From the NCBI GenBank assembly GCA_007859745.1, contig SMLU01000001.1, positions 496,001-560,000 on the forward strand: DNA of 64,000 bases, given 5' to 3'. Positions 1-64,000 of the stretch are shown one piece after another. Made by a program: the position numbers and the translations under genes. Numbering within the stretch: position 1 is the first letter of the stretch; every line of letters starts with the position of its first letter. The DNA is from Phycisphaerae bacterium RAS1 (GTDB lineage: Bacteria; Planctomycetota; Phycisphaerae; UBA1845; Fen-1342). A model generated the notes under the pieces. It was not told the DNA's origin and ran no database searches. It was given only the letters and a program-made list of their open reading frames with translations.

Positions 1-418
1 GCGTCTGCATGGCTTCGCCTTCGCCGCGGAAGGCCGCCATCAGTTCGTCCGCCAGGCGATCAGACATCGGGCGGCCGCCCTTGCCGCGGCAGGCTTCGAG
101 CAGCCAGCGGATGGCCAGCGACTGCCGCCGCTTGGGGCCGACCTGCATCGGAACCTGGTAGTTGGCGCCGCCGACGCGTTTCGAGCGGACTTCAATGTTG
201 GGCTTGATGTTCTCGAGCGCCTTTTCGAAGACCTCGATCGGCTGCGCGTCCTTGATCTTCTCGGCGATCTTGTCGATCGCATCGTAGAAGACGCGCTGCG
301 AGACCGCTTTCTTGCCGTCCCACATCATGCAGTTGATGAACTTGCTGGCGAGCTTGCTGTTGAAGCGCGGGTCGCCGCGGAGCTGCCGATCAGACGCCGT
401 GAATTTCTTGTATGCCAT
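1..418 (-). CDS. rpsG: 30S ribosomal protein S7 (partial, C-terminus beyond left edge)
   Basis: Small-subunit protein that nucleates assembly of the 3' major domain of 16S rRNA and contacts mRNA and tRNA at the E site. The reverse strand from the ATG at 418 reads [17 protein letters not shown] and continues with S7 hallmarks such as [22 protein letters not shown] and [10 protein letters not shown]. About 139 codons are present, and the last part of a roughly 156-residue protein lies outside the window. It follows rpsL in the usual str-operon order, but the 137-nt gap between them holds a large palindrome. No internal stop is seen. Identification is secure from the conserved core. Confidence 0.95.
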
Positions 419-444
419 CGCTTCCTGACCTCATTCACCTGCTT

Positions 445-508
445 GGGTGGGACGGGCGTCTCGCCCGTCCTGCTTCGTCGGGGAACGGGCGAGACGCCCG
501 TCCCACCC
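445..508. repeat. Family B palindromic element (REPIN-like), rpsL-rpsG gap
   Basis: Two 24-nt arms (445-468 and 485-508) are exact reverse complements, separated by 16 nt. Each arm is itself a hairpin: stem ACGGGCG / CGCCCGT around a TCT loop. It sits inside the str operon between rpsL and rpsG, where the transcript could fold into a very stable structure. The same family recurs near 4.9, 31.4, 35.9 and 37.3 kb. Confidence 0.9.
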
Positions 509-555
509 CACGAACCTTGCTCGGCAAGCGCGGCCGCCGCTCGGCAGCCCGGCCG

Positions 556-948
556 CTACTTCTTCTTCCGCTTTACGCCGTACTTGCTGCGGCTGCGGTT
601 GCGGCCTTTGCCTTCCTTGTCGTTGCCGCAGCCGGAGCAGTCGAGCTTGCCGCGGACGATGTGATAGCGCACGCCGGGCAGGTCGCGCACGCGACCGCCG
701 CGGACGAGCACGATCGAGTGTTCCTGCAGGTTGTGATCGATGCCCATGATGTAGGCGCTGACCTCACGGCCGTTGGTCAGCCGTACGCGCGCCACCTTTC
801 GCAGGGCCGAGTTGGGCTTTTTGGGCGTCTGCGTCTTGACCAGCAGGCACACGCCGCGGCGCTGCGGGGCCAGCGCGAGGTCGCGCACTTTGCTCTTGGC
901 CGCAATCGGGCGACGCGAGCGGCGGATCAGTTGATTGATCGTCGGCAT
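556..948 (-). CDS. rpsL: 30S ribosomal protein S12
   Basis: Decoding-centre protein of the small ribosomal subunit, 130 residues. It starts [13 protein letters not shown] and carries the conserved [19 protein letters not shown] block and the loop [13 protein letters not shown]. Numbering matches Escherichia coli S12 without gaps up to residue 105. Lys43 is kept, but residue 88 is Arg where E. coli has Lys. The C-terminus has about six extra residues ([15 protein letters not shown]) before [10 protein letters not shown]. It is the first gene of the str operon here, transcribed from the promoter at 1012-1039, with rpsG next. K88R is a known streptomycin-resistance substitution in other bacteria, so natural insensitivity is inferred, not shown. 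Confidence 0.97.
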
Positions 949-1011
949 AGGCTACCTGTGTTCCCGTGATGCCCCAAAAGCCGGCCGTCCCGGCTGCGGG
1001 GGAAGCTGCGT

Positions 1012-1039
1012 ACTATAGCAGACTGGCGTCGCGTGCCAA
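1012..1039 (-). promoter_or_regulatory. Predicted sigma-70 promoter of rpsL-rpsG
   Basis: On the minus strand the -35 hexamer TTGGCA (1034-1039) and the -10 hexamer TATAGT (1012-1017) are separated by 16 bp. This gives a start near 1005 and a leader of about 57 nt before the rpsL ATG. Both boxes are near consensus in an otherwise GC-rich region. Confidence 0.7.
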
Positions 1040-1073
1040 GGGCTGGTCGAAAATGGGTACTGGTCGAGTTTGC

Positions 1074-1137
1074 GGGGAGCATCGGCGTCCCGCCGGTGCA
1101 ATTCCGCACTCGCACCGGCGGGACGCCGATGCTCCCC
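1074..1137. repeat. Family C palindromic element
   Basis: Perfect 26-nt inverted arms (1074-1099, 1112-1137) beginning GGGGAGCATCGGCGTCCCGC, separated by 12 nt. Each arm folds on its own (GGCG-TCC-CGCC). It lies upstream of the rpsL promoter. Related copies are near 42.3, 51.7 and 57.6 kb. Confidence 0.85.
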
Positions 1138-1588
1138 GCGCCGGGAGTCAAACTTGACCAGTCCCCAAGAAGGGGTAGTGTCTCAGTTTGACGGTGGGTG
1201 CCATGGGTGCCGTGCCGACGGCCCTTGCGTCGGCATGCCCGCGCAAAAGTCGTGGGGCATGGCGCCCAAACCTGGCCAGTGCGGAAGAGTGGCGAGCACC
1301 TCGCGTTCCTTCACTTCGAGTTGTGGTTTATCGTACCCCGGGCCTGAACAATGTCCGAGAATAGGTCGTTGTATCGCGGGGTGTGTCTATCTGTAGATGA
1401 TCGTAACCGCCGCTTATACAATATGTTGTGCGCACGGCCGACCCGCTCCATTTGCCCCAGATTGACCTGACTTCCCGCCAGGCCTACCATTGCGTGTCAG
1501 TCTTCGGACTGGGGCGCACGCGGATAGGGCATTTCATGAGCCTGCACGCAGCAGGCCGGGCGACTACACGCGCCCGATCGCGATTGAA
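1138..1588. other. Gap without a recognisable gene
   Basis: Open frames here have no family features and overlap the neighbouring palindrome. Around 1190-1260 there is GC-rich sequence resembling fragments of the dispersed repeats. An AT-richer stretch at 1414-1430 (cttatacaatatgttg) could hold a promoter for the TPR gene, but no convincing -35 is visible. Confidence 0.4.
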
Positions 1589-2281
1589 ATGAACCGGCGT
1601 ACTCGTCGGGAGCTGGCCGTGAACTACGACGACCTGGGCGTCGATCTCGTGAAGTCTGTCGCCTCATACCGAGAGGCGCCGGGGCAGTCCGAGCTGTTGT
1701 CGGCGATCCAGCGGCACTGGCCCGCCGAGCGCGTCTTCGGGTTGCTCGAGTCATCTTCCGGCGAAGTGGTCCGCTCGGCCGCGACGTGCCTGGGGCTCAA
1801 CGGAAATATGAAACACTGCGCCGGACTGGCGGAGCTGCTGCATCATCCCGACCCGGTCATCGCCGCCTCGGCCGAGGAGAGCCTGTGGCGCATCTGGATG
1901 CGCGCCGGGACGCCGGACGGCAATCAGGACCTGGCGGCGGCGGTGGGGGCGATTCAGCGCGAGCAGTATGACGAGGCGATTGAGCTGCTCAGCGAGCTGA
2001 TCTTGATTGAGCCGGGCTTCGCGGAGGCACACCATCAACTCGGCTTGTCACAGTGCGTCCTGATGCGCCTGCACGATTCGCTGACCGCCTATCGCGAGGC
2101 GCTGCGGCTGAATCCTTTTCACTTTTCCGCGGCCGCCGGGATGGGGCATTGCTACATCGAGCTCAGCGATTTCCGCCGGGCCCTGCACGCGTACAAGCGG
2201 GCGCTGAAGATTTACCCGCGGCTGGAGGGGATTCCGGGGGCTGTTGCGACGCTGGAGCGAAAGCTGCGCGCGACGGGATAG
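1589..2281 (+). CDS. HEAT/TPR repeat protein
   Basis: A 230-residue, probably cytoplasmic scaffold protein of unknown partner. Residues about 55-115 form HEAT-like helices (VVRSAATCLGL, PVIAASAEESLWRIW). Residues about 135-225 form three tetratricopeptide repeats, with consensus pieces such as YDEAIELLSELILIEPGFAEA, AHHQLGLSQ, SLTAYREALRLNP and ALHAYKRALKIYP. The frame is open upstream to 1490. I chose the ATG at 1589 because the upstream 33 codons have no conserved character; a start at 1490 is possible. There is no signal peptide or membrane segment. The next gene (M16 protease) begins 71 nt downstream with its own possible promoter. Confidence 0.75.
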   Translation: MNRRTRRELAVNYDDLGVDLVKSVASYREAPGQSELLSAIQRHWPAERVFGLLESSSGEVVRSAATCLGLNGNMKHCAGLAELLHHPDPVIAASAEESLWRIWMRAGTPDGNQDLAAAVGAIQREQYDEAIELLSELILIEPGFAEAHHQLGLSQCVLMRLHDSLTAYREALRLNPFHFSAAAGMGHCYIELSDFRRALHAYKRALKIYPRLEGIPGAVATLERKLRATG

Positions 2282-2340
2282 TGTCGTCCGTCAGAATTGG
2301 CGCCGCCCGTCCTGCGCCCTGTGCCCGCAGCCATTGCCGA

Positions 2341-2346
2341 TATACT
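2341..2346 (+). promoter_or_regulatory. -10-like TATACT 6 nt before M16 start
   Basis: TATACT ends at 2346 and the ATG begins at 2353. If used, transcription would begin at or next to the start codon (leaderless). No good -35 is seen at the 17-bp spacing. Confidence 0.35.
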
Positions 2347-2352
2347 CCGGGC

Positions 2353-3597
2353 ATGCCATCCACCTTCGTCGAACACCAGCTTCCCGCCGGCCTGCGGATC
2401 GTCTGCGAAGTCATGCCGCGCGTTCGCTCCGCCGCACTGGGCTTTCTCGTCCGCACCGGCTCGCGGCACGAGGCGTCGCACCTGCACGGCGTCAGTCATT
2501 TCCTGGAGCACATGTGCTTCAAGGGCACGGCTACGCGAAGTGCCTTCGACATCAACGTGCGATTCGACGAGCTGGGCAGCATCTACAATGCGTTCACCGG
2601 CAAAGAGCACACGGTTTATTACGGCTGGGTGCCGGCCGGGCGGGTCGAGCCGCAACTGGAGCTGCTGGCCGACCTGATGCGTCCGACGCTGCCGGCGAAG
2701 GACTACGAGACCGAGCGGAACGTGATCCTCGAAGAGATCGCGATGAGCGACGACAGTTTCGACCGTTACGTTTCGAACTTCCTGCACAAGGTCGCGTTCG
2801 CGGATCATCCCCTGGCGCACGAAATCCTGGGCGAGAAGGAGACCATCGAGAAGCTGCCGCGGCAGGCGATGGTCGACTATCACGCCAGTCGTTACAGCCC
2901 GGAGAACATGGTGCTGCTGGCGGCCGGGGCGCTCGAGCCAGAGGCGCTCTTTGCGGCGGCGGGGCGGCTGTGCGAGCGCTGGCCGCGCGGCGCCGGCAAC
3001 GGCGTCGACACGCGCCCGCCGCGGACGGAGCTGCACGGCTCGCACGCGCTGCGGCTGGAGCGCTTCAAGCAGCAGTCGGTGGTGCTGCTGTACGACGGCG
3101 TGCCGGCGGGACACGACGACGAGGAGTCGATCGAAGCGTTTACGAGCCTGTTCGGCGGGCCGAATTCGCGCTGCTACTGGAACATCGTGCAGAAGGGCGT
3201 GTGTACGCACGCCGGGGCGGCGTGGCTGGCGTATGAGGATTGCGGGCTGATGGCGCTCTATGCGGACGGCGAGCCGGAGCGCTGCGAGGAGATGGTCGCG
3301 GCACTGCGCGAGCAGGCGCGGCAGGTGATGCGCAGCGGGTTCACGGCCGATGAAGTCCAGCGGGTGAAAAACCAGCGCCGCACGCACCTGGCGCTGGAGG
3401 CCGAGAACCCGCGAACGCGGCTGATGCAGTTGGTCGATGATCTTGAAGTCCGCGACGGCGTGCAGACCGCCGAAGCGCGGCTGGCCGCCGCGGAAGCCGT
3501 GACGGAAGGCTCGATCGCGGAACATCTGCGGAAGCACCCGATCGACGGGGAGGGAATGCTGCTCTCGATCGGCCCGCGCGATTGGCCCACGAAATAA
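2353..3597 (+). CDS. M16 family zinc metallopeptidase (processing-peptidase-like)
   Basis: A 414-residue insulinase/pitrilysin-superfamily peptidase, likely cytoplasmic or periplasm-facing without a clear signal peptide. The inverted zinc motif HFLEH is at residues 49-53, followed by the third-ligand region ERNVILEEIA at 121-130, which is the active N-terminal M16 signature. The inactive-like C-terminal M16 half spans about 165-400. Length matches short bacterial M16B enzymes, which act as dimers on peptides or presequences. I chose the ATG at 2353; the frame is open 300 nt further upstream, but that part overlaps the TPR gene. It ends 5 nt from the convergent MBOAT gene, leaving no room for a separate terminator. 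Confidence 0.9.
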   Translation: MPSTFVEHQLPAGLRIVCEVMPRVRSAALGFLVRTGSRHEASHLHGVSHFLEHMCFKGTATRSAFDINVRFDELGSIYNAFTGKEHTVYYGWVPAGRVEPQLELLADLMRPTLPAKDYETERNVILEEIAMSDDSFDRYVSNFLHKVAFADHPLAHEILGEKETIEKLPRQAMVDYHASRYSPENMVLLAAGALEPEALFAAAGRLCERWPRGAGNGVDTRPPRTELHGSHALRLERFKQQSVVLLYDGVPAGHDDEESIEAFTSLFGGPNSRCYWNIVQKGVCTHAGAAWLAYEDCGLMALYADGEPERCEEMVAALREQARQVMRSGFTADEVQRVKNQRRTHLALEAENPRTRLMQLVDDLEVRDGVQTAEARLAAAEAVTEGSIAEHLRKHPIDGEGMLLSIGPRDWPTK

Positions 3598-3602
3598 ATG
3601 GC

Positions 3603-4871
3603 CTAGAAGAGCCGCCGAAGCAGCTCGGGGAAAAACTGCGTTCCCGCATGGCGGAAATCAGCGAACAGGAAGATTGTCGCCGCCTGGTAGTGCATCGTCG
3701 CCAGCCAGGCGAGCGGCGCGAGCCAGCGCGACCCCGCCCGCTCGGCATCCTCTCCGCGCCGCCGCAATTTGTCCCATCCTCGCTCCACCGCCAGCGCCGC
3801 GGCCTGTGAAACACCCCACGCAACAAACGACCAGCTCGCCCCGTGCCAGACGCCGCAGTACACGAAGACGGCGGCGTAGTTGGCGGCGGCATGCGTACGG
3901 CTGCCGCCCAGGGGGAAGTAGATATAGTTGCGAAGCCACGCCCCGACGGTGACGTGCCAGCGCTGCCAGAAGTCTCGAACGCTGGTCGCCGCCGGCAACC
4001 ACTTGAAATTGTTGTCGACCGGAATTCCAACGCAGAGCGACGCCGTCATCGCCAGCTCGTTGTACGTCCATAACAACAAGTAGATCATGACGGGGACAAG
4101 ATAGAGCGCCCGCAGCAGCTCGCCCGTCGGAAAAAGTTCCGGCGACGCGAAGAAATCGGCCCCGCCGGGCCGCGGCTTGGGCGTCTGTTTCCACACCACC
4201 GCCAGCAGCACGCAGCCGAGCAGGCACAGCGCCGCGCGGCGCGCGATCTGCCGCCAGGGCGGCGGCGCCGCGGGCCGCCAGGCAGCCAGGCGCTTCTCAA
4301 ACTCCGCACGCAGCAGCACCGGACCCAGCCGCATGCAGGGGGGATAGAGGAGCCACGCCGCGAGGTCTGCCCATCGCAGCGGCGCGTGCGGCGTGTGCGC
4401 GAGCTCGACGCCCCACGCGATCAGTCGAAACAGGAAATAGCCGAACCCCATGGCGTGCAGGGCCGCCATTGGTCCGGCCGACCAGCCGTAGGAGAGCAGC
4501 CCCGGCGACCACCAAAGCGGCAACGCCAGCGCGTGCAGCCCGATCCATGTCGCTGCGATCATGCCGCGCTCGCCGAGCCGGCCGCGGCGGCGCATCGCCG
4601 CAAGCCCGAGAAGCCAGAGCACGGCCAGCGCGAGCCACGCGAGCAGCATGGCGGCGGCAAGCGGCGCGAGCGTCGCGACGAGCCACACGAGCGAGGAGGC
4701 GATCAGCGCCGTGCGCGGCGCGCGGCCTCCCATCAGCCGCAGGAACGGGATCAGCGGGACGAACGCGGCCAGGCCCGCCGGTCCGGCCAGAAATTCGAGC
4801 ACACCCTGGGCCGGCGGCACGCTGCGCTGGTCGGTGAAAGGGCTGAAGAGGTCGCCGGGCGGGGGAATCAC
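3603..4871 (-). CDS. MBOAT family O-acyltransferase (AlgI-like)
   Basis: A polytopic membrane enzyme, 422 residues, predicted to pass acyl groups across or onto exported polysaccharide or another acceptor. About ten hydrophobic segments are visible. The MBOAT core is clear: SVRDFWQRWHVTVGAWLRNY and IYFPLGGSR, then the catalytic-histidine region CGVWHGASWSFVAWG. The start is GTG at 4871, 8 nt after a GATAAT hexamer. No alginate-acetylation partner (AlgJ/AlgX/SGNH type) lies next to it, so the acceptor is unknown. It is convergent with the M16 gene. AlgI and PatA-like enzymes share this architecture. Confidence 0.88.
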   Translation of the reverse strand: MIPPPGDLFSPFTDQRSVPPAQGVLEFLAGPAGLAAFVPLIPFLRLMGGRAPRTALIASSLVWLVATLAPLAAAMLLAWLALAVLWLLGLAAMRRRGRLGERGMIAATWIGLHALALPLWWSPGLLSYGWSAGPMAALHAMGFGYFLFRLIAWGVELAHTPHAPLRWADLAAWLLYPPCMRLGPVLLRAEFEKRLAAWRPAAPPPWRQIARRAALCLLGCVLLAVVWKQTPKPRPGGADFFASPELFPTGELLRALYLVPVMIYLLLWTYNELAMTASLCVGIPVDNNFKWLPAATSVRDFWQRWHVTVGAWLRNYIYFPLGGSRTHAAANYAAVFVYCGVWHGASWSFVAWGVSQAAALAVERGWDKLRRRGEDAERAGSRWLAPLAWLATMHYQAATIFLFADFRHAGTQFFPELLRRLF

Positions 4872-4879
4872 GGGCGGAC

Positions 4880-4885
4880 ATTATC
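4880..4885 (-). promoter_or_regulatory. -10-like GATAAT 8 nt before the MBOAT GTG
   Basis: Minus-strand GATAAT is followed by 8 nt and the GTG at 4871. No Shine-Dalgarno can fit between, so leaderless initiation is possible. Confidence 0.3.
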
Positions 4886-4933
4886 GCAAGCGCTGCCCGG
4901 CGTCATGCCGCGCGGCGGCCGTCTGAGGCCGCG

Positions 4934-4997
4934 TGGACGGGCGAGACGCCCGTCCCACCCAAATGTTCACAGCCTAAGACGCCCGTCCCACCCGGAT
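4934..4997. repeat. Family B arms in direct duplication
   Basis: One complete family B hairpin (GGACGGGCGAGACGCCCGTC then CCACCC) at 4935-4960 is followed by a second partial arm GACGCCCGTCCCACCC (4979-4993). Both are followed by ATGTTCACA-like sequence, so this is a direct rather than inverted arrangement. Confidence 0.7.
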
Positions 4998-5080
4998 GTT
5001 CACACGCTCTCCCGCCCGTGCCTCGCATCCCGGCATCGCGAGCGAGAGGCCCGCACTCCCCACGCTGCGTCGGCGGTCGC

Positions 5081-5842
5081 CTACACGCTTCGCAAATCGC
5101 TGGCCTCGTATCGCGACGCGATGTGCAGCTCCAGCAATCGGCCGACGCCGCGGCGGCCGGTTTCGAGCGCCAGCTCGGGCGTGTTGTTCTCCGCGCTGAG
5201 GTGCGCCAGGGCAAGCCAGCGGACTTCCCGCGAGAGCGCTTTGCCCATCAGGGCCGCGGCGTCAGCGTTGGACAAATGCCCGCCGTCGCCGGCGATGCGG
5301 CGCTTGATCGCTTCGGGATACTGGCCGTTCCAGAGCATGTCGACGTCAAAGTTGCTCTCCAGATAGGCGGCGTCAATCTCGCCCAGCGCCTGCGACAGCT
5401 CCGCGAACGGGTGGCCCAGGTCCGTGAAGATCCCCAGTCGGCGCTTCTCGTGCTCGATGACGAAACAGGCCGTGTCGATGCCGTCGTGCGGCGTCGGGAT
5501 GGTGTGCACGGACACGTCGCCGAAGGTGAGCGTGTTGCCGGGCGAATACAGGTGTAGATCCGGAATGGGTCCGACGTTGTTTCGCACGGCCCGCCACACA
5601 CGCGGCGCCATGTACACGGGCATGCCGAAGCGGCGGTGCAGCGCGCCGGCGCAGGCGGAGTGGTCGCCGTGATCGTGCGAGATGATCAGCGCCGTGCAGC
5701 CGCGCGGGCTGCGCTGGTGGACGCCGAGGCGCTGCTGCACCTGCCGCCCGCTGATGCCGGCGTCGAAGAGCAGCCGCACGTCGCCCGCCTCGACGTAGAT
5801 GCAGTTGCCGTTCGAGCCGGATTGAAGCGAGCAGGTGAGCAT
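5081..5842 (-). CDS. MBL-fold metallohydrolase (WalJ/YycJ-like)
   Basis: A 253-residue metallo-beta-lactamase-fold hydrolase with two-metal ligands. The motif SHDHGDH is at residues 55-61. Later ligands are seen in IPTPHDGIDTACFVIE and FTDLGH, and a terminal ALAHLSAENN supplies another His. The N-terminus LQSGSNGNCIYVEAGDVRLL is typical of the YycJ/WalJ subgroup, whose members have nuclease or phosphodiesterase-like roles. The ATG at 5842 follows a TAGACT hexamer by 6 nt, with no Shine-Dalgarno. It is a single gene, divergent from the large kinase across a gap containing a family A element. The substrate is not predictable from sequence. Confidence 0.88.
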   Translation of the reverse strand: MLTCSLQSGSNGNCIYVEAGDVRLLFDAGISGRQVQQRLGVHQRSPRGCTALIISHDHGDHSACAGALHRRFGMPVYMAPRVWRAVRNNVGPIPDLHLYSPGNTLTFGDVSVHTIPTPHDGIDTACFVIEHEKRRLGIFTDLGHPFAELSQALGEIDAAYLESNFDVDMLWNGQYPEAIKRRIAGDGGHLSNADAAALMGKALSREVRWLALAHLSAENNTPELALETGRRGVGRLLELHIASRYEASDLRSV

Positions 5843-5848
5843 TCGCGT

Positions 5849-5854
5849 AGTCTA
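5849..5854 (-). promoter_or_regulatory. -10-like TAGACT 6 nt before the MBL start
   Basis: Minus-strand TAGACT ends 6 nt before the ATG. The geometry fits a leaderless transcript. Confidence 0.35.
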
Positions 5855-5888
5855 GCAGGCTGCTGAGAAAGGCGGGCCGGGCCGTTTT

Positions 5889-5986
5889 TCCGAACCCGCC
5901 GCGCCAAGCGGCGGGTTGACGATCGCAGGCGAGCGCCGCCGGATGGGCCGGGGACGTCAACCCGCCGCTTGGCGCGGCGGTTCGGA
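5889..5986. repeat. Family A element, copy 1
   Basis: The left arm begins TCCGAACCCGCCGCGCCAAG and the right arm is its complement (one G shorter). The spacer is of the gacgatcgca...ggggacgtc type. Each arm forms hairpin CCCGCCGC-GCCAA-GCGGCGGG. It lies in the divergent gap between the MBL and kinase genes, so it is not a simple terminator. Confidence 0.92.
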
Positions 5987-6063
5987 CAGACAAGCCCGCG
6001 AACAGAGATCCCCCGCGAAACCTGCCAAATCAATGGTCACACGCGACGCTGATATCCGCCATT

Positions 6064-6085
6064 GGACACGGAGGTCCGACGCTAC
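6064..6085. repeat. Single family D arm
   Basis: The string ACGGAGGTCCGACGCTAC matches the arms of the family D elements at 28.5 and 61.5 kb. Only one arm is present. Apart from this and copy 1 of family A, the gap 5843-6225 shows only a weak TAAACT box near 6132. Confidence 0.6.
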
Positions 6086-6225
6086 AGGCTGGCGAGCACC
6101 GCCGTTTTTCGCATCCGCCACGCCGCTGAGGTAAACTGCGCCTTGCGCGGCCGGCTCGCGCGGGCCGGCCATGGATGGATTGGCCCGGTGCGGCATGGGA
6201 TGCAACGCTCGGGAAGGCATCGGTG

Positions 6226-9200
6226 ATGCAGGTACCGCACAACGCACCGCAGGGGTCGAGCCAGCAGGCGGCGGATGCGCTGGCCGGCCTGGCGCGCCCG
6301 GCCGCATCGCCCCCTGAGACGCCGCCGCCGCAACCAGCCACTGAGCCGGCGAGCGGCTCGCGCATCAGCACGTCTGACCAGCCGACGCGCGTGACGGGAT
6401 CGCGCAGCAACGTCCCCGCCGAGCTGATCCCCGCGGTTGGGGCGCACATCGAAGGCTACGAGCTCCAGGAGGAGATTCACCGGGGCGGCCAGGGGGTCGT
6501 CTATCGCGCCGTTCAGTTGGGCACGAAACGTCAGGTCGCGCTCAAGGTTCTGCTCGAGGGCCCGTTCGCGAGCGAGACCGCGCGGCGCCGCTTCGAGCGC
6601 GAAGTCGAGCTGGCGGCGTCGCTGCGGCATGCGAACATCGTCACGATTCTCGATTCAGGCATCAGCCACGGGCGCTATTTCTTCGCGATGGAGTACGTGG
6701 ATGGCGTGCGGATGGATCGCCACCTGGCGCAGACCCGCCCGGACCTGCGCCAGACGCTGACGCTGCTGGCGACCGTGTGCGAGGCGGTGAACTTCGCTCA
6801 CCAGCGCGGCGTGATTCACCGCGACCTCAAGCCGTCGAACATCCTGGTCGACGCCGATGGCCAGCCGCGCGTGCTGGACTTCGGCCTGGCCAAGCCGGTT
6901 CATGAGACCAGCAGCAACGACGAGACGATTCAACTTCTCTCGATCACCGGCCAGATTCTCGGCACGGTGGCGTACATGTCGCCCGAACAGGCCGGCGGAA
7001 CAACCGACGTGGACGTCCGCAGCGACGTGTACGCGCTGGGCGTGGTCTTCTATGAGTCGCTTCTGGGACAACCACCCTATGCCGTGAGCGGGCCGCTGGC
7101 CGAGGTGCTGAGCCGCATCGCGCATGATGACCCGACGCCGCCGCGTTCGCTCCGCGGCCGGGCGCCGCTGGCGGCGCTGGTCGGCGACGAGCTTGAGACC
7201 ATTCTGCTCCGGGCGCTCGAAAAAACCCCGCCGCGGCGCTACCAGACGGCGGGCGACCTGGCCCGCGATCTGCGGCACCTGCTGGCGGGCGAGCCGATCG
7301 AAGCCAAGCGCGCCAGCGGCCTGTACATGCTGCGCAAGACGCTGAAGCGCTACAAGATCCAGGCGTTTTTCGCCGGAACGATCCTGGTGATGCTGATCGT
7401 GTTCCTGGTTGTCTTTGCCGTGCAGTACAACAAGGCCAGCTTCGAGAAGAAGCAGGCTGAAAAAGCCCGCAATGAGGCCCGCGAACAGGCCGTGCAGGCC
7501 GCGGCCGCGGCCGAGAGCGAACGGGCCGCGCGGCGCGAGGCGGACCAGAGCGCCGGCCGTGCGCAAGCCGCCACCGAAGAGCTGCGCCGCGCGGTCGTCC
7601 GGCAGAAAATTCAGCGCGGCGACCTGGCCCGCGCCCGCGGCGACCTCACCCTGGCGCGCGACAGCTTCTGGGAAGCGGTCGAAGACAGCGGCGGCGGCGG
7701 CCCGGCCCTGTGGGCGCTGCGTCAGTACTACGTCGAGACGGGTGACAGCGGCGCGCGGCTGGCCGCCCTTCAGAAACACAACCTCTCGGTCGTCTCTCCC
7801 GACGGACGGCTGCTCGCCATCGTCGAGGGTGATACCTCGATTTCAGTGGTCGACGCCGTCTCGGGCCGGCTGGTGCAGTGGTTCCGGTCGCCCGGGCGCC
7901 CCAGCGCCATCAGCGTGGCTGATGATGGCGGCGTGACGGCCGGCGGCGCCGGATGGGCGCGGGCCTGGCGGGCCGGCCTGCTTCGACCGGTCGCGGCCTC
8001 GGCCCTGCCGGGCGGCGTGGAATCAGCGCCGCTCGCGGTCATGGCCGTGGGCGACACCCCCTGGCTGGCCGTCGTCGATGCGGCGGCCTGCCGCCTGTAT
8101 CGCGCAAGCGGGGAGCTGGCCGATGAGCTCACGCTTCGCGCTCCGGTCGGAACGCCGGATTTCGATCCGGAAAGCGGCGCCATCGCGCTACCGAGCGGCG
8201 CCGGCGTAGAGCTGATCACCGTCGAGCCGAGCGGAAAGCTCAACTCGGAGCCGTTCGGCCGCTTCGGCAATCAGCGCAACGAGCCGCCGCGGCAGGCCTG
8301 CTTCAGCGACGACGAACTGACCGTGCTGGCCGACACGATCTACGCCGCCAAGCTCAGCGGCCCGGACAAGGGTGAATGGAATCCGCTGCTGTACACCGCC
8401 GAGCGGTGGGACTGGTTCGACCGCCGCGCGGGCAGCTCGACCATCATTCTGGGGCGGCGCGACGGACGCGTGGCGCTCTATCACGGCGACACACTGCAGG
8501 AAACCTGGCGCGTGACGACCACGGTCCTGGAGCGCGGATGGTTGCCGCGCGACGCCACGGACGTGCGCACGCTCGATGAACGCGGCGCCGTGACCAGTTG
8601 GGTCGGCGCGAACCGCACCGCGCAGTCGCGCACGCTGTACAGCCGCAACCCGATCGCACTGTGGGAGACCTCGGCCGACGGCTCGGCCGCGCTCTTCGCC
8701 GATGATCGTGGCCGCGTGCTGGCCTACCGCCCCGGCGCGTCGGACCGGCCCGCGGCGCTTCTACCGCCGCGCGTCCTCAGCGGGCTTGCCGGCCGCGCCA
8801 CGGACGGGCTCATTCTCTCGCTCTCGGGCGATGGCAACGTGGCGCTGGTCGCCGACGGCGGGACGCTACGGCTGATCGACACGCTGCGCGCCGGCGGGTC
8901 GCGCCCGCGCGAGTTCCGGCTGCAAAACGTCGGGATGTCGGCGCTGTCCGACGACGGCTCGCTGGCGGCCGTGCTGGTCTCGCCGCGATCGGGCGAGCGG
9001 CAGGTCGTGCAAATCCTCTCCACGTCGGCCGGCGACAAATCCCCGCGCCCGCGGCTGCGGCGCGATGAGCTCACGCCGGCCGGCCCGGGCTACGCCTTCC
9101 TCGGCTCGGCGGTGAGGCAACTGGCCTTTGTGCCCGGCTCGCAGAGATTGCTGGTGGCGCGTTCCAACGGCGATCTGACCGAGTTGCTTCCCGAACCCGG

Positions 9201-10470
9201 CTCGAAACCAGCGGCTGAAGCGGCCGATGGGGTCTCGCCGCCGCCGCCGCGAGCGACGCTCGACTCGCCGCCGTCGCAGGTTCGCATCGATCGACAGGGC
9301 CGGCGGGCGGCGTTCATGTGCGACGACCGGGTGCTGCGCTGGATCTCCCTGGAGACGTGGGCGATCGAGGGAATGCTGGAGTTGGACGTGCCAGCCACGT
9401 CCCTGGCCTTCGACAGCACCGGCGATGTGCTGCTGATCCGCACCGCGGACGGGGCGGCCGGGCTGCTGGATCTGGCCACGCGCGAGATGGCGGCACGCTG
9501 GACCCTGCCGGCCGGGGCTGAGCCGCCCGTGGCGGGCTGGATCGGCGGCGACAACGCGCTGCTGATGACGGACGGCGACAAGCTCGTCGAAATCCGCTAC
9601 GACAAGGCGGACGAGCTGATCGCCAGGAACCGCGCGTACGCGCGGCAGCGCGCCGTGATGCGCTGGCTCTCGGCCGGCGACTATCCGCAGGCCTGGCTGG
9701 CGGCCTTCGGCGTGCTCCAGTGCGACGCCGTGCTCGGGCGAGATGTCAAAGAAGCCGTGCTGGAGACGGTTCTACGGCGGCGCAGCGCGTCGGTGCCGGA
9801 CAGTTGGGCGCCGCCGATCCTGGACGGCCAGCCGGCCGCCAGCTACGCGCGGCTGGGCCATGCCGCGTATGAAGGGGAACGCTTCGCCGATGCGCTGGGT
9901 CTCTTCCGCACCGCCGCCGAACTGTCGGACCAGGCGCTGGACGCGGCGACGCTGCTGCGGCTGGCGCAGTGCGAGTACCTGGCGGGGAATTACGCGACCG
10001 CGGCGGCGGGGCTGGCGGGCGTGGCCGAAAGCGCGGACTTCGATCGCTACGAGCTGCCGACGATTCAGCTTCAGCGCGCCGCGGCGCTGCTGCTCGCGCG
10101 GGATGCGGCCGAGGCGCGTCGCGTGGTCAACCGATTTGGAGCGGCGGACGAGAGCGGTCCGCGCCTGAACATCGCCGGCGCCGCTTCGGCGCGTGTGATC
10201 GGGCGCTACATCGTCGGGCTCGAAAGTGAGAGCGTGCTGGCGGAAGGCCTGGTGCGTCTGGTGTCGCTGGCGGATGAATCGCTGCTGTATCGCGACGATA
10301 TTCACTTTTTTCTGGGCGAGATGGCCCGTTCGCGCGGTCAATGGAAAGAGGCGCAGGGACAATACCAGCGCTGCATTGACCTGGCCCGCGACGCGTGGCC
10401 GTCCAACTGGGCCCGCTACCGCATCGCGCAGGGAGCCGCGGCAATGTCAGCGGGCCGCGAGAAGCCCTGA
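6226..10470 (+). CDS. Membrane Ser/Thr protein kinase with propeller-like and TPR-like regions
   Basis: A 1,414-residue transmembrane kinase. Eukaryotic-type kinase domain, residues about 78-360: glycine loop HRGGQGVVY, Lys107 in ALKV, catalytic HRD at 198-200 (HRDLKPSN), DFG at 218-220, and GTVAYMSPEQA. A single membrane helix follows at about 378-401 (FFAGTILVMLIVFLVVFAVQ), then an Ala/Glu/Arg-rich coiled coil to about 465. Next comes an extracytoplasmic half with WD40-like repeats (about 510-1120) and TPR-like helices near the end. I chose the ATG at 6226 because GGAAGG lies 8 nt upstream; the frame also extends to 6175. purD follows after 14 nt. The signal sensed is unknown. Confidence 0.9.
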   Translation: MQVPHNAPQGSSQQAADALAGLARPAASPPETPPPQPATEPASGSRISTSDQPTRVTGSRSNVPAELIPAVGAHIEGYELQEEIHRGGQGVVYRAVQLGTKRQVALKVLLEGPFASETARRRFEREVELAASLRHANIVTILDSGISHGRYFFAMEYVDGVRMDRHLAQTRPDLRQTLTLLATVCEAVNFAHQRGVIHRDLKPSNILVDADGQPRVLDFGLAKPVHETSSNDETIQLLSITGQILGTVAYMSPEQAGGTTDVDVRSDVYALGVVFYESLLGQPPYAVSGPLAEVLSRIAHDDPTPPRSLRGRAPLAALVGDELETILLRALEKTPPRRYQTAGDLARDLRHLLAGEPIEAKRASGLYMLRKTLKRYKIQAFFAGTILVMLIVFLVVFAVQYNKASFEKKQAEKARNEAREQAVQAAAAAESERAARREADQSAGRAQAATEELRRAVVRQKIQRGDLARARGDLTLARDSFWEAVEDSGGGGPALWALRQYYVETGDSGARLAALQKHNLSVVSPDGRLLAIVEGDTSISVVDAVSGRLVQWFRSPGRPSAISVADDGGVTAGGAGWARAWRAGLLRPVAASALPGGVESAPLAVMAVGDTPWLAVVDAAACRLYRASGELADELTLRAPVGTPDFDPESGAIALPSGAGVELITVEPSGKLNSEPFGRFGNQRNEPPRQACFSDDELTVLADTIYAAKLSGPDKGEWNPLLYTAERWDWFDRRAGSSTIILGRRDGRVALYHGDTLQETWRVTTTVLERGWLPRDATDVRTLDERGAVTSWVGANRTAQSRTLYSRNPIALWETSADGSAALFADDRGRVLAYRPGASDRPAALLPPRVLSGLAGRATDGLILSLSGDGNVALVADGGTLRLIDTLRAGGSRPREFRLQNVGMSALSDDGSLAAVLVSPRSGERQVVQILSTSAGDKSPRPRLRRDELTPAGPGYAFLGSAVRQLAFVPGSQRLLVARSNGDLTELLPEPGSKPAAEAADGVSPPPPRATLDSPPSQVRIDRQGRRAAFMCDDRVLRWISLETWAIEGMLELDVPATSLAFDSTGDVLLIRTADGAAGLLDLATREMAARWTLPAGAEPPVAGWIGGDNALLMTDGDKLVEIRYDKADELIARNRAYARQRAVMRWLSAGDYPQAWLAAFGVLQCDAVLGRDVKEAVLETVLRRRSASVPDSWAPPILDGQPAASYARLGHAAYEGERFADALGLFRTAAELSDQALDAATLLRLAQCEYLAGNYATAAAGLAGVAESADFDRYELPTIQLQRAAALLLARDAAEARRVVNRFGAADESGPRLNIAGAASARVIGRYIVGLESESVLAEGLVRLVSLADESLLYRDDIHFFLGEMARSRGQWKEAQGQYQRCIDLARDAWPSNWARYRIAQGAAAMSAGREKP

Positions 10471-10484
10471 GGAGAAGAGCGCTG

Positions 10485-11798
10485 ATGCGTGTGCTATTGA
10501 TCGGGTCTGGCGGCCGGGAACATGCCATCGCACACGCGCTGGCGCGATCGCCGCGACTGGCGGCGCTGTTCACGCTTCCAGGCAACGCCGGCACCGCGGC
10601 GCTGGGCGTCAACGTGCCCGGCGACCCGTGCGATATCGGATTGGCGCTCGACGTGGCGCGGCGCGAGGGGATCGATCTGACCGTCGTCGGCCCGGAGGAC
10701 CCGCTGGCGGCGGGCGTCGTCGACGCGTTCCAGGCCGCCGGCCGTCGGATCTTCGGCCCGACCCGGCACGCGGCGCAGCTCGAATCCGACAAGGCCTTCG
10801 CCAAGCAGATGATGAAGATGCTGGCGGTGCCAACGGCCGAGTCGCGCGTGTTCGACACGTACTACCTCGCGAAGAAATACATCGCCACGCGCGACGAAGG
10901 GGTCGTCGTCAAAGCCGCGGGCCTGGCGAAAGGCAAAGGCGTGATCGTCTGTCCGGACCCGGCCGACGGCATCCTCGCCGCTGAGAACATCCTTGAAAAA
11001 AAGATGTTCGGCGAGGCCGGGCGGCAGATCGTGGTCGAGGAGCTGCTGCTCGGGCGCGAGGCGTCACTGATGGTCGTCACCGACGGAAAGACCATTGTCG
11101 AGCTCGACGCGGCGCAGGACTACAAGCGGCTGCGCGACGGCGACGAAGGGCCGAATACGGGCGGCATGGGCGCCTATTGCCCGTCGGGCGCCATCGACGC
11201 CGCCACCATGCGCGGCATCGAGTCCGAGGTGCTCGTGCCGATTCTGGCGGCGATCGGGCGCGAGGCAGCTCCCTACTGCGGCGTGCTCTACGTCGGCCTG
11301 ATGCTGACGGCCGGAGGGCCGAAGGTGCTGGAATTCAACTGTCGGCTGGGCGATCCGGAGACGCAGGCCATCCTGCCGCGGCTCCGGACAGATTTCCTCG
11401 ATCTGGCTGAGGCGGCAGTTGAGGGACGGCTGGAACAGGTCGACGTGCAGTGGGACGATCGCGCGGCGGTTTGCGTCGTTCTGGCTTCAGGGGGATATCC
11501 CGAGAAGTCGACGGCCGGTCTGCCGATCAGCGGTCTGCGAGATGCTGCGACGGGCGCGGAGGACGTGTTCGTCTTTCACGCCGGGACCAGGCACGAGGCC
11601 GATCGCGTTGTGACGGCCGGCGGGCGCGTGCTGGGCGTGACGGCGCTGGGGTCGAGCGTGGCCGCCGCGCGCGATCGCGCTTACGAGCGCGCATCACAGA
11701 TTCACTTCGAAGGCGTGCACTATCGCCGCGACATCGCCGCGGACGTCGCCGCCGCCAGCGACAGCGCGGCGCCCGACATTTCGCGGAGCGGCGGATGA
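10485..11798 (+). CDS. purD: Phosphoribosylamine-glycine ligase
   Basis: ATP-grasp enzyme of purine synthesis: phosphoribosylamine + glycine + ATP gives GAR. It has 437 residues, slightly longer than usual. The N-terminal domain begins MRVLLIGSGGREHAIAHALA. ATP-grasp signatures are VVKAAGLAKGKGV, NTGGMGAYCPSG and the metal-binding FNCRLGDPETQ. The start ATG is preceded by GGAGAAG. It lies 14 nt after the kinase gene and overlaps the next start codon (ATGA), so the three genes may be cotranscribed. No other pur genes are present. Confidence 0.96.
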   Translation: MRVLLIGSGGREHAIAHALARSPRLAALFTLPGNAGTAALGVNVPGDPCDIGLALDVARREGIDLTVVGPEDPLAAGVVDAFQAAGRRIFGPTRHAAQLESDKAFAKQMMKMLAVPTAESRVFDTYYLAKKYIATRDEGVVVKAAGLAKGKGVIVCPDPADGILAAENILEKKMFGEAGRQIVVEELLLGREASLMVVTDGKTIVELDAAQDYKRLRDGDEGPNTGGMGAYCPSGAIDAATMRGIESEVLVPILAAIGREAAPYCGVLYVGLMLTAGGPKVLEFNCRLGDPETQAILPRLRTDFLDLAEAAVEGRLEQVDVQWDDRAAVCVVLASGGYPEKSTAGLPISGLRDAATGAEDVFVFHAGTRHEADRVVTAGGRVLGVTALGSSVAAARDRAYERASQIHFEGVHYRRDIAADVAAASDSAAPDISRSGG

Positions 11799-12622
11799 AC
11801 TGGTGGCGCCGTTGGCACGCCGGTCCGCTCTTATTCCGCGCGCCGCTGAAGCTGCTTCTACTCGGAATCACCGTCGGGCTGGTTCTGTACCCCAAATTCT
11901 GGCTCGTTCCCGCGTGGCTTGGACGGCTCGGCGACATGAACGCGATGATCGAGCCGGCCAACCCGCGTCTGACCGGCATGGAGCGCGAAGCTCGCGACCT
12001 GCTGCGCGGCGACGAGGCTCCGCCGCAGGTGCTGAAGGCGGTCGAGAGCGTCGTGTACCACCACATTCCGTACGTGCATGATTGGGACCTGTGGGGGGTG
12101 ATGGACTGGCTGCCAACCGTTGACGAAACGCTCGACGCCGGTCGCGAGGATTGCGACGGCCGCGCGGTGATCGCGGCCTCGCTGCTGCGGCGAATGGGCT
12201 ACGACGCCTGGCTGATCAGCGACTTGAAGCACACCTGGGTCGGCACTCCTGCGGGGGAGACGATGTCGCCCGGCAAGGGCCCCAAATCGCTGGTTGCAAC
12301 CTCGCAGGGCACGCGCGCCAGATACTCGCTCGACACGCTGGCGAACGCCGCCCGTGGCGCGGCGTATGGCATGGCGGCGTTTCCTTTGCTGCGCGAGGCG
12401 ATCATCGCGACGGCCGTGTGCCTGCTCACGCTTCATCCATGGTCGGGCGTCGGCCGGCGGGTGATCGGCGCCGGGCTGATTCTTATGGCGGTACCTACGC
12501 TGCGCGCCGCGGGTAAATCGGGCGACGGGCTGGCGCAATATCCGAGTCTGGTTTGGCTGGGCCTGGCAGCAGCGCTCGCCGGCTGGCTGACGCTGGCGCT
12601 TCGCCGCCGCACGTCGGGGTAG
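11795..12622 (+). CDS. Transglutaminase-like membrane protein
   Basis: 275 residues. An N-terminal hydrophobic segment (about 17-40) precedes a globular part with GREDCDGRAVIAASLLRRMG and DLKHTWVG. This arrangement of Cys120 and His146 is that of transglutaminase/cysteine-protease-like domains, with the Asp less certain. Two or three membrane helices follow at about 195-260. The start overlaps the purD stop (ATGA), implying translational coupling. The stop codon lies inside the left arm of a palindrome at 12618-12712. Substrate and partner are unknown; transglutaminase-like domains often act in proteolysis or crosslinking. Confidence 0.65.
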   Translation: MNWWRRWHAGPLLFRAPLKLLLLGITVGLVLYPKFWLVPAWLGRLGDMNAMIEPANPRLTGMEREARDLLRGDEAPPQVLKAVESVVYHHIPYVHDWDLWGVMDWLPTVDETLDAGREDCDGRAVIAASLLRRMGYDAWLISDLKHTWVGTPAGETMSPGKGPKSLVATSQGTRARYSLDTLANAARGAAYGMAAFPLLREAIIATAVCLLTLHPWSGVGRRVIGAGLILMAVPTLRAAGKSGDGLAQYPSLVWLGLAAALAGWLTLALRRRTSG

Positions 12623-12712
12623 CGGCCGGCCCCCGTGCCGGCCGATGGTGGCCGTGCGGCGGCGCGAACCGCTTCGCGCGCTCGACGGCCGGCACGGGGG
12701 CCGGCCGCTACC
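12618..12712. repeat. Family G palindromic element overlapping a stop codon
   Basis: Perfect 27-nt inverted arms (12618-12644, 12686-12712) beginning GGTAGCGGCCGGCCCCCGTG. The TAG of the preceding gene (12620-12622) is part of the left arm. Each arm also folds internally (CGGCCGG / CCGGCCG). Confidence 0.85.
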
Positions 12713-12784
12713 GTGTCGATCGCAATATTGCCTCCGGTGCGGCGTTCAGCCGCGGAATCGCTTTCGATTCCCCGGAGATTCCCC

Positions 12785-14890
12785 GTGTCCCGTCTATCCG
12801 TCGCGCGAGTCTCGGCAAGGCTGTTGCTGCTGGTCGCGCTCGCCGTGCCGGCGCTGGCGCCGGCTGATTTCTGGCTTCCGATCGGCAATCCGCCGGGCGG
12901 TGTGCTGCCGGCGCTGGCTTATCGGCCCGCGTCCGACGCCGTGTTTGTCGGGGCGTTCTGGAACCTGTCGTACAACTCAATCTACACGGGTGGGGCGGTT
13001 TATCGCTCGCTCGATCACGGCGCCACATGGACCGATGTCGGCGCAGACATTCGCGCCGTCGCCCCCACGCGCGGCCGCATCCGCGCGCTGGGTGTCAGCC
13101 CGGCCGGCGACATCTTCGCCGGCACCGACAGCGGCGTTTTTCGGTCACTTGACGGCGGCGACCACTGGGTGCAATCGACCACCGGCCTGGGGTTGCTCGC
13201 CGTTCGCGCCTTCGGCTTTGACTCGGGCGGCGCCGTCTACGCCGCCACGGATCAGAACGGCGTCTTCGTTTCCTTCAACGGCGGGGCGAATTGGACGGCA
13301 AATAGCAGCGGTCTCACGTCACTGCGGATGACGACACTCGCCGCCGGCCCGGGATACATGCTGGCCGGCACGCAGGACGCCGGCGTATTCAAGCGCGTCG
13401 GCGGAGCCGCGTGGAGCGCGGCGAACTCGGGCATCGCTGCGCTGCGCATCCACAAGCTGCTTCGCGCCTCGAGCGGCACGCTCTATGCGGCCAGCGACGC
13501 CGGCTTGTACAGTTCCACCACCGACGCCGCGACGTGGCTGCCCGTCGCCGGGCCGTTCGGCCCCACCGTCGGCACAATCGTCGAGGCCGGCGGAGCGCTC
13601 ATCGCGACCTCGAACGGCGCCATCTTCCGCTCGACCGACGGCGGACAAACCTGGCCGGCGTCCGGCAGCGGCTTTGACAGCACGCGGCCCGCGACGTTCG
13701 TCGGTGACGCCGGCGGCGGCGTGTACGGCACGTCGTCGGACCGCGGACTTTTCCGTTCGCTCGACGGCGGCCAGACCTGGGCGGAAGCCAGCAGCGGCAT
13801 TCACGCCCACGCGATTCACCGCCTGCTGGTCACCTCCAGCGGCACGATTCTCGCCGGCACGTTCACCTCCGGGCTTTTCCGCTCGACCGACGGCGGCGCC
13901 ACATGGCAGCTCTCGCCCGCGAATCTCGCCGGCCGCTTCATTTTCGCCCTGGCAGAGAGCCCGTGGGGCGACCTTTACGCCGGCAACTACACGATCGCCG
14001 AGGGGCAGTCCGACGGTCACGCCTGGCGCTCGCAGGATGACGGCCAGAGCTGGCAAGCGCTCGACAGCGGCATCCCCGGGGCGGCCATGGTCAGCGGTTT
14101 CGCCTTCGCGACGCCGCAGCAGGTCTGGTGCAGCGCCGCGTGGAATCCCGGCGGCGTGTTTTCGTCGGCGGCCGGCGGCGCGCTGTGGTCGCGAATCGGT
14201 CCGCCGGAAAACATCCCCGCCTACTGCCTGCTTCGCCGGCAAAACGGCGACTTGTATTTCGGGACGGAGGGCCGCGGGGTGCGGCGCTTCGAGGCGGCCA
14301 CCGGATCCTGGCAGGACCTCGGGCTGTCCGCGTCGCAGCAGTTCGCGCTGGCGGCGAATTCGCAGGCGCACGTGTTCGTCGGCAACGACCGGCATCTCGC
14401 CGGCGTCTACCGCGCGCTCGACGGCGTCGCGTTCTCGGCGCTCGCCGGCTTTCCGGGAAACGAAGGATACGCACTGCTCGTGCTGCCCAACGACGATATC
14501 TACGCCGGTACGGCGACGAACGGGATTCAGCTCTCGCAGGACAACGGGGACACGTGGGCGCCGATGAACAGCGGCATTCCAAGCCAGTCGTGCTTTTCGC
14601 TTGTGCTCGGGCCCGACGGCCACCTGTACGGGAGCGGATCGGGCGCGGGTGTATTTCGCTCGCGGCGGAAGATGATCTGCGGGTCGGGCGTGTGCGTCAT
14701 CGCCGACATGAACTGCGACGGGGCGGTGGACATTCTCGACATCAACCCGTTTGTGCTGGCCCTGAGCGACGCAGCCGCCTACGCCGCGGCATTTCCCGAT
14801 TGCAGCCTGGCGAATGCGGATGTGAATGATGACGGCAGCGTCGACGTGCTCGACATCAACCCGTTCGTCGCGCTTCTCGTGGAGCGGTGA
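12785..14890 (+). CDS. Secreted BNR/Asp-box repeat protein with dockerin-like C-terminus
   Basis: 701 residues, predicted exported: VSRLSVARVSARLLLLVALA is followed by a signal-peptidase-like VPALAPA. The body contains many Asp-box (S-x-D-x-G-x-x-W) repeats such as FRSLDGGDHW, FRSTDGGQTW, FRSLDGGQTWAE and LSQDNGDTW, the sialidase/Ycf48-like propeller pattern. The last 60 residues hold two calcium-loop repeats (DMNCDGAVDILDINPF and DVNDDGSVDVLDINPF), the planctomycete dockerin-like tail. I chose the GTG at 12785 because GGAG lies 8 nt upstream and a signal peptide begins there. It is convergent with the AAA ATPase, 11 nt apart. The sialidase active-site set is not evident, so enzymatic activity is doubtful. 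Confidence 0.85.
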   Translation: MSRLSVARVSARLLLLVALAVPALAPADFWLPIGNPPGGVLPALAYRPASDAVFVGAFWNLSYNSIYTGGAVYRSLDHGATWTDVGADIRAVAPTRGRIRALGVSPAGDIFAGTDSGVFRSLDGGDHWVQSTTGLGLLAVRAFGFDSGGAVYAATDQNGVFVSFNGGANWTANSSGLTSLRMTTLAAGPGYMLAGTQDAGVFKRVGGAAWSAANSGIAALRIHKLLRASSGTLYAASDAGLYSSTTDAATWLPVAGPFGPTVGTIVEAGGALIATSNGAIFRSTDGGQTWPASGSGFDSTRPATFVGDAGGGVYGTSSDRGLFRSLDGGQTWAEASSGIHAHAIHRLLVTSSGTILAGTFTSGLFRSTDGGATWQLSPANLAGRFIFALAESPWGDLYAGNYTIAEGQSDGHAWRSQDDGQSWQALDSGIPGAAMVSGFAFATPQQVWCSAAWNPGGVFSSAAGGALWSRIGPPENIPAYCLLRRQNGDLYFGTEGRGVRRFEAATGSWQDLGLSASQQFALAANSQAHVFVGNDRHLAGVYRALDGVAFSALAGFPGNEGYALLVLPNDDIYAGTATNGIQLSQDNGDTWAPMNSGIPSQSCFSLVLGPDGHLYGSGSGAGVFRSRRKMICGSGVCVIADMNCDGAVDILDINPFVLALSDAAAYAAAFPDCSLANADVNDDGSVDVLDINPFVALLVER

Positions 14891-14901
14891 TGGGCGCGCG
14901 A

Positions 14902-16092
14902 TCAGCTTCGCCAATCTTCGCCGGGCATAATTCGGCGCATGAACTCATCGAAGAGCGGTACGGTGAACGCCGTGTCACCGTGATTGGGACTCCAGATCAT
15001 GCCTTTCGCGATCAACTGGCTGCGCGTGGGGCCAAGCGACGTGACGCTTCGTCGAAGCTCGGCCGCGATATCTCCCGAGCGGTGCGGCCCGGCGCCCAGC
15101 GCCGCCATCGCTCGCAGGTACTTCTTCTCCGACGGAGTGAGACGATCGAATCGTACTCGGAAAAAGCTCTCGTCCAGCGCGGCAAGGGCCGATTTCGACG
15201 CTACTTCGACATCGTTGAGCGTTATCGGAGAGTTCGCTGCGGCATTCCATGCGTGACTGCCCCACTCCTGCAAAAAGTACGGGTATCCGTGTGTCACCTG
15301 GATGATCCGCTGCAGCGCGGCGTCCTCGAATTCCACACCCACCGCCGTGGCCGGTTTGGCTATCGCGACGATTGCATCGCTGGCCGCAAGAGGGCCTATC
15401 ATTGGAAAATCAAACAACCGCTCCGCATAGGACTTGGCGCGGCCCATTCGGCCGGGAAGTTGCGGCAGCCCTGCGCCCACCAACGCTACCGGCAGGCGCT
15501 GCTGCGCGGTTCGATGCAGGGCCGTGATCAACGCCGCGAGTTCTTCTTCATGTACGTATTGCAACTCGTCGGCGAACAACACCAACGCGGTACTCGCCTT
15601 GCCCGCCGCGCCCCCCGCGGCCTCCAGCAGCGCCTGCAAGTCGTGCTCGAGGTCCCCGTTGTCAGCAAGCCCTTTTTCGGGCTCATAGTCGATGCCGACT
15701 TCGATGTCTGCGTATTTGAACTTCAACGCGCGGGCGAATCCGGCGAGCCCACGCAGCGCGCGTGCCGCCCAGTCGGCCGCAGCTGCAACCTTGGAAAGTC
15801 GATGCAACGCCAGCCGTAATTGCGGGGCCAGGATCGCGGGAAGGGAGCGGTTTTCCGGTGCCTCCACTCGCATGGTGTGGATTCCCGCCGCCTCTGCATC
15901 GTCTCTGATTCGATCAAGCAGAACCGTCTTGCCGACACCCCGCAGACCGATCATCAGAATGCTCTTTGTCGGCGCGCCGCGCCGCACGCGCTCGATAGCA
16001 ATCCGCGCGGTTTCCCGCAGATGATCGCGCCCGGCCAACTCCGGCGGAGGCGTTCCAGCCCCTGGCGCATATGGGTTTAGAACAGGGTCCAC
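14902..16092 (-). CDS. AAA/ORC-CDC6-like ATP-binding protein
   Basis: 396 residues. N-terminal NPYAPGAGTPPPELAGRDH precedes the Walker A motif MIGLRGVGKT. Walker B is LVLFADELQYV, followed by a sensor region PVALVGAGLPQLPG. A C-terminal winged-helix-like part includes HGYPYFLQEWG and LTPSEKKYLRAMAAL. This is a widespread stand-alone STAND/ORC-like ATPase type of unsettled function, frequent in variable islands. The minus-strand promoter TTGCTA-16-TATAAT is followed after only 6 nt by GTG at 16092, so I take that GTG, read from a leaderless mRNA. A TTG at 16098 directly abutting the -10 box is less likely. The upstream gap is strikingly AT-rich for this region. Confidence 0.8.
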   Translation of the reverse strand: MDPVLNPYAPGAGTPPPELAGRDHLRETARIAIERVRRGAPTKSILMIGLRGVGKTVLLDRIRDDAEAAGIHTMRVEAPENRSLPAILAPQLRLALHRLSKVAAAADWAARALRGLAGFARALKFKYADIEVGIDYEPEKGLADNGDLEHDLQALLEAAGGAAGKASTALVLFADELQYVHEEELAALITALHRTAQQRLPVALVGAGLPQLPGRMGRAKSYAERLFDFPMIGPLAASDAIVAIAKPATAVGVEFEDAALQRIIQVTHGYPYFLQEWGSHAWNAAANSPITLNDVEVASKSALAALDESFFRVRFDRLTPSEKKYLRAMAALGAGPHRSGDIAAELRRSVTSLGPTRSQLIAKGMIWSPNHGDTAFTVPLFDEFMRRIMPGEDWRS

Positions 16093-16098
16093 GCTCAA

Positions 16099-16126
16099 AT
16101 TATACAGAGATTAGTTGATTTAGCAA
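16099..16126 (-). promoter_or_regulatory. Promoter of the AAA ATPase gene
   Basis: Minus strand: -35 TTGCTA (16121-16126), 16-bp spacer, perfect -10 TATAAT (16099-16104). The expected start falls on the G of the GTG codon at 16092. The surrounding 16095-16170 is AT-rich. Confidence 0.7.
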
Positions 16127-16218
16127 CTTCAAGTAATAAGCCTAAACTGTATATAATTGCCGTTCTTGCTTACCCTTATCGGTCCAGACGGCCGGTGCCT
16201 GTCTGCCGGCGGCGGTAC

Positions 16219-16683
16219 TCACAGCGGCCGCCCCGCGTTCAATTCCAGCACCCCCTGAATCACCGGCAGCGGATGATGCTCCCCCTTGTCAATCCCCGGG
16301 CATCCCCGCCCGGCATAGCGCCACGCGTCGGCCGACTCCAGGTTCGACCCCCAGAACGGCCACGTGCGGCACTGCACCGGCCGGGCGGCGTACACGCCGC
16401 AGCGCCGCTTGCCGTCCGGGTCGTGCCGCAGAAATTCGCAGTCACCGCCGCGGCGTTCGAGCAGGCTGCGGCGGAAGCCGACTTTGCGCGTGTGGCGGGC
16501 CTCGAACTCGTCGGGCGAGAGGTTGAACAGCGCGCCGAGGGCCGCGATCTCATCGCGACTGACCCAGACATAGCCGGGCGCGCCGGCGCAGCAGTTGCCG
16601 CACTGGGTGCAGGAGAATTTCAGGCCGGCCCGATACCAGGGCGAATCGGCGGCGGGCGAATCGGGCGCGGGCTGGGCGCTCAT
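16219..16683 (-). CDS. YkgJ-type cysteine-cluster protein
   Basis: 154 residues with the YkgJ/UPF0153 zinc- or iron-sulphur-cluster cysteine pattern: [20 protein letters not shown] near residue 25, then [26 protein letters not shown] and GRGCPGID. The function of the family is not established; a metal-binding role is inferred from the clustered cysteines. The ATG at 16683 overlaps the stop of the upstream SEC-C gene (ATGA), and a longer start 17 codons upstream would lie inside that gene. There is no signal peptide. It forms a two-gene unit with the SEC-C protein. Confidence 0.85.
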
Positions 16684-16886
16684 CCCTTCGCGCCGCAGCA
16701 CTTCTTGAACTTCTTGCCCGAGCCGCACGGACACGCGTCATTGCGCCCGATCGGACGCGCCGCCTTGGCCGGCTCGACCGGCGTCTCCGGCAGCGGCTCG
16801 TCGTCGCCGGGCGCCGCGGCTTTGTCCGCCTTGCGCTTGGCGCCCAGGCGATCGAAGTGGCGTTCAAACTTGTCTGATGCGCTCAT
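16680..16886 (-). CDS. Small SEC-C zinc-motif protein
   Basis: 68 residues ending in the SEC-C motif [19 protein letters not shown], the zinc-binding tail found at the C-terminus of SecA and in many small proteins. The N-terminus ([20 protein letters not shown]) is basic and low in complexity, and the middle is rich in Pro and Ala. GAGGAG lies 5 nt before the ATG. It is translationally coupled to the YkgJ gene. The partner is unknown; SEC-C motifs bind SecB or ribosomes in other proteins. Confidence 0.85.
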
Positions 16887-17026
16887 CGCTGCTCCTCGAG
16901 CGGCCTCGATTGCGGCGGATGCGACGCCGCCTGCTTTATTGTACTGAACCGTACGGCGCGCGTCATCGCCATGGGAACCGTCCGTGTCCGGTGCGATGCG
17001 CGACCGTCGTGGCGGGGTCGAAATCG

Positions 17027-17107
17027 GAGCCCCAAGCGCGAGCGCGCGGGTGTTTGTGCGAGGGCCGCCGAACGCTGAAAATTCCCACGCGCTTGCGATT
17101 GGGGCTC
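17027..17107. repeat. Family F palindromic element
   Basis: GAGCCCCAAGCGCGAGCGCG at the left pairs imperfectly with ACGCGCTTGCGATTGGGGCTC at the right. A longer relative with outer arms is at 63796-63947. It lies 10 nt downstream of the larE stop, where it could also end transcription. Confidence 0.7.
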
Positions 17108-17117
17108 TGGAACAACG

Positions 17118-18017
17118 CTAACCGCGCGCGGCCGGTGCACTCACGGCGCGCTCGCCCAGCAACGGCAGCGGCACGCCGCGCGGCAGACCCTCGTTCATGC
17201 TCCCGGAGCGGAAGCCGCGCAGGTCGACGGTGACGTATGCGAACCCAAGCTCGCGCAGATGCGCCTCCACCTGCATGCCGAGGCTCGATTCCGCCAGGCG
17301 CGGCACATCCGGCAGCGGCACTTCAATCCGCGCCAGCTCGCCGTGATTTCGCACGCGGCACTCGTGGAACCCCAATCCGCGCAGGTAGCGCTCGGCCGCG
17401 TCGATTCGCCGCAGCTTCTCCGGCGTGATGGTCTCGCCGTACTGCACGCGCGAGGAGAGGCAGGGCGAGGCGGGCTTGCGGGCGATCGAGAGGCCGACCG
17501 CGGCCGCCATTTCTCGAAGCCGGGCCTTGGTGATTCCCAGCTCGGCCAGCGGCGCTCGCACGCCGTGTTCCTCCGCGGCCAGCAGGCCCGGGCGATGGTC
17601 GCCCAGATCGTCCGCGTTGGTGCCGCTGATGATGGCGTCGTCGCCGCGCTGCCGGGTGAGCCGGGCGAGCCGCGAATACAGCTCGGTCTTGCAGAAGTAG
17701 CAGCGGTTGGACGGATTGGCGAGGTAGTTCGGGTCGGCAAACTCGTGCGTATCGAGGAATTGGTGCGGGGCGCCGATCTCGCGCGCCAGTTCGGCGACGC
17801 TCGCCAGCTCGGCCGAGGGCACGCTCGCGCTCCGGCCGGTGACGGCCAGGACGCGCCGCCCGCCCAGCGCCATCATGGCCGCCTTGCACACGAACGCGCT
17901 ATCTACGCCGCCGGAGAACGCGACGATGACGCTGTGCCAGCGGCCGAGCCGCTCAATCAGGCGGTCAAACAGCAGCGCGGCGTCGGCGCTCAGGGCGTCT
18001 CGCGAGTAATTACTCAA
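17118..18017 (-). CDS. larE: LarE-type ATP-dependent sulfur transferase
   Basis: A 299-residue PP-loop protein. LarE adenylates pyridinium dicarboxylate and donates sulphur while building the nickel-pincer cofactor of lactate racemase-like enzymes. The PP-loop SGGVDS is at 35-40, SNRCYFCK at 103-110 and the SPCLSSR segment at 184-190. Cys186 aligns with the sacrificial cysteine of Lactobacillus LarE. No larA, larB or larC is in the window. The start codon overlaps the end of the upstream lipoprotein gene by 8 nt, so it is probably cotranscribed with it. Whether it serves a nickel-pincer enzyme here is inferred only from the family. Confidence 0.88.
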   Translation of the reverse strand: MSNYSRDALSADAALLFDRLIERLGRWHSVIVAFSGGVDSAFVCKAAMMALGGRRVLAVTGRSASVPSAELASVAELAREIGAPHQFLDTHEFADPNYLANPSNRCYFCKTELYSRLARLTRQRGDDAIISGTNADDLGDHRPGLLAAEEHGVRAPLAELGITKARLREMAAAVGLSIARKPASPCLSSRVQYGETITPEKLRRIDAAERYLRGLGFHECRVRNHGELARIEVPLPDVPRLAESSLGMQVEAHLRELGFAYVTVDLRGFRSGSMNEGLPRGVPLPLLGERAVSAPAARG

Positions 18018-19725
18018 TCTCGATCGCCAGGTCGCGCAGGAACACGTCGGTGAATTCGTTCAGGTCATTGTCGACCATGTTCGTGGCCTTGCTGTCGAAG
18101 GTGACGAAGCGGCCGTCATCCGAAATGGACGCGGCGATGCTGGCGTTGTTTCCCTGGAACGTGGCCGACTTGGCGCTGATGCGGATGGTGGTCCCGTCGC
18201 TCGTGTCTCGACGAAACACGTCGAAGAAGCCGTTGCTGTCGCCTTCGACCAGGTCGCTGGCGCGGCTGTGGAACACGACATAACGGCCGTCGGGCGTGAT
18301 GCGGGGGGAAGCGGCGGAGTTGTTGCAGGGGTTGCCGGCGCGGTTGGCGCTGACGAGCGTCGTCTCGCCCGTCGTGCGGTCATGCCGGTAGATGTGCCGC
18401 CGCCCGCCGGTGCCGCCGCTGGTGAAGTTCGTCGCGTCGCTTTCGAAGACGATGTAGCGCCCGTTGTCGCCGGCGATGTGCGGATTGGCGCAGGCGCCGT
18501 CCGTTTCCTGCCCGGTGCTGCTGAGGCTGACGCGGATGGTCGCGCCGGTGTTGCGGTCGCGCACGAAGATGTCCGTCACTCCGTTGTCGTCATCGCCCAC
18601 GAGATTCGAAGCGTCGCTGGCGAACGCCACGTAGCGCCCGTCGGCCGAAATCGAGGCCGCGCGGCTGGCGCCATTGGCCTGCGATCCGCCGACGCTCACG
18701 CTGACGCGCGTGGTCGCGGCGCCGCTGCGATCGCGGACAAAGACGTCGGAAACGGCGTTGGTATCGCCCGAGACAAGGTTGGTGGCGAGGCTCTCGAATG
18801 CGACGAAACGCCCATCCGCCGAGACCGACGGTCGATCGCTGGCGTCGTTGCCGATTTGCGACGCGGAACGGCGGCTGATCAGCTCGGTCGCGCCCGTGGC
18901 GAGCACTTGCGCGAAAATGTCGACGCGGTTGTTTGTGTCGCCCGCAACCAGGCCGGGATCGGAGCTGCGGAAGACCACGACCGCCCCATCGCCCGAGAGC
19001 GCCGGCGTGAAGCTCGCCTGCGCCGTCTGGGCGCCGCCGGGCCGGACGCTGCAGCGCCGCACCGTCTGCGGCCCGACGTCGATCACAAAGACGTCGAACG
19101 TATCGTTCGCGTCGTTGGTGAGCAGGTTGCCCGCGCGGCTGGCGAATGCGATGCGCGATCCATCGGCCGAAATGGACCCGCCGTTGCTTTCCTGGTTGCC
19201 CTGCTCGCCGGTGCGGCTCACGCTGACGCGGCGGATGGCCTGCAGCTCGACGGTTTCAATCGTAAGCAACCAGACTTCCGAATCATCCCCGGCCGGATTG
19301 GCCGCCTTGATGCTGACGAGCTGCGGCGCGTCGCCGGCGGGCGGCTCGGGCCAGGTGACGACGCCGCTGGCGGCGTCGATGGTCATGCCGGCAGGTCCCT
19401 CGTCCAGCGACCAGGTGATCGGGGCGCTGCCGGCGGCGAGCGAGGGGGTCGGCCCGACATAGGTGACGCCGGCCGGGATCGACTCGTTCGGAATGTCGTC
19501 GATACTGGGCGCGACGGTCGCGCCGTTGTCGTTGCCGTTGGTGTTCGTGTTCGTGTTGCCGTTCGAGTTGCTGTTGCTGTTCCCGGTTGAGCCGTTGTTA
19601 TTGGACCCGCCGCCGCCCGTGTTGTCATTGCCGGTCGGGGTGGTCGGGCAGCCGGCGAGCGAGAGCAGCACGCCGAGCGTTATCGAGGCGAGAGCGGCGA
19701 AGGTCCGGGCCGGTCGATGAGACAC
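18010..19725 (-). CDS. Beta-propeller (TolB/PD40-like) lipoprotein
   Basis: 571 residues. The GTG start at 19725 has GGGAGAG just upstream and gives a lipoprotein signal VSHRPARTFAALASITLGVL ending LSLAGC, with lipidated Cys26. A Gly/Asn/Thr-rich linker (about 33-70) leads to an Ig-like He_PIG-type segment (ITWSLDEGPAGMTIDAASG). At least six propeller blades follow with the repeat S.SADGRYVAFASDASNLV..D.N...DIFVRDR. It is likely an envelope-anchored protein with structural or binding function. The frame stays open far upstream, but that part is only translated family A repeat. It overlaps larE by 8 nt. Confidence 0.85.
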   Translation of the reverse strand: MSHRPARTFAALASITLGVLLSLAGCPTTPTGNDNTGGGGSNNNGSTGNSNSNSNGNTNTNTNGNDNGATVAPSIDDIPNESIPAGVTYVGPTPSLAAGSAPITWSLDEGPAGMTIDAASGVVTWPEPPAGDAPQLVSIKAANPAGDDSEVWLLTIETVELQAIRRVSVSRTGEQGNQESNGGSISADGSRIAFASRAGNLLTNDANDTFDVFVIDVGPQTVRRCSVRPGGAQTAQASFTPALSGDGAVVVFRSSDPGLVAGDTNNRVDIFAQVLATGATELISRRSASQIGNDASDRPSVSADGRFVAFESLATNLVSGDTNAVSDVFVRDRSGAATTRVSVSVGGSQANGASRAASISADGRYVAFASDASNLVGDDDNGVTDIFVRDRNTGATIRVSLSSTGQETDGACANPHIAGDNGRYIVFESDATNFTSGGTGGRRHIYRHDRTTGETTLVSANRAGNPCNNSAASPRITPDGRYVVFHSRASDLVEGDSNGFFDVFRRDTSDGTTIRISAKSATFQGNNASIAASISDDGRFVTFDSKATNMVDNDLNEFTDVFLRDLAIEIE

Positions 19726-19859
19726 GAATCTCTCCCATCCCCCAGCGCTACAACACACACCAGCAGCAATGATACTCGGGGCCACAGTGCGATTCCACGA
19801 AAAGCCGCTGAGCCGTGCTCGGGTCGTCGGCATCAAATTGGCGGGTGGTTTTCCGTCTG

Positions 19860-19958
19860 TCCGAACCTGCCGCGCCAAGCGGCGGGGTGACGTCCCCGGT
19901 TCGTGGGGCGCCGATCGCCAACAATAGTCAACCCGCCGCTTGGCGCGGCGGGTTCTGA
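19860..19958. repeat. Family A element, copy 2
   Basis: Arms as in copy 1. The spacer (gacgtccccggttcgtgggg...) matches copies 3 and 10. On the right it continues with GACGCCGCCAGTCGCAACCT, a tail also found beside copies 3, 8 and 10. The remainder of the gap 19726-20050 shows nothing else. Confidence 0.92.
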
Positions 19959-20050
19959 AGGACGCCGCCAGTCGCAACCTCTATCGGGGATGCGCTCGTG
20001 CTCGCGTACCGGTCGGGATAGCTTCTGGGCCCCGACGCACCCGCCCCGAT

Positions 20051-21889
20051 TCAGCCGCGCTGCGGCACCGTCAGCGTCACGCGCGTGCCGACGCCGGGCG
20101 TGCTGGTGAGCGTCACGCAGCCGTTCATGGCGGTGACCGCGTGCCGGACTATGGAAAGTCCCAGACCGGTGCCGCGGTCGGCGCCGGACCGGGCGCGTTC
20201 CACCTGGTAGAAGCGCTCGAAGACGCGCTCCTGCTCGGCATCCGGAATCCCGCAGCCCGTATCGGCGACCTCGAAGCTCACGCCGCCGGGCGCGTTTCGA
20301 ACCGCGACGCAGACACGTCCATCGGTGTCGGTGAACTTGACCGCGTTTTCGACCAGGTTGTCGAGCGCGAGCTGGATCAGGTGCGGGCTGAGCGTGAGCG
20401 TCGGGGGAACGTCGGCAGCGATGTCGGCCTCCCAATGCAGTCCGCGCCGCGCGATCGCGTCGGCGAAACGGTCGCGCAGTTCGTCCAGCAGCGCGCGCGG
20501 CGCCAACGGGCGAACTTCGTACCGCGCTCCGGGATTCTCCAGCCGCGTGAGATCGAGCAGATCCTTCACCATGGCGGTCAGCCGGGCGCTGTGCCGGTCG
20601 ATCAGCCCGATGAAATGCTGGGCGTCGGCGGATTCGCGCGACAGGTCCATGTTCAGCAGCGATTCGACGGCGAGCCGGATGGTCGAGAGCGGCGTGCGCA
20701 GCTCGTGCGACGCGTTGGCCGCGAAGTCGGTCTTGACCTGCACGGTGCGGATCAGCTCGGAAATGTCCGTGAGCACGAGCAGCCGGCCGGGCTGTGTGCG
20801 GCGTGCGTCGCCGGGCGGCGCGGGCAACTGCAGCGTGGAGGCCCGCGCCCGCAGGTGGGCGAGCCGGTCGTCGTGCTCCACTTGCAGGCGGATTTCCTTG
20901 TAGTCGTCCTGGCCGTCGCTGTCGGCCGGGCCCGCCGACGGCGGAACATGCAGCATCTCCTGCAGGTCGTGCTGCGGAATGCACTCTTCGTAGAGCCGGC
21001 CGATGAAGACCGCCGGGTCGGGCCGACGGCCGATGTGCAGATTGAGCAACTCGATCGCGGCCGGGTTCATCAAGGCGACGCGCCCGTCGGGGCGCGTGAC
21101 AACGACGCCTTCCTTGAGCTGGTTCAGCAGCGATTCGAGCGTCAGGCGCTGGTTGTCGAGCGTGGTGGCCTGTGCGGCGAGCCGCCTGCGCACATCGTTG
21201 AGCGCCCGCGCCAGCAGGGCCAGCTCGCCCGATCCGGCCGCCTCGGCCCGCACCTCCAGGTCGCCCTCCGACAACTGCCTGGCCGCGGCCGCAAGCTGCT
21301 GCATCGGCCGCACCCAGAGCCGCGTTGCGCCCAGCGCCAGGATCATGGTCGCGACAAAGGCAATCAGCGCGATGACGCCGGCCAGCAGCAGTCCCGACGA
21401 GTGCGTGTCGAGCATGTGCCCTCCCCGGCGGGCCAACCACACGACACAGGGCAGGTCGTCTCGTGTGCGCCCACGCACCGCGACGATGAGGCTCCAGGGC
21501 TCTTCGGGCGACAGTCGGCGACGACTCTGCGCCACCGGCATCGCGGCGGCGCGCTGCAACTCGGCTGGAGCGGGCAGCGCCGCGGCTTCGGCCGGACTGA
21601 GTTCGGACGTGTGCGCCAGGACGGCGCCCTGCGCGGTGACGATTACCCCCGGCGCGCCCGCAGCCTGCTGCGGCGCCAGCAGGCGGCGCAGTTGTGGGCC
21701 GTCATTGGAGGCAACATCGGACGCCTGCTGGGAGACGGCCTGTGCCAGAGCCAGCAATTCGCCCGAAATGCGCCGGTCGAAGCGCGACTCCGCGACGTCG
21801 ATCATCCAGTACGCGAGCACCCCCAGCGACAGGACCACCAGCAGCACATGCCCCAGCAGTAATTTAAGTGAAATTCCGCCGAGCTTCAC
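20051..21889 (-). CDS. Sensor histidine kinase, PhoR-like
   Basis: 612 residues. N-terminal membrane helix (SLKLLLGHVLLVVLSLGVLA), a periplasmic sensor of about 130 residues, and a second helix near 160-180. HAMP follows (WVRPMQQLAAAARQLSEGD), then a PAS domain (EGVVVTRPDGRVALMNPAA). The HisKA domain has phospho-acceptor His395 ([12 protein letters not shown]), and the ATPase domain carries NAVKFTD, DTGCGIPD and GTGLGLSIV. I chose the GTG at 21889, preceded by AGGAAGG; the frame runs upstream through a family A repeat. It follows the response regulator gene on the same strand. PhoR is the closest architecture, but the stimulus is not proven. Confidence 0.9.
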   Translation of the reverse strand: MKLGGISLKLLLGHVLLVVLSLGVLAYWMIDVAESRFDRRISGELLALAQAVSQQASDVASNDGPQLRRLLAPQQAAGAPGVIVTAQGAVLAHTSELSPAEAAALPAPAELQRAAAMPVAQSRRRLSPEEPWSLIVAVRGRTRDDLPCVVWLARRGGHMLDTHSSGLLLAGVIALIAFVATMILALGATRLWVRPMQQLAAAARQLSEGDLEVRAEAAGSGELALLARALNDVRRRLAAQATTLDNQRLTLESLLNQLKEGVVVTRPDGRVALMNPAAIELLNLHIGRRPDPAVFIGRLYEECIPQHDLQEMLHVPPSAGPADSDGQDDYKEIRLQVEHDDRLAHLRARASTLQLPAPPGDARRTQPGRLLVLTDISELIRTVQVKTDFAANASHELRTPLSTIRLAVESLLNMDLSRESADAQHFIGLIDRHSARLTAMVKDLLDLTRLENPGARYEVRPLAPRALLDELRDRFADAIARRGLHWEADIAADVPPTLTLSPHLIQLALDNLVENAVKFTDTDGRVCVAVRNAPGGVSFEVADTGCGIPDAEQERVFERFYQVERARSGADRGTGLGLSIVRHAVTAMNGCVTLTSTPGVGTRVTLTVPQRG

Positions 21890-22050
21890 GGCCGGCCCTT
21901 CCTGCGATACGGCTGGGGCGACGTACGGAGCCGTCAACCGCCGCGGCAACGCTACTAGGTGCGATTCTCCGCGCGACGGCGTGATCATGCCACCCCGCCA
22001 GAAGGCGCCCACTCGCGGACGGGTGCATCCGGTTTCGCGTAGGCGACCCG

Positions 22051-22149
22051 TCCGAACCCGCCGCGCCAAGCAGCGGGGTGACGTCCGCGGCCTGTGGGGC
22101 GCCGATCGCTGGCGAAGGTCACCCCGCCGCTGGGCGCGGCGGGTTCTGA
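22051..22149. repeat. Family A element, copy 3, inside a two-component operon
   Basis: Inverted arms with an internal change (AAGCAGCGGGG). It is preceded by a tail GGGTGCATCCGGTTTCGCGT and followed by GGCGCCGCCAGTCGCACCCT. It separates the response-regulator and kinase genes (gap 21890-22208). Confidence 0.92.
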
Positions 22150-22208
22150 AAGGCGCCGCCAGTCGCACCCTCTATCGGAACGCCGCCCTGGCGCCCGCGG
22201 TCCCGCGT

Positions 22209-22922
22209 CTACGACATGGGCGCCGTGTCATTCACCGGCGACCGAAACGCGTATCCCACCCCGCGGACGGTCTGAATCCACCCGGCCGCCGGGCCCAGCT
22301 TTTTTCGCAGGGCGGCGACGTGAACGTCGATCGTGCGGTGCGTCACGGCGACGCCGAATCCAAGCACCGCATCGAGCAGTTGCTCGCGGTCGAGCACGCG
22401 ACCGCGGGCGCCCATGAGCGTCGTCAGCACGCGGAACTCGGTCGCGGTCAGCGCGACCGGCGCGCCGTCCACCGTCACCTCATGACGGGCGCGATCCAGG
22501 ACAATCGGACCGGCGCTCAGCACTTCGGTCGGCCCCGCCGCGCTTTCCAGGCGACGAAAGACCGCCGCGATGCGGGCCAGGAGCAGCTTAACGGAGAACG
22601 GCTTGCGAACGTAGTCATCCGCCCCGAGTGCGAACCCGACCAGCTCGTCGGTCTCCTCGGCCTTGGCGGTGAGCATGATGATCGGGATGGCGGCGCAGCG
22701 CGGGTCGTTCTTGAGCTTCATCGCTACGTCATCGCCACTCATCTTCGGCAGCATGCGGTCGAGCACGATCAGGTCCGGCGGGCGGCGCTGCGCCTCGGCC
22801 AATCCGGCGGCTCCGTCTCCAATGACGCGGCAGGCATATCCCTCGCGCTTGAGGTGGTATGAAAGCCCTTCCGCCAGATCAACTTCGTCTTCGATGACCA
22901 GGATTGACTTGCCGCTGTTCAT
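22209..22922 (-). CDS. OmpR/PhoB-family response regulator
   Basis: 237 residues. Receiver domain 5-120: acidic pocket E11/D12, phospho-acceptor Asp55 in LIVLDRMLPKMSG, Thr85 (MLTAKAE) and Lys107 (YVRKPFS). The C-terminal winged-helix DNA-binding domain (about 135-230) has ALTATEFRVLTTLMGARGRV and TIDVHVAALRKKLG with the ending VRGVGYAF. It is paired with the histidine kinase downstream. Upstream on the minus strand are CTTAACCTCC and CTTAATATGA, loosely like Pho-type half sites, but I cannot define an operator. PhoB/RegX3-like function is inferred from order and architecture. Confidence 0.92.
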   Translation of the reverse strand: MNSGKSILVIEDEVDLAEGLSYHLKREGYACRVIGDGAAGLAEAQRRPPDLIVLDRMLPKMSGDDVAMKLKNDPRCAAIPIIMLTAKAEETDELVGFALGADDYVRKPFSVKLLLARIAAVFRRLESAAGPTEVLSAGPIVLDRARHEVTVDGAPVALTATEFRVLTTLMGARGRVLDREQLLDAVLGFGVAVTHRTIDVHVAALRKKLGPAAGWIQTVRGVGYAFRSPVNDTAPMS

Positions 22923-23067
22923 GGTCCGTCCGCCGTGCCTACGTCCTGAATCGGTTCACGGACACTATGCAAGAATCATATTAAGCGGGCGTCGGATGGA
23001 GGTTAAGGAGAGGTGAACGTGGCCATGGCTCGGATGTGCCTAGAAATCCCGGCAAGCCCGCCGGCTG

Positions 23068-23183
23068 TCCGAACCCGCCGCGCCAAGCGGCGGGGTGACG
23101 TCCGGGCGCGTTCGCGGCGGCGCGTCGGAGATAACGCCGCGCGCCGTGCGCACCTCAACCCACCGCTTGGCGCGGCGGGTTCG
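23068..23183. repeat. Family A element, copy 4
   Basis: Arms as in family A. The spacer is of the subtype ending cgccgtgcgcacctcaac, shared with copy 12. The left tail GAAATCCCGGCAAGCCCGCC resembles those of copies 5 and 7. The rest of the gap 22923-23340 holds a GC-rich string with GGTCGCGGCTCGG and no gene. Confidence 0.92.
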
Positions 23184-23340
23184 GAAAGAAAAGCCGCCCG
23201 CCCGAAAGAATCGGAACACGCCTGGGGTCAGGCACTTCCGGATCAGTGGAATCCAAGCCTTGCGAGAGCGAGCGGCTTCCAAGCCTCCGCTCGCTTACGG
23301 TCGCGGCTCGGAAGAGCGGTGCGGGTCCTGACAGCCCGGC

Positions 23341-24759
23341 CTACTGCTTGTAGAACGTCCGCTCCTTGAACGTGTACTTGCTCAGCTTGTCATTCACGTG
23401 CAGCCCCTCCAGCACGAACTCGGCCGCACTGGCCAGGTGAGCCTCATCTGTTTCGCACTCCGCCTGCTTGTTCAGCGACTCGGCCGCCGGGATCAGCCCC
23501 TTGATCCGCCGCGCGTGCTCGACCACCTGGGCCGACGGCACGTCGTCGCCGACTTCGATGTTCACCTTCCCGCCGGCGAACTGGGCGATGGTCCCTTCCA
23601 GGTCGCTCATCTCGAAATAGTGCCCGAAGACGTTCTTGAGCGCTTCGCCCGCCAGCGCCCGCAGCAGCTTGTCCTCCGCCTCCTCGCTCTCCGAGAGCAT
23701 CAGCTCGATTTTCCCGCGGCAGGCGGCGTGGACAAACTCCAGGTCGCTGACGCGCGGCACGATCGCCGCCTCGCCCGTCGCCAGCGCCCGCCGCTCCGCG
23801 TTTGCGACCAGCACCTCCAGGGCCGTGATCGACGCGCGCACCGACACGCCCGACTGCTGGTTGATGTGCGGGCTGGTCCGCGCCAGGCGCACCATCTCCT
23901 CGATGCACTCGTGCACGTAGCGCGGCAGCTTCAGCGGCAGGCCGCCCTCGCGCCGCAGCTCCGCGTTTTCGCGCGTGATGCGCATCGCCTCGCCGGTGCT
24001 GTAGGGATAGTGCGTGCGGATCACGCTGCCGATGCGGTCCTTCAGCGGGGTCACGATCCGGCCGCGGTTGGTGTAGTCCTCCGGGTTCGCGCTGAACACC
24101 AGCATGACGTCCAGGTTCAGCCGGATCGGATAGCCGCGTATCTGCACATCGCGCTCTTCGAGCACGTTGAACAGGCCGACCTGAATCCGCGGCGGCAGGT
24201 CGGGCAGTTCATTGATGGCGAAGATGCCACGGTTGCTGCGCGGGATCAAGCCGAAGTGCATGGTCGCCTCGTCCGCCAGGTAGCGCCCCTCGGCATGCTT
24301 GACGAGATCGACCTCGCCGATCAGGTCGGCGATGGTCACGTCGGGCGTGGCGAGCTTTTCGTGATAGCGCTCGTCGCGGTGCAGCCAGCGGATGAGCGTT
24401 GGGTCGCCCTGCTCGGCGATGAGCTGCCGCGTGCGTTTGAGCGTCGGGTGCAGCGGGTCGTCCCACACGTCGGCATGCGCCACGACCGGCGTGAATTCGT
24501 CCAGCAGCGACGGCAGGCTGCGCAGGATGCGCGTCTTGGCCTGGCCGCGCAGGCCGAGCAGCAGCATGTCATGCTGCGCGAGAATGCCGTTCACGATCTG
24601 CGGGACGACCGAGTTCTCATAGCCGATCAGCCCGGGAAACAGCGGCTCGCGCGCCTGCAGCCGGCGGATCAGGTTTTCGCGCAGCTCCTGTTTGACGCTG
24701 CGGTAGCGGTAGCCGGATTGCCGCAGTTCGCCAAGGGTTTTCGGTCGGGAGAAATTCAT
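23341..24759 (-). CDS. MoxR/magnesium-chelatase-like AAA ATPase
   Basis: 472 residues. The AAA core has a Walker A variant GLRGQAKTR (69-77), FAINELPDLPPRIQ as the Walker B region and VFSANPEDYTNRGRI as the sensor-1 region, resembling ChlI/BchI and MoxR proteins. MoxR-type ATPases usually act as chaperones with VWA-domain partners; none is adjacent here, though one lies 30 kb away. I chose the ATG at 24759 (MNFSRPKTLGELRQSGYRY). A TATGAT hexamer ends 7 nt upstream, again leaderless-like. The frame extends 19 codons further with no support. It is a single gene, divergent from the secreted proteins at 24.9 kb. Confidence 0.85.
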   Translation of the reverse strand: MNFSRPKTLGELRQSGYRYRSVKQELRENLIRRLQAREPLFPGLIGYENSVVPQIVNGILAQHDMLLLGLRGQAKTRILRSLPSLLDEFTPVVAHADVWDDPLHPTLKRTRQLIAEQGDPTLIRWLHRDERYHEKLATPDVTIADLIGEVDLVKHAEGRYLADEATMHFGLIPRSNRGIFAINELPDLPPRIQVGLFNVLEERDVQIRGYPIRLNLDVMLVFSANPEDYTNRGRIVTPLKDRIGSVIRTHYPYSTGEAMRITRENAELRREGGLPLKLPRYVHECIEEMVRLARTSPHINQQSGVSVRASITALEVLVANAERRALATGEAAIVPRVSDLEFVHAACRGKIELMLSESEEAEDKLLRALAGEALKNVFGHYFEMSDLEGTIAQFAGGKVNIEVGDDVPSAQVVEHARRIKGLIPAAESLNKQAECETDEAHLASAAEFVLEGLHVNDKLSKYTFKERTFYKQ

Positions 24760-24766
24760 GCCTGCT

Positions 24767-24772
24767 ATCATA
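24767..24772 (-). promoter_or_regulatory. -10-like TATGAT 7 nt before the MoxR-like start
   Basis: Minus-strand TATGAT ends 7 nt before the ATG at 24759. No -35 near consensus is evident. Confidence 0.3.
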
Positions 24773-24931
24773 GGCGAGCAATCGGACTTGGCTGACGGCG
24801 GCGGCAATTCTCTCATACTGCCGGATCGATTTTCTTCTTGCGATCCACGCGATCGTGTGCTACTACTATCCGTGAAGGGGCGCTCATGGGGAACGCCCCA
24901 ACTTGGTTCGCACCATGAAAGGGGTACGGCT

Positions 24932-25321
24932 ATGCGGAAAGCGACAGTTTGTTTCGCGGGCGCAGCTGCGCTGGCTCTTGGGGGGGGGGCTGACGCGGCG
25001 CTCTACACTTGGACCGGCGGCGGGTCGAACAATAACTGGACAACGTGCGGCAACTGGAATTACACGGAATACGCGCCGTTCTGCTACCCGCGCCTACCCG
25101 ATGACATCGCCGCCATCGAATCCTCGGGCGCTCCTGCCACGATCGCGATTCCGTTGATCGACCACTTCAGCGAGCTTGTCATCTTTCGCAGCGTGACGTT
25201 TACCAAGGGCGGCGAAGTTCCCAAGTTGCGCTTCGGACGTGCGACCATTTGCAACGACTCGTTCGCCGATCTCGTCATCGAACTGGAGCCCGAGGTTACG
25301 CTTGAGGCAGTACAGCCATGA
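24932..25321 (+). CDS. Small secreted protein with W-N-W module
   Basis: 129 residues beginning MRKATVCFAGAAALALGGGA with cleavage expected after ADA. The mature part has ALYTWTGGGSNNNWTTCGNW followed by PRLPDDIAAIESSG, the W..NW....P...A.I pattern seen in surface proteins of this group and in the interrupted gene at 26.6 kb. AAAGGGG lies about 8 nt before the ATG. Its stop overlaps the next start (ATGA), so the two are translationally coupled. The protein stops soon after one module and may be a shortened version of a larger family. Function is unknown. Confidence 0.65.
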   Translation: MRKATVCFAGAAALALGGGADAALYTWTGGGSNNNWTTCGNWNYTEYAPFCYPRLPDDIAAIESSGAPATIAIPLIDHFSELVIFRSVTFTKGGEVPKLRFGRATICNDSFADLVIELEPEVTLEAVQP

Positions 25322-26517
25322 GACGCCGCACCGACCGGGCGATCCACGCGTTCGTCCTGGTTATCGGCGCGCTCGCGTCGGCCGCTCTGGCGGACCTGCC
25401 GCCCGGGTATCAGGTCGTTCCGGTGACGCAGAATTCGTACTTCGAGCGCATGTCGGCGATCAACAATCGCGGGCAGATCGTATTCTCCAGACGACTAGTC
25501 CTCTCAGACAATCGAACGATGGAGATTTTTCTATACGACCACGGCGTGTTGACGCAGCTCACGAACGACTTTGTTTACGATGATCATGCCAGCATTAACG
25601 ATGATGGCGTGATCGTCTGGAGCCGTTACTCGGGCCCTGGGGAGACCGCCGAGATAGCCGCCTGGTGCGATGGCGCGCTGTCGCTGCTCACGAGCAACGC
25701 AGTCGATGACATGGGACCGAGCATCAATCGCTGGGGCCACATCGCCTGGCAACGCCGGTACCTGACCGGCTGCGCTTCGTCCGAATCCGACATCTGTTTC
25801 TTCGACGGCTCCCAGATCAGCGTTGTCTTCTCCGACGGCCGCTCGAACCAGGCTCCGCGCCTGAACGATCTCGATGACATCGTCTGGAGCCGCTACAACT
25901 TCTGCGACTCACCCTGGACTTCCGAAGTCTGGATGCACTCGAATGGTGTTTCATCACGGCTTACGACAGACCAGTTTGAGGCGCAAACGGCGGACATCAA
26001 TAATCAGCGGCAGGTCGTCTGGTTCTACCGTACGTTGCCGTCTTACGATGATCACCTGCAGATTTGGGAAAAAGGCATTACGACCACGGTGACTGATTGG
26101 GGATCCGGCGCGCGCATTAACGACCGCGGCGAGATCCTGTTCAACCGCTGGTACGCTGATTCTCAGGTATGGCAGCTCTGGCTGATACGCGAAGGCCGGT
26201 TTTTTCAACTGACGAACGCGCCCTATTGGAATTATTGGGGCGATATCAACAACCGCGGCGAAGTCGTGTGGTCGGCCGGGACTCCGTTCGACGTGGACAT
26301 CCGCTGGCTGAGGCGACTCGACGCGGGCGATCTGAACTGCGATGGCGCGGTCAACGTCCTTGATATTGATGCGTTCGTCCTCGCGCTGCTCGACGCCGCC
26401 GCATACGCGGCAACGTACCCGCACTGCGACGCGCTGCTGGCGGACTTCAGCGGAGATGGCCAGGCCAACGTTCTGGACATTAACGACTTCGTCGCCGCGC
26501 TCGGCGTGGTGCGCTAG
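25318..26517 (+). CDS. Secreted repeat protein with dockerin-like C-terminus
   Basis: 399 residues. The signal peptide RRRTDRAIHAFVLVIGALAS ends near ALA. About seven repeats of roughly 45 residues share the core IN..G.I.WSR: INNRGQIVFSR, INDDGVIVWSR, INRWGHIAWQR, LNDLDDIVWSR, INNQRQVVWF, INDRGEILFNRW and INNRGEVVWS. This suggests a seven-bladed propeller. The C-terminal DLNCDGAVNVLDIDAFVLAL and DFSGDGQANVLDINDFVAAL form the dockerin-like pair. It is coupled to the preceding small secreted protein and followed 55 nt later by the interrupted gene. There is no catalytic signature; a binding role is inferred. Confidence 0.78.
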   Translation: MRRRTDRAIHAFVLVIGALASAALADLPPGYQVVPVTQNSYFERMSAINNRGQIVFSRRLVLSDNRTMEIFLYDHGVLTQLTNDFVYDDHASINDDGVIVWSRYSGPGETAEIAAWCDGALSLLTSNAVDDMGPSINRWGHIAWQRRYLTGCASSESDICFFDGSQISVVFSDGRSNQAPRLNDLDDIVWSRYNFCDSPWTSEVWMHSNGVSSRLTTDQFEAQTADINNQRQVVWFYRTLPSYDDHLQIWEKGITTTVTDWGSGARINDRGEILFNRWYADSQVWQLWLIREGRFFQLTNAPYWNYWGDINNRGEVVWSAGTPFDVDIRWLRRLDAGDLNCDGAVNVLDIDAFVLALLDAAAYAATYPHCDALLADFSGDGQANVLDINDFVAALGVVR

Positions 26518-26776
26518 GCACACGCCGAGTTCGCATTCGAAACACCACAATCTTCAAGCAGGAGCATGGCAATGTTGACATATGCGCGGCCATTGATGGC
26601 TATTGGCGTTCTGTTCTGTGCAGGATCCGCCACGGCGCAGTATACGTTCACACCGCCTGGCGGAGCGACGAGCGGAGACTGGAACAATGTCTTGAATTGG
26701 GAGCCACAGGACGTGCCGGGGCCCGGCTCCACCGCTACCATCCCCGGTGGGAAGACGTGCAGAGTAGAAGCTATCC

Positions 26777-27544
26777 CTAAACCTGTCGAATCAACAGAAT
26801 GGTGCATGCCAGGTGCAGAAAGCCGCGGAACAACTTGGTGGACTTTTCCCAGCGGATGCACAAGCGGCGGAAGTGTTGAATCCAGGCAATGGTGCGCTCC
26901 ACGGTCCAGCGACGCTTGTATCTTCGCAGCGGCCGGCCATCCTGTGTGATGTTGACGCGGTTGGAGCGATGCGGCGCGATCAGCTCCGTCCCGCGCTGCG
27001 CCAGCTCTGCCGCCAGCCCGTCGTCGTCGTACGCTTTGTCGCCGATCACCCGCTCGGGCACGCCGCTGGTCAGCATGAAGTCGAACAGCCGCTGCACCAG
27101 TCGGCTCTCGTGCGGCGTGGCCGACATCGTGTCGATCGACACCGGCAACCCCTGGGCATCCACCAGAATCATGATTTTCACCCCTTTTCCGGCCTTCGTG
27201 AGCCCCACGCCGTCGCCGCCGCCCTTGGCTTTCGAGAACATGCCGTCCATGAAACACTCGTACAGCCGGAAGCCGTCGCGCTCCTCGACCACGCGGCCGG
27301 CCTCGCGCAGCACGCGTTCAAAGACGCCGTCCCGCACCCAGCGCTGAAAGTGCCGATGCACGGCGCTCTTGGCCCCGAACGCCCGAGGCAAGTCCTTCCA
27401 CTTGGCCCCGTTGTCCAGAATCCAGAAGATGCCGCGCAGCACCCTGGCCTTGTCCAACGCAGGCCGACCGCCCTTGGCACTGATCGGCGGATCGGGAATC
27501 CGTTCCAACAGCCAACTACACACATCATCCGTGAGCGTCAACAT
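26777..27544 (-). CDS. IS5-family DDE transposase
   Basis: 255 residues from the ATG at 27544 (MLTLTDDVCSWLLERIPDPP). The N-terminal DUF4096-like part contains RPALDKARVLRGIFWILDNG. The DDE core shows FMDGMFSKAKGGG, VIGDKAYDDDGL and the C-terminal RRWTVERTIAWIQHFRR with the catalytic Glu. This single-ORF form is complete and fills the element. TATAAT ends 7 nt before the ATG, which suggests an internal promoter giving a nearly leaderless message. A GTG start 9 codons upstream would overlap this box. It lies antisense to the gene it interrupts. Confidence 0.93.
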   Translation of the reverse strand: MLTLTDDVCSWLLERIPDPPISAKGGRPALDKARVLRGIFWILDNGAKWKDLPRAFGAKSAVHRHFQRWVRDGVFERVLREAGRVVEERDGFRLYECFMDGMFSKAKGGGDGVGLTKAGKGVKIMILVDAQGLPVSIDTMSATPHESRLVQRLFDFMLTSGVPERVIGDKAYDDDGLAAELAQRGTELIAPHRSNRVNITQDGRPLRRYKRRWTVERTIAWIQHFRRLCIRWEKSTKLFRGFLHLACTILLIRQV

Positions 27545-27551
27545 GTTGTGT

Positions 27552-27557
27552 ATTATA
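27552..27557 (-). promoter_or_regulatory. -10 box TATAAT of the transposase
   Basis: Perfect TATAAT on the minus strand, 7 nt before the ATG. A -35 at the usual spacing would lie near the element end (CTGGCA-like). Confidence 0.45.
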
Positions 27558-28431
27558 CATCTGAATGCCACAATATGCCAGTTTAGGGATAGGTTCTAGA
27601 AAGTTCCGATCAGTCCGTCGGAAAACTCACGATCGAAAAGGGCGGCAAAGTGGAGATCATGGACCGTACGCTCGAGATCAGCGCCAGCGGTCCCACCGGG
27701 ACGCGGCTTGTCCTCGACGGCGAGCTGATGTTCAAGCCCGGAACTGCGAGCGGTCCGCCGCGCCTGCAGATCGCGGCCCCCAGCGACACATACACGATCA
27801 CGGGCGGAGGGACGATCAACGCGCGGCGGTCGGACGGCGCGGCTGCTTGCATCATCGAGCGGACCGGGGCCGATCCGACGCAAATCGTGAACGTTCAGTA
27901 CGTCACCATCGTCGGGTCGGTCACGTGGCAGGTTCCCTGTTCGTTATTCTACTGCACCATGCTCGTGGATCGAGCAGACGACGAAATGTACATCACTCGT
28001 CGTTTTGGGATCGGCGCGCTGTCTAAGCTGCAGGTCTCAGCCGGTCGTATGCAGTTATACAGCAGTTGCAGCACCACGTTCAGCGGACGTACGCTGGAAT
28101 TTGTGCTGTCGGGCGGGCGGCTCGTGTTCGGCCCCACCGGCAGCTTTGCGCCGGATGTGTACGAGAATCATGCGACTAAGTTGACGATGACGGGCGGCGT
28201 CCTGGACATTGATCAGACGGTCAACATGAAAGGCGGCGCGACGATCAGCGGCGGCAAGATCGAAATAGCGCCCGACAAGGTACTTTGTTTGGAGAACGTG
28301 CCGCCGTACTAATAGGCGTCTCGCTGGAAGTCGCGGGGGCGTTGTCAGAGGCTTGTTGGCCGTTTCTGCCGGAGATGATAGGCGCTGTCGGGGCGAAGCC
28401 GGTATGGCGCGCCGAGATGGGTCAAACCGTC

Positions 28432-28465
28432 GCGGCCGGCCGGTTGATTGAGACCGGCCGGCCGC
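28432..28465. repeat. Perfect GC hairpin
   Basis: The 13-nt arms GCGGCCGGCCGGT and ACCGGCCGGCCGC flank an 8-nt loop. It lies between the interrupted gene and the family D element. The gap 28313-28612 holds no gene. Confidence 0.75.
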
Positions 28466-28504
28466 TGCGCGCTGGGAGGCGCTGTCAGAGGTTCGTTGCG
28501 TTTC

Positions 28505-28604
28505 GTAGCGTCGGACCTCCGCGTCCGACGGCGAACCGGGGCGAATCGAGGCGAATTCAAGATCGCGGGCGAAGACGCCGTCGGACGCGGAGGTCCGACG
28601 CTAC
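28505..28604. repeat. Family D palindromic element
   Basis: Perfect 29-nt inverted arms (28505-28533, 28576-28604) beginning GTAGCGTCGGACCTCCGCGT. Each arm folds as CGTCGGAC-CTCCGC-GTCCGACG. It lies immediately downstream of the PDZ gene stop. Confidence 0.88.
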
Positions 28605-28612
28605 GGTCGTCG

Positions 28613-29968
28613 CTACTCCAGAAAGTCCCTCAGCTTCTCGTACAGCTCGGGCTTGTCCTTCTGCAGCTTGGCCTTGCTCTCAAACTCGTACGTCGCCTTG
28701 CGGCCGCGCTCGCGGACGGTCACCTTCACGCTGCCGTTGTCCGCGACCGTGACCGAGAGCACCTGAACTCCATCGCCCGCCTTGCCGCGCGGGGCGGTCT
28801 GCGCACCGGCCTCGTCCCGGTTCGAGCCGCCGCGGTCCGGCGCGCCTTGCCGGCGCAGCTCGTCGCGCTGCTGCCGCAGCTTCTCGGCCTCGAGTCGGAA
28901 CTGCTCCGCCTGCTCGCGGGCCTGCCGCATGGCGCCCTCAATCTGCGCCTGGAAATCGCGCTGCAAGCCGGGAAGCTGGCCGAGGTCCGGCCGCGTCTGA
29001 AAGAAGACGCCGCTGGAGCCGTAGCCCGAGAACCGTTGATACGCCTCGAAGCCCTTGGCATCCCGCTCGCGGAACTGGTCGAGGCTGTCATAGGTCTCGG
29101 TGGTCTGGTTGCCCTTGTCGTCGGTGCGCGTCACCGTCACCTTGCCGTCGGGCGTGCGGTGGATCGCGAGGTTCTGGCCGTCTTCGGAAACCTGTACGTT
29201 GATCTCCACCTGGGCGTTCGGATCATCCTTGCCGAAGCGCATGCCGCCCCAGAGGCTCAGGTCGTTCAGGTGCGGCGGATCGATGCCGCGCAGCATCATC
29301 GGCCCGAACTGCGACCAGTTCTTCAGGTCGAAGGTCTTCAGCTCCTTGAGCGCGTCGGGCAGGCCGGTGAGCGGGCCGAGGTCCTCAATCACCCACTTGC
29401 CGTCCGGCCCCAGGTGCATGCGCTGGCCGCGCATGCTCATGGTGTTCACCTCCGGCATCGGCTCTTCGTACTTGTATTCGTACTGCGCCTCCGCCGGGCG
29501 ATCGGCCGGGCGGATTTCCAGCTTCTGACGCTGGGCGCCGCGGATGATCGTCAGCGAGGCGGCGTTTCCGGCGCCCACTTCCGACACGCCGTTGATCAGC
29601 TCCTGGAGATCGTCGATCTGCGACTCGCGCAGCCCGACGATCACATCGTATTGCTGAAGCCCGGCCTGATCCGCCGGACTGCCCTTGACGATGTTTCCGA
29701 TCATCACGCCCGTCGCGCCGATGTGGGCCGCCAGCGAAGGCGGAATGGGCGTCGCCCGCACGCCGATCCAGACCGGCGGGGCGTCGGCGATCGCCGCCGC
29801 ATCGTCGTCGGCTGCGTCCGCCGTCGTATCGGCGATCAGGACGACGCTACCGGTGGAAAGCGCGGGCGGGGAATACGCGCGGCCCTCGGGGCGCGGGATG
29901 GGCGATGCGAACGCCTGCGACGCGAGCGTGATCGCGGTAATGATGAGTCGTTGCAGTGGGATGAGCAT
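28613..29968 (-). CDS. Exported PDZ-domain protein
   Basis: 451 residues. The N-terminus MLIPLQRLIITAITLASQAF is a signal peptide. A PDZ domain follows at about 70-155 (GVRATPIPPSLAAHIGATGV, VKGSPADQAGLQQYDVIVG). The middle is unassigned and acidic, then comes a Gln/Arg/Glu-rich coiled coil (about 345-390) and a C-terminal beta segment (VTVADNGSVKVTVRERG). I chose the ATG at 29968 because AAGGAG lies 6 nt upstream; an ATG 18 nt earlier would place that site inside the gene. No protease domain is present, so it is not a complete DegS/HtrA. It is the third gene after the sigma and anti-sigma genes, which suggests a role in sensing envelope stress (inference). Confidence 0.8.
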   Translation of the reverse strand: MLIPLQRLIITAITLASQAFASPIPRPEGRAYSPPALSTGSVVLIADTTADAADDDAAAIADAPPVWIGVRATPIPPSLAAHIGATGVMIGNIVKGSPADQAGLQQYDVIVGLRESQIDDLQELINGVSEVGAGNAASLTIIRGAQRQKLEIRPADRPAEAQYEYKYEEPMPEVNTMSMRGQRMHLGPDGKWVIEDLGPLTGLPDALKELKTFDLKNWSQFGPMMLRGIDPPHLNDLSLWGGMRFGKDDPNAQVEINVQVSEDGQNLAIHRTPDGKVTVTRTDDKGNQTTETYDSLDQFRERDAKGFEAYQRFSGYGSSGVFFQTRPDLGQLPGLQRDFQAQIEGAMRQAREQAEQFRLEAEKLRQQRDELRRQGAPDRGGSNRDEAGAQTAPRGKAGDGVQVLSVTVADNGSVKVTVRERGRKATYEFESKAKLQKDKPELYEKLRDFLE

Positions 29969-29997
29969 GTTCGTCTCCTTCGACATCTAGGCAGAGA

Positions 29998-30149
29998 AAC
30001 CACGCAGGCACAGGGGCGCCGAGCGGAAAGGGATAAAGGGACAGAGGGCTAAAGGGCGCGCGAATACTCTCGAGGCCGCGCGTCCGCTGTCCCTATGTTC
30101 CTTTGCTCCTCTTGATCGCATTCTCTGTGCCTCTGTGCCTCTGTGGTTG
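29998..30149. repeat. Imperfect inverted repeat of purine/pyrimidine-biased sequence
   Basis: AACCACGCAGGCACAGGGGC on the left and GTGCCTCTGTGCCTCTGTGG on the right are imperfect complements. Between them are short AAAGGG-type strings. It fills the gap between the PDZ and anti-sigma genes. Confidence 0.6.
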
Positions 30150-30159
30150 ACGCTCTTCT

Positions 30160-30693
30160 CTAAAAGTCCTGGTGAATCGCCGCCATGCGCGTGCGCACGC
30201 GATCCACTGAAATCAGCAGGTATTCGCCGGGGCGTGCGCCCGGGATCATGATGTAATCGCGCTGCGTGTTCTTCACGCGCACCGCCGGCCGGTCGTAGAC
30301 GCCCGCGGGCGCCAGCTCGTCGGCGGCCGGTCCGCGACCCGCAAACCAACTCGAATCCTCCGGCGGCGGCACCGTGGTGGAGAGCGACGTTGCCGAGCGT
30401 TGCGGCGGGGAGAGCCAGATCAGCATCGCCAGGCACGCCGCCGCCGCCATGCCCGCGAACTGGCCCAGTCGCAGCGTGCGCCAGCGCAGCGCCTGCGAGC
30501 GCGGCGCGCGGCCCAGTGCGGCCCGCAGCACGGCGCCGGCCTGTTCGTCGATGCGACGGTAGTCGTCATAAAGCGCCTGTGCCACGGCGTCCGCCCGCAG
30601 CGTGCGCTCAAGCCGCGAGCGCTCATCCGCCGAACACTCGCCGTCGAGCACGCGCGAGATCAGGATTTCAAGCTGTTCGGGGTTGTGCGTCAT
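30160..30693 (-). CDS. Predicted membrane anti-sigma factor
   Basis: 177 residues. The N-terminal cytoplasmic part (1-70) resembles anti-sigma ASD helices: ISRVLDGECSADERSRLERT. One membrane helix lies at about 77-95 (GQFAGMAAAACLAMLIWLSP) and the rest is periplasmic. The zinc motif HxxxCxxC of ZAS proteins is absent. Its ATG overlaps the stop of the sigma gene (ATGA), the usual arrangement of a sigma/anti-sigma pair. Function is therefore inferred from position and topology. The downstream PDZ gene may complete a regulatory module. Confidence 0.75.
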   Translation of the reverse strand: MTHNPEQLEILISRVLDGECSADERSRLERTLRADAVAQALYDDYRRIDEQAGAVLRAALGRAPRSQALRWRTLRLGQFAGMAAAACLAMLIWLSPPQRSATSLSTTVPPPEDSSWFAGRGPAADELAPAGVYDRPAVRVKNTQRDYIMIPGARPGEYLLISVDRVRTRMAAIHQDF

Positions 30694-31265
30694 TCGAGCT
30701 TGCCTTCAAGCATTTCCTTCAAGAGCCGCCGGGCGCGGACCAGGCGCGTCTCAACCGTCTCCACCGGGAGTCCGAGCACCTCGCCGATCTGGGCGTAGGA
30801 CCAGTCTTCGAGGTGGCGCAGCGCGAACGGCTCGCGGTACAGCGCCGGCAGCGACTCGATCGCCCGCAGCAGCGTCTCGCGCAGCTCGCTGCGCGCCGCT
30901 GTTCCGCTCGGCTCGTCTTGCCGCCTGTCGGCCGGCGGCGTGGGCGTCGATTCGAGACTGCCGACCAGCGACTGCCTCCGCCGCTGCGCCATGCCGGCGT
31001 CGATGGCCGCGTGCCGGGCGATGGCGTACAGCCAGGATCGCAGCCGCTGCGGATCTTTGAGCGAGTCGAGCCGTTCCCATACCTGAGTCCAGACCTGCTG
31101 GGCGATGTCGTCGACGATATCGGGCCGGCCGGTCACGCCGAATACCACGCTGCGCAGCCACGCATCGTGCTCGCGGACCAGGCGGTCCGCGGCCCGGCGA
31201 TCGCCGCGCTGCGCACTACACACCAGGTCGCGCAGCGCCTCGACGTCGAGAAGCGCAGTCGTCAT
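30690..31265 (-). CDS. ECF-type RNA polymerase sigma factor
   Basis: 191 residues. Sigma region 2 (about 15-85): DRLVREHDAWLRSVVFGVTG, DIVDDIAQQVWTQVWERL and RLRSWLYAIARHAAID. Region 4 (about 125-185): LRAIESLPALYREPFALRHL and YAQIGEVLGLPVETVETRLV. This is a typical extracytoplasmic-function sigma factor, with a linker of about 35 residues rich in Pro, Thr and Ser. The ATG at 31265 is preceded by TATCAA at 7 nt with no Shine-Dalgarno. It is the first gene of a three-gene operon with the anti-sigma and PDZ genes. The controlled promoters are unknown. Confidence 0.92.
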   Translation of the reverse strand: MTTALLDVEALRDLVCSAQRGDRRAADRLVREHDAWLRSVVFGVTGRPDIVDDIAQQVWTQVWERLDSLKDPQRLRSWLYAIARHAAIDAGMAQRRRQSLVGSLESTPTPPADRRQDEPSGTAARSELRETLLRAIESLPALYREPFALRHLEDWSYAQIGEVLGLPVETVETRLVRARRLLKEMLEGKLE

Positions 31266-31272
31266 GTCGCCA

Positions 31273-31278
31273 TTGATA
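31273..31278 (-). promoter_or_regulatory. -10-like TATCAA 7 nt before the sigma gene
   Basis: Minus-strand TATCAA. A TTGACG 22 nt further upstream is too distant for an ideal -35. The spacing to the ATG again suits a leaderless message. Confidence 0.3.
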
Positions 31279-31403
31279 GACGAACAACCCCGCGGCGGCA
31301 CGTCAAAAAATGTCGGCCGGTCCGACCGCCGACGGTTGGAGATTTACCGGTCGTCAAGGCGGGTTGTCGTTTGCCACGCGGTCTGCATCTTGTTGCCGGT
31401 CGT

Positions 31404-31467
31404 GGGGGGGGACGGGCGTCTCGGCCGTCGCGAGGACGCGAGGACGGGCGAGACGCCCGTCCCACCC
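31404..31467. repeat. Family B element (imperfect)
   Basis: The left arm carries GGGACGGGCGTCTCGGCCGT and the right arm ACGGGCGAGACGCCCGTCCC. It lies 5 nt downstream of the ABC permease stop, in the gap before the sigma gene. Confidence 0.8.
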
Positions 31468-31472
31468 AATCA

Positions 31473-32141
31473 TTACGGCTCTTCGCGACGGATGTACACG
31501 ATCGAGCCGATGACCAGGCCGAGCACGGCCACCGCGCCGGCCGCCCACTCGAATGCCCGTGTGGCCTCCTCCCCCGGGCGGACCCAGAGCGAGGTCAGGC
31601 CGGCCAGCACCACCGGCGCGAGGATGCCCAGGGCCGACGGTATTCCCGCATTTGAGGCCAGCGCCGAAGCAAACCAGGCCGTTCCGAACGCCGAGGCCGC
31701 CGACGCTCCAAACATCGCGACGACGGTCGGCAGGTTGTCGGGCACGCCCATCGGCCGCGCTGCCAGCCGCGGAACCACGACGAATAGCACCACCAGGTTC
31801 ACGATCCAGAATGCCGCGGCGGCGGGGAGCGAAACCGCCAGCTTGCTGGCCAGCAGGCGCAGCCGCGAGGCCGGCAGAATGGCGAGAAACTCAGCCGAAC
31901 GATCCGCCCGTTCGCCGGCGAAGGCATTGCCCGCCAGCACCGACATCAGCAGGATGGAGATCAGCAGGCTGAACATGCCGGCGAGCGCCACATCCTGTTC
32001 GATGGGGGTGAACGTGTCGTGCCGCGCGGCGTTCACCGCGCGCGTGGTGAGGATGACCGCGTACGGCGCGAACAGGCCGATCGCCGCGGTAATCAGCAGC
32101 AGGCGATTCAGACGCAGGTCTTTCCAGATCAGTGACATCAT
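31473..32141 (-). CDS. ABC transporter permease (ABC-2 type)
   Basis: 222 residues with about six hydrophobic segments, for example LLLITAAIGLFAPYAVILTT, LAGMFSLLISILLMSVLAGN and SALGILAPVVLAGLTSLWV. The N-terminus MMSLIWKDLRLNR is typical of ABC-2 permeases encoded beside YtrB-like ATPases. The start ATG overlaps the ATPase stop. It is the third gene of a GntR-ATPase-permease operon. The substrate is unknown; related systems answer cell-wall antibiotics or export peptides and lipids. Confidence 0.85.
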   Translation of the reverse strand: MMSLIWKDLRLNRLLLITAAIGLFAPYAVILTTRAVNAARHDTFTPIEQDVALAGMFSLLISILLMSVLAGNAFAGERADRSAEFLAILPASRLRLLASKLAVSLPAAAAFWIVNLVVLFVVVPRLAARPMGVPDNLPTVVAMFGASAASAFGTAWFASALASNAGIPSALGILAPVVLAGLTSLWVRPGEEATRAFEWAAGAVAVLGLVIGSIVYIRREEP

Positions 32142-33043
32142 GACGCGCTCCGCGCCCCGCGCACGTAGTCTTTGAAAATGTCCTCGAGCGTCAGATCGAA
32201 GACGTCCACTTGCGCCACCGGGTTGAGCGCCCGCAGCCGCGCCAGCGTGTCGTGCGAACAATCGGAAACGGTCAGCAGCCACTCGCGGCGGTCGATGGTC
32301 TGCCACACGGTCCCCGGCGGCGGCGCGCCAGGCGTCGCGCCATCGCTCAGCACGGCGCGGACGCGCTTGGTCTGTGAGATCAGCTCCTCCGCCGGCCGGC
32401 AGGTCAGCAGCCGTCCGCCGGCGATGATGCCGATGGTGTCCGCGACGCGCTGCACATCCGAAAGCGTGTGGCTGGAGAGCACCAGCGTCCGTTCGTGCGT
32501 GCAGACGGCGTCGAGGATGCCCTCGAGAAATTCCTCGCGGATCAACGGATCAAGGCCGCTGGTCGGTTCGTCGAGCAGCAGCACGCGCGGCTGATGGGCC
32601 AGAGCCAGCGTCAGCGACAGCTTGGCCAGCATGCCTTTGGAAAGATGCCGCACGCGCTTCTGCGGGGCCAGCTCGAAGCGCTCGACGAGCCGGCCGCACA
32701 GTCCATCATCCCATGCCGGGTAGAGCGCGCGGCAGAACGCGATGACTTCGTCCACGCGCATCCAGCGGTACATCAGGTGATTTTCCGGGACGTAACCGAT
32801 GACGGGCTTGTGCTCAGGATTGTCGCGCGGGTCGCGGCCCAGCACGCGGATCGAGCCGGTGGAAACAGACATGAGTCCGGCAAGCATCTTGATGGTCGTG
32901 CTCTTGCCCGCACCATTGGGGCCGATCAAGGCGAGCTTCTCTCCCTGCCGCACGCTGAGCGTCAGCCGGTCAACGGCGCGGGCGGCGCCGAACATCTTGG
33001 TCACGCCGTTCAGTTCGATGGTGAATTCGCCGTCGGTGCTCAT
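32138..33043 (-). CDS. ABC transporter ATP-binding protein
   Basis: 301 residues. Walker A is GPNGAGKST (about 39-47), the signature region RHLSKGMLAKLSLTLALAHQ, and Walker B VLLLDEPTSGLDP with the H-loop in VLSSHTLSD. The signature is LSKGM rather than LSGGQ, as often seen in the YtrB/CcmA class. About 80 C-terminal residues extend beyond the NTPase fold. It overlaps both neighbours by 4 nt (ATGA), so the operon is tightly coupled. It should power the adjacent ABC-2 permease. Confidence 0.93.
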   Translation of the reverse strand: MSTDGEFTIELNGVTKMFGAARAVDRLTLSVRQGEKLALIGPNGAGKSTTIKMLAGLMSVSTGSIRVLGRDPRDNPEHKPVIGYVPENHLMYRWMRVDEVIAFCRALYPAWDDGLCGRLVERFELAPQKRVRHLSKGMLAKLSLTLALAHQPRVLLLDEPTSGLDPLIREEFLEGILDAVCTHERTLVLSSHTLSDVQRVADTIGIIAGGRLLTCRPAEELISQTKRVRAVLSDGATPGAPPPGTVWQTIDRREWLLTVSDCSHDTLARLRALNPVAQVDVFDLTLEDIFKDYVRGARSAS

Positions 33044-33438
33044 CTTGCTGCTCCGATGGAGGCGGGCGCCTCGCCGTCGAGGGTCATCGCGCCGAGCGCG
33101 GCGCGAATCTGCGCCGGCGACATCCCGGCGGCGCGGGCCGCATCAATGGCGTCACGCACCGTGCGGTTCAGCGCCGCGGCGGCGCTGGCGCGGGTGGCGT
33201 CGGCCGCGGTATCGCTCACAAACATGCCCAGCCCCTTGCGTGAGAAGGTGATCCCCGCCCGTTCCAGCTCGTCATAGGCGCGTTGAACGGTGTTGGGGTT
33301 GACGACCAGCTTTACCGCGAGCGCGCGCTGCGACGGCAACATCTCCCCGCTGCGGTAGACGCCGGCGGCGATTGCGCGGCGAAGTTCGTCGGCAATCTGC
33401 TGATAAATGGGCACGTGACTGGTGAGATCAACCCGCAC
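33040..33438 (-). CDS. GntR-family regulator, YtrA subgroup
   Basis: 132 residues. The winged-helix DNA-binding domain starts at once: VDLTSHVPIYQQIADELRRA, SGEMLPSQRALAVKLVVNPN and TVQRAYDELERAGITFSRKG. The C-terminal part is short, as in YtrA-type repressors without a large ligand domain. I chose the GTG at 33438 with GGAGG 9 nt upstream; the frame extends 11 codons more. It heads the operon with the ABC transporter. The direct-repeat operator at 33469-33485, beside the -10 box, suggests that it represses its own operon. Confidence 0.9.
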   Translation of the reverse strand: MRVDLTSHVPIYQQIADELRRAIAAGVYRSGEMLPSQRALAVKLVVNPNTVQRAYDELERAGITFSRKGLGMFVSDTAADATRASAAAALNRTVRDAIDAARAAGMSPAQIRAALGAMTLDGEAPASIGAAR

Positions 33439-33468
33439 CGGCAAGCACCTCCCGTGCAGCGCACGCTG

Positions 33469-33485
33469 CACTAGTTCACTAGTTC
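33469..33485 (-). promoter_or_regulatory. Predicted operator for the GntR regulator
   Basis: CACTAGTTCACTAGTTC contains two copies of CACTAGTT, each with a self-complementary ACTAGT core. It lies directly downstream of the -10 box on the minus strand, where a bound repressor would block transcription. Confidence 0.6.
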
Positions 33486-33513
33486 AGTATAGCACGAGAA
33501 TCGCTGGCGTCAA
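33486..33513 (-). promoter_or_regulatory. Promoter of the GntR-ABC operon
   Basis: Minus strand: -35 TTGACG (33508-33513), 16-bp spacer, -10 TATACT (33486-33491). Both boxes are near consensus. Confidence 0.75.
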
Positions 33514-33593
33514 GCGTCTTCGTAAAAACCGGGGACGGGTGGACAGGTGGACGGGCGGGGGGACGCGGGGGGTTTGGGCGGGAGGCTCATCTT

Positions 33594-33713
33594 TCCGAAC
33601 CCGCCGCGCCAAGCGGCGGGTCTAGGTTCGGGCGGCACTGCACGTCAGTCTATGAATCGCGCCGTGCGGACTCGCCCGGAAGTCACCCCGCCGCTTGGCG
33701 CGGCGGGTTCGGA
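33594..33713. repeat. Family A element, copy 5
   Basis: The spacer (tctaggttcgggcggcac...) differs from the other subtypes but ends in cgccgtgcgg...gtcacc. The right tail, read on the other strand, matches the GAAATCC.GGCAAG tail of copy 4. The rest of the gap 33514-33755 shows nothing else. Confidence 0.92.
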
Positions 33714-33755
33714 CAAACCACACCGGACTTGCCCGGATTTCTGGGATGCCGCGCG

Positions 33756-34385
33756 CTACCGCAGCTCCACGTTCCAGTACGCGAAATCGAGGAACTGTTT
33801 CCAGCTCGCGTAGCGCGAGTCGGAGAGTTTCAGCGTCAGCACCGGGCTGCGGCGCGGGCGGCGCGGATGAGCGATGAGCTTCATCCCCGCCTGGTCCGGC
33901 GTGCGGCCGCCCTTGCGCGTGTTGCACCGGACGCAGGCGCAGACGATGTTGTCCCACGAGTTCGCGCCGCCTTGCGAGCGCGGCACGACGTGATCCAGGC
34001 TTAGCTCCGACGTTGAGAACTTCTTGCCGCAGTACTGGCAACGGTTGCCGTCGCGAGCATACAGGTTCCGGCGGTTCAGCTTCACGTTGGCCTGCGGCAA
34101 TCGGTCGTAGCCCAGCAGGCGGATGACGCGCGGCACCGCGATCTGGAAGCGGACCGTGCGGACCCAGTCGTGCTGCTCAGGCTCGAACTTCTGCTTGAAT
34201 TGGCTGACTTCGACCCAATCGTCAAAGTCGTAGGTGAGGTACTGCCCCTGCTCAACGGAAACAACCTCAGCCAGCTCACGATAGAGCAACGTGAAGGCAC
34301 GGCGCGCATTGATCACGCGCACCGCCATGTACAGGCGATTCAGCAGAAGCACGCTGGCTGATAAAGCTGGCGAGTCAGCGTACAT
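33756..34385 (-). CDS. HNH endonuclease
   Basis: 209 residues. The N-terminal domain (VLLLNRLYMAVRVINARRAF, YDFDDWVEV) is the one commonly found before HNH nucleases in bacterial chromosomes. The HNH core has NRCQYCGKKF, LSLDHVVPRSQGGANSWDN and VCACVRCNTRKGG, with zinc-binding Cys pairs and the catalytic His of LDHVVPRS. I chose the ATG at 34385, with GGAGGTG about 11 nt upstream; an upstream ATG at 34515 is possible. No intein, intron or restriction partner is nearby, so it is probably a housekeeping-type HNH protein of unknown role. Confidence 0.88.
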   Translation of the reverse strand: MYADSPALSASVLLLNRLYMAVRVINARRAFTLLYRELAEVVSVEQGQYLTYDFDDWVEVSQFKQKFEPEQHDWVRTVRFQIAVPRVIRLLGYDRLPQANVKLNRRNLYARDGNRCQYCGKKFSTSELSLDHVVPRSQGGANSWDNIVCACVRCNTRKGGRTPDQAGMKLIAHPRRPRRSPVLTLKLSDSRYASWKQFLDFAYWNVELR

Positions 34386-34525
34386 CGAGATTGCCACCTC
34401 CGGCTGCGGCCTGCGAGAGCGCAGCCTCTCCGGGACTGATTGTAGCGGCCGACTGCGGATTGTTGCAACGTGCGAATCCGCTGCGTCTCGTGCGATGGGT
34501 GCGACCGGTTTCATGTTGCGATCCA

Positions 34526-34642
34526 TCCGAACCCGCCGCGCCAAGCGGCGGGGTGGGTCATCGGAGTCGGCGCGACGGCACGGCAGCCGTCCCCACGGCC
34601 TCGCCGGGTAGTCACCCCGCCGCTTGGCGCGGCGGGTTCGGA
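34526..34642. repeat. Family A element, copy 6
   Basis: Spacer subtype cggagtcggcgcgacg...gggtagtcac, shared with copy 7. The right tail CAGACGGCAATCCACCCA also matches copy 7. It lies in the divergent gap 34386-34781, where otherwise only an AT-richer stretch (34670-34745) is seen, probably holding the promoter of the next gene. Confidence 0.92.
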
Positions 34643-34781
34643 CAGACGGCAATCCACCCACTCACAGTTGATGACGGTCCGCCATTCACTCAGCAATTAG
34701 TGCTTTTGCAATACGCACGCAATCCGCTAACACTACACGCAAATCGGCCCGTCAAGCTGCGGGCAAGCGTCGGAGCAGCGT

Positions 34782-35888
34782 TTGCGAATCGCTTACGGCA
34801 TCTTCGGCTACGGCCGCGGCCACGCCACCCGGGCCGCCGCCGTTCTGCCCGAACTGCGGAAGCGGCACGAGCTGCTCATCCTGGCCGGCGGCGATGCGTA
34901 CGACACGCTCTGGCCCACCTTCCCGATCCACCGAATCCCCACGCTGGGTTACGTGTATCGACCCGGCGGGAAACGATCCAACTGGCTCACCTTTCGGCGA
35001 AACCTGTGGGACGCGCTCGACATCCTGCTGCGCGGGCCGACATTCCGCGGCGTCGTTGAAGTGATCGCCGATTTTCGCCCGGACGTGGTCATCGCCGACG
35101 CTGAGCCGTGGACGCACCGCGCCGCGCAGCATCTCGGCATTCCGCGCATCAGCTTCGATCACTTCGGCATCCTGGCCTACTGCAAGCCGCCGGTCCCCTT
35201 CGGCGACCGGCTTCGCAGCCGCCGTGACGTGATGATCTATCGCATGCTCATGGGCCGGCCGCAGCGCGTGATTGTGTCGAGCTTCTACGATGCTCCGGCC
35301 CGGCGCCCGGGCGTGGTGACGATCGGCCCGATGCTGCGGGACGAGGTCCTGCGGGCCCAGCCGCGGCGCGGCGAATACCTGCTGGCCTACTTCAACAAGG
35401 GTCAACATCAATTTACGGCGCAGGTGGAAGCGGCGCTGCGCATGGCGGGTTTGCCGGTGCTGGTCTACGGCACGCCGCGGCAGGGGCTGGACGGGCGGCT
35501 CGATTTCCGGCCGCTGAGCAATGAGCCGTTCGTGGAGGACCTGTCCGGCTGCCGGGCGGTGATCAGCACCGCGGGCAACCAGCTTGTGGGTGAAGCGGTG
35601 CACCTGGGCAAGCCGATGCTGGTGATGCCGGAAGACTGCGTGGAGCAGCGGCTGAACGCGGCGGCGCTGGAGCGGCTGGGAATCGGCATGCGAACGACGC
35701 AGGCCGCGTTTTCGGCGGCAACGATCGCGGAGTTTCTGAGACGCGAGGTTGAATTCATCGCCCGCGTGCGCGGCCTGCGGCGCGACGGGCGGGCCGAGGC
35801 GCTGGAGGCGATCGAGCGGTTCCTGGTCGATCTCGCTCCGGCCAGCGCCTCGCGCCACGCCGTCGAGCTGGCGGCCGGCCGCTCCTGA
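34782..35888 (+). CDS. Glycosyltransferase, MJ1255/VC2487-like (GT-B)
   Basis: 368 residues. The N-terminus MRIAYGIFGYGRGHATRAAA is the glycine-rich loop of this MurG-related group. The C-terminal nucleotide-sugar region includes PLSNEPFVEDLSGCRAVIST, AGNQLVGEAVHLGKPMLVMP and EQRLNAAALERLGIG. The start is TTG at 34782 with GGAG 6 nt upstream. It probably transfers a sugar from a nucleotide donor on the cytoplasmic side, but the acceptor is unknown. A terminator-like palindrome follows, then a radical SAM gene on the same strand. Confidence 0.85.
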   Translation: MRIAYGIFGYGRGHATRAAAVLPELRKRHELLILAGGDAYDTLWPTFPIHRIPTLGYVYRPGGKRSNWLTFRRNLWDALDILLRGPTFRGVVEVIADFRPDVVIADAEPWTHRAAQHLGIPRISFDHFGILAYCKPPVPFGDRLRSRRDVMIYRMLMGRPQRVIVSSFYDAPARRPGVVTIGPMLRDEVLRAQPRRGEYLLAYFNKGQHQFTAQVEAALRMAGLPVLVYGTPRQGLDGRLDFRPLSNEPFVEDLSGCRAVISTAGNQLVGEAVHLGKPMLVMPEDCVEQRLNAAALERLGIGMRTTQAAFSAATIAEFLRREVEFIARVRGLRRDGRAEALEAIERFLVDLAPASASRHAVELAAGRS

Positions 35889-35891
35889 ATT

Positions 35892-35966
35892 GGGTGGGAC
35901 GGGCGTCTCGCCCGTCGCGCGAGACGGGCGAGACGCCCGTCCCACCCATGATGCACGTTTTTTTTT
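35892..35966 (+). terminator. Family B palindrome followed by T9: likely intrinsic terminator
   Basis: Perfect 24-nt arms (35892-35915, 35924-35947) with an 8-nt loop, followed 10 nt later by nine T residues (35958-35966). It lies 3 nt after the glycosyltransferase stop. This is the one family B copy with a T tract. Confidence 0.75.
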
Positions 35967-35994
35967 AGCTACACGAGGACGAGTGTACGACGAT

Positions 35995-37065
35995 ATGCGA
36001 CCGTTGAACCTGGCTCTCTCCATCCTCCACAACCGCCTCGGCAGCGTGCCGCGGCCGTCGTGGTGCACTTACCTCGTCACCTACCGCTGCAACGCCCGCT
36101 GCACGATGTGCGATTCGTGGCGGATCAAGCCGGGCGACGAGCTGACGGCGCCGCAGATCGAGCAGGTCTTCGCCAAGATCGGCCGGCTGGATGTCGTTCG
36201 CCTGACCGGCGGCGAGCCGTTTCTGCGCGGCGATATGCCCGAGATCGCCGAAGCCGTGCTGCGCCAGTCGCGGCCGGGCGTGATTCACATCACCACGAAC
36301 GGCTCATTCCCGCAGCGCGTCGCCGACCTGGTGCGCGGCTTTTCGCGCCCGCGGCTGCTGCGGTTCATGGTTTCGTTCGACGGACTGAAGAGCGAGCATG
36401 ACAAGAACCGCGGCGAAGACGTCCTGTTCGACACGGCCGTCGAAACCTGCCGGCAACTGGGCGAGCTGCGCCGCACGCACGGCGTCGAAGTGAGCGCGAA
36501 TCACACGGTCATCAATCCGCACTCGATGACAGACAACGACGGGCTGCGGGCCGCGCTTTCGCCGCTGGGCGTCGAGGTGCACTCGGTGATCGCGTACGCC
36601 GACTCGGCCATGTATGGCGCGAAGCGCCGTGGAAAGAAGGCTGAAGACCTGATCCTGGGGGAGAGTTACCCGGTTCATCCGGCGCTGAACGGAGCCGACG
36701 TGGCCGGGTTTGTTGAGCGCGAGTTGGAGCGCGTCGGCGAGTACGGCAGCGCGATGCTCCGCTGGGGGAAGCGATATTACCTGCGCGGGCTTAAGACGCG
36801 GCTGAACGGCAAGCGACCGGTTTCGCCGCGGCCGCCATGCGTGGCGCTGCGCAGCCACGTTCGTTTGTTACCCGATGGCAGCGTGCCGGTGTGCCAGTTC
36901 AACACGGAGCGCGTCGGAAATCTGTTGCACATGTCCTTCGACGAGTTGTGGCGCGCCGAAACGACGCGCGCGTCGCGCCGGTGGGTGGACGCCTGTCCGG
37001 GCTGCTGGGCCGAGTGCGAGGTGATGCCCAGCGCGATTTACTCGGGCGATATTCTCCGCGGCTGA
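35995..37065 (+). CDS. Radical SAM protein with C-terminal cysteine region
   Basis: 356 residues. The CxxxCxxC cluster site is YRCNARCTMCD (Cys32, 36, 39), followed by RLTGGEPFLRGD, the SAM-contacting GGE, and ITTNGSF. The C-terminal part (about 280-350) has PPCVALRSH, SVPVCQFNTERVGNL and DACPGCWAEC, resembling SPASM auxiliary-cluster sites. It probably acts on a peptide or sugar; no precursor peptide is apparent. The ATG at 35995 was chosen; a GTG at 35983 lies closer to a GAGG and is a fair alternative. The neighbouring glycosyltransferase may share its pathway. Confidence 0.85.
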   Translation: MRPLNLALSILHNRLGSVPRPSWCTYLVTYRCNARCTMCDSWRIKPGDELTAPQIEQVFAKIGRLDVVRLTGGEPFLRGDMPEIAEAVLRQSRPGVIHITTNGSFPQRVADLVRGFSRPRLLRFMVSFDGLKSEHDKNRGEDVLFDTAVETCRQLGELRRTHGVEVSANHTVINPHSMTDNDGLRAALSPLGVEVHSVIAYADSAMYGAKRRGKKAEDLILGESYPVHPALNGADVAGFVERELERVGEYGSAMLRWGKRYYLRGLKTRLNGKRPVSPRPPCVALRSHVRLLPDGSVPVCQFNTERVGNLLHMSFDELWRAETTRASRRWVDACPGCWAECEVMPSAIYSGDILRG

Positions 37066-37079
37066 TTAAGAGCTGCTAT

Positions 37080-37138
37080 CAGAACCCCGCACGGGAGTGC
37101 GGGGTACGCCAGCCCGCCACTTCCGTGGCGGGTTCTGT
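37080..37138. repeat. Double-hairpin element (family K)
   Basis: Two hairpins, CCCCGCA-cgggag-TGCGGGG and CCCGCCAC-ttcc-GTGGCGGG, are enclosed by outer CAGAACCC / GGGTTCTG. It lies just downstream of the radical SAM gene. Confidence 0.75.
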
Positions 37139-37192
37139 TAGGCGCTCTAAGAAACTATCTCAAAACAAACAATGTCGGGCGCGGCCGTTGTC

Positions 37193-37252
37193 GGGTGCCA
37201 CTGGCGGCTTGTCCGCCAGTGCTGCACGGGCAGCGAGCTGCCCGTGGCACCC
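37193..37252. repeat. Family E double-hairpin element
   Basis: Hairpins CACTGGCGG-cttgt-CCGCCAGTG and CACGGGCAG-cgag-CTGCCCGTG lie between outer GGGTGCCAC / GTGGCACCC. The reverse-oriented copy is at 40881-40936. In the gap 37066-37494 only three palindromic elements and an AT-rich patch (37150-37172) are seen. Confidence 0.82.
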
Positions 37253-37272
37253 ATTCCACGCTACCGGTTACT

Positions 37273-37329
37273 GGGGGAGGAACGGGCATCTCGTCTGTTG
37301 CAGGGACGGGCGAGACGCCCGTCCCACCC
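37273..37329. repeat. Family B element (degenerate left arm)
   Basis: The right arm GGACGGGCGAGACGCCCGTC is intact. The left arm (AACGGGCATCTCGTCTGTTG) has several mismatches. Confidence 0.7.
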
Positions 37330-37494
37330 ACACGCACCAAGCTAGAGTCAACGGCCGCTCGCCCGTCTCGTGCGTCATCTGGGTGCAACAACTCCGACCT
37401 GGGCGACGGACGCGACGGCCCCATCAGTACGCTGCGAGTTGCAGCGCCCGCCTCCGCCCGCCCCGGCTGGCCGCAAACAACGTCAGGAGAGACC

Positions 37495-39558
37495 ATGTTT
37501 TTGACACGATTTCGCGTTGAGCACTTCGTGGTTCCAGCCATGCTGGCCGCAACGGGCATTTCGCTCTTCGCCGACCCGCCTCCACCTCGCCGACCAGACC
37601 CCATCTCGCTCGACCCCGCCTCCCCCTCCCTGGGTTTCGGAAACAACACCTGCGACATCTACGGCGAGAACCCGCCGTTCGTCTTTCTGGGCTTCGGCTG
37701 GGACGTCGGCGGCCCCGGGCCGATTCCGCACGTGCCTGGGCCGAACTACGGCATGTTCCCTCCGGGAAACACGGACGGCATCTCGAACAACGAGTTCAAT
37801 GCCAACATGCTCCAGTTTGTCTACTTCAGCGGCAGCGACACGTCGACCGGTTTGCTCGCGACGCCGTACCGCGCCCAGTTTGTGCGGCGGCAGGCGGCCG
37901 GCGACCGCTGGGTGATCAACGGCCGAACGTCGGTGCCTCCGGCGGTGACGGCCGCAGGCGGCGGCGCGGCGGGAATTGTGGCGCCGTTTGTCCTCGGCGG
38001 CCCGGTTCACATCCTGAGCGCGAACCAGACGCGCTTCAATGAAATCCCCTCGCTCCCGCCGCCGGCGTTCTCTCCGTTCCCCATGCCTGATGACATGGAT
38101 GGTCTCGAGATTACGCCGATCGACTTGAATGGCGATCTGGTGCATGACCGGCCGATCTACTTCTCGGTCGACATGGCGACCGGGCCCGGCGCCGACGTGT
38201 TCGTTTCTCCCCCCGCGGCGGCGGCGTTCTTCCCGTACGCGATGGCGCCCATGATGGGCCTCACGCCCGCCGACGATATCGACGGTTTGGCCGTCTGGGA
38301 TCGCGCCGGCATCTACATCCCCGATCCGGGTCTGGATGTCGTCATGTTCTCGCTGCGCCCGGGATCGCCCAGACTGTGGGGTCCCGACGGCGTCAGCGGA
38401 ACGGCCGATGATTTTTCGGCGGCGGACATCTTCGTGTCGAATCTCACGGGCGTCTTCCGCCGCTATCTGACGGCGGCGCAGCTCGGTCTGCGGTTCCAGG
38501 ATGACGTGGACGCGATCGACGTTGAGCCGGCCCTGAATAACGCGACGCCCGAGTTCATGGACCGCTGGGTGCAGCGCGTGAACATCGACATTTTCCTGCC
38601 GCCGTGGGTTCCGCCGCCGGGCGCCAACGATCTGCACATCGAGCTGATCGGCATTCAGCCCGGACAGGTTCGCGATCCGTGGACCGGCAGCTTCCCGAAC
38701 GCGACCATCAGCGGCGTGAGCGGCGGGACGCAGATCAACTGGAGCGGCGCGAACTTCCCGCCCGGGTCGATGGCTCACATCGGCTGGGAGGTCACCGATC
38801 CGACGAATCTCCAGTTCGCCCGCATCTGGTGGACGATCAACGGGCAGCCGATCACGGTCGTTCAAATTCCCGACCTGGTGCAGACCTGGGACGCCCGCGG
38901 CGAAGGCGGCCCGAGCAGCCAGCAGATCGTCGATGTGCTGGTGAACCGCTCGCCGCAGCCGGTGCAGATCATGCGCCGTGCGATCATGACGCCCGAGACG
39001 CTGACGCTCTCCGATCTGCTGGTCGGGTCCGACGCGTGGAACCAGTCGGTGCCGATCGAGCTCGCGCCGCTGACGTTGCAGTCGATGCAGCCGATCGAGC
39101 TGCCCTTCCCGTACCAGATCGACACGCTCGGCTACGGCGTGTTCTATGACGTGTTCATGAACCAGGGTCAGGGCATGGAGCGCATCGCGACCTACCTGAC
39201 GGCCATGACAGTCGAGCAGAGCCCCGATTTCCTGCAGGCGTTCGGCGCGTGCTGCTTTGGCGACGGCCAGTGCCTCGAGTTGAACGCCGGCATCTGCTCG
39301 ACCAATGGCGGGCAGTACCTGGGCGACGGCAGCCAGTGCGGGGTCGCAAGTTGTGAGACGCACCTGCTGGGCGACATGAACTGCGACGGCCAGGTGAACA
39401 TCCTGGACATCAACGCGTTCACCCTCGCGGTCGCCAACCCGGCCGCCTACCAGGCCCAGTATCCTGATTGCGATATCGCCAACGGCGACATCAACGGCGA
39501 CGGCTCGACGGATATTCTGGACATCAACGGCTTCATCGCCCTGCTGGCCGGAGGTTGA
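37495..39558 (+). CDS. Large secreted protein with Cys-rich motif and dockerin-like tail
   Basis: 687 residues. The signal peptide begins MFLTRFRVEHFVVPAMLAAT with likely cleavage at FADPP. The body shows repeated DDIDGL / DDMDGLEIT segments (PDDMDGLEITPIDLNGDLVH, PADDIDGLAVWDRAG), a pattern I cannot assign to a known family. Near the end, ACCFGDGQCLELNAGICSTN is a compact cysteine motif. The dockerin-like pair DMNCDGQVNILDINAFTLAV and DINGDGSTDILDINGFIALL finishes the chain. AGGAG lies 5 nt before the ATG. It is a single gene flanked by palindromic elements. Function is unknown; extracellular location is inferred. Confidence 0.82.
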   Translation: MFLTRFRVEHFVVPAMLAATGISLFADPPPPRRPDPISLDPASPSLGFGNNTCDIYGENPPFVFLGFGWDVGGPGPIPHVPGPNYGMFPPGNTDGISNNEFNANMLQFVYFSGSDTSTGLLATPYRAQFVRRQAAGDRWVINGRTSVPPAVTAAGGGAAGIVAPFVLGGPVHILSANQTRFNEIPSLPPPAFSPFPMPDDMDGLEITPIDLNGDLVHDRPIYFSVDMATGPGADVFVSPPAAAAFFPYAMAPMMGLTPADDIDGLAVWDRAGIYIPDPGLDVVMFSLRPGSPRLWGPDGVSGTADDFSAADIFVSNLTGVFRRYLTAAQLGLRFQDDVDAIDVEPALNNATPEFMDRWVQRVNIDIFLPPWVPPPGANDLHIELIGIQPGQVRDPWTGSFPNATISGVSGGTQINWSGANFPPGSMAHIGWEVTDPTNLQFARIWWTINGQPITVVQIPDLVQTWDARGEGGPSSQQIVDVLVNRSPQPVQIMRRAIMTPETLTLSDLLVGSDAWNQSVPIELAPLTLQSMQPIELPFPYQIDTLGYGVFYDVFMNQGQGMERIATYLTAMTVEQSPDFLQAFGACCFGDGQCLELNAGICSTNGGQYLGDGSQCGVASCETHLLGDMNCDGQVNILDINAFTLAVANPAAYQAQYPDCDIANGDINGDGSTDILDINGFIALLAGG

Positions 39559-39695
39559 TCTGAAGTAAAAAGTTGAAAGTCAGAAGTCAGAACACCGGGT
39601 CGGAAGTTGGAGCAATGGGCTCCAGCTTCCGGCCCTTGCCTTATTAGCGATTCGGTTTTGGGTGTGACCAGAATTCCGGCAAGCCCGCTGGCTTG

Positions 39696-39814
39696 TCCGA
39701 ACCCGCCGCGCCAAGCGGCGGGGTGAGCTCGGAGTCGGCGCGACGACGCGCGCGGCACCTGTCGCCGCAGCCTCGCAGGGTAGTCACCCCGCCGCTTGGC
39801 GCGGCGGGTTCGGA
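39696..39814. repeat. Family A element, copy 7
   Basis: The spacer matches copy 6 (cggagtcggcgcgacg...gggtagtcac). The left tail GAATTCCGGCAAGCCCGCTG matches copies 4 and 5. Elsewhere in the gap 39559-40007 are short AAGTTGAAAGTCAGAAGTCAG repeats at 39565-39590. Confidence 0.92.
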
Positions 39815-40007
39815 CAGACGGCAAACCACCCATCAACGGTGATGCCGACCCGGCGACGCAGGCGGGCGCAGGAGAAGGGGCGGCCCGTTGCATTGCCGCC
39901 GGTCGGTCGTACAATCCGGGCCTTGGCTGGAGTCCGCCGGCGGATGGTACGTCGCCGGCCCCTCGAGGCTTGCCCCCGGGGCTGAAGGCGTTGCAAGGAG
40001 TTCGCTC

Positions 40008-40862
40008 ATGAGCACCATGACGAAGGTCTTCATTGTTCTGACGGCGGTGCTGTCGATCACCGTCTCCTGCCTGTTCGTCGCCGCCGCGGCGCAGTGGAGC
40101 AACTGGAAAAAGCTGGCCGAGGACTACCAGGTCATGGCCGATGCGGCGATCACGCAGCGGATGAACACGGAGGCGGTCATGTCGGCGACGCTGGCGATGA
40201 AGGACGCCACGCTCGGCGAGATGGCGCGGCAGAAGGCCGACCTGGAGCTGAAGAACAAGGAACAGGCCGACGCCGAGGCTGACGCGCGGGCCAAGCTGGC
40301 GCGGGCGCAGAACGAGGCGGTCGCCGCCGAGGCCGGCCGCAAGAAGCTTGAAGAGATCATGGACATTCAGACGGCGCAGCTTTCGGCGCTGCAGAAGCAG
40401 AACCAGTCGCTCCTGGGCGAGAATATCGACCTTCAAACCAGGAACCAGCGGCAGAACACACGCATCCTCGAGCTGACTTCGGAAAGCACGATCCGGCTGG
40501 ATGAAATCCGCAATTTGCAGGAGAAGCTGCACGCCGCCGAACAGCAACTCGCCACCGGCGGCAAGCCGGCCGCGGCCCGGCCGGCGGACACGCCGGCGGG
40601 TGTGAGCGTGGGAGCGGCGGGCGTGGCGGGGCCGATTCCGGGCGAGATCATGGAAGTCGCGGGCAACTACGCGAGCGTGAACGTGGGCGAGTCGTCCGGC
40701 CTGAGCAAGGGGATGGTGGCAATGGTCTTCCGCGGCCGGCAGTACCTGGCGGATTTCGAGGTGGACAGCGTGCGGCCCAAGGAAGCCGGCGGACGGATCA
40801 AGCTGGCCCAGGGCGATGTTCGCCCCGGCGACCGCGTCGTGTTCAACGCCGACAAGCAGTAG
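40008..40862 (+). CDS. Membrane-anchored coiled-coil protein
   Basis: 284 residues. The N-terminal helix MTKVFIVLTAVLSITVSCLF anchors it to the membrane. A long coiled coil (about 30-190) is rich in Ala, Glu, Lys and Gln, for example MARQKADLELKNKEQADAEA and KLEEIMDIQTAQLSALQKQN. A Pro/Ala linker leads to a C-terminal beta domain (PGEIMEVAGNYASVNVGESS, GLSKGMVAMVFRGRQYLADF, GDVRPGDRVVFNAD). AAGGAG lies 8 nt before the ATG. It sits upstream of a small membrane protein and mreB-mreC. The coiled-coil/beta plan recalls MreC, so a role in envelope or shape control is possible but unproven. Confidence 0.75.
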   Translation: MSTMTKVFIVLTAVLSITVSCLFVAAAAQWSNWKKLAEDYQVMADAAITQRMNTEAVMSATLAMKDATLGEMARQKADLELKNKEQADAEADARAKLARAQNEAVAAEAGRKKLEEIMDIQTAQLSALQKQNQSLLGENIDLQTRNQRQNTRILELTSESTIRLDEIRNLQEKLHAAEQQLATGGKPAAARPADTPAGVSVGAAGVAGPIPGEIMEVAGNYASVNVGESSGLSKGMVAMVFRGRQYLADFEVDSVRPKEAGGRIKLAQGDVRPGDRVVFNADKQ

Positions 40863-40880
40863 CGCGGCCGGATCGTGCGT

Positions 40881-40936
40881 GTGCCACGGGCAGCTCGCTG
40901 CCCGTGCGGCACTGGCGGACAAGCCGCCAGTGGCAC
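40881..40936. repeat. Family E double-hairpin element, reverse orientation
   Basis: Same two hairpins as at 37193-37252 in the opposite order, enclosed by GTGCCAC / GTGGCAC. It lies between the coiled-coil gene and the next small gene. Confidence 0.82.
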
Positions 40937-40971
40937 CCGGCGGAAAACTCGATGATGAGGAGTGGTCAGGA

Positions 40972-41142
40972 ATGACCCAGCTTTCGACCGGCCCGAGCCG
41001 CCCGCGTCCCGCGGACGCAGAGAATGATATCTATACCGCGTTGATGGCGATCGCCTTTCTCTTCACGCTGTCGTCTACGATCTACGTCGCGGTGCGATCG
41101 CTGACGCTGTTCGGCACGATCCTGCCTCCCGGTGGAAGTTGA
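40972..41142 (+). CDS. Small single-span membrane protein
   Basis: 56 residues. A polar N-terminus (MTQLSTGPSRPRPADAENDI) is followed by one membrane helix YTALMAIAFLFTLSSTIYVA and a short tail. GAGGAG lies 9 nt before the ATG, which supports translation. It is located between the coiled-coil protein and mreB on the same strand, within a possible shape-determining operon. No known family is recognised. The upstream extension of the frame is only translated family E repeat. Confidence 0.65.
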   Translation: MTQLSTGPSRPRPADAENDIYTALMAIAFLFTLSSTIYVAVRSLTLFGTILPPGGS

Positions 41143-41217
41143 GCAGTGCGTGACCGGGCCGCATGGATGCGGTCCCCAGCGCCGGCGCGGGCGCGAAGAC
41201 ACGGATAGGAGGCCGCG

Positions 41218-42276
41218 TTGTTCTGGCGACGCCTGACGGGGTTCTTCAGCGTTGACATGGGCATCGACCTGGGCACGTGCAACACGCTGGTGTGCGTGCG
41301 CGGCGAGGGGATTGTATTGAATGAACCGTCCGTCGTTGCGGTGCACAAGGGGACCAACCGCGTCCTGGAAACCGAGAACGGCAAGGCGGTCGGGCTGGTC
41401 GCCAAGGAAATGCTGGGCAAGACGCCCGGCAGCATTACGGCGATTCGTCCGCTCAAAGACGGCGTCATCGCCGACTTTGACATCACCGAGGCGATGCTGG
41501 GGTATTTCATCAAGAAAGTGCACGGCAACCGCGGCCTGGCGCACCCGCGCGTCGTGATCGCGGTCCCGTCGGGCATTACCGCGGTGGAAAAGCGCGCCGT
41601 CTACAACTCGGCCGAGCGGGCCGGAGCGCGGCGCGTCTACCTGGTTGAAGAGCCCAAGGCCGCCGGCATCGGCGCGGGCCTGCCGATTCACGAGGCCACC
41701 GCGTCGATGATTGTGGACATCGGCGGCGGAACGACGGAGGTCGCCGTGATGAGCCTGGGCGACATCGCCGTCTGCACGTCGCTGCGCGTCGCGGGCGACG
41801 ACATGGACGAGGCGATCATCAACTACATGAAGCGCACCTACAACCTGATGATCGGCCCGCAGACCGCCGAGAACATCAAGATTCAGATCGGCTCCGCCTC
41901 ACAACAGGAGACGGAGGGCAAAATGGAAGTGAAGGGCCGCGACATGATCAGCGGCCTGCCGCGCCGTGCGGTGATCACCGGAGAGGAAGTGCGCGAAGCG
42001 CTGAAGGAACCGGTCGGCGCGATCATCGAAGCGGTGCTGCGCACGCTGGAGCAGATCGAGCCGGAGCTGGCGGCCGACCTGGTGGACAACGGCATCTGCC
42101 TGGCGGGCGGCGGGGCGCTTCTTCGCGGGCTGGACCGGGTGCTGGCCAAGGCGTCCGGGCTGGATGTCAAGGTCGCCGACGATCCGCTGACCTGCGTCGC
42201 CCGCGGGACCGCGGCCTACCTCGAGAATCTCGACCTGTGGCATAAGACGATGGAGTCGGACGAGGACGAATACTAG
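41218..42276 (+). CDS. mreB: Rod shape-determining actin homologue MreB
   Basis: 352 residues. Bacterial actin that polymerises on ATP under the membrane and guides peptidoglycan synthesis. The actin phosphate-1 loop GIDLGTCNTLVCVRG has Cys where Ala is usual. Other core motifs are AVPSGITAVEKRAV, VEEPKAAGIGAG, MIVDIGGGTTEVAV and CLAGGGALLRGLD. The start is TTG at 41218, set by a perfect AGGAGG 5 nt upstream; no ATG or GTG fits. The first residues MFWRRLTGFFS probably form the amphipathic membrane-binding stretch. mreC follows after a family C element. Confidence 0.95.
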   Translation: MFWRRLTGFFSVDMGIDLGTCNTLVCVRGEGIVLNEPSVVAVHKGTNRVLETENGKAVGLVAKEMLGKTPGSITAIRPLKDGVIADFDITEAMLGYFIKKVHGNRGLAHPRVVIAVPSGITAVEKRAVYNSAERAGARRVYLVEEPKAAGIGAGLPIHEATASMIVDIGGGTTEVAVMSLGDIAVCTSLRVAGDDMDEAIINYMKRTYNLMIGPQTAENIKIQIGSASQQETEGKMEVKGRDMISGLPRRAVITGEEVREALKEPVGAIIEAVLRTLEQIEPELAADLVDNGICLAGGGALLRGLDRVLAKASGLDVKVADDPLTCVARGTAAYLENLDLWHKTMESDEDEY

Positions 42277-42302
42277 CGGTTTGCCTGCGCCGCGAATCGT
42301 GG

Positions 42303-42366
42303 GGGGAGCATCGGCGTCTCGCCGGTGCGATTGCGGGCGTGCACCGGCCAGAGGCCGATGCTCCCC
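42303..42366. repeat. Family C element in the mreB-mreC gap
   Basis: Left arm GGGGAGCATCGGCGTCTCGC, right arm GCACCGGCCAGAGGCCGATG followed by CTCCCC. The arms differ at two central positions, but each keeps its own hairpin (GGCG-TCT-CGCC and GGCC-AGA-GGCC). Confidence 0.82.
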
Positions 42367-42416
42367 AAAACCCGGGTCGCGACGAAGCATCCGAGACAGG
42401 CACGCAGCACTTCCCT

Positions 42417-43304
42417 ATGCCCGTTCACTCCCGACTCACGACCAAACAGGGACTATTCACCATCCTGATGTTCGGCGCGGCTGTCGCGGCGCTGATGCCG
42501 GGCGCGGTCAGCGGCTGGGTGCGGCGGTTCTTTCAGCCGCTGGCGTGGTTTGAAGCGCCGATCACGGGTGTCTCTCAGGCGATTTCCGGGCAGCGCGGTC
42601 CACCGCTGACGGCGGAAGAAGCCGCCAGGCTGCGCGTGGAAAACGAGGAACTGCGCCGCCTGCTGGGACAGCAGGGTCTTCGCGTTGATGATCTCGAGAA
42701 CCGGCTGGCCGACATCACCGGGCTGCGCAGCCAACTGAGCGACGCATCGGCGAAGATCATCATCGCCGCCGTGATGGCCTATGACGGCGACCCCAACCGC
42801 GAAACGCTGAAAATCGCCAAAGGCAGCGTGGCCGGGTTGAGGAAAGGCCAGTGGGTCGCCGCCGGCGTCGACGCCGCCCGCCGCGACCCGGCGGAAACCG
42901 GCCGCGACTTGCTGATGCGGCAGTGGCTGGTGGGACGGGTTGTCGCGGTCGAGCCTTACGTGGGCCGGGTGCAATTGAGCACGGATCCGCAGTTTCGCGA
43001 GCCGGTGATCGTCGCCGGCGCCGGCGCCGACGGTCGCTGGAAGCTGGGCGAGGAGCGCTGCTTCCTGCGCGGCAAGGCGCATGGAAGAATGGAGATCAGC
43101 CAGGCGCGACGCGACTACGTGGCCGCCGGCGAGACGCTGGTCGTCTGCCCGCCGTCAGCGGACCTGCCGCTGCACCTGTCGATCGGGCAGATGATCAGGT
43201 CCCGCCCGCTGGACGCCTCGCCGCTGCATTTCGACATCGAGGTGCGGCCGTGGAGAGCGTGGCAGGAGCTGTCGTACGTATACGTGATCGCCGTCGGGAA
43301 TTGA
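42417..43304 (+). CDS. mreC: Rod shape-determining protein MreC
   Basis: 295 residues. One N-terminal membrane helix (TILMFGAAVAALMPGAVSGW), a coiled coil about 60-110 (AARLRVENEELRRLLGQQGL), and a C-terminal beta-barrel pair as in MreC (AAVMAYDGDPNRETLKIAKG, GSVAGLRKGQWV, VGRVVAVEPYVGRVQLSTDP). The LKIAKGSVAGLRKGQ stretch matches the family's I.KGS..GV..G. pattern. It lies 140 nt after mreB. No strong Shine-Dalgarno precedes the ATG at 42417. mreD and rodA are not in the window. It is convergent with the PLP enzyme gene, 46 nt away. Confidence 0.85.
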   Translation: MPVHSRLTTKQGLFTILMFGAAVAALMPGAVSGWVRRFFQPLAWFEAPITGVSQAISGQRGPPLTAEEAARLRVENEELRRLLGQQGLRVDDLENRLADITGLRSQLSDASAKIIIAAVMAYDGDPNRETLKIAKGSVAGLRKGQWVAAGVDAARRDPAETGRDLLMRQWLVGRVVAVEPYVGRVQLSTDPQFREPVIVAGAGADGRWKLGEERCFLRGKAHGRMEISQARRDYVAAGETLVVCPPSADLPLHLSIGQMIRSRPLDASPLHFDIEVRPWRAWQELSYVYVIAVGN

Positions 43305-43350
43305 GGATCGTAAGCGCGCGGCGTCTCACGGGTCGGAGACGTCGACAGCG

Positions 43351-44649
43351 CTACGCCGGCAGCCCGTTCGCCAGAATCTCCTCCACCGCCTCGCAGAACA
43401 TGTCGATCTCGTCCGGCATCGTGTACACGTTGGGCGTAACGCGGATTCCGTTCACCGTCGGGCTCTGGATGGCGACGGTGATGATCCGGTGCCTCTTCCA
43501 CAGGTGCTCGACCAGCTTGGCGTGATCGATGCCATCGATCCCGAACGTGCTGATCGCGCACGAGTGCTGCGCATCGAGCCTGGTGTACAGCCTTACGCGC
43601 TTGTCCTGCATCAGCCGCGTGGCCCAGCGATCGCGCAGCCAGCGCAGGCGGGCCTCTTTCCGCTCCGCGCCGATCCCGTGGTAGAACGCCAGCGCCTCGG
43701 AGATCGCCAGCCGGTTGGCGGCCGGGTGGGTGCCGATTTCCTCGAACTTGCGGATGTCGTCGCACTGCGGGTGTGCCGAGGCCATCAGCGGCCAGAGCGA
43801 CGCAATGCGCTCCTTGCGAACGCTCAGGAAACCCGTCCCGTGCGGCGCGCTGGTCCATTTGTGCAGGCTGACGCCGTAGTAGTCGCACTCCAGATCGTCG
43901 CGCTTGTACGCGATGTGTGCAAAGGCGTGGGCGCCGTCGACGATCACCGGAATCCCGTGCTTGCGTCCCAGCCGGCACAGCTCGCGCACCGGCAGAATCT
44001 GGCCGGTCAGAAAAATCACGTGGCTCACGAGCATCAGCTTCGTCTTCGGCGTGATTCCTTTTTCGAACGCCTCGACGTATTGCGCCAGGTCGTCGGCCGG
44101 CGCCGGCACGGGCACCTGAACCAGCTTGATCCCCTCGCGCAGCTCGCGCTGCTTGCAGGTCCAGATCATCCGCGGATAGTCCAGCTCCGACGTGAGCACT
44201 TCGTCGCCGGGGTTGAGATCGAAACCCAGCAGGCAGATCTCGAGCGCCTCGCTCGCGTTGCGCGTGATCGCCATCTCCTCGGCGCCGCAGCCGAAGGTCC
44301 GCGCCAGCCGCGCCCGCGCCGTCTCCACTTCCGGGTTCAGCACGTCCCACATCGTCTTGGCCGGGGCGTTGTTGGAGAACTCGAGGTGCCGCCGCATGGC
44401 GTCCTGCACGACGCGCGGCGAGGGGCAGACGCCGCCGTTGTTGAGGTTGATCAGGCTGCGGTCAATGGTGAAGGCCTGCTGAATCTGCGTCCAGTAGGAC
44501 TCGTTGCCGGCGGTCTCGCCGGACGATCGCTGGCCCTCCTGGGCGCCGGCGGCCAGAACGCGTTGCAGTGCGTCTTCGCGCAGCACCGCGACGCCGGCGG
44601 CGGCCAGCGCGACAGCGCCGCGGACAAAATCACGACGGGATGGGGCCAT
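43351..44649 (-). CDS. Tat-exported class V aminotransferase-like PLP enzyme
   Basis: 432 residues. The N-terminus MAPSRRDFVRGAVALAAAGV has a twin-arginine signal (SRRDFVRG), so the folded enzyme is probably exported with its cofactor. The class V fold is seen in INLNNGGVCPSPRVVQDAMR, ITRNASEALEICLLGFDLNP, VIVDGAHAFAHIAYK and the PLP-lysine region GVSLHKWTSAPHGTGFL. Relatives include isopenicillin-N epimerase and cysteine desulfurase-like enzymes; the precise substrate is not predictable. GGAAGAAC precedes the ATG at 44649. The upstream reading frame is translated family A repeat. Export of a PLP enzyme is uncommon. Confidence 0.85.
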   Translation of the reverse strand: MAPSRRDFVRGAVALAAAGVAVLREDALQRVLAAGAQEGQRSSGETAGNESYWTQIQQAFTIDRSLINLNNGGVCPSPRVVQDAMRRHLEFSNNAPAKTMWDVLNPEVETARARLARTFGCGAEEMAITRNASEALEICLLGFDLNPGDEVLTSELDYPRMIWTCKQRELREGIKLVQVPVPAPADDLAQYVEAFEKGITPKTKLMLVSHVIFLTGQILPVRELCRLGRKHGIPVIVDGAHAFAHIAYKRDDLECDYYGVSLHKWTSAPHGTGFLSVRKERIASLWPLMASAHPQCDDIRKFEEIGTHPAANRLAISEALAFYHGIGAERKEARLRWLRDRWATRLMQDKRVRLYTRLDAQHSCAISTFGIDGIDHAKLVEHLWKRHRIITVAIQSPTVNGIRVTPNVYTMPDEIDMFCEAVEEILANGLPA

Positions 44650-44812
44650 GTTGTTCTTCCAGGCTGAATGAGTTGCGGCCGAAGGTGCGACGGGCACGGC
44701 GCGGACGCCAGCGACCGCCGCTGATGGGGAGCCTAACGCCAGACGCGGCGATACGCCAAATGGCAGGGCGCATCCGATAGAGGTCGAGATTGGCGGCGTC
44801 TTTCCGAACCCG

Positions 44813-44943
44813 CCGCGCCAAGCGGCGGGTTGACGGTCGTTAGCGATGGGCGCCGACAGGCCGCGGACGTCACCCCACCGCTTGGCGCGGTGGGTTAGGA
44901 TGGATCGGTACGTCACCCCACCGCTAGGCGCGGTGGGTTCGGA
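44813..44943. repeat. Family A element, copy 8, with a tandem third arm
   Basis: The left arm is standard. The right arm is present twice in tandem, CACCCCACCGCTTGGCGCGG and CACCCCACCGCTAGGCGCGG. In both, C-to-T-type changes are compensated (CCCACC pairs with GGTGGG). The left tail GCATCCGATAGAGGTCGAGA is the complement of the tail of copies 2 and 3. The rest of the gap 44650-44996 shows nothing else. Confidence 0.9.
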
Positions 44944-44996
44944 TCGATCGCCACTTGAATCCGGGTGCACGCCAAATGGCACGTCGGCTGGTCGGT

Positions 44997-46355
44997 TCAG
45001 CCGCCGCTGCCGCCGCAGCCGCCAAACTGAATGAGACGCACGAACGGATTGATATCCAGGATGTTCACCTGACCGTCGCAGGTGATGTCGGCGTTGCGGA
45101 TATCGCAGTCCGGGAATTGCATCATGTACGCCGCCGAATTCGAAAGCGCCAGCGTGAAGGGGTTAATGTCCAGCACGTTCACCACGCCGTCGCAATTCAT
45201 GTCTCCCAGCGGCCCGTCAATCTGATTGTCGAAAATACAGCCGTCTCCCTGGCCGCAGGGCGTCACGCACGTGCGGTCCAGGCAGCCGCGAATTCGGACG
45301 CGGTCTCCCGCGTGCAGACCGGCGAGATTCTCGACGACGAAGCGCTCGCCGCTGTCGGCGAGCAGCAATACGCACTCGGGCCCCTGCACCAGGCAGCCGC
45401 AGCCTTCGAAGCACTCGCCGACCGAGTTGTCTTCGATGCCCGGACGAACGATGCCGAAACAGAAGGTCGATTCGGGATTGAAGCAACCCTGCACCCAGAC
45501 GCGCATCGTGCTGGCGCTCGGACCGGGGTTCTCGATCGGCAGGAAATCGCCCGTGTCGCGGATGAAATACCAGTTGCACACGTCGCCCGGCACAATCAGC
45601 CCGCACTCCTGAAAGCAGAGGCCGATGCGGTTGTCCTCGACGCCCGGCTCGATGATCGGCGGACAGATAGTCGACTGCGGATTGAGGCAGCCCTGCACCC
45701 ACAAGTGCTCGTCGTAGCCGAAGCCGCCGGTGTTTTCGATGTTGATCGGCTGACCGTCGTCGGCGACGAACACGTTGCATCGCAAGCTCGGCACGATCCG
45801 CCCGCAAGATTCGTAGCACAGCCCGATCGTGTTGCCACTGATGCAGCCGTCGCCGCCGGGGCAGATCGGGTCGCAGGCGTTGTTCAGGCAGCCGCGCACC
45901 CAGACGCGCTGGCCGAAGCCGAACGCGCCTTCGTTGTCGAGGCAGTAGCGCCGGCCGTCGTCCGTGCGAAGATGCGTGTATTGCAGCGGCCCCGGCGCGA
46001 GCGTGCCGCAGCCCTCGAAACACTCCCCGATCTCGTTGTTTTCGATTCCGGGGGCCATGAACGGCAGACAAAGCGTCGAGGCTGGATTGATGACGCCGCT
46101 TACCCAGACGCGCTGCCCGAAGCTGAAATTGCCGGTGTTTTCGATGAAAAGGAACGAGTTGTCATCCCGTCGGAAAATCGGACAACCCTGCGGCCCGGCT
46201 TCGAGCCGTCCGCAGTCGGCGAAAAACTCGCCCGTCCCCGTGGCAGCCAGATCTCCGAAGGACGCCGCCGCAGCCGCAGCGGTCGCGGCGAACAGTCCGC
46301 CGATGCACAACGCTGAACACGCCGCCCGCCGCCAGTCCTGATGCTTCCTGAACAT
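44997..46355 (-). CDS. Secreted Cys-rich repeat protein with dockerin-like tail
   Basis: 452 residues. The signal peptide is MFRKHQDWRRAACSALCIGG with an AAAAAAS region. The body has about six modules of roughly 60 residues with a repeated core: IGECFEGCGTLAPG, IGLCYESCGRIVPS, IGLCFQECGLIVPG and VGECFEGCGCLVQGPEC. Each is followed by ...RVWVQGCLNP.STI or a variant. This looks like a disulphide-bonded repeat not in my memory of named families. It ends with DMNCDGVVNVLDINPFTLAL and DITCDGQVNILDINPFVRLI. AAGGAG lies 8 nt before the ATG. Extracellular location is inferred; function is unknown. Confidence 0.78.
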   Translation of the reverse strand: MFRKHQDWRRAACSALCIGGLFAATAAAAAASFGDLAATGTGEFFADCGRLEAGPQGCPIFRRDDNSFLFIENTGNFSFGQRVWVSGVINPASTLCLPFMAPGIENNEIGECFEGCGTLAPGPLQYTHLRTDDGRRYCLDNEGAFGFGQRVWVRGCLNNACDPICPGGDGCISGNTIGLCYESCGRIVPSLRCNVFVADDGQPINIENTGGFGYDEHLWVQGCLNPQSTICPPIIEPGVEDNRIGLCFQECGLIVPGDVCNWYFIRDTGDFLPIENPGPSASTMRVWVQGCFNPESTFCFGIVRPGIEDNSVGECFEGCGCLVQGPECVLLLADSGERFVVENLAGLHAGDRVRIRGCLDRTCVTPCGQGDGCIFDNQIDGPLGDMNCDGVVNVLDINPFTLALSNSAAYMMQFPDCDIRNADITCDGQVNILDINPFVRLIQFGGCGGSGG

Positions 46356-46565
46356 GGCCAGACTCCTTGCACGGGTCGTGAAGCAGACGATGCCCGCCGG
46401 CGGATGCCCAGCGCACACCGACGCGGGCACGAAGTGAGAGCGGCGTCAGTCTACCGCGGCCGACGTTTCACGCTCAAGATAATTTTCCCGCCAGAAACCC
46501 CCCGAGCGTGGCCGGCATTTTTGGGCAGACGCCGCCGGCCGGGCGGCCGCCGGCCGGGCCGAGTT

Positions 46566-46664
46566 TCCGAACCCGCCGCGCCAAGCGGCGGGGTGACGAT
46601 CGTAAGTGAATGGCGCCACGCAGACCGGGGACGTCACCCCGCCGCTTGGCGCGGCGGGTTCGGA
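46566..46664. repeat. Family A element, copy 9
   Basis: Spacer gacgatcgtaagtgaatggcgccac...ggggacgtc, similar to copies 1 and 11. It lies in the gap 46356-46701, which holds no other signal apart from a CCGGCCGGGCGGCCGCCGGCC palindrome at 46537-46558. Confidence 0.92.
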
Positions 46665-46701
46665 CAGATTACGGATCGACGCGGCGGTTACGGGAAAGCT
46701 T

Positions 46702-48015
46702 CTACTCATGCCGCGAGCGGAAATAGAGCCGGATCGGCACTTCCTTGATCGGCAGCATCTCGCGCAGCCGGTTTTCCATGAAGCGGCGGTAGTTTTCCGA
46801 CACGATGGTCGGATCGTTGCAGAAAAAAACGATCGTCGGCGGCGCGGTTGAAATCTGCGTGGCGTAGAAGATCTTCACGGGTTTCGATCCGTGTCCCGCG
46901 GTCGGCGCCCGCAGTTCCAGAATCGTCTCCAGCGCCTTGTTCAGCCGGCCGGTCGAGATGCGCGTCGTGGCCTGCTTGAACAGGTTGATGGCCGCGTCCA
47001 CCGCCGCGTCCACGTTCTTGCCCGTCTTGGCGGTCATGAACGCGATCGGCGCGTAGCTGAGCATCGGCATCACCTGCGCCAGGTAGTTGCCATATTCCTC
47101 GGCCGCCGCTTTGCCGCGGGCCAGGTCCCACTTGTTCACCGCCAGCAGCACCGGCTTGTATTCCTCGTCGATCGCGGCGGCCAGCTTCAGGTCGACCTCC
47201 GCCACCGCCACGGTGGCGTCGATCAGCAGCATCACCACATCCGCCCGGCGGATGGAGCTGAGCGCGCGGGTGTGCGAATAGAAATCGATGTCGGTCATGC
47301 TGCGTTTCTTGCGCACGCCGGCGGTGTCGATCGCCACGAACTGGCGCCCCTCTTTTTCGAAACGCACGTCGACCGCGTCGCGCGTCGTGCCGGGCACCTC
47401 GCTGACGATCATGCGCTCCTCGCCCGCCAGCGCGTTGACCAGCGTGCTCTTTCCGGCGTTGCGCTTGCCGACGATGGCCAGCTTCATCACCGGCTCGGCC
47501 GGCGCCTCGGCCGCCCGCTCGCCCAGCCGCCGCATGATCTCGATCAGCAGGTCGTCGCGTCCGCGATGGTGCAGGGCCGACACGCACAGCGGCGGGCCGA
47601 AGCCGAGCTGCTCGAACGCGCCGGCGTAGGCCTCGTGCTTCATCGCGTCCGCCTTGTTGGCCAGCAGCAGCAGCGGCTTATCCAGCTTTCGCAGCCGGGC
47701 GGCGATGGTCTGGTCGTGCGGTGTGAGGCCGTCGGTGACGTCGACGACGAAGAGGATCAGGTCGGCGCGGTCCATGGCGAAGCGGATCTGCTCTTCCACG
47801 TCGGCTTCGAGCTTATCGTTGTCGATGATGCCGATGCCGCCGGTGTCGATCAGCTCGAAGTATTTTCCCTCATATTCGACCAGGGCGCTGACGCGGTCGC
47901 GGGTGATGCCGGCCCGCGGGTCGACGATGCTGATGCGCTGCCGGGCCAGCGAGTTGAGCAGCGAGCTCTTGCCGACGTTCGGCCGGCCGACAATGACGAC
48001 CATGGGCATGGACAT
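46702..48015 (-). CDS. der: Ribosome-assembly GTPase Der (EngA)
   Basis: 437 residues. Essential GTPase with two tandem G domains acting in 50S subunit maturation. The first domain has GRPNVGKSSLLN, DTGGIG and LLANKADA. The second has GKRNAGKSTLVN, DTAGVRKKRS and LAVNKWDLA. The C-terminal KH-like domain has LNKALETILELRAPT and PPTIVFFCNDPTIVSENYRR. The ATG at 48015 follows TATCAT by 8 nt; internal Met3 and Met5 are alternatives. It is a single gene between two repeat-containing gaps. Confidence 0.97.
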   Translation of the reverse strand: MSMPMVVIVGRPNVGKSSLLNSLARQRISIVDPRAGITRDRVSALVEYEGKYFELIDTGGIGIIDNDKLEADVEEQIRFAMDRADLILFVVDVTDGLTPHDQTIAARLRKLDKPLLLLANKADAMKHEAYAGAFEQLGFGPPLCVSALHHRGRDDLLIEIMRRLGERAAEAPAEPVMKLAIVGKRNAGKSTLVNALAGEERMIVSEVPGTTRDAVDVRFEKEGRQFVAIDTAGVRKKRSMTDIDFYSHTRALSSIRRADVVMLLIDATVAVAEVDLKLAAAIDEEYKPVLLAVNKWDLARGKAAAEEYGNYLAQVMPMLSYAPIAFMTAKTGKNVDAAVDAAINLFKQATTRISTGRLNKALETILELRAPTAGHGSKPVKIFYATQISTAPPTIVFFCNDPTIVSENYRRFMENRLREMLPIKEVPIRLYFRSRHE

Positions 48016-48023
48016 AGGAGGGG

Positions 48024-48029
48024 ATGATA
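48024..48029 (-). promoter_or_regulatory. -10-like TATCAT 8 nt before der
   Basis: Minus-strand TATCAT then CCCCTCCT and the ATG. No Shine-Dalgarno is present in that gap. Confidence 0.3.
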
Positions 48030-48121
48030 CACGTAGGCCGGGTCATCGACCCGACGGTCCGGCGAGGCCATCTCAGAGCCCGCTCGCGCCGCGGTCAGCG
48101 GCGGGGTGACGTGCCGATCCT

Positions 48122-48220
48122 TCCGAACCCGCCGCGCCAAGCGGCGGGGTGACGTCCGCGGCCTGTGGGACGCCAATCGCTAACGATCGTTAACCCGCCG
48201 CTTGGCGCGGCGGGTTCCGA
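48122..48220. repeat. Family A element, copy 10
   Basis: The spacer gacgtccgcggcctgtggga... is almost that of copy 3. The right tail GAGACGCCGCCGATCACAAC matches copies 2 and 3. A single imperfect arm (CCGCTCGCGCCGCGGTCAGC) lies just to the left at 48080-48110. Confidence 0.92.
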
Positions 48221-48285
48221 GAGACGCCGCCGATCACAACCTCGTTTTTGGATGCGCCGGGAGCTGCGGTTCCCGCTTCCGGGGC

Positions 48286-48318
48286 TTGCAACGGGCGAGG
48301 ATCGGGTTAGATTATGAT
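48286..48318 (+). promoter_or_regulatory. Promoter of tRNA-Gly
   Basis: -35 TTGCAA (48286-48291) and -10 TAGATT (48308-48313) with 16-bp spacing. An overlapping TATGAT (48313-48318) is an alternative -10. The tRNA begins about 25-30 nt downstream. Confidence 0.55.
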
Positions 48319-48343
48319 GGTGTCCGCAGCCTTGGCTGCGCGT

Positions 48344-48415
48344 GCGGGTGTAGCTCAGTGGTAGAGCGTCACGTTGCCAACGTGAATGTCGTGGGTTCAA
48401 GTCCCATCACCCGCT
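48344..48415 (+). tRNA. tRNA-Gly (anticodon GCC)
   Basis: 72 nt folding as a full cloverleaf. The acceptor stem GCGGGTG pairs with CACCCGC, the D arm is GCTCAGTGGTAGAGC, the anticodon arm CACGTTGCCAACGTG carries GCC, and the T arm is GTGGGTTCAAGTCCCAT. No CCA is encoded. It stands alone between der and the kelch protein gene. Confidence 0.97.
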
Positions 48416-48423
48416 TTGTCTGA

Positions 48424-48452
48424 CCGCCGGTGTCGGGTGCGGACACCGGCGG
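48424..48452. terminator. Hairpin after tRNA-Gly, possibly bidirectional
   Basis: Perfect 11-nt stem CCGCCGGTGTC / GACACCGGCGG with a 7-nt loop, between the tRNA and the convergent kelch gene. There is no long T tract, only CTAGTCTT. Confidence 0.55.
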
Positions 48453-48475
48453 CCTAGTCTTGACGGGGGCGCTAG

Positions 48476-49912
48476 TTACGGCAACAGCAGGGCGACGAAC
48501 GGGTTGATGTCGAGCACGTCGACGCTTCCGTCGCCGTTGATGTCGCCGTTCTCAATCATGCACCCGGGGTAGAGACCCGCATACGCCGCGGGATCAGACA
48601 GCGCCAACACAAACGGGTTGATATCCAGCACATTCACGCTGCCGTCACAATTCAGGTCGCCCTGTGCGGCCGCCGGTTGCACGGTCAGAACGGCCGCGCT
48701 GCTGGTCTGCGTGCCGCAGGCGTTGCTGAGAACGACGTCGTAGCTCCCGGCGTCGGCGGGCTGGGCGTCATGGATGGTCAGACTCGCCGTCGTCGCGCCG
48801 ACGATCCGCCCGTCGTCAACCAGGTTGGCGCCGCTTCGCCGCCACTGGTACGAGGGCGCGGGGACCGTGCCGACCTGCACGCTGAATGCCGCCATTTGTC
48901 CGCTGGAGACGGCGACATCCATCGGCTGTTGGATGATCAGCGGCGCTGACGGCCCCTGGTAAATCCACGTGTCACCGAGAATCTGGTTGGTCGAGCTCTG
49001 GCCGCCGAAGAGCACGATGCGGCGATGGAGCGGGTCGTACACGATCGCAAGCTGCTGGCGTGCCGGGGGGCGCCCGGTCGTCGCCGTCGTGGTGGTCCAG
49101 CTCGTACTGACTCCGTTCCACTCGCGCGTGTTGTTGCTGGAGCTCGTGCCCGTCCAGCCCCCGAACGAGACGACGCGATCACGAAAGCTGTCATACGCCA
49201 GGCCGGCGGTTTCGCTCGTTGGCGCGGTCGTGAATGCGTGGGATGTCCAGGCACTGCCGTTCCAGCTCTTTGTGTCCGTCTTGAAGCCGCCCAGATCGCG
49301 CCCGCTGGCAAGAACCGTGCGGTTCCGAAGGCTGTCAAACGCCAATCCGTGTCCCCAACGGTGCGTCGGCGGACTGCCGTTGTCGGGCATGCGGACCCAC
49401 GAGGCGCCGTCCCATTCCCACGTCCCGCCATCCGAGCCGACGCCGCCGAACATCACAACGCGCTGTCGGGCAGAGTCGTAGGCCATTGCGTGCCCGCGAC
49501 GCGCGCTGGGTCCGCCGGTAGCCGCAAGCGTCCAGGCTGAGCCGTCGAACTCCCAGGTTTCTCCATCCAGCGCGCCGTCGTATCCCCCGAACAGCACGAC
49601 GCGATCACGGGCGCTGTCGTACGCCATCGCATGATCCGATCGCGGACTGGGACCGGTCGCGTTCAAGTCGGTCCAGCCCGTCTGGTCCCACGCCCAGGTA
49701 TCCCCAATCGCGCCCGGGGCGGTGAAACCGCCGAAGAGCACGATTCGGTCACGCAGCGTGTCGTAGACCATCGCATGATCCTGCCGCGGCGACGGGCCGG
49801 GGCTGGAAACGTCGGTCCAGACGCCCAGGCACTGCCCGAAGCTCGCCCTGCCCGACAACACGCCTGCCGCCGTCGCTACTCCAAACCGAGCCAACGTTCG
49901 AATCAGCCGCAT
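48476..49912 (-). CDS. Secreted kelch/Ig protein with dockerin-like tail
   Basis: 478 residues. The signal peptide is MRLIRTLARFGVATAAGVLS with cleavage near SFGQ. Six or seven kelch repeats (about 30-290) share Y(D).(A/L)RDR(V/I)VLFGG, such as SPRQDHAMVYDTLRDRIVLF and SARRGHAMAYDSARQRVVMF. An Ig-like domain follows (about 305-395; QPMDVAVSSGQMAAFSVQVG, YQWRRSGANLVDDG, DAGSYDVVLSNACG). The dockerin-like pair is DLNCDGSVNVLDINPFVLAL and DINGDGSVDVLDINPFVALL. A GAGAGAGCGAGG stretch precedes the ATG. A binding or surface role is inferred. Confidence 0.87.
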   Translation of the reverse strand: MRLIRTLARFGVATAAGVLSGRASFGQCLGVWTDVSSPGPSPRQDHAMVYDTLRDRIVLFGGFTAPGAIGDTWAWDQTGWTDLNATGPSPRSDHAMAYDSARDRVVLFGGYDGALDGETWEFDGSAWTLAATGGPSARRGHAMAYDSARQRVVMFGGVGSDGGTWEWDGASWVRMPDNGSPPTHRWGHGLAFDSLRNRTVLASGRDLGGFKTDTKSWNGSAWTSHAFTTAPTSETAGLAYDSFRDRVVSFGGWTGTSSSNNTREWNGVSTSWTTTTATTGRPPARQQLAIVYDPLHRRIVLFGGQSSTNQILGDTWIYQGPSAPLIIQQPMDVAVSSGQMAAFSVQVGTVPAPSYQWRRSGANLVDDGRIVGATTASLTIHDAQPADAGSYDVVLSNACGTQTSSAAVLTVQPAAAQGDLNCDGSVNVLDINPFVLALSDPAAYAGLYPGCMIENGDINGDGSVDVLDINPFVALLLP

Positions 49913-50018
49913 GTTCGCCTCGCTCTCTCCGGTTTCCCGGCGTGGACTCCTAATGGGGGGTATCCAGGTTTGCGGCAAATCTTTTTTCCTGCCGGTCTGT
50001 TCAGATGGGTCGTAGCGA

Positions 50019-50060
50019 GGGTGCATCCGGTTTCGGTTGGCGATCCGTCCGAACCCGCCG
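50019..50060. repeat. Truncated family A element (tail plus half arm)
   Basis: GGGTGCATCCGGTTTCGGTT then GGCGATCCGTCCGAACCCGC matches the left flank and arm start of copy 3 (22019-22061). The sequence diverges just after CCCGCCG. It shows that the repeat unit extends about 40 nt beyond the hairpin. Confidence 0.7.
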
Positions 50061-50192
50061 CCCGGCGCGGAGCGATGCAGCCACCCGCCAAACGCTCGGT
50101 GGGCCGCGCCCGTGTCGCTTCGTCGCTCCGGATGCTACCATCCGACAGGCCGCGCGTCGGAGCGCGGCCTCTTCCTCGTGCCGGAACGCGAC

Positions 50193-50405
50193 ATGGAACA
50201 CACGCTGAAATGGACTGACGCCGAGGACATCGCCATTGAGCTGCACGAGAGGCAGCCAGACCTTGATCCGTTGACGGTTCGCTACACCGACCTGCATCGC
50301 TGGGTGTGCGAGCTGCCGAACTTCAAAGATGATCCTAAATCAAGCAGTGAAGGCAAGTTAGAAGCGATCCAGATGGCCTGGCTGGAGGAGTATCGCGCAG
50401 GATAG
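50193..50405 (+). CDS. iscX: Fe-S assembly-associated protein IscX
   Basis: 70 residues matching IscX (YfhJ): LKWTDAEDIAIELHERQPDL, DPLTVRYTDLHRWVCELPNF, KDDPKSSSEGKLEAIQMAWL and a final EEYRAG. IscX binds iron and the cysteine desulfurase IscS and modulates Fe-S cluster assembly. Length agrees with the family (about 65-70). No isc or suf gene lies nearby, so it is an orphan here. A weak GGAA lies 11 nt before the ATG. It is upstream of a lipoprotein gene on the same strand, 103 nt away. Confidence 0.9.
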   Translation: MEHTLKWTDAEDIAIELHERQPDLDPLTVRYTDLHRWVCELPNFKDDPKSSSEGKLEAIQMAWLEEYRAG

Positions 50406-50508
50406 GCGCGAGTCGAAGCGGACGCGCGCCGCGGACTCGCCGATACCATATACAATAGGGCCGTGGGCGGACTCGTCGCCGCCGGCTTACCTCGCGGAGA
50501 CCCCGACT

Positions 50509-51714
50509 GTGATTCGCATGACGATGCTCTGCATGGCCGTACTGGTGATCGGCCAGACGCTTCCGGCCTGCCCCACCACGCCGACCGACACGACGCCCGT
50601 CGAGCGCGACGCGCTGCCTACCACCGCCCAGGCGCAAACGGCCGCGGCCGCCGGCGATCTGGTGGCCTTGACCGCGGTCGCCGACGGCAGCGACATCACC
50701 TACAGTTGGGTGCAGATCAGCGGACCGGGCGTCAAGCTCGAAAGCGCCGACACACCGGTCGCCGTGTTCCGCGCCCCGTCGCTGGCGCAGGACGCCACGC
50801 TGCAGTTTCTCGTGACCACGTTCACCAGCACTGCGGCCGGCCGCGCGACGGTCTCGGTCACGGTCGCCGGCGATCCGAATTACGACCCCGGCACCGGCGG
50901 CGGAGGCGGCGGCGGAGGAGAGGAGAGCCGCCCGATCGCCCGCGCCGGCGACGATCAGACCGTCGACCAGAGCGCCTCGGTCACGCTCGACGGCGGCCAG
51001 AGCACCGGCACGCTACCTGCTTTCCGCTGGCGCCAGACGCGCGGTACGAGCGTTTCGCTGACCAGCCCGACCAGCGCTCGCACGGATTTCACCGCCCCGG
51101 CCTTTTCCTCCGCCGGCGGCAACGAGCTCGAGTTCGAGTTGGAAGTGCGCGACGTCCGCGGCCGCGTCAGCCGCGACCGCGTGAAGGTGACGATCAACGA
51201 TCCTGCCGCACCGGGGCCGGACGAGGGCAACCCGCGCGTGGCGGTGACGACGTCGCTGGGCAACTTCGTGATCGAAGTGGACCAGGCCAAGGCCCCCAAC
51301 ACGGCCCGAAACTTCCTGCAATACGTCGATGACGAGTTCTACGACGGATTGATCTTCCACCGCGTGATCGCCGGCTTCGTCGTGCAGACCGGCGGCTTCC
51401 AATCCGGCCTGGTGCGCAAGGACACGCGCGAGGCGATCGCGCTTGAATCGACCGGGTTGAAGAACGACCGCGCCACGGTCGCGATGGCCCGCACCAACGA
51501 TCCGAACTCGGCCACGTCGCAGTTCTATGTGAACCTGGTAAACAACGACAGCCTGAACCCGACCGGCCCGAACACGGGCTACACCGTCTTCGGCAAAGTG
51601 GTCGAGGGGATGGATGTGGTGGACCGGATCGCGACCGTGCAGACTGAAGCGCAGCAGGGGTTCAACGATGTGCCGGTTACGGACGTGATTGTGCAGTCGA
51701 TCCGGCGGCAGTAG
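50509..51714 (+). CDS. Lipoprotein peptidyl-prolyl isomerase (cyclophilin) with Ig-like domains
   Basis: 401 residues. The N-terminus has a lipobox LPAC (Cys21) after MTMLCMAVLVIGQTLPA, so the protein is envelope-anchored. Two Ig/PKD-like domains follow: ALTAVADGSDITYSWVQISG at about 45-125, and ARAGDDQTVDQSASVTLDGG at about 145-230. The cyclophilin domain is at about 240-400: VTTSLGNFVIEVDQAKAPNT, FYDGLIFHRVIAGFVVQTGG and NSATSQFYVNL. The usual active-site FHR is present. The GTG at 50509 was chosen (GCGGAGA upstream); an ATG 9 nt later is possible. It should catalyse proline isomerisation in the periplasm; the Ig-like part may bind targets. Confidence 0.88.
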   Translation: MIRMTMLCMAVLVIGQTLPACPTTPTDTTPVERDALPTTAQAQTAAAAGDLVALTAVADGSDITYSWVQISGPGVKLESADTPVAVFRAPSLAQDATLQFLVTTFTSTAAGRATVSVTVAGDPNYDPGTGGGGGGGGEESRPIARAGDDQTVDQSASVTLDGGQSTGTLPAFRWRQTRGTSVSLTSPTSARTDFTAPAFSSAGGNELEFELEVRDVRGRVSRDRVKVTINDPAAPGPDEGNPRVAVTTSLGNFVIEVDQAKAPNTARNFLQYVDDEFYDGLIFHRVIAGFVVQTGGFQSGLVRKDTREAIALESTGLKNDRATVAMARTNDPNSATSQFYVNLVNNDSLNPTGPNTGYTVFGKVVEGMDVVDRIATVQTEAQQGFNDVPVTDVIVQSIRRQ

Positions 51715-51726
51715 GGCGATCTCGTC

Positions 51727-51752
51727 GGGGAGCATCGGCGTCCCGCCGGTGC
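51727..51752. repeat. Single family C arm
   Basis: GGGGAGCATCGGCGTCCCGC followed by CGGTGC is identical to the left arm at 1074-1099. No complementary arm follows. Confidence 0.75.
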
Positions 51753-51833
51753 GAACCGGCATTCGCGCCAGTTCACGATACTCCGCCGGCTGACGCGCGA
51801 GCCGAGCATGTTGGCCGCTGGCCCGGCCGTCTT

Positions 51834-51932
51834 TCCGAACCCGCCGCGCCAAGCGGCGGGGTGACGACCGTCAGCAGACGGCGCCACACAGATCAGCGAC
51901 GTCGACCCGCCGCTTGGCGCGGCGGGTTCGGA
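51834..51932. repeat. Family A element, copy 11
   Basis: Spacer gacgaccgtcagcagacggcgccac...cgacgtcg, close to copy 9. It lies between the cyclophilin and LD-carboxypeptidase genes. Confidence 0.92.
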
Positions 51933-51989
51933 CAGAGCTGCCCACCGAGCTTGCGTCGCCTCTGCTGCGCGGTTAGCAATGCGCTCCGC

Positions 51990-53081
51990 GTGGCCAAGAA
52001 GCGTGACGCCCATCCCGATCGCATCCACCTGCTCGCGCATGCCAACCCGCTGGGCAAAGACATCGTGCGCTTCGGCTTCGGCGAGCTGAGCGAGTACATC
52101 GACTTCATCGCCCGCCAGACGCCCCGCGGCTATCGCGTCACGTATTCGCAGCGCGTCTTCGAAGCTGAGGAGGACGTCCCCCGCGGCGGGCGGCGCGATG
52201 ACGCCGAGCGCGTTCGCGATTTGCAGCACGCGCTGGACGACCCGCGGACGGCGGCCATCGTGGCGCTCTCGGGCGGAGCCTATTTCGGGCGGATCCTGCC
52301 ACATCTGAACTTTGAAGGACTAAAGCGCCGCCGCACGCCGCTATGGGTGATGGGCTTCAGCGAGATGACGACGCTCGTGAATATCGTGGCGAGCTACCCG
52401 TGCGGGCGCGGGCTGTACTGGCTGTGTCCGAACTACCTGGCGTGGAAGATCGATCCGCCCGAGGCGGCGCGGGCGGCGTTCGCCGAGTTCTGGACGATGC
52501 TGCCGGCTGTGCTTTCGGACGGCTCATTGCCGCCCACGCCGCGGCGTGCGGCCCGCGCCAGCCATCCGGCGGACATGCGCAACGCACACGCCGGCCGCCA
52601 TTCAGGCGACGGACGGGCGGACGCGCCGCGGTTCCGGCATCTGCGTTCGAACGGTGCGCCGATCAGCGGCCAGCTCATCAGCGGAAAGATCACGGGCCGG
52701 CGGGCGCGGGTCATCGGCGGCTGCCTGAGCGTGCTGGCCGCCGCCCTGCCGGGCCTGCGCAGCGTGCGCCCGAGGAACTGCTGGCTGGCGATCGAAGACC
52801 TGAGGGAAGAGCCTTACCGGATCGATCGCTACCTGGCGACGCTGAAGCTTGCCGGCTGGTTTGAACGGCTGGCGGGCGTCATCGTGGGAGATTTTCACAC
52901 CGCGGATGAAGACCTGCAGGCGACGGTCGCCGAGTATCTGCATTTTCACCTGCCGCGCGGGGCGCAGACGCCGGTCGTCCTGACGCGCGACGTGGGGCAC
53001 GTGTGGCCGATGTCGCCGCTGCCGATCAATCGCTCGCTGCGAATTGGCGTAGACGGCCGACGGGTTTCGTTTTCGATTTGA
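51990..53081 (+). CDS. LD-carboxypeptidase-like protein (peptidase S66/MccF family)
   Basis: 363 residues. S66 peptidases cleave the terminal D-Ala from murein tetrapeptides, and MccF cleaves microcin C. Motifs are ALSGGAYFGRILPHL, the nucleophile region VMGFSEMTTLVN, LAIEDLREEPYRIDRYL with the catalytic Glu, and GHVWPMSPLPINRSLRIG with the catalytic His. Between the first half and the Glu region an Ala/Arg/His-rich stretch (about 190-230) looks inserted. I chose the GTG at 51990 (AKKRDAHPDRIHLLAHANPL); the frame continues upstream only through a family A repeat. No Shine-Dalgarno is evident. Cell-wall recycling is more likely than microcin immunity, given murQ elsewhere in the window. Confidence 0.83.
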   Translation: MAKKRDAHPDRIHLLAHANPLGKDIVRFGFGELSEYIDFIARQTPRGYRVTYSQRVFEAEEDVPRGGRRDDAERVRDLQHALDDPRTAAIVALSGGAYFGRILPHLNFEGLKRRRTPLWVMGFSEMTTLVNIVASYPCGRGLYWLCPNYLAWKIDPPEAARAAFAEFWTMLPAVLSDGSLPPTPRRAARASHPADMRNAHAGRHSGDGRADAPRFRHLRSNGAPISGQLISGKITGRRARVIGGCLSVLAAALPGLRSVRPRNCWLAIEDLREEPYRIDRYLATLKLAGWFERLAGVIVGDFHTADEDLQATVAEYLHFHLPRGAQTPVVLTRDVGHVWPMSPLPINRSLRIGVDGRRVSFSI

Positions 53082-53105
53082 TTCAGCCGGAGTTCAGGGC
53101 AGCGC

Positions 53106-53582
53106 TCAAGGCCCGGCCCCCGCCCCGCCGACCGCCCCCGGCCGGAAACTCACCGCGAATTGCACGTTCTTGAATCCGGCCCGCACGGTGGCGTCCATCG
53201 CCTTGATCACGAATTGCCAGCGCACCGTCGGATCGGCGCCGATCACCACCGGGTTCTCGGTATCGGCGCCCGACAGGCGCTTTTCCTGCAACGCCGCGTG
53301 CAGCCGTTCGAAGTCGCCGCCGGCGATCTGCTCGTCCATGAGCATGATGGTCACGGCGGCCGCGCCGGCGTCGAGCAGGGCGATCCGCACGCGCGGGTTG
53401 ATCTCGACCATCGCGCCACCGCCCGGCCCGCTGGCGGGGTCGAGCTCGGTCTTGAGCAAACCCTCGCGCACCAGCTCAAACGAGGCGCCCAGCAGGAAGA
53501 ACACCAGCAGAACCATGATGACGTCGACCATCGGGGCCAGGTTCGGCACGTTGTCGCCGGTGGGCGTCAGGTGGCGTCTCAT
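53106..53582 (-). CDS. ExbD/TolR-family protein (second copy)
   Basis: 158 residues. One N-terminal helix, NLAPMVDVIMVLLVFFLLGA, contains Asp20, equivalent to the proton-carrying Asp25 of ExbD. A periplasmic domain follows (about 45-150). With ExbB-type channels, such proteins convert proton motive force into motion. Its start overlaps the end of the upstream exbD paralogue (ATGA). It is the last gene of the ExbB-ExbD-ExbD cluster. A Gly/Ala/Pro-rich tail (PGAVGGAGAGP) ends it. It is convergent with the LD-carboxypeptidase gene, 24 nt away. Confidence 0.92.
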   Translation of the reverse strand: MRRHLTPTGDNVPNLAPMVDVIMVLLVFFLLGASFELVREGLLKTELDPASGPGGGAMVEINPRVRIALLDAGAAAVTIMLMDEQIAGGDFERLHAALQEKRLSGADTENPVVIGADPTVRWQFVIKAMDATVRAGFKNVQFAVSFRPGAVGGAGAGP

Positions 53583-54067
53583 GGCGTCGCCTCCGGCTCG
53601 CGTCCGGCGTTTGCGCTGAAGACGACATCGGAGATTTTGGACAGTCCACAGGCGCGCAGCACGACCTCGACGTGCTGGTACATCACGTGGCGATCAGCGC
53701 GGATCACGCAGCGGACGCGCTCGCCGTCGCGTGACGCCTGAGACGCGCGCCCGGCAAGATACGCATCGACGTCGGCGGGCTGGAGCAGCCGCTCCACGAT
53801 TCGCTTTCCATCCCAATCGGCCACCACGAACTCGGGCGTGTCGGGGTCGCCGGATTTCGACAGGCGGACGTTGATGACCACTTCCGGGCCGGCGTCGTGA
53901 CGATCATCGGTGGCAGCGGCTTCCGCGTAGGGCAGCAGAATGGGCTGGTGCTCGACGTCGACCAGGCGCGTGGCGAGCAGGAAAAAGACGATGAGGCACA
54001 TCATCACGTCCACCATCGGGGCGAGATTGAGCGTCATCGCGAATGGCTTGGGCGGGCGGAATTTCAT
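53579..54067 (-). CDS. ExbD/TolR-family protein (first copy)
   Basis: 162 residues. The helix MTLNLAPMVDVMMCLIVFFL has Asp20 at the same position as in its neighbour. The periplasmic part is acidic (AEAAATDDRHDAGPEVVINV, RVRCVIRADRHVMYQHVEVV). The two ExbD paralogues differ clearly in sequence and length, so they may form a heteromeric stator ring. It is 29 nt downstream of the ExbB gene and overlaps the second exbD by 4 nt. Ion coupling through Asp20 is inferred from family knowledge. Confidence 0.92.
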   Translation of the reverse strand: MKFRPPKPFAMTLNLAPMVDVMMCLIVFFLLATRLVDVEHQPILLPYAEAAATDDRHDAGPEVVINVRLSKSGDPDTPEFVVADWDGKRIVERLLQPADVDAYLAGRASQASRDGERVRCVIRADRHVMYQHVEVVLRACGLSKISDVVFSANAGREPEATP

Positions 54068-54096
54068 GGTATCGACGCGTCACTCGCGCGGCAGTA

Positions 54097-54945
54097 CTAC
54101 GTTGAAGTGCCTGCCGCAGCCGGCGGCGCCGCCCCTGCCGGACGCGACGCCGGCGCCGGGCTGGGTCGCGGCGGCTCGGCGGAGGAGACCGTCGGCCGGC
54201 GAACCGGGTCGGCGACGCTCTGCACGGCGGTCGCCGCTGCGCCGGTTGCAGCCGGGCGGAAGTACTCGAGCAGATCGAGCGCGTCGACGGTGGCTTCGAC
54301 GGTGAGTGAGTCAATGCGATTGCGGCAGGCGCCGAAGAACCCGATGCCGACGATGGCGACCGCCAATCCTAGAAACGTGTTGACGAGCGCTTCGCTGATG
54401 CCCTCGGCGAGCTTCCCGCCGCTGGCGCCTCCGCCGGCGCCCAGATCGCCGAAGGCCTTGATCATGCCCAGCACGGTGCCCAGCAGGCCCAGCAGCGGGC
54501 CGAGGTTCCCGATGATGTTCAGGTACTCGGCCTTTCGGAAGAGGCGGCCGCTCAGCTCGCCGGATTTTTCGAGGGCGGCCTCGTGCATGGCGTCGAAGCC
54601 GTGGCGGGCGTGGGCCAGCGCGGCGCTCATGACGCGGGCGAAAAAGGTCTGGCTCTTTTGCAGCGTCTCGACGCACTCGCGGAAGCTGCGGCCCTCGATC
54701 TGCCGTTTGGCGCGCAGGACCTGTTCCGGCGGGGCGATCGTGATGCGCCGCACGGTGATGAAATGCTCCACCACCAGCGCGCACACAACCAGCGAGCCGG
54801 CGATGATGAGATACGACGGCAACTCGATGCCGGCCAGGAAAATGTCCAGCATCGTCTGACGGTTTTGCGGCGCCTGGGCCAGCGCCGGCGCGGCGGCGGC
54901 GAGCCATAGGCTGATCGCCAGTAGCGCCCGTCCTGGGCTGATCAT
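54097..54945 (-). CDS. MotA/TolQ/ExbB-family proton channel with signal peptide
   Basis: 282 residues. An added N-terminal signal sequence (MISPGRALLAISLWLAAAAP, cleavage near ALAQ) precedes a first helix LPSYLIIAGSLVVCALVVEH. The large cytoplasmic loop and two C-terminal helices follow: IIGNLGPLLGLLGTVLGMIK and ALVNTFLGLAVAIVGIGFFG, the TolQ/ExbB signature pair. The Pro/Ala-rich tail is unusual in length. AAAGGATGA precedes the ATG at 54945. It is third on the minus strand after the VWA gene, and forms the stator with the two ExbD proteins. Confidence 0.92.
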   Translation of the reverse strand: MISPGRALLAISLWLAAAAPALAQAPQNRQTMLDIFLAGIELPSYLIIAGSLVVCALVVEHFITVRRITIAPPEQVLRAKRQIEGRSFRECVETLQKSQTFFARVMSAALAHARHGFDAMHEAALEKSGELSGRLFRKAEYLNIIGNLGPLLGLLGTVLGMIKAFGDLGAGGGASGGKLAEGISEALVNTFLGLAVAIVGIGFFGACRNRIDSLTVEATVDALDLLEYFRPAATGAAATAVQSVADPVRRPTVSSAEPPRPSPAPASRPAGAAPPAAAGTST

Positions 54946-55016
54946 GCGTTCATCCTTTTCCACGCGACGACTCCGAAAAGAACGCTCTGGCTTTCCGACG
55001 GCCAAGCCGACCGGAC

Positions 55017-56108
55017 CTATCGCCGGCGGATGTCGCTGCCGGTCACGATCTTGATCCAACCGTTGTTCTGCTGCGCGATGCGCTCCAGGCGGCGGGCGCC
55101 GTCGGTCATGCGCGGCGGAAGGTCATCGGACTGTTGCAGGAGCAACTCGTCGAACACGTAGCAGAAAATTCTAGCGTTGGCCCGTGCGTTGGCGCGCTTG
55201 ACCTCGCCTACCACGGCTTCGTCGAAGTAGCCGTCGGAGAAGAACAGGATGGCCTCGGGGTTCATGCTGATCGCGCGGCGGAGCGCCGGGAGCGGCTCGG
55301 TCCCGCCCATCGGACTCTTGCGGTCGAGCCACTGGATGAAGTCGCGGCGCGCATCGTCCTCGGCGGGGACCAGCTTCGGCGCAAAGCTCTCGGTTTTGTA
55401 TTGATCCTGCTGGCCGGTGGCGAGACTGAAGAAGACGATCACGTTGAACGTTTGGGAGGCTCTCAGTCCGGCGATCGAGCGCTTGAGCTCGCGTTTCAGA
55501 TCGTCGACGGCGACGATGATCGAGCCGGAGAAATCGACGACATAGGCGATGCGATTGGCGGCGATGGTTTTTCCCCACATGCCTGCGGTGCCGACGCCGC
55601 GCCCGCCGCCGCCGACGCCGGAGCCGAAGCCGCCGGTGCCGCTCTCGCCGGCGCCGGCGCCGACGCCGTGAAGGGAGAGTCGGCCTTCGCCGATGCCGAA
55701 GCTGTCGCCTTCGGAGGCGCCTGCGCCGGACGAGCTTTCCATCTGAGTGAGATCGCGCAGGCTGAAGTCGCCGACGTCGCTCAGGTCGCGCAGGGCGTCG
55801 AGCGCATCCGGCGGCACGTCGTCCGGCTGCGGCAGCGCATCGGCGCCGCTCCACTGAAACGCGCCGGCCAGTGGATCGCCGGAGACGACTGTTGCGCCAT
55901 ATTCGCCCGCCGGCGTCGCTGACAGGACCTGCCAGGTTCTGACCGCGAGCAGGACCAGCAGCACCGAGTGCACGACGAGGCTGGCGGCGGCGGGCAGTCC
56001 GAGGTGAACCAGCCAACGGAAATAGGGATTGCGGCGCTCGCGGTCGGCGAACGTCTCGGCGGCGACAGCGCGCCCGGCGGCGCCTGGTTTGTCGATTGTA
56101 CCGGCCAA
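55017..56108 (-). CDS. TonB-like membrane helix fused to a VWA domain
   Basis: 363 residues. One N-terminal helix (about 38-58) contains Ser43, His47, Leu54 and Thr58. Their spacing (4, 11, 15) equals the Ser16-His20-Leu27-Ser31 set by which TonB couples to ExbB/ExbD. After a Gly/Ser-rich linker (about 120-180) comes a von Willebrand A domain with the MIDAS motif VVDFSGSI (Asp192, Ser194, Ser196) and a later SPMGGTE threonine loop. No TonB C-terminal fold is visible. The start is TTG at 56108 with AAAGGG upstream. It is first in the cluster before ExbB, ExbD and ExbD. I infer a proton-driven envelope machine with a metal-dependent binding module. Confidence 0.85.
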   Translation of the reverse strand: MAGTIDKPGAAGRAVAAETFADRERRNPYFRWLVHLGLPAAASLVVHSVLLVLLAVRTWQVLSATPAGEYGATVVSGDPLAGAFQWSGADALPQPDDVPPDALDALRDLSDVGDFSLRDLTQMESSSGAGASEGDSFGIGEGRLSLHGVGAGAGESGTGGFGSGVGGGGRGVGTAGMWGKTIAANRIAYVVDFSGSIIVAVDDLKRELKRSIAGLRASQTFNVIVFFSLATGQQDQYKTESFAPKLVPAEDDARRDFIQWLDRKSPMGGTEPLPALRRAISMNPEAILFFSDGYFDEAVVGEVKRANARANARIFCYVFDELLLQQSDDLPPRMTDGARRLERIAQQNNGWIKIVTGSDIRRR

Positions 56109-56193
56109 AGGCGGCCCTTTTTCGGCGATCCGAAAACCTCGCTCAGACCGTCAGGAATCGCGAGCGTGAGGACGCGGCTGTGTTGATGAACAT

Positions 56194-56264
56194 CGCGGCT
56201 CGGATGTCACCGCTTCCTCACGGTCGCGGCTCGGATGTTGCCGCCACTACACGGTCGCGGCTCG
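56194..56264. repeat. Tandem 31-bp direct repeat
   Basis: CGCGGCTCGGATGT at 56194 and 56225, and CGCGGCTCG again at 56256, give a period of 31 bp. It lies between the VWA and DUF1844 genes. The core GGTCGCGGCTCGG also occurs at 23300-23315. Confidence 0.6.
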
Positions 56265-56267
56265 AAC

Positions 56268-56666
56268 TCATAACATCTGCGGCGCGGCCGCGCCGCCCAA
56301 CCCCGGGTGCGCCGCGGACGCCATCTGCACATAACGCATCCGCATTTCGTAGAGCACCTGGTCCAGCAGTTGTCGCTCGGGCGGCGTCAGGTTGTTCTTG
56401 GTTTTCTCGTCCAGCACCTGAAGCATGTCGATGAAGTGCTTGGCGATTTCGAGATTCGGCGGGATGCGCTCGCCGCCCGGGCCGGCCAGCGCCCCCAGCC
56501 CGGCGAGGGCCTGCACCGCGATCAGGTTCAGCAACTCGGCGAAGCTCGCCGCCGGCGTCTGCTCGTGGCCTTGCCCCTGCTCGCCGGCCGAGAGTTGCTC
56601 CTTCTCACGCCGTGCCTGGGCTTTCCAGTCGTCGTCGACGATGATCTTTCGTTCCTGCTCGGCCAT
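56268..56666 (-). CDS. DUF1844-family protein
   Basis: 132 residues. Start MAEQERKIIVDDDWKAQARR with a Lys/Glu-rich helix. The conserved part is ASFAELLNLIAVQALAGLGA, IPPNLEIAKHFIDMLQVLDE and NLTPPERQLLDQVLYEMRMR, which is the DUF1844 pattern known from planctomycetes and acidobacteria. Function is unknown. AGAGGAG lies 6 nt before the ATG. It is upstream of the VWA-ExbB cluster on the same strand, 159 nt away, so cotranscription is possible. Confidence 0.88.
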   Translation of the reverse strand: MAEQERKIIVDDDWKAQARREKEQLSAGEQGQGHEQTPAASFAELLNLIAVQALAGLGALAGPGGERIPPNLEIAKHFIDMLQVLDEKTKNNLTPPERQLLDQVLYEMRMRYVQMASAAHPGLGGAAAPQML

Positions 56667-56803
56667 TCGTGCTCCTCTCGCCGCCGCGCGTCAGGGGCGG
56701 TGCGGCTGGATTCTACACGGGGACCGGAGCGTTTGACACATTTACCGCCCCGGCCGCCGACCCCCCGGCCGCCGCAGCCGCCGGAGTGCCGGCCGGCCGT
56801 TCT

Positions 56804-56919
56804 TCCGAACCCGCCGCGCCAAGCGGCGGGTTGACTTCCGGGCCCGCTCGCTGCGCGTCGTAAAATGGCGCCCAGCGCCGTGCGCACCTCAACCCGCCGC
56901 TTGGCGCGGCGGGTTCGGA
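56804..56919. repeat. Family A element, copy 12
   Basis: Spacer gacttccgggcccgctcgctgcg...cgccgtgcgcacctcaac, the subtype of copy 4. It lies in the divergent gap 56667-57054, which has no other recognisable signal. Confidence 0.92.
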
Positions 56920-57054
56920 CAGAGGTGCCCGCCGAACATTTCAGAATCGCCAGGCGCACCCTGCGCGCCACCGCCCGCGCCGCCGGCGCACTTGCGATTG
57001 ACCTGCCGCGACCGGCGCGGCTAGACTCGTTGTCACCCTGATGGAGAGCACGCC

Positions 57055-57585
57055 ATGTCGACGCTGATGCCGCTGAATCTGAAGGGCTGGATCGACGAGC
57101 ACCGGCACCTGCTCAAGCCGCCGGTCGGCAACCAGTGCGTCTGGAAGGATCGCGACTTCATCGTCATGATCGTCGGCGGGCCGAACGCGCGAAAGGACTA
57201 TCACGTCAACCCGACCGAGGAGTTGTTCTACCAGGTCGAGGGCGACATCACGCTCCGCATCATCGAAAACGGCACGCCGCGCGACATCCCCATCCGGCAA
57301 GGCGACATCTTCCTGCTGCCGCCGGGCATCCCGCACTCGCCGCAGCGCCCGGCCAACACGGTGGGCATGGTCGTTGAGCGACAACGGCCGGCGGGCCAGC
57401 CGGATCACCTGCGGTTCTACTGCGAGAAGTGCGGGGGGGTGATCCATGAGCCGGAGTTCGACCTGAAGGACATCGTCAACCAGCTCAAGGTGATCATGGA
57501 GGAATTCTGGAAGCCGGAGAACGCCGCGCGGCGTACCTGCAAGAAGTGCGGAACCACCATGGCGCCGCCGGCGCCGGCGCGTTAG
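57055..57585 (+). CDS. 3-hydroxyanthranilate 3,4-dioxygenase
   Basis: 176 residues. Cupin enzyme opening the ring of 3-hydroxyanthranilate to give 2-amino-3-carboxymuconate semialdehyde, the step before quinolinate. Iron ligands are predicted at His50, Glu56 and His94 (RKDYHVNPTEELFYQVEG, GIPHSPQRP). The bacterial form's rubredoxin-like iron site is present as FYCEKCGG (Cys123, 126) and RTCKKCG (Cys162, 165). Substrate-contacting Arg46, Arg98 and Glu108 are conserved. GGAGAGC precedes the ATG. No kynurenine-pathway neighbour is in the window, so it is an orphan here. Confidence 0.95.
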   Translation: MSTLMPLNLKGWIDEHRHLLKPPVGNQCVWKDRDFIVMIVGGPNARKDYHVNPTEELFYQVEGDITLRIIENGTPRDIPIRQGDIFLLPPGIPHSPQRPANTVGMVVERQRPAGQPDHLRFYCEKCGGVIHEPEFDLKDIVNQLKVIMEEFWKPENAARRTCKKCGTTMAPPAPAR

Positions 57586-57612
57586 CCGTCCGCGAGGCGC
57601 GCCGTTTCGCAC

Positions 57613-57664
57613 GGGGAGCATCGGCTTCCAGCCGGTGCGCACCGGCTGGAAGCCGATGCTCCCC
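57613..57664. repeat. Family C element: perfect 52-bp palindrome
   Basis: Two 26-nt arms meet without a loop. The left arm begins GGGGAGCATCGGCTTCCAGC. Compared with 1074-1099, the inner pair G-C is replaced by T-A in both arms, a compensated change. Confidence 0.88.
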
Positions 57665-57713
57665 AAATCCGAAATATGTAATTTGACAGACCACTAGCAC
57701 CAGCCTGGATCGA

Positions 57714-59318
57714 ATGTTCGGCCAGCTCGCCAGCAACAACCTGGACTACGTCGTATTCGTCGTTGTTTCGATCGGCGTCTTCATCTTCTTTGTGGGCCGC
57801 ACGCGGGCGCTGACGTTCGAGCCCGCGTCGAAGTTCTTCGCCGCCGCCGCGCTGGTGATCGTGCTGGTTGCCGGGCAGTTCCTGGTCAACTGGGCCGGAC
57901 AGCGCGAGAAGCAGCGCCTGAGAACCACGCTCGAAGTCTTCGCGCCCCTGTACGCGGATGAGTTGCAGCGGCTCGGCCACGCGCGCATCACGCTCGACAC
58001 GCCCCCGGACGACCCGACCTATCTGGAGTTGGTGGAGGCCCAGGTCCGCTGGCTGCGGGTCAACGCGATCGCGGCCGACATCTACACCGTCCGCAGGCTG
58101 CCGGACGGCAAACGCGTCTTCATCGTCGATTCCGAAACCGACTACAACCGCAACGGCCGGTACGACGACGTGCGCGAAAGCCGCACGCGCATCGGCTTCC
58201 CCTTCGACGACGAAGACCCGGCCCTCGAACGCGCCCTGGCCGGCGAGATCACCTTCGACGAGCAGTTGATCGCCGACCCGTGGGGCACCTGGATCAGCGC
58301 CTGGGCGCCGCTGCGCGACAAAGGCGGGCGCGTGGAGGCGGCGGTCGGCGTCGACTACCCCGCCGCCCAGTGGCTCGACGCCATCGCCCGCGCCCGCTTC
58401 GCGATGATCGGCGTCCTGGCGGCGATGGAGGCGGTCGCGCTCGGGCTGGTGTCGTTCTTCGCCGTGCTGCGGGCCGAGGTGCGCCTGGCCGAACGGGCGC
58501 GGCTCGACATGCAGCAATCCAAAGTCGCCGCCGAAACGGCCAACCAGGCCAAGACCCAGTTTCTGGCCAGCATGAGCCACGAGCTGCGCACGCCGCTGAA
58601 CGCCATCATCGGCTACGCCGAGCTGCTTCAGGAAGAGGCCGAGGAGCTGGGGGCCGCCACGATCACCGCCGACCTGAAAAAGATCCACGGCGCCGGCAAA
58701 CACCTGCTCGGGCTGATCAACGAAGTGCTGGACCTTTCCAAGATCGAAGCCGGGAAAATGCAGCTCCATCTCGAGCCGTTTGACGTCCGGCTGCTGATCG
58801 ACAACGTCGTCTCGACGGTCGTGCCGCTGATTCGCCAGAAGGGCAATCGTCTCGACCTGGATTGCCCGGCCGACGTAGGCACCATGCACAGCGACGCCAC
58901 CAAGCTGCGGCAAAGCCTCTTTAACCTCATCAGCAACGCCGCCAAGTTTACGCGCGACGGCACGGTGCGGCTGGAGGTCGAGCGGCGCGTCTCCGAGAGC
59001 GGGATCGACTGGATGTCTTTCCGCGTCATCGACACGGGCATCGGCATGACCGCCGAGCAGCAGGGCCGCCTCTTCGAGGCCTATGCGCAGGCGGCGTCGT
59101 CAACGGCCAGCCGTTATGGCGGCACCGGCCTGGGCCTGGCGATCACGCGCCGTTTCTGCCGGCTGATGGGCGGCGACGTGATCGTGCGCAGTGAACTTGG
59201 CAAGGGCAGCACGTTTGAAATCTCGCTGCCGGCGCTGGTGATCGAAACGAAGGGCAGCACGGCGGTGAAGGCGGTGAGTCCGGCGATGCTGGAGCATCTT
59301 TCAGGGTCCGGAGCCTGA
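57714..59318 (+). CDS. Sensor histidine kinase
   Basis: 534 residues. Two N-terminal helices ([40 protein letters not shown]), an extracytoplasmic sensor of about 165 residues ([20 protein letters not shown]), a third helix near 233-255, then HisKA with His289 ([16 protein letters not shown]). The ATPase domain has [23 protein letters not shown] and [12 protein letters not shown]. No receiver or HAMP domain is clear. A TTGACA hexamer lies at 57683-57688, but the matching -10 before the ATG is poor. No response regulator is adjacent, so the partner is unknown. Confidence 0.9.
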
Positions 59319-59324
59319 GTAGGA

Positions 59325-59370
59325 TGGGCCGTGCCCACCATCATCGCTTACCAAAGGTGGGCACGGCCCA
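59325..59370. terminator. Bidirectional terminator-like palindrome
   Basis: Perfect 15-nt arms TGGGCCGTGCCCACC and GGTGGGCACGGCCCA around a 16-nt loop, between two convergent genes. There is no T tract. Confidence 0.6.
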
Positions 59371-59382
59371 CCCGACACCACA

Positions 59383-60468
59383 CTACCGTTTCGACGTGAC
59401 GGTTTCGTACACGCGAATGGTCGCTGCGGCGCAGCACGCGGCATGTTGAAACGGCGCTGTGTATCGCCGCGCTAGCAACGCCATCGCGGCGGCCGCGGCC
59501 AGGTCGGCACGCAGCCGGTGGACCGCGGCGGCCCAGTCCGCGGCATCTTCGCCCCCGACCAGCGCCAGCCGCGGCGAGTCACCGGCGAGTTCGCGGTGCG
59601 GCGGGATGTCGCTGGCGACCACCGGCAAACCGAAGGCCATCGCCTCCATGACCACATTCGGCAGCCCCTCTGTACGCGACGGAAAGACCAGCGCGTCGGC
59701 GGCCGAGTAGAGCGTCGAGAGGTCGCGCTGCCAGCCGAGGAGCCGAACACGGCCCGTCGCCGGGCTGGCCGCGGCTAGCGACGCGATTCGCCCGCAGTCG
59801 GGTCCGTCGCCGGCAATCAGTAGCTGCGTACTGCTCTCAAGCAATTCGGTGCAGCGAATCAGGAGGTCAACGCGCTTCACCGGATCGAGCCGCCCGGCCC
59901 AGGCCAGGACAAACGCGCTCGGTTCGATCCCCAGCGCGGCGCGGGCGACGGACCGATCCAAGCGATCACCAACCGTCGCAATCAACGGCGGCGTCACGAA
60001 CACGTTCTCAACCCGACGGCCGAACGACTGCACCACGTGCGCCGCCAGCGCCGCGCTGTTCACAATGTGCCCGCGATCCAGAAACGCCGTCAGACGCTCA
60101 ACGGGCGCATGCCAACGCCGCTCCATTTCGATCGTCGCCGTCGACGTGATCACCGGCACGCCCAGCAGGAAACCGACCAGCCGCGCGGCTACGTTCGCGT
60201 GCGTCAGCGTGCTGTGAATCAGATCGGGTCGAATTCGCCGAACATGCCCCGCCAGCCGCAGAATCGCCGCAACATCCCGCGCGCTGCCCGCGCCGCAGGC
60301 GAACGTCTGGATTCCATCCGCGTCCAGCTCGCGGCTGACCGGCCCCGGCGGGGCCAGGCAGCCGACCGCCACCTCGACGCCGAGCTCGCGCAACCCGTGC
60401 GCCAGCCGCGCCAGCCGCAGCGGCGTCCCGCCGCGCTCCAGGTCGGTGACCAGCAGCATGACGCGCAC
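59383..60468 (-). CDS. Glycosyltransferase family 4-like (GT-B)
   Basis: 361 residues. The N-terminal Rossmann part MLLVTDLERGGTPLRLARLA binds the acceptor side. The C-terminal donor site has VFPSRTEGLPNVVMEAMAFG with the EGLPN...E pattern of GT4 enzymes. It has VKRVDLLIRCTELL and LLIAGDGPDCGRI as expected. The start is GTG at 60468, 3 nt after the murQ stop, so the two genes are coupled. Product and acceptor are unknown; polysaccharide or glycolipid synthesis is likely. Confidence 0.88.
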   Translation of the reverse strand: MRVMLLVTDLERGGTPLRLARLAHGLRELGVEVAVGCLAPPGPVSRELDADGIQTFACGAGSARDVAAILRLAGHVRRIRPDLIHSTLTHANVAARLVGFLLGVPVITSTATIEMERRWHAPVERLTAFLDRGHIVNSAALAAHVVQSFGRRVENVFVTPPLIATVGDRLDRSVARAALGIEPSAFVLAWAGRLDPVKRVDLLIRCTELLESSTQLLIAGDGPDCGRIASLAAASPATGRVRLLGWQRDLSTLYSAADALVFPSRTEGLPNVVMEAMAFGLPVVASDIPPHRELAGDSPRLALVGGEDAADWAAAVHRLRADLAAAAAMALLARRYTAPFQHAACCAAATIRVYETVTSKR

Positions 60469-60471
60469 GCA

Positions 60472-61377
60472 TTACTCCGCGCCGGCGAGGACACGGCGGA
60501 CATGGCCTTCGGCCGCGTCGAGCCGGCGGCGGGCGTCGTCGCGCGAGACGCCGAGCTTGTGCATCACGATGGCGGTCTTGACGTGCCAGTCGGCGGATTC
60601 GAGCAGGCGCTGGGCGGCGTCGCGCGGCAGGCCGGTCGCGCCGGCGGCGGTGCGAATGGCTCGATCGACCAGCTTTGAGCAGCCGCGAGCGTTCACATCA
60701 ACCATGAGGTTCTGATAGACCTTGCCGAGCTGCACCATCGTCAGCGTGCTGATCGCGTTCAGCACCATCTTCGTGGCCACACCCGCTTTCAGTCGCGTCG
60801 AGCCGCTGAGCGCCTCCGGGCCGGTCAGCACGCGAATCGAAATGTCCGCTTCGTCGCCGGCGTGGTCGCGCGGGACGCACGCCAGAAACACGGTCGCTGC
60901 CCGCCGCTGCCGGGCTTCGCGCAGCGCGCCGTGAACAAACGGCGTCGTGCCGCCCGCCGCGATGCCAAAGACGGCGTCGCGCGGCCCGACCATCAGGTCG
61001 GCCATGCGCTTCGCGCCGTCGTCGGGGCTGTCCTCGGCGTTTTCGATCGAGCGTTTCAGGGCTTCGTCGCCGCCGGCGATCACGCCGACGATCTGCTTCG
61101 GATCGCTCAGGAACGTCGGCGGGCACTCGGCCGCGTCGAGCACACCCAATCGCCCGCTCGTTCCCGCCCCCACGTAGATCAGCCGCCCGCCGCGTTTCAA
61201 ACATCCCGCGACGACTTCAACCGCCGCGACGATCTGCGGCTTGGCGGCGGCGACAGCGGCGGCGACCTGCGCGTCCTCGGCGTTCATCACGTCGAAAGCG
61301 TCCGCGATCGAGAGCCGATCCAGCTCGGCGGAGCGGGGGTTGTGCTGCTCAGTCAGCAGGTGACCACGGTCGTTCAT
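60472..61377 (-). CDS. murQ: N-acetylmuramic acid 6-phosphate etherase
   Basis: 301 residues. Cytosolic enzyme of cell-wall recycling that removes D-lactate from MurNAc-6-phosphate to give GlcNAc-6-phosphate. Features are LLTEQHNPRSAELDRLSIAD, the SIS-domain glycine loop IYVGAGTSGRLGVLDAAECP, PTFLSDPKQIVGVIAGGDEA, and VNARGCSKLVDRAIRT near the end. I chose the ATG at 61377, with GAGG 7 nt upstream. It is directly followed by a glycosyltransferase gene. Planctomycetes were long thought to lack peptidoglycan, so this gene supports active murein turnover. Confidence 0.95.
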   Translation of the reverse strand: MNDRGHLLTEQHNPRSAELDRLSIADAFDVMNAEDAQVAAAVAAAKPQIVAAVEVVAGCLKRGGRLIYVGAGTSGRLGVLDAAECPPTFLSDPKQIVGVIAGGDEALKRSIENAEDSPDDGAKRMADLMVGPRDAVFGIAAGGTTPFVHGALREARQRRAATVFLACVPRDHAGDEADISIRVLTGPEALSGSTRLKAGVATKMVLNAISTLTMVQLGKVYQNLMVDVNARGCSKLVDRAIRTAAGATGLPRDAAQRLLESADWHVKTAIVMHKLGVSRDDARRRLDAAEGHVRRVLAGAE

Positions 61378-61420
61378 GCTCGACCTCGTTGATGTCGTCA
61401 GCCGTCCGTCCGCGGGGCAG

Positions 61421-61486
61421 GTCAGAACGCGAAGCGCAAGCGAGCGCCCGCGCGCATTGGCGCTCGCTTGCAATTCGCGTTCTGAC
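61421..61486. repeat. Palindromic element (family H)
   Basis: Imperfect arms GTCAGAACGCGAAGCGCAAG... and ...TTGCAATTCGCGTTCTGAC, about 28 nt each with a 10-nt loop, between murQ and the oxidoreductase. Confidence 0.75.
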
Positions 61487-61528
61487 TGGCGGCGTGCCGA
61501 CGTACACGCCGTCGGCATGAGGCCCGTG

Positions 61529-61554
61529 CGTCGGACGCAGAGGTCCGACGCTAC
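61529..61554. repeat. Single family D arm overlapping a stop codon
   Basis: CGTCGGACGCAGAGGTCCGA followed by CGCTAC. The final CTA is the minus-strand TAG of the oxidoreductase gene. Confidence 0.7.
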
Positions 61555-63686
61555 AGCCGGATGGTCACGCCCTCGCGGGCCGCCTGCACCGCCGCGAAGC
61601 TCGCCCGCGTCACCAGCTCCAGTTCTTCAAACGGAATCAGCGCCGCTCCGCCGCGCGACACGCGCGCCACGAACGCCGCCACCTCCGCCTTGTGACCCTT
61701 GTCCTGCGTAATGCTCATTCGCGGCACCGCCGGCCAGTCATATCCGTGCATCCGCCGCCAGTTGTCGATCGCCAGCACCCGCCCCTCGCTGAAAATCTCG
61801 ATCCGCTCCTTGGCGAACGCCTTGCCGCCGTTGGCCCAGTAGTGAATCGTGCCGATCGAGCCGTCGGCAAACGTCAGGTTGATCGACATCTTGTCGTCGC
61901 GCGTGGCCGCGCCCTGCTCGCCGAACATCACCGCCTGCACGCTCGTGATTGGATGTCCGACGAGGTGCAACAGCAGATCGATGAAATGGCACCCCTCGCC
62001 GATGATCCGCCCGCCGCCGTTGCCGGCGTCCTGCGTCCAGTGTTCGGCGGGGATGTGCCCTGCGTTCACCATTGCGCAGATCGAAATCGGCTGCGATCGC
62101 CCTGCCAGCAGCTCTCGAGCTTTCACCGTGTGCGGCGCAAAGCGACGATTGAACCCGACCATGAGCTGCCGATCGGGCCGCGCGGCATACGCCGCCCGCA
62201 CCCGGTCCAGCCCTTCCGGATCGATCGCCAGCGGCTTTTCGACGAAGACGTGCTTGCCCGCCGCCAGCGCCTCGCACACCATCGACGCGTGCGCCCCGTG
62301 CCGCGTCGTGATGAACACGGCGTCCACCTCCGGCGACTCGAACACCGCTCGATAGTCGGTGCTCGCCTCCTCCGCCTCGAATTTCCGCCCCGCGTGCAGG
62401 CTCGTCACGCCGCCCGCGCTCGCCACCGATTTCAGCGCCGCGCCCGACGCCCGGATGGCCGGAAGCAGCATGATCTTCGTGAAATTCCCCGCCCCCACCA
62501 CCGCCACCCGCGCTCGCCCGCCGCTCGCCGTGCTCTTCTTCCCCGCCAGCTTGATCGATCGCGACAGCGGCGGCGGCTGCTCCGGATACCGCAGCACAAC
62601 CCCCAGAACGCTCGAATCCTTCAGAATCGAGTCATACGCTCCACCCGCATCCGCCAGCGGCAGCTTGCGCGTGATCATCGGCTCGACGTTCAGCCAGCCG
62701 TTCGACATTCCGCCCAGAATCGCCTCCAGGTTGCGGGCCACCGTCCAGCGTACATACGGCAGCGGATAGTCGCGGTTCTGCCCCTCGTAGAGCGGGTCGT
62801 AGCGGCCCGGCCCGTACGAACACGACACCTGAAAGCTGATCTCACGCTCGTAGAAATCGCTCCGCCGCAGGTTCAGCCCCACGACGCCGACCAGTACGAT
62901 CCGCCCGCGCTTGCGGCACATCTGCGCCGCCTGGTGCATGATCTCGTCCGTCTTGGCCGACGCGGCGATGAGCACGCCGTCCACGCCGCGCCCGCCGCTG
63001 AACGCCTCCGCCGCCTTCACCGGGTCGGCCCCTTCGCTCGTGGCGAACGCCTCGCAGCCGAACTGACGGGCCAGCTCGCAGCGGGTCGGGTTGACATCGA
63101 TGCCGATCACCGTGCAGCCATGCGCCCGCAGAAGCTGCACCGAGACGATGCCGAGCAGTCCCAGGCCAATGACGGCGAACGTTTCGCCAAACGTCGGCTG
63201 CATCAGCCGGATGCCGTGCAGCGAGATCGAGCTGAGCACGGCGAAGCTGGCGGCCTCGTCGTTGACATTGTCGGGCACTTTCGCGGCCAGCGTCGCCGGC
63301 ACGCACACCATTTCCGCGTGCGGCCCGTTGCTGGCGACGCGATCGCCGACGTTGAACCCGCTCACGTCGCGCCCCACCTCGACCACGCGGCCGACGTTGC
63401 AGTAGCCCAGCGGCAGCGGCTCATCCAGCCGGCTGAAAACCGCCTCCAGCGTCGGCAACAGCCCGTCGGTGCGGATCTTCGTCAGCACCTGCTTTACTTT
63501 CTCCGGCTGCGATCGCGCCTTGGCCAGCAGGCTCGCCCGGCTGAATTCGACCAGCATCCGCTCCGTTCCGGCGGAAATCAGGCTGCACGCCGACTGCACG
63601 AGCAGATGGCCGGGGCGAACCGCCGGACAGGGCACGTCAGCGATCTCGATTTCGCCGCTGCGCAGGTGCTGGAGGATTTGTTTCAT
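61551..63686 (-). CDS. Two-domain oxidoreductase: alcohol-dehydrogenase-like plus Gfo/Idh/MocA
   Basis: 711 residues. Residues 1 to about 365 are a medium-chain dehydrogenase-like half (LGYCNVGRVVEVGRDVSGFN, FAVIGLGLLGIVSVQLLRAH). Residues about 390-711 are a Gfo/Idh/MocA half with VAVVGAGNFTKIMLLPAIRA and HVFVEKPLAIDPEGL. Such fused proteins occur in polysaccharide and nucleotide-sugar gene clusters and probably alter a sugar or sugar acid with NAD(P). The ATG at 63686 has GAGAGC upstream, with a TATATT box further out. It is upstream of murQ and the glycosyltransferase on the same strand, 173 nt away. Confidence 0.9.
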   Translation of the reverse strand: MKQILQHLRSGEIEIADVPCPAVRPGHLLVQSACSLISAGTERMLVEFSRASLLAKARSQPEKVKQVLTKIRTDGLLPTLEAVFSRLDEPLPLGYCNVGRVVEVGRDVSGFNVGDRVASNGPHAEMVCVPATLAAKVPDNVNDEAASFAVLSSISLHGIRLMQPTFGETFAVIGLGLLGIVSVQLLRAHGCTVIGIDVNPTRCELARQFGCEAFATSEGADPVKAAEAFSGGRGVDGVLIAASAKTDEIMHQAAQMCRKRGRIVLVGVVGLNLRRSDFYEREISFQVSCSYGPGRYDPLYEGQNRDYPLPYVRWTVARNLEAILGGMSNGWLNVEPMITRKLPLADAGGAYDSILKDSSVLGVVLRYPEQPPPLSRSIKLAGKKSTASGGRARVAVVGAGNFTKIMLLPAIRASGAALKSVASAGGVTSLHAGRKFEAEEASTDYRAVFESPEVDAVFITTRHGAHASMVCEALAAGKHVFVEKPLAIDPEGLDRVRAAYAARPDRQLMVGFNRRFAPHTVKARELLAGRSQPISICAMVNAGHIPAEHWTQDAGNGGGRIIGEGCHFIDLLLHLVGHPITSVQAVMFGEQGAATRDDKMSINLTFADGSIGTIHYWANGGKAFAKERIEIFSEGRVLAIDNWRRMHGYDWPAVPRMSITQDKGHKAEVAAFVARVSRGGAALIPFEELELVTRASFAAVQAAREGVTIRL

Positions 63687-63795
63687 TCAAGCTCTCGCCG
63701 CCGAGCCGAGCCGCGCGAGCCGGCCCCGCGCGGGAGAGAGAATATAGCCCAGCCGTGCGCCGCCCACCAATCAGCGCAGCGGCCGGGCGCCGCCG

Positions 63796-63947
63796 GCGTG
63801 CGTGACCGTTTTGGCGGCGGCCCACCGGGAACCGAGCCCCAAGCGCAAGCGCGTGGGCATTTTCTGGGATGGGTGACAAGCGCACGAATCCCCGCGCGCT
63901 CGCGCTTGGGGCTCGGATTGCGACGCCGCCAAAACGGTCACGCACGC
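63796..63947. repeat. Family F palindromic element with nested arms
   Basis: Outer arms GCGTGCGTGACCGTTTTGGC and its complement (ends about 63947), inner arms GAGCCCCAAGCGCAAGCGCG and CGCTCGCGCTTGGGGCTC. It is the longer relative of 17027-17107. The rest of 63687-64000 holds no gene. Confidence 0.82.
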
Positions 63948-64000
63948 GCACTGCCTCCGCGTCCCACGACTCCCTAAAAACACAGCGGTCGCCCGAGCCT

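Follow-up and report, generated by a model that had tools for sequence, protein, structure and literature searches.

A putative VWA-headed force transducer encoded with an ExbB and two ExbDs in Planctomycetota

A four-gene cluster in Phycisphaerae bacterium RAS1 is fairly likely to encode a VWA-headed force transducer of the TonB/TolA type, working on a proton motor built from ExbB and two ExbDs. The cluster lies in the window, as we call the whole 64,000-nucleotide stretch of DNA that was analyzed, and it belongs to the already proposed family of vWA force transducers in PVC bacteria, as that family is set out in the relevant passages of Williams-Jones et al. (2025, Mol Biol Evol msaf138, PMC12204202). 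Reading the cluster as a proton-driven force transducer is therefore not new, and it is well supported by the sequence comparisons. The authors of the preliminary description knew of no characterized example; this may hold for experiments, since no experimental study of the family was found in the open-licence literature searched, but the family itself has been in print since 2025 (PMC12204202, passages on this family). The present analysis adds a strict constraint on the serine and histidine of the docking motif, a pairing of two ExbD lineages, and the linkage and co-occurrence of a further protein, TPR2.

The four genes lie on the minus strand with short gaps, from position 56108 to position 53106 of the window, and the open reading frame (ORF) list gives their order as VWA, ExbB, ExbD1, and ExbD2 (Table 1). 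The ExbB ORF opens at a TTG at 55059; by our judgement, the alternative ATG at 54945 is the likelier true start. The two ExbD genes overlap by 4 bases, and ExbB and both ExbDs scored well over the Pfam cutoffs. The VWA gene had been described as the first of the cluster, followed by ExbB and two ExbDs with the membrane Asp, and the ORFs, the Pfam matches, and a check of the ExbD Asp bore this out.

Table 1. Features of the VWA/ExbB/ExbD cluster and its upstream neighbor, in window coordinates
Feature	Position	Strand	Basis or remark
Putative VWA force-transducer protein	55017..56108	-	363 aa, TTG start; ORF, genome matches, structure model
N-terminal helix, residues 28-64	55917..56027	-	mean pLDDT 92-97 for residues 31-60
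Gly-rich disordered linker, residues 65-173	55590..55916	-	10-residue blocks 71-170: mean pLDDT 39-61
VWA domain, residues 174-361	55026..55589	-	pLDDT mostly >90
ExbB/TolQ-like motor subunit	54097..54945	-	PF01618 (MotA_ExbB) E 3e-24
ExbD1/TolR-like subunit	53579..54067	-	PF02472 (ExbD) E 1.9e-15; membrane Asp in LAPMVDVMM
ExbD2/TolR-like subunit	53106..53582	-	PF02472 (ExbD) E 1.4e-17; membrane Asp in LAPMVDVIM
DUF1844 gene directly upstream of VWA	56268..56666	-	PF08899 E 5e-21

At E<=0.001 the VWA protein had matches in 57 of 61 genomes, although a few of the weak ones are other VWA proteins; in the window's family (f1), 21 of 27 genomes matched at E<1e-70. Two sets of loci were compared. 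The panel consisted of the window and 40 mostly best-scoring loci from 56 matching relative genomes; the named set consisted of 79 loci taken from the best 80 of 408 matches, and because many contigs are common to both, the two sets are not independent. The gene order of the window recurred among the relatives, as the preliminary description had proposed to check: in the panel, ExbB followed VWA on the same strand in 33 of 41 loci, and ExbD1 and ExbD2 each did so in 32 of 41. Several of the other eight loci ran into a contig end, and some had the genes apart. The record titles of all but three of the 79 loci in the named set (best 80 of 408) were those of Planctomycetota; the exceptions were titled "bacterium" (L097), "Alphaproteobacteria" (L108), and "Nitrospiraceae" (L134), and the last had neither the S-x3-H motif nor ExbB.

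A sign of a motor connection lies in the N-terminal helix, where S43, H47, L54, and T58 had been said to match the TonB spacing. They do so exactly: the four residues stand at the spacing S-x3-H-x6-L-x3-S, which in Escherichia coli TonB is formed by S16, H20, L27, and S31. The codons of S43 and H47 occupy 55982-55980 and 55970-55968 of the minus strand. In an alignment of 40 VWA proteins (the window's and 39 relatives), 12 columns were invariant, ten of them inside the VWA domain, and S43 and H47 were the only ones outside it. One locus, L066, was omitted from this alignment at a contig end and none for a missing motif; motif position helped in choosing start codons, whereas the counts for positions 54 and 58 came from unfiltered ORFs. 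The relatives were 21-53% identical to the window's protein, so that chance as the origin of the aligned Ser and His is excluded. Position 54 was Leu in 20 of the 40 proteins and Met in 11, and position 58 was Thr in 19 and Ser in 4. Judged from these columns, the Ser and His of the TonB/TolA motif are strictly constrained and its L-S half is not, because the former are invariant and the latter varies. Of the four-residue match described earlier, then, Ser and His stood in 40 of 40 proteins, Leu held only as a hydrophobic position, and Thr failed.

The motif is also rare elsewhere. Of the 514 other ORFs in the fetched loci that have a strong hydrophobic stretch, 5 carried S-x3-H within it, compared with 113 of 125 VWA-family ORFs (41 from the panel and 84 from the named set, best 80 of 408 matches, with several contigs in both). 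Where named loci (best 80 of 408) held ExbB, 51 of 53 VWA ORFs had the S-x3-H helix, the two exceptions being L107, truncated where its contig stops, and L137, a short third VWA ORF. The helix was present as well in 22 of 31 VWA ORFs, including that of L128, from loci of the same set without ExbB; in nine of these the sequence continues for 4000 bases or more downstream, and for two of the nine (L090 and L115) ExbB was found on another contig of the genome. A second VWA alignment (A2; 53 of 71 filter-passing locus proteins) was not used as evidence for the motif, since S-x3-H was required for entry and its invariance there is circular. No Asp lies within residues 35-60 of the window's VWA protein.

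Behind the helix, the predicted structure (single chain, 54 sequences, mean pLDDT 78, pTM 0.58) gives a disordered linker and a confident C-terminal VWA fold. The Pfam score for VWA_3 (E 1.7e-5, 25.3 bits) fell just under the cutoff of 27, but the VWA fold of the model is clear, because VWA structures dominate the top of a Foldseek search of the PDB; these included inter-alpha-inhibitor, CMG2, and BatB (3ibs), and the top row was chain I of 9c4f, a parvovirus capsid entry by its title. The MIDAS residues are D192, S194, S196, T270, and D292, of which T270 was kept in 90% or more of the 40 aligned proteins and the other four in all. From the end of the motif to the MIDAS, relatives measured 99-139 residues, and linkers in the window's family contained 21-35 Gly and 2-17 Pro. 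A stretch resembling [YFW]-x-[AVG]-x-[VIL] was seen by eye about 23-30 residues past the His in many members of f1 and f7; the model shows no strand for a motor box. Neither the TonB nor the TolA model of Pfam matched the VWA protein, and the TonB C-terminal domain (PF03544) had no match in the genome at E<=0.001, so that a TonB in disguise was rejected. Pfam, the structure model, and Foldseek thus agree with the original description of a MIDAS-bearing VWA domain in place of a TonB C-terminal fold.

T195 and T228 of ExbB (numbered from 55059), which we take to be the counterparts of the E. coli ExbB channel threonines, were invariant in 33 aligned ExbBs (alignment A3; the window's and 32 relatives). 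The membrane Asp is kept in both window ExbDs; among the panel ExbD ORFs, 61 of 64 matched the Asp pattern and the other 3 have the Asp by inspection. A midpoint-rooted tree of 61 of these 64 ORFs fell into two clades, one of 30 first-position and one of 31 second-position ExbDs. By this tree the two ExbDs are separate lineages, and they look like an old pair. Such a pair fits a mixed dimer as the axle of the motor; two alternative ExbD homodimers could also account for it.

A component that the machine may still lack is TPR2, a secreted TPR protein of about 900 aa. In 30 of the 41 panel loci its gene comes next on the same strand. A TPR gene of about 400 aa was seen in 14 of 41, none of them from the window's family; it separates VWA from ExbB, or follows VWA if the stretch does not include ExbB. 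TPR2 was present in 41 of the 43 named loci (best 80 of 408, overlapping the panel) that hold two ExbDs and extend 1500 bases or more beyond them, L088 being one of the two without it; in genome G011, TPR2 is on another contig. The Pfam TPR matches of TPR2 are weak, and 28 of the 30 TPR2 ORFs were aligned (A4). No TPR gene stands beside the window operon; a different contig of the same genome carries TPR2, which shares 46% identity with that of a relative and, by eye, has a signal-peptide-like start. TPR2 is the likeliest partner of the VWA head, contact between the two being a guess, and it may extend as far as the outer membrane or the cell wall. It is conceivable, though less likely than not, that TPR2 is an obligate part, gripped by the VWA head and pulled by the motor through the two-ExbD axle; if so, Ton and Tol would be joined by another trans-envelope system powered by protons, near-universal in this planctomycete order.

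Of the 20 panel loci from the window's family, 19 had the DUF1844 gene upstream of VWA, as did 0 of the 21 others. Upstream of DUF1844, many relatives from that family have lgt (12 loci) and panC (11 loci), both missing there in the window itself; they were regarded as housekeeping neighbors and dropped as machine parts. Besides these two, the named conserved neighbors were uvrB and folate genes, with no surface or secretion gene among them (two six-locus groups were left without a name), and no division gene was seen linked to the VWA/ExbB/ExbD loci. An LD-carboxypeptidase gene adjoins the window operon; it was rejected as a partner because it runs convergently and, at E<=1e-10, none of the 40 other panel loci holds a relative.

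Co-occurrence was scored across the order in 89 genomes with a completeness of 85% or more, many of them in many contigs. A cognate ExbB was one scoring 239 bits or more, the next matches reaching 170 or less; absence means that no scored candidate passed the threshold, the first pass scoring a limited number of candidates, and in a draft genome it is weak evidence. VWA was found in 83 of the 89 genomes, cognate ExbB in 83, and TPR2 in 86. All three were present in 82 genomes and none in 3 (G008, G015, and G049, 93-97% complete). The remaining 4 were mixed: G020 had VWA and TPR2 without a cognate ExbB, G063 had ExbB and TPR2 without VWA, and G006 and G021 had TPR2 alone; G063 is 96% complete and the other three 87-89%. 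With kinship ignored, Fisher's test on the 89 genomes gave p = 8.6e-7 for VWA/ExbB and p = 1.8e-4 for VWA/TPR2. In G004, an ExbB-ExbD-ExbD-TPR2 group lies about 158 kb away from VWA, and in G059, VWA is with TPR2 and ExbB is on another contig. The three proteins are thus mostly kept or lost together, even where the operon is split, and the evidence exceeds gene order because the parts are retained when apart (in the window's own genome, G004, and G059).

Sequence comparison shows which parts exist, that the motif is invariant, what fold is predicted, that the genes are linked, and that they are present or absent together; from this we infer the docking, the proton coupling, the force, the partner, and the task of the VWA machine. 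An ExbB pentamer and a pair of unlike ExbDs would form a proton-driven motor in the inner membrane. S43 and H47 would dock the single VWA helix onto the outer face of ExbB. From there the flexible linker would reach partway across the periplasm to the VWA head, whose metal site would hold a partner, most likely TPR2. Proton flow would move the motor, so that the head is pulled and the partner is released or remodeled.

One possible task of such a transducer, though a doubtful one, resembles that of Tol-Pal: the VWA head, replacing TolA, would mobilize a periplasmic or cell wall partner in division, with TPR2 acting by analogy with CpoB. Being a task of the preferred mechanism and not an alternative to it, this proposal shares its odds. 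The wide presence of VWA in the order, the TPR partner, and the adjoining LD-carboxypeptidase gene speak for it; the convergent orientation and panel-wide lack of relatives of that gene, the lack of a linked division gene among those seen, and the three near-complete genomes without the system speak against it.

A different mechanism, which we think unlikely, would make the VWA protein a regulatory or assembly subunit that docks through its S-H helix without transmitting force; the head would sense a periplasmic ligand by its metal site and so gate proton flow or stator activation. The motif is equally compatible with this, a Gly-rich flexible linker such as those of the window's family suits tethering no less than pulling, and VWA domains are generally known to act frequently in protein assembly. 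As is also generally known, however, the S-H helices of known function, those of TonB and TolA, belong to force transducers, and TonB linkers are flexible too. The passages of PMC12204202 on the published class likewise propose a force transducer.

That the VWA domain is adhesive, and is pulled or presented on the surface of the cell so that it can attach or glide, as the preliminary description suggested in part, is improbable. MIDAS-bearing VWA domains are often adhesive, a gliding role is speculated upon in passages of PMC12204202, and one bacterial adhesin VWA (9das) appeared far down the Foldseek results, at rank 49 with E 7.5e-4. General VWA domains and BatB match the fold better, however; some 110 flexible residues tether the head to the inner membrane, there is no sign that it is exposed on the surface, the named conserved neighbors lack surface and secretion genes, and the MIDAS Thr is Ala in 3 of the 40 proteins (L071-L073, one family). 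The adhesin reading was rejected, the fold being its sole support; what stands of the earlier proposal is a motor-docking helix coupled to ExbB and the ExbDs, through S43/H47, gene order, and shared absence. It is scarcely credible that the VWA protein is a mere neighbor unrelated to the motor: gene order alone may persist among relatives, the genes are apart in some genomes, and some such VWA genes have no nearby ExbB, but S-H is invariant in the membrane helix, absence is shared with ExbB, and the genes are kept when unlinked.

To our knowledge, few ExbB/ExbD-type proton-driven motors have a known job. This one is encoded in 83 of 89 genomes of an order in Planctomycetota, a phylum whose envelope biology is poorly understood, and the invariant Ser and His, the paired ExbDs, and the co-occurring TPR2 are concrete targets for finding what the VWA head moves.

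Among known systems, TonB (with ExbB/ExbD) and TolA (with TolQ/TolR) share with the window's protein a single N-terminal S-x3-H helix, a flexible linker, a periplasmic head, and an ExbB/ExbD-type motor; the window differs in having a VWA head instead of their C-terminal domain, two ExbD lineages, and no TonB_C in the genome. The aerotolerance proteins BatA and BatB are membrane-anchored and have the VWA fold (3ibs in Foldseek), and we know of no ExbB/ExbD motor linkage or S-H helix in them. TPH-vWA proteins, in the passages of PMC12204202 that treat them, are likewise membrane-anchored vWA proteins beside a TolQ-like gene, but they carry a helix Asp and replace TolR, whereas the window's helix lacks the Asp and two ExbDs are adjacent. 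The vWA force transducers come closest. Their clusters are described in the same paper's passages as a tolQ-like gene, two tolR-like genes, and often a TPR gene, with an SHLS motif in "many" of the proteins. The window's motor, unlike theirs, has no adjoining TPR gene, which does not disqualify it since the paper gives that gene as "often" present; only the Ser and His of SHLS are conserved among the window's relatives; and the passages mention one TPR gene, from which TPR2 is not told apart. The window shares with these transducers, as the passages present them, a tolQ-like gene with two unlike tolR-like genes and a protein with an S-H transmembrane helix, a disordered linker of about 100 residues, and a C-terminal vWA domain in place of a TonB or TolA C-terminal domain, and in the published AF3 model of such a complex (PMC12204202), the helix docks on the motor via its His.

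The transducer of a second ExbB-ExbD set in the RAS1 genome differed from the VWA protein encoded in the window: it was 1189 amino acids long and combined an S-x3-H helix with PD40 propeller repeats, a proline-rich linker, additional membrane helices (judged by eye), and a squalene-hopene-cyclase-like C-terminal end, for which the Pfam match was under the cut-off. The gene for a TPR protein adjoined the transducer gene. The S-x3-H helix was present in five of the six loci examined for this type of transducer (the RAS1 copy and four relatives). The C-terminal 825 amino acids had matches in at least 77 of the 89 genomes of the same order (E ≤ 1e-15); many of these matches were to the end domain alone in shorter proteins. 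A brief literature search found nothing, among the papers listed, on a transducer with this PD40 and squalene-hopene-cyclase-like architecture.

Locations of the second ExbB-ExbD set and of the upstream neighbor of the VWA gene
Feature	Location	Remark
Second ExbB-ExbD set, S-x3-H transducer, and TPR protein	L083 4983-13286, contig C5	Outside the window
DUF1844 gene	Window 56268-56666	Adjoins the VWA gene on its upstream side

In the same genome, just one match to a TonB-dependent receptor was found (G000:C3:409436-410467; locus L084), and TonB_C (PF03544) had no match there at E ≤ 0.001.

Of the 20 panel loci belonging to the window's family, 19 carried the DUF1844 gene immediately 5' of the VWA gene; none of the 21 other panel loci did. 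Farther upstream, 12 loci of the relatives had lgt and 11 had panC, neither of which lies upstream of DUF1844 in the window. Several VWA genes encoding an S-x3-H helix, including those of L143, L146, L152, L155, and L159, had no ExbB within the fetched stretch, and several of these loci came from Pirellulales or Planctomycetaceae records; the ExbB motor may be located elsewhere. In three VWA proteins of another family, f4 (L071, L072, and L073), metal binding may be different because the MIDAS threonine is replaced by alanine. The planctomycete cluster was also present in L108, a record titled Alphaproteobacteria (IP29b_bin.190), a label that looks wrong.

Separately, a partly palindromic dispersed repeat, CCGCCGCTTGGCGCGGCGGGTTCGG, occurred at 22 places in the window, from 5890 to 56918; with up to two mismatches allowed, there were 22 matches versus none in 100 shuffles. 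The copies formed 10 inverted pairs, with a spacing of 72 to 93 bases, and 2 single copies, and the repeat resembles REP elements.
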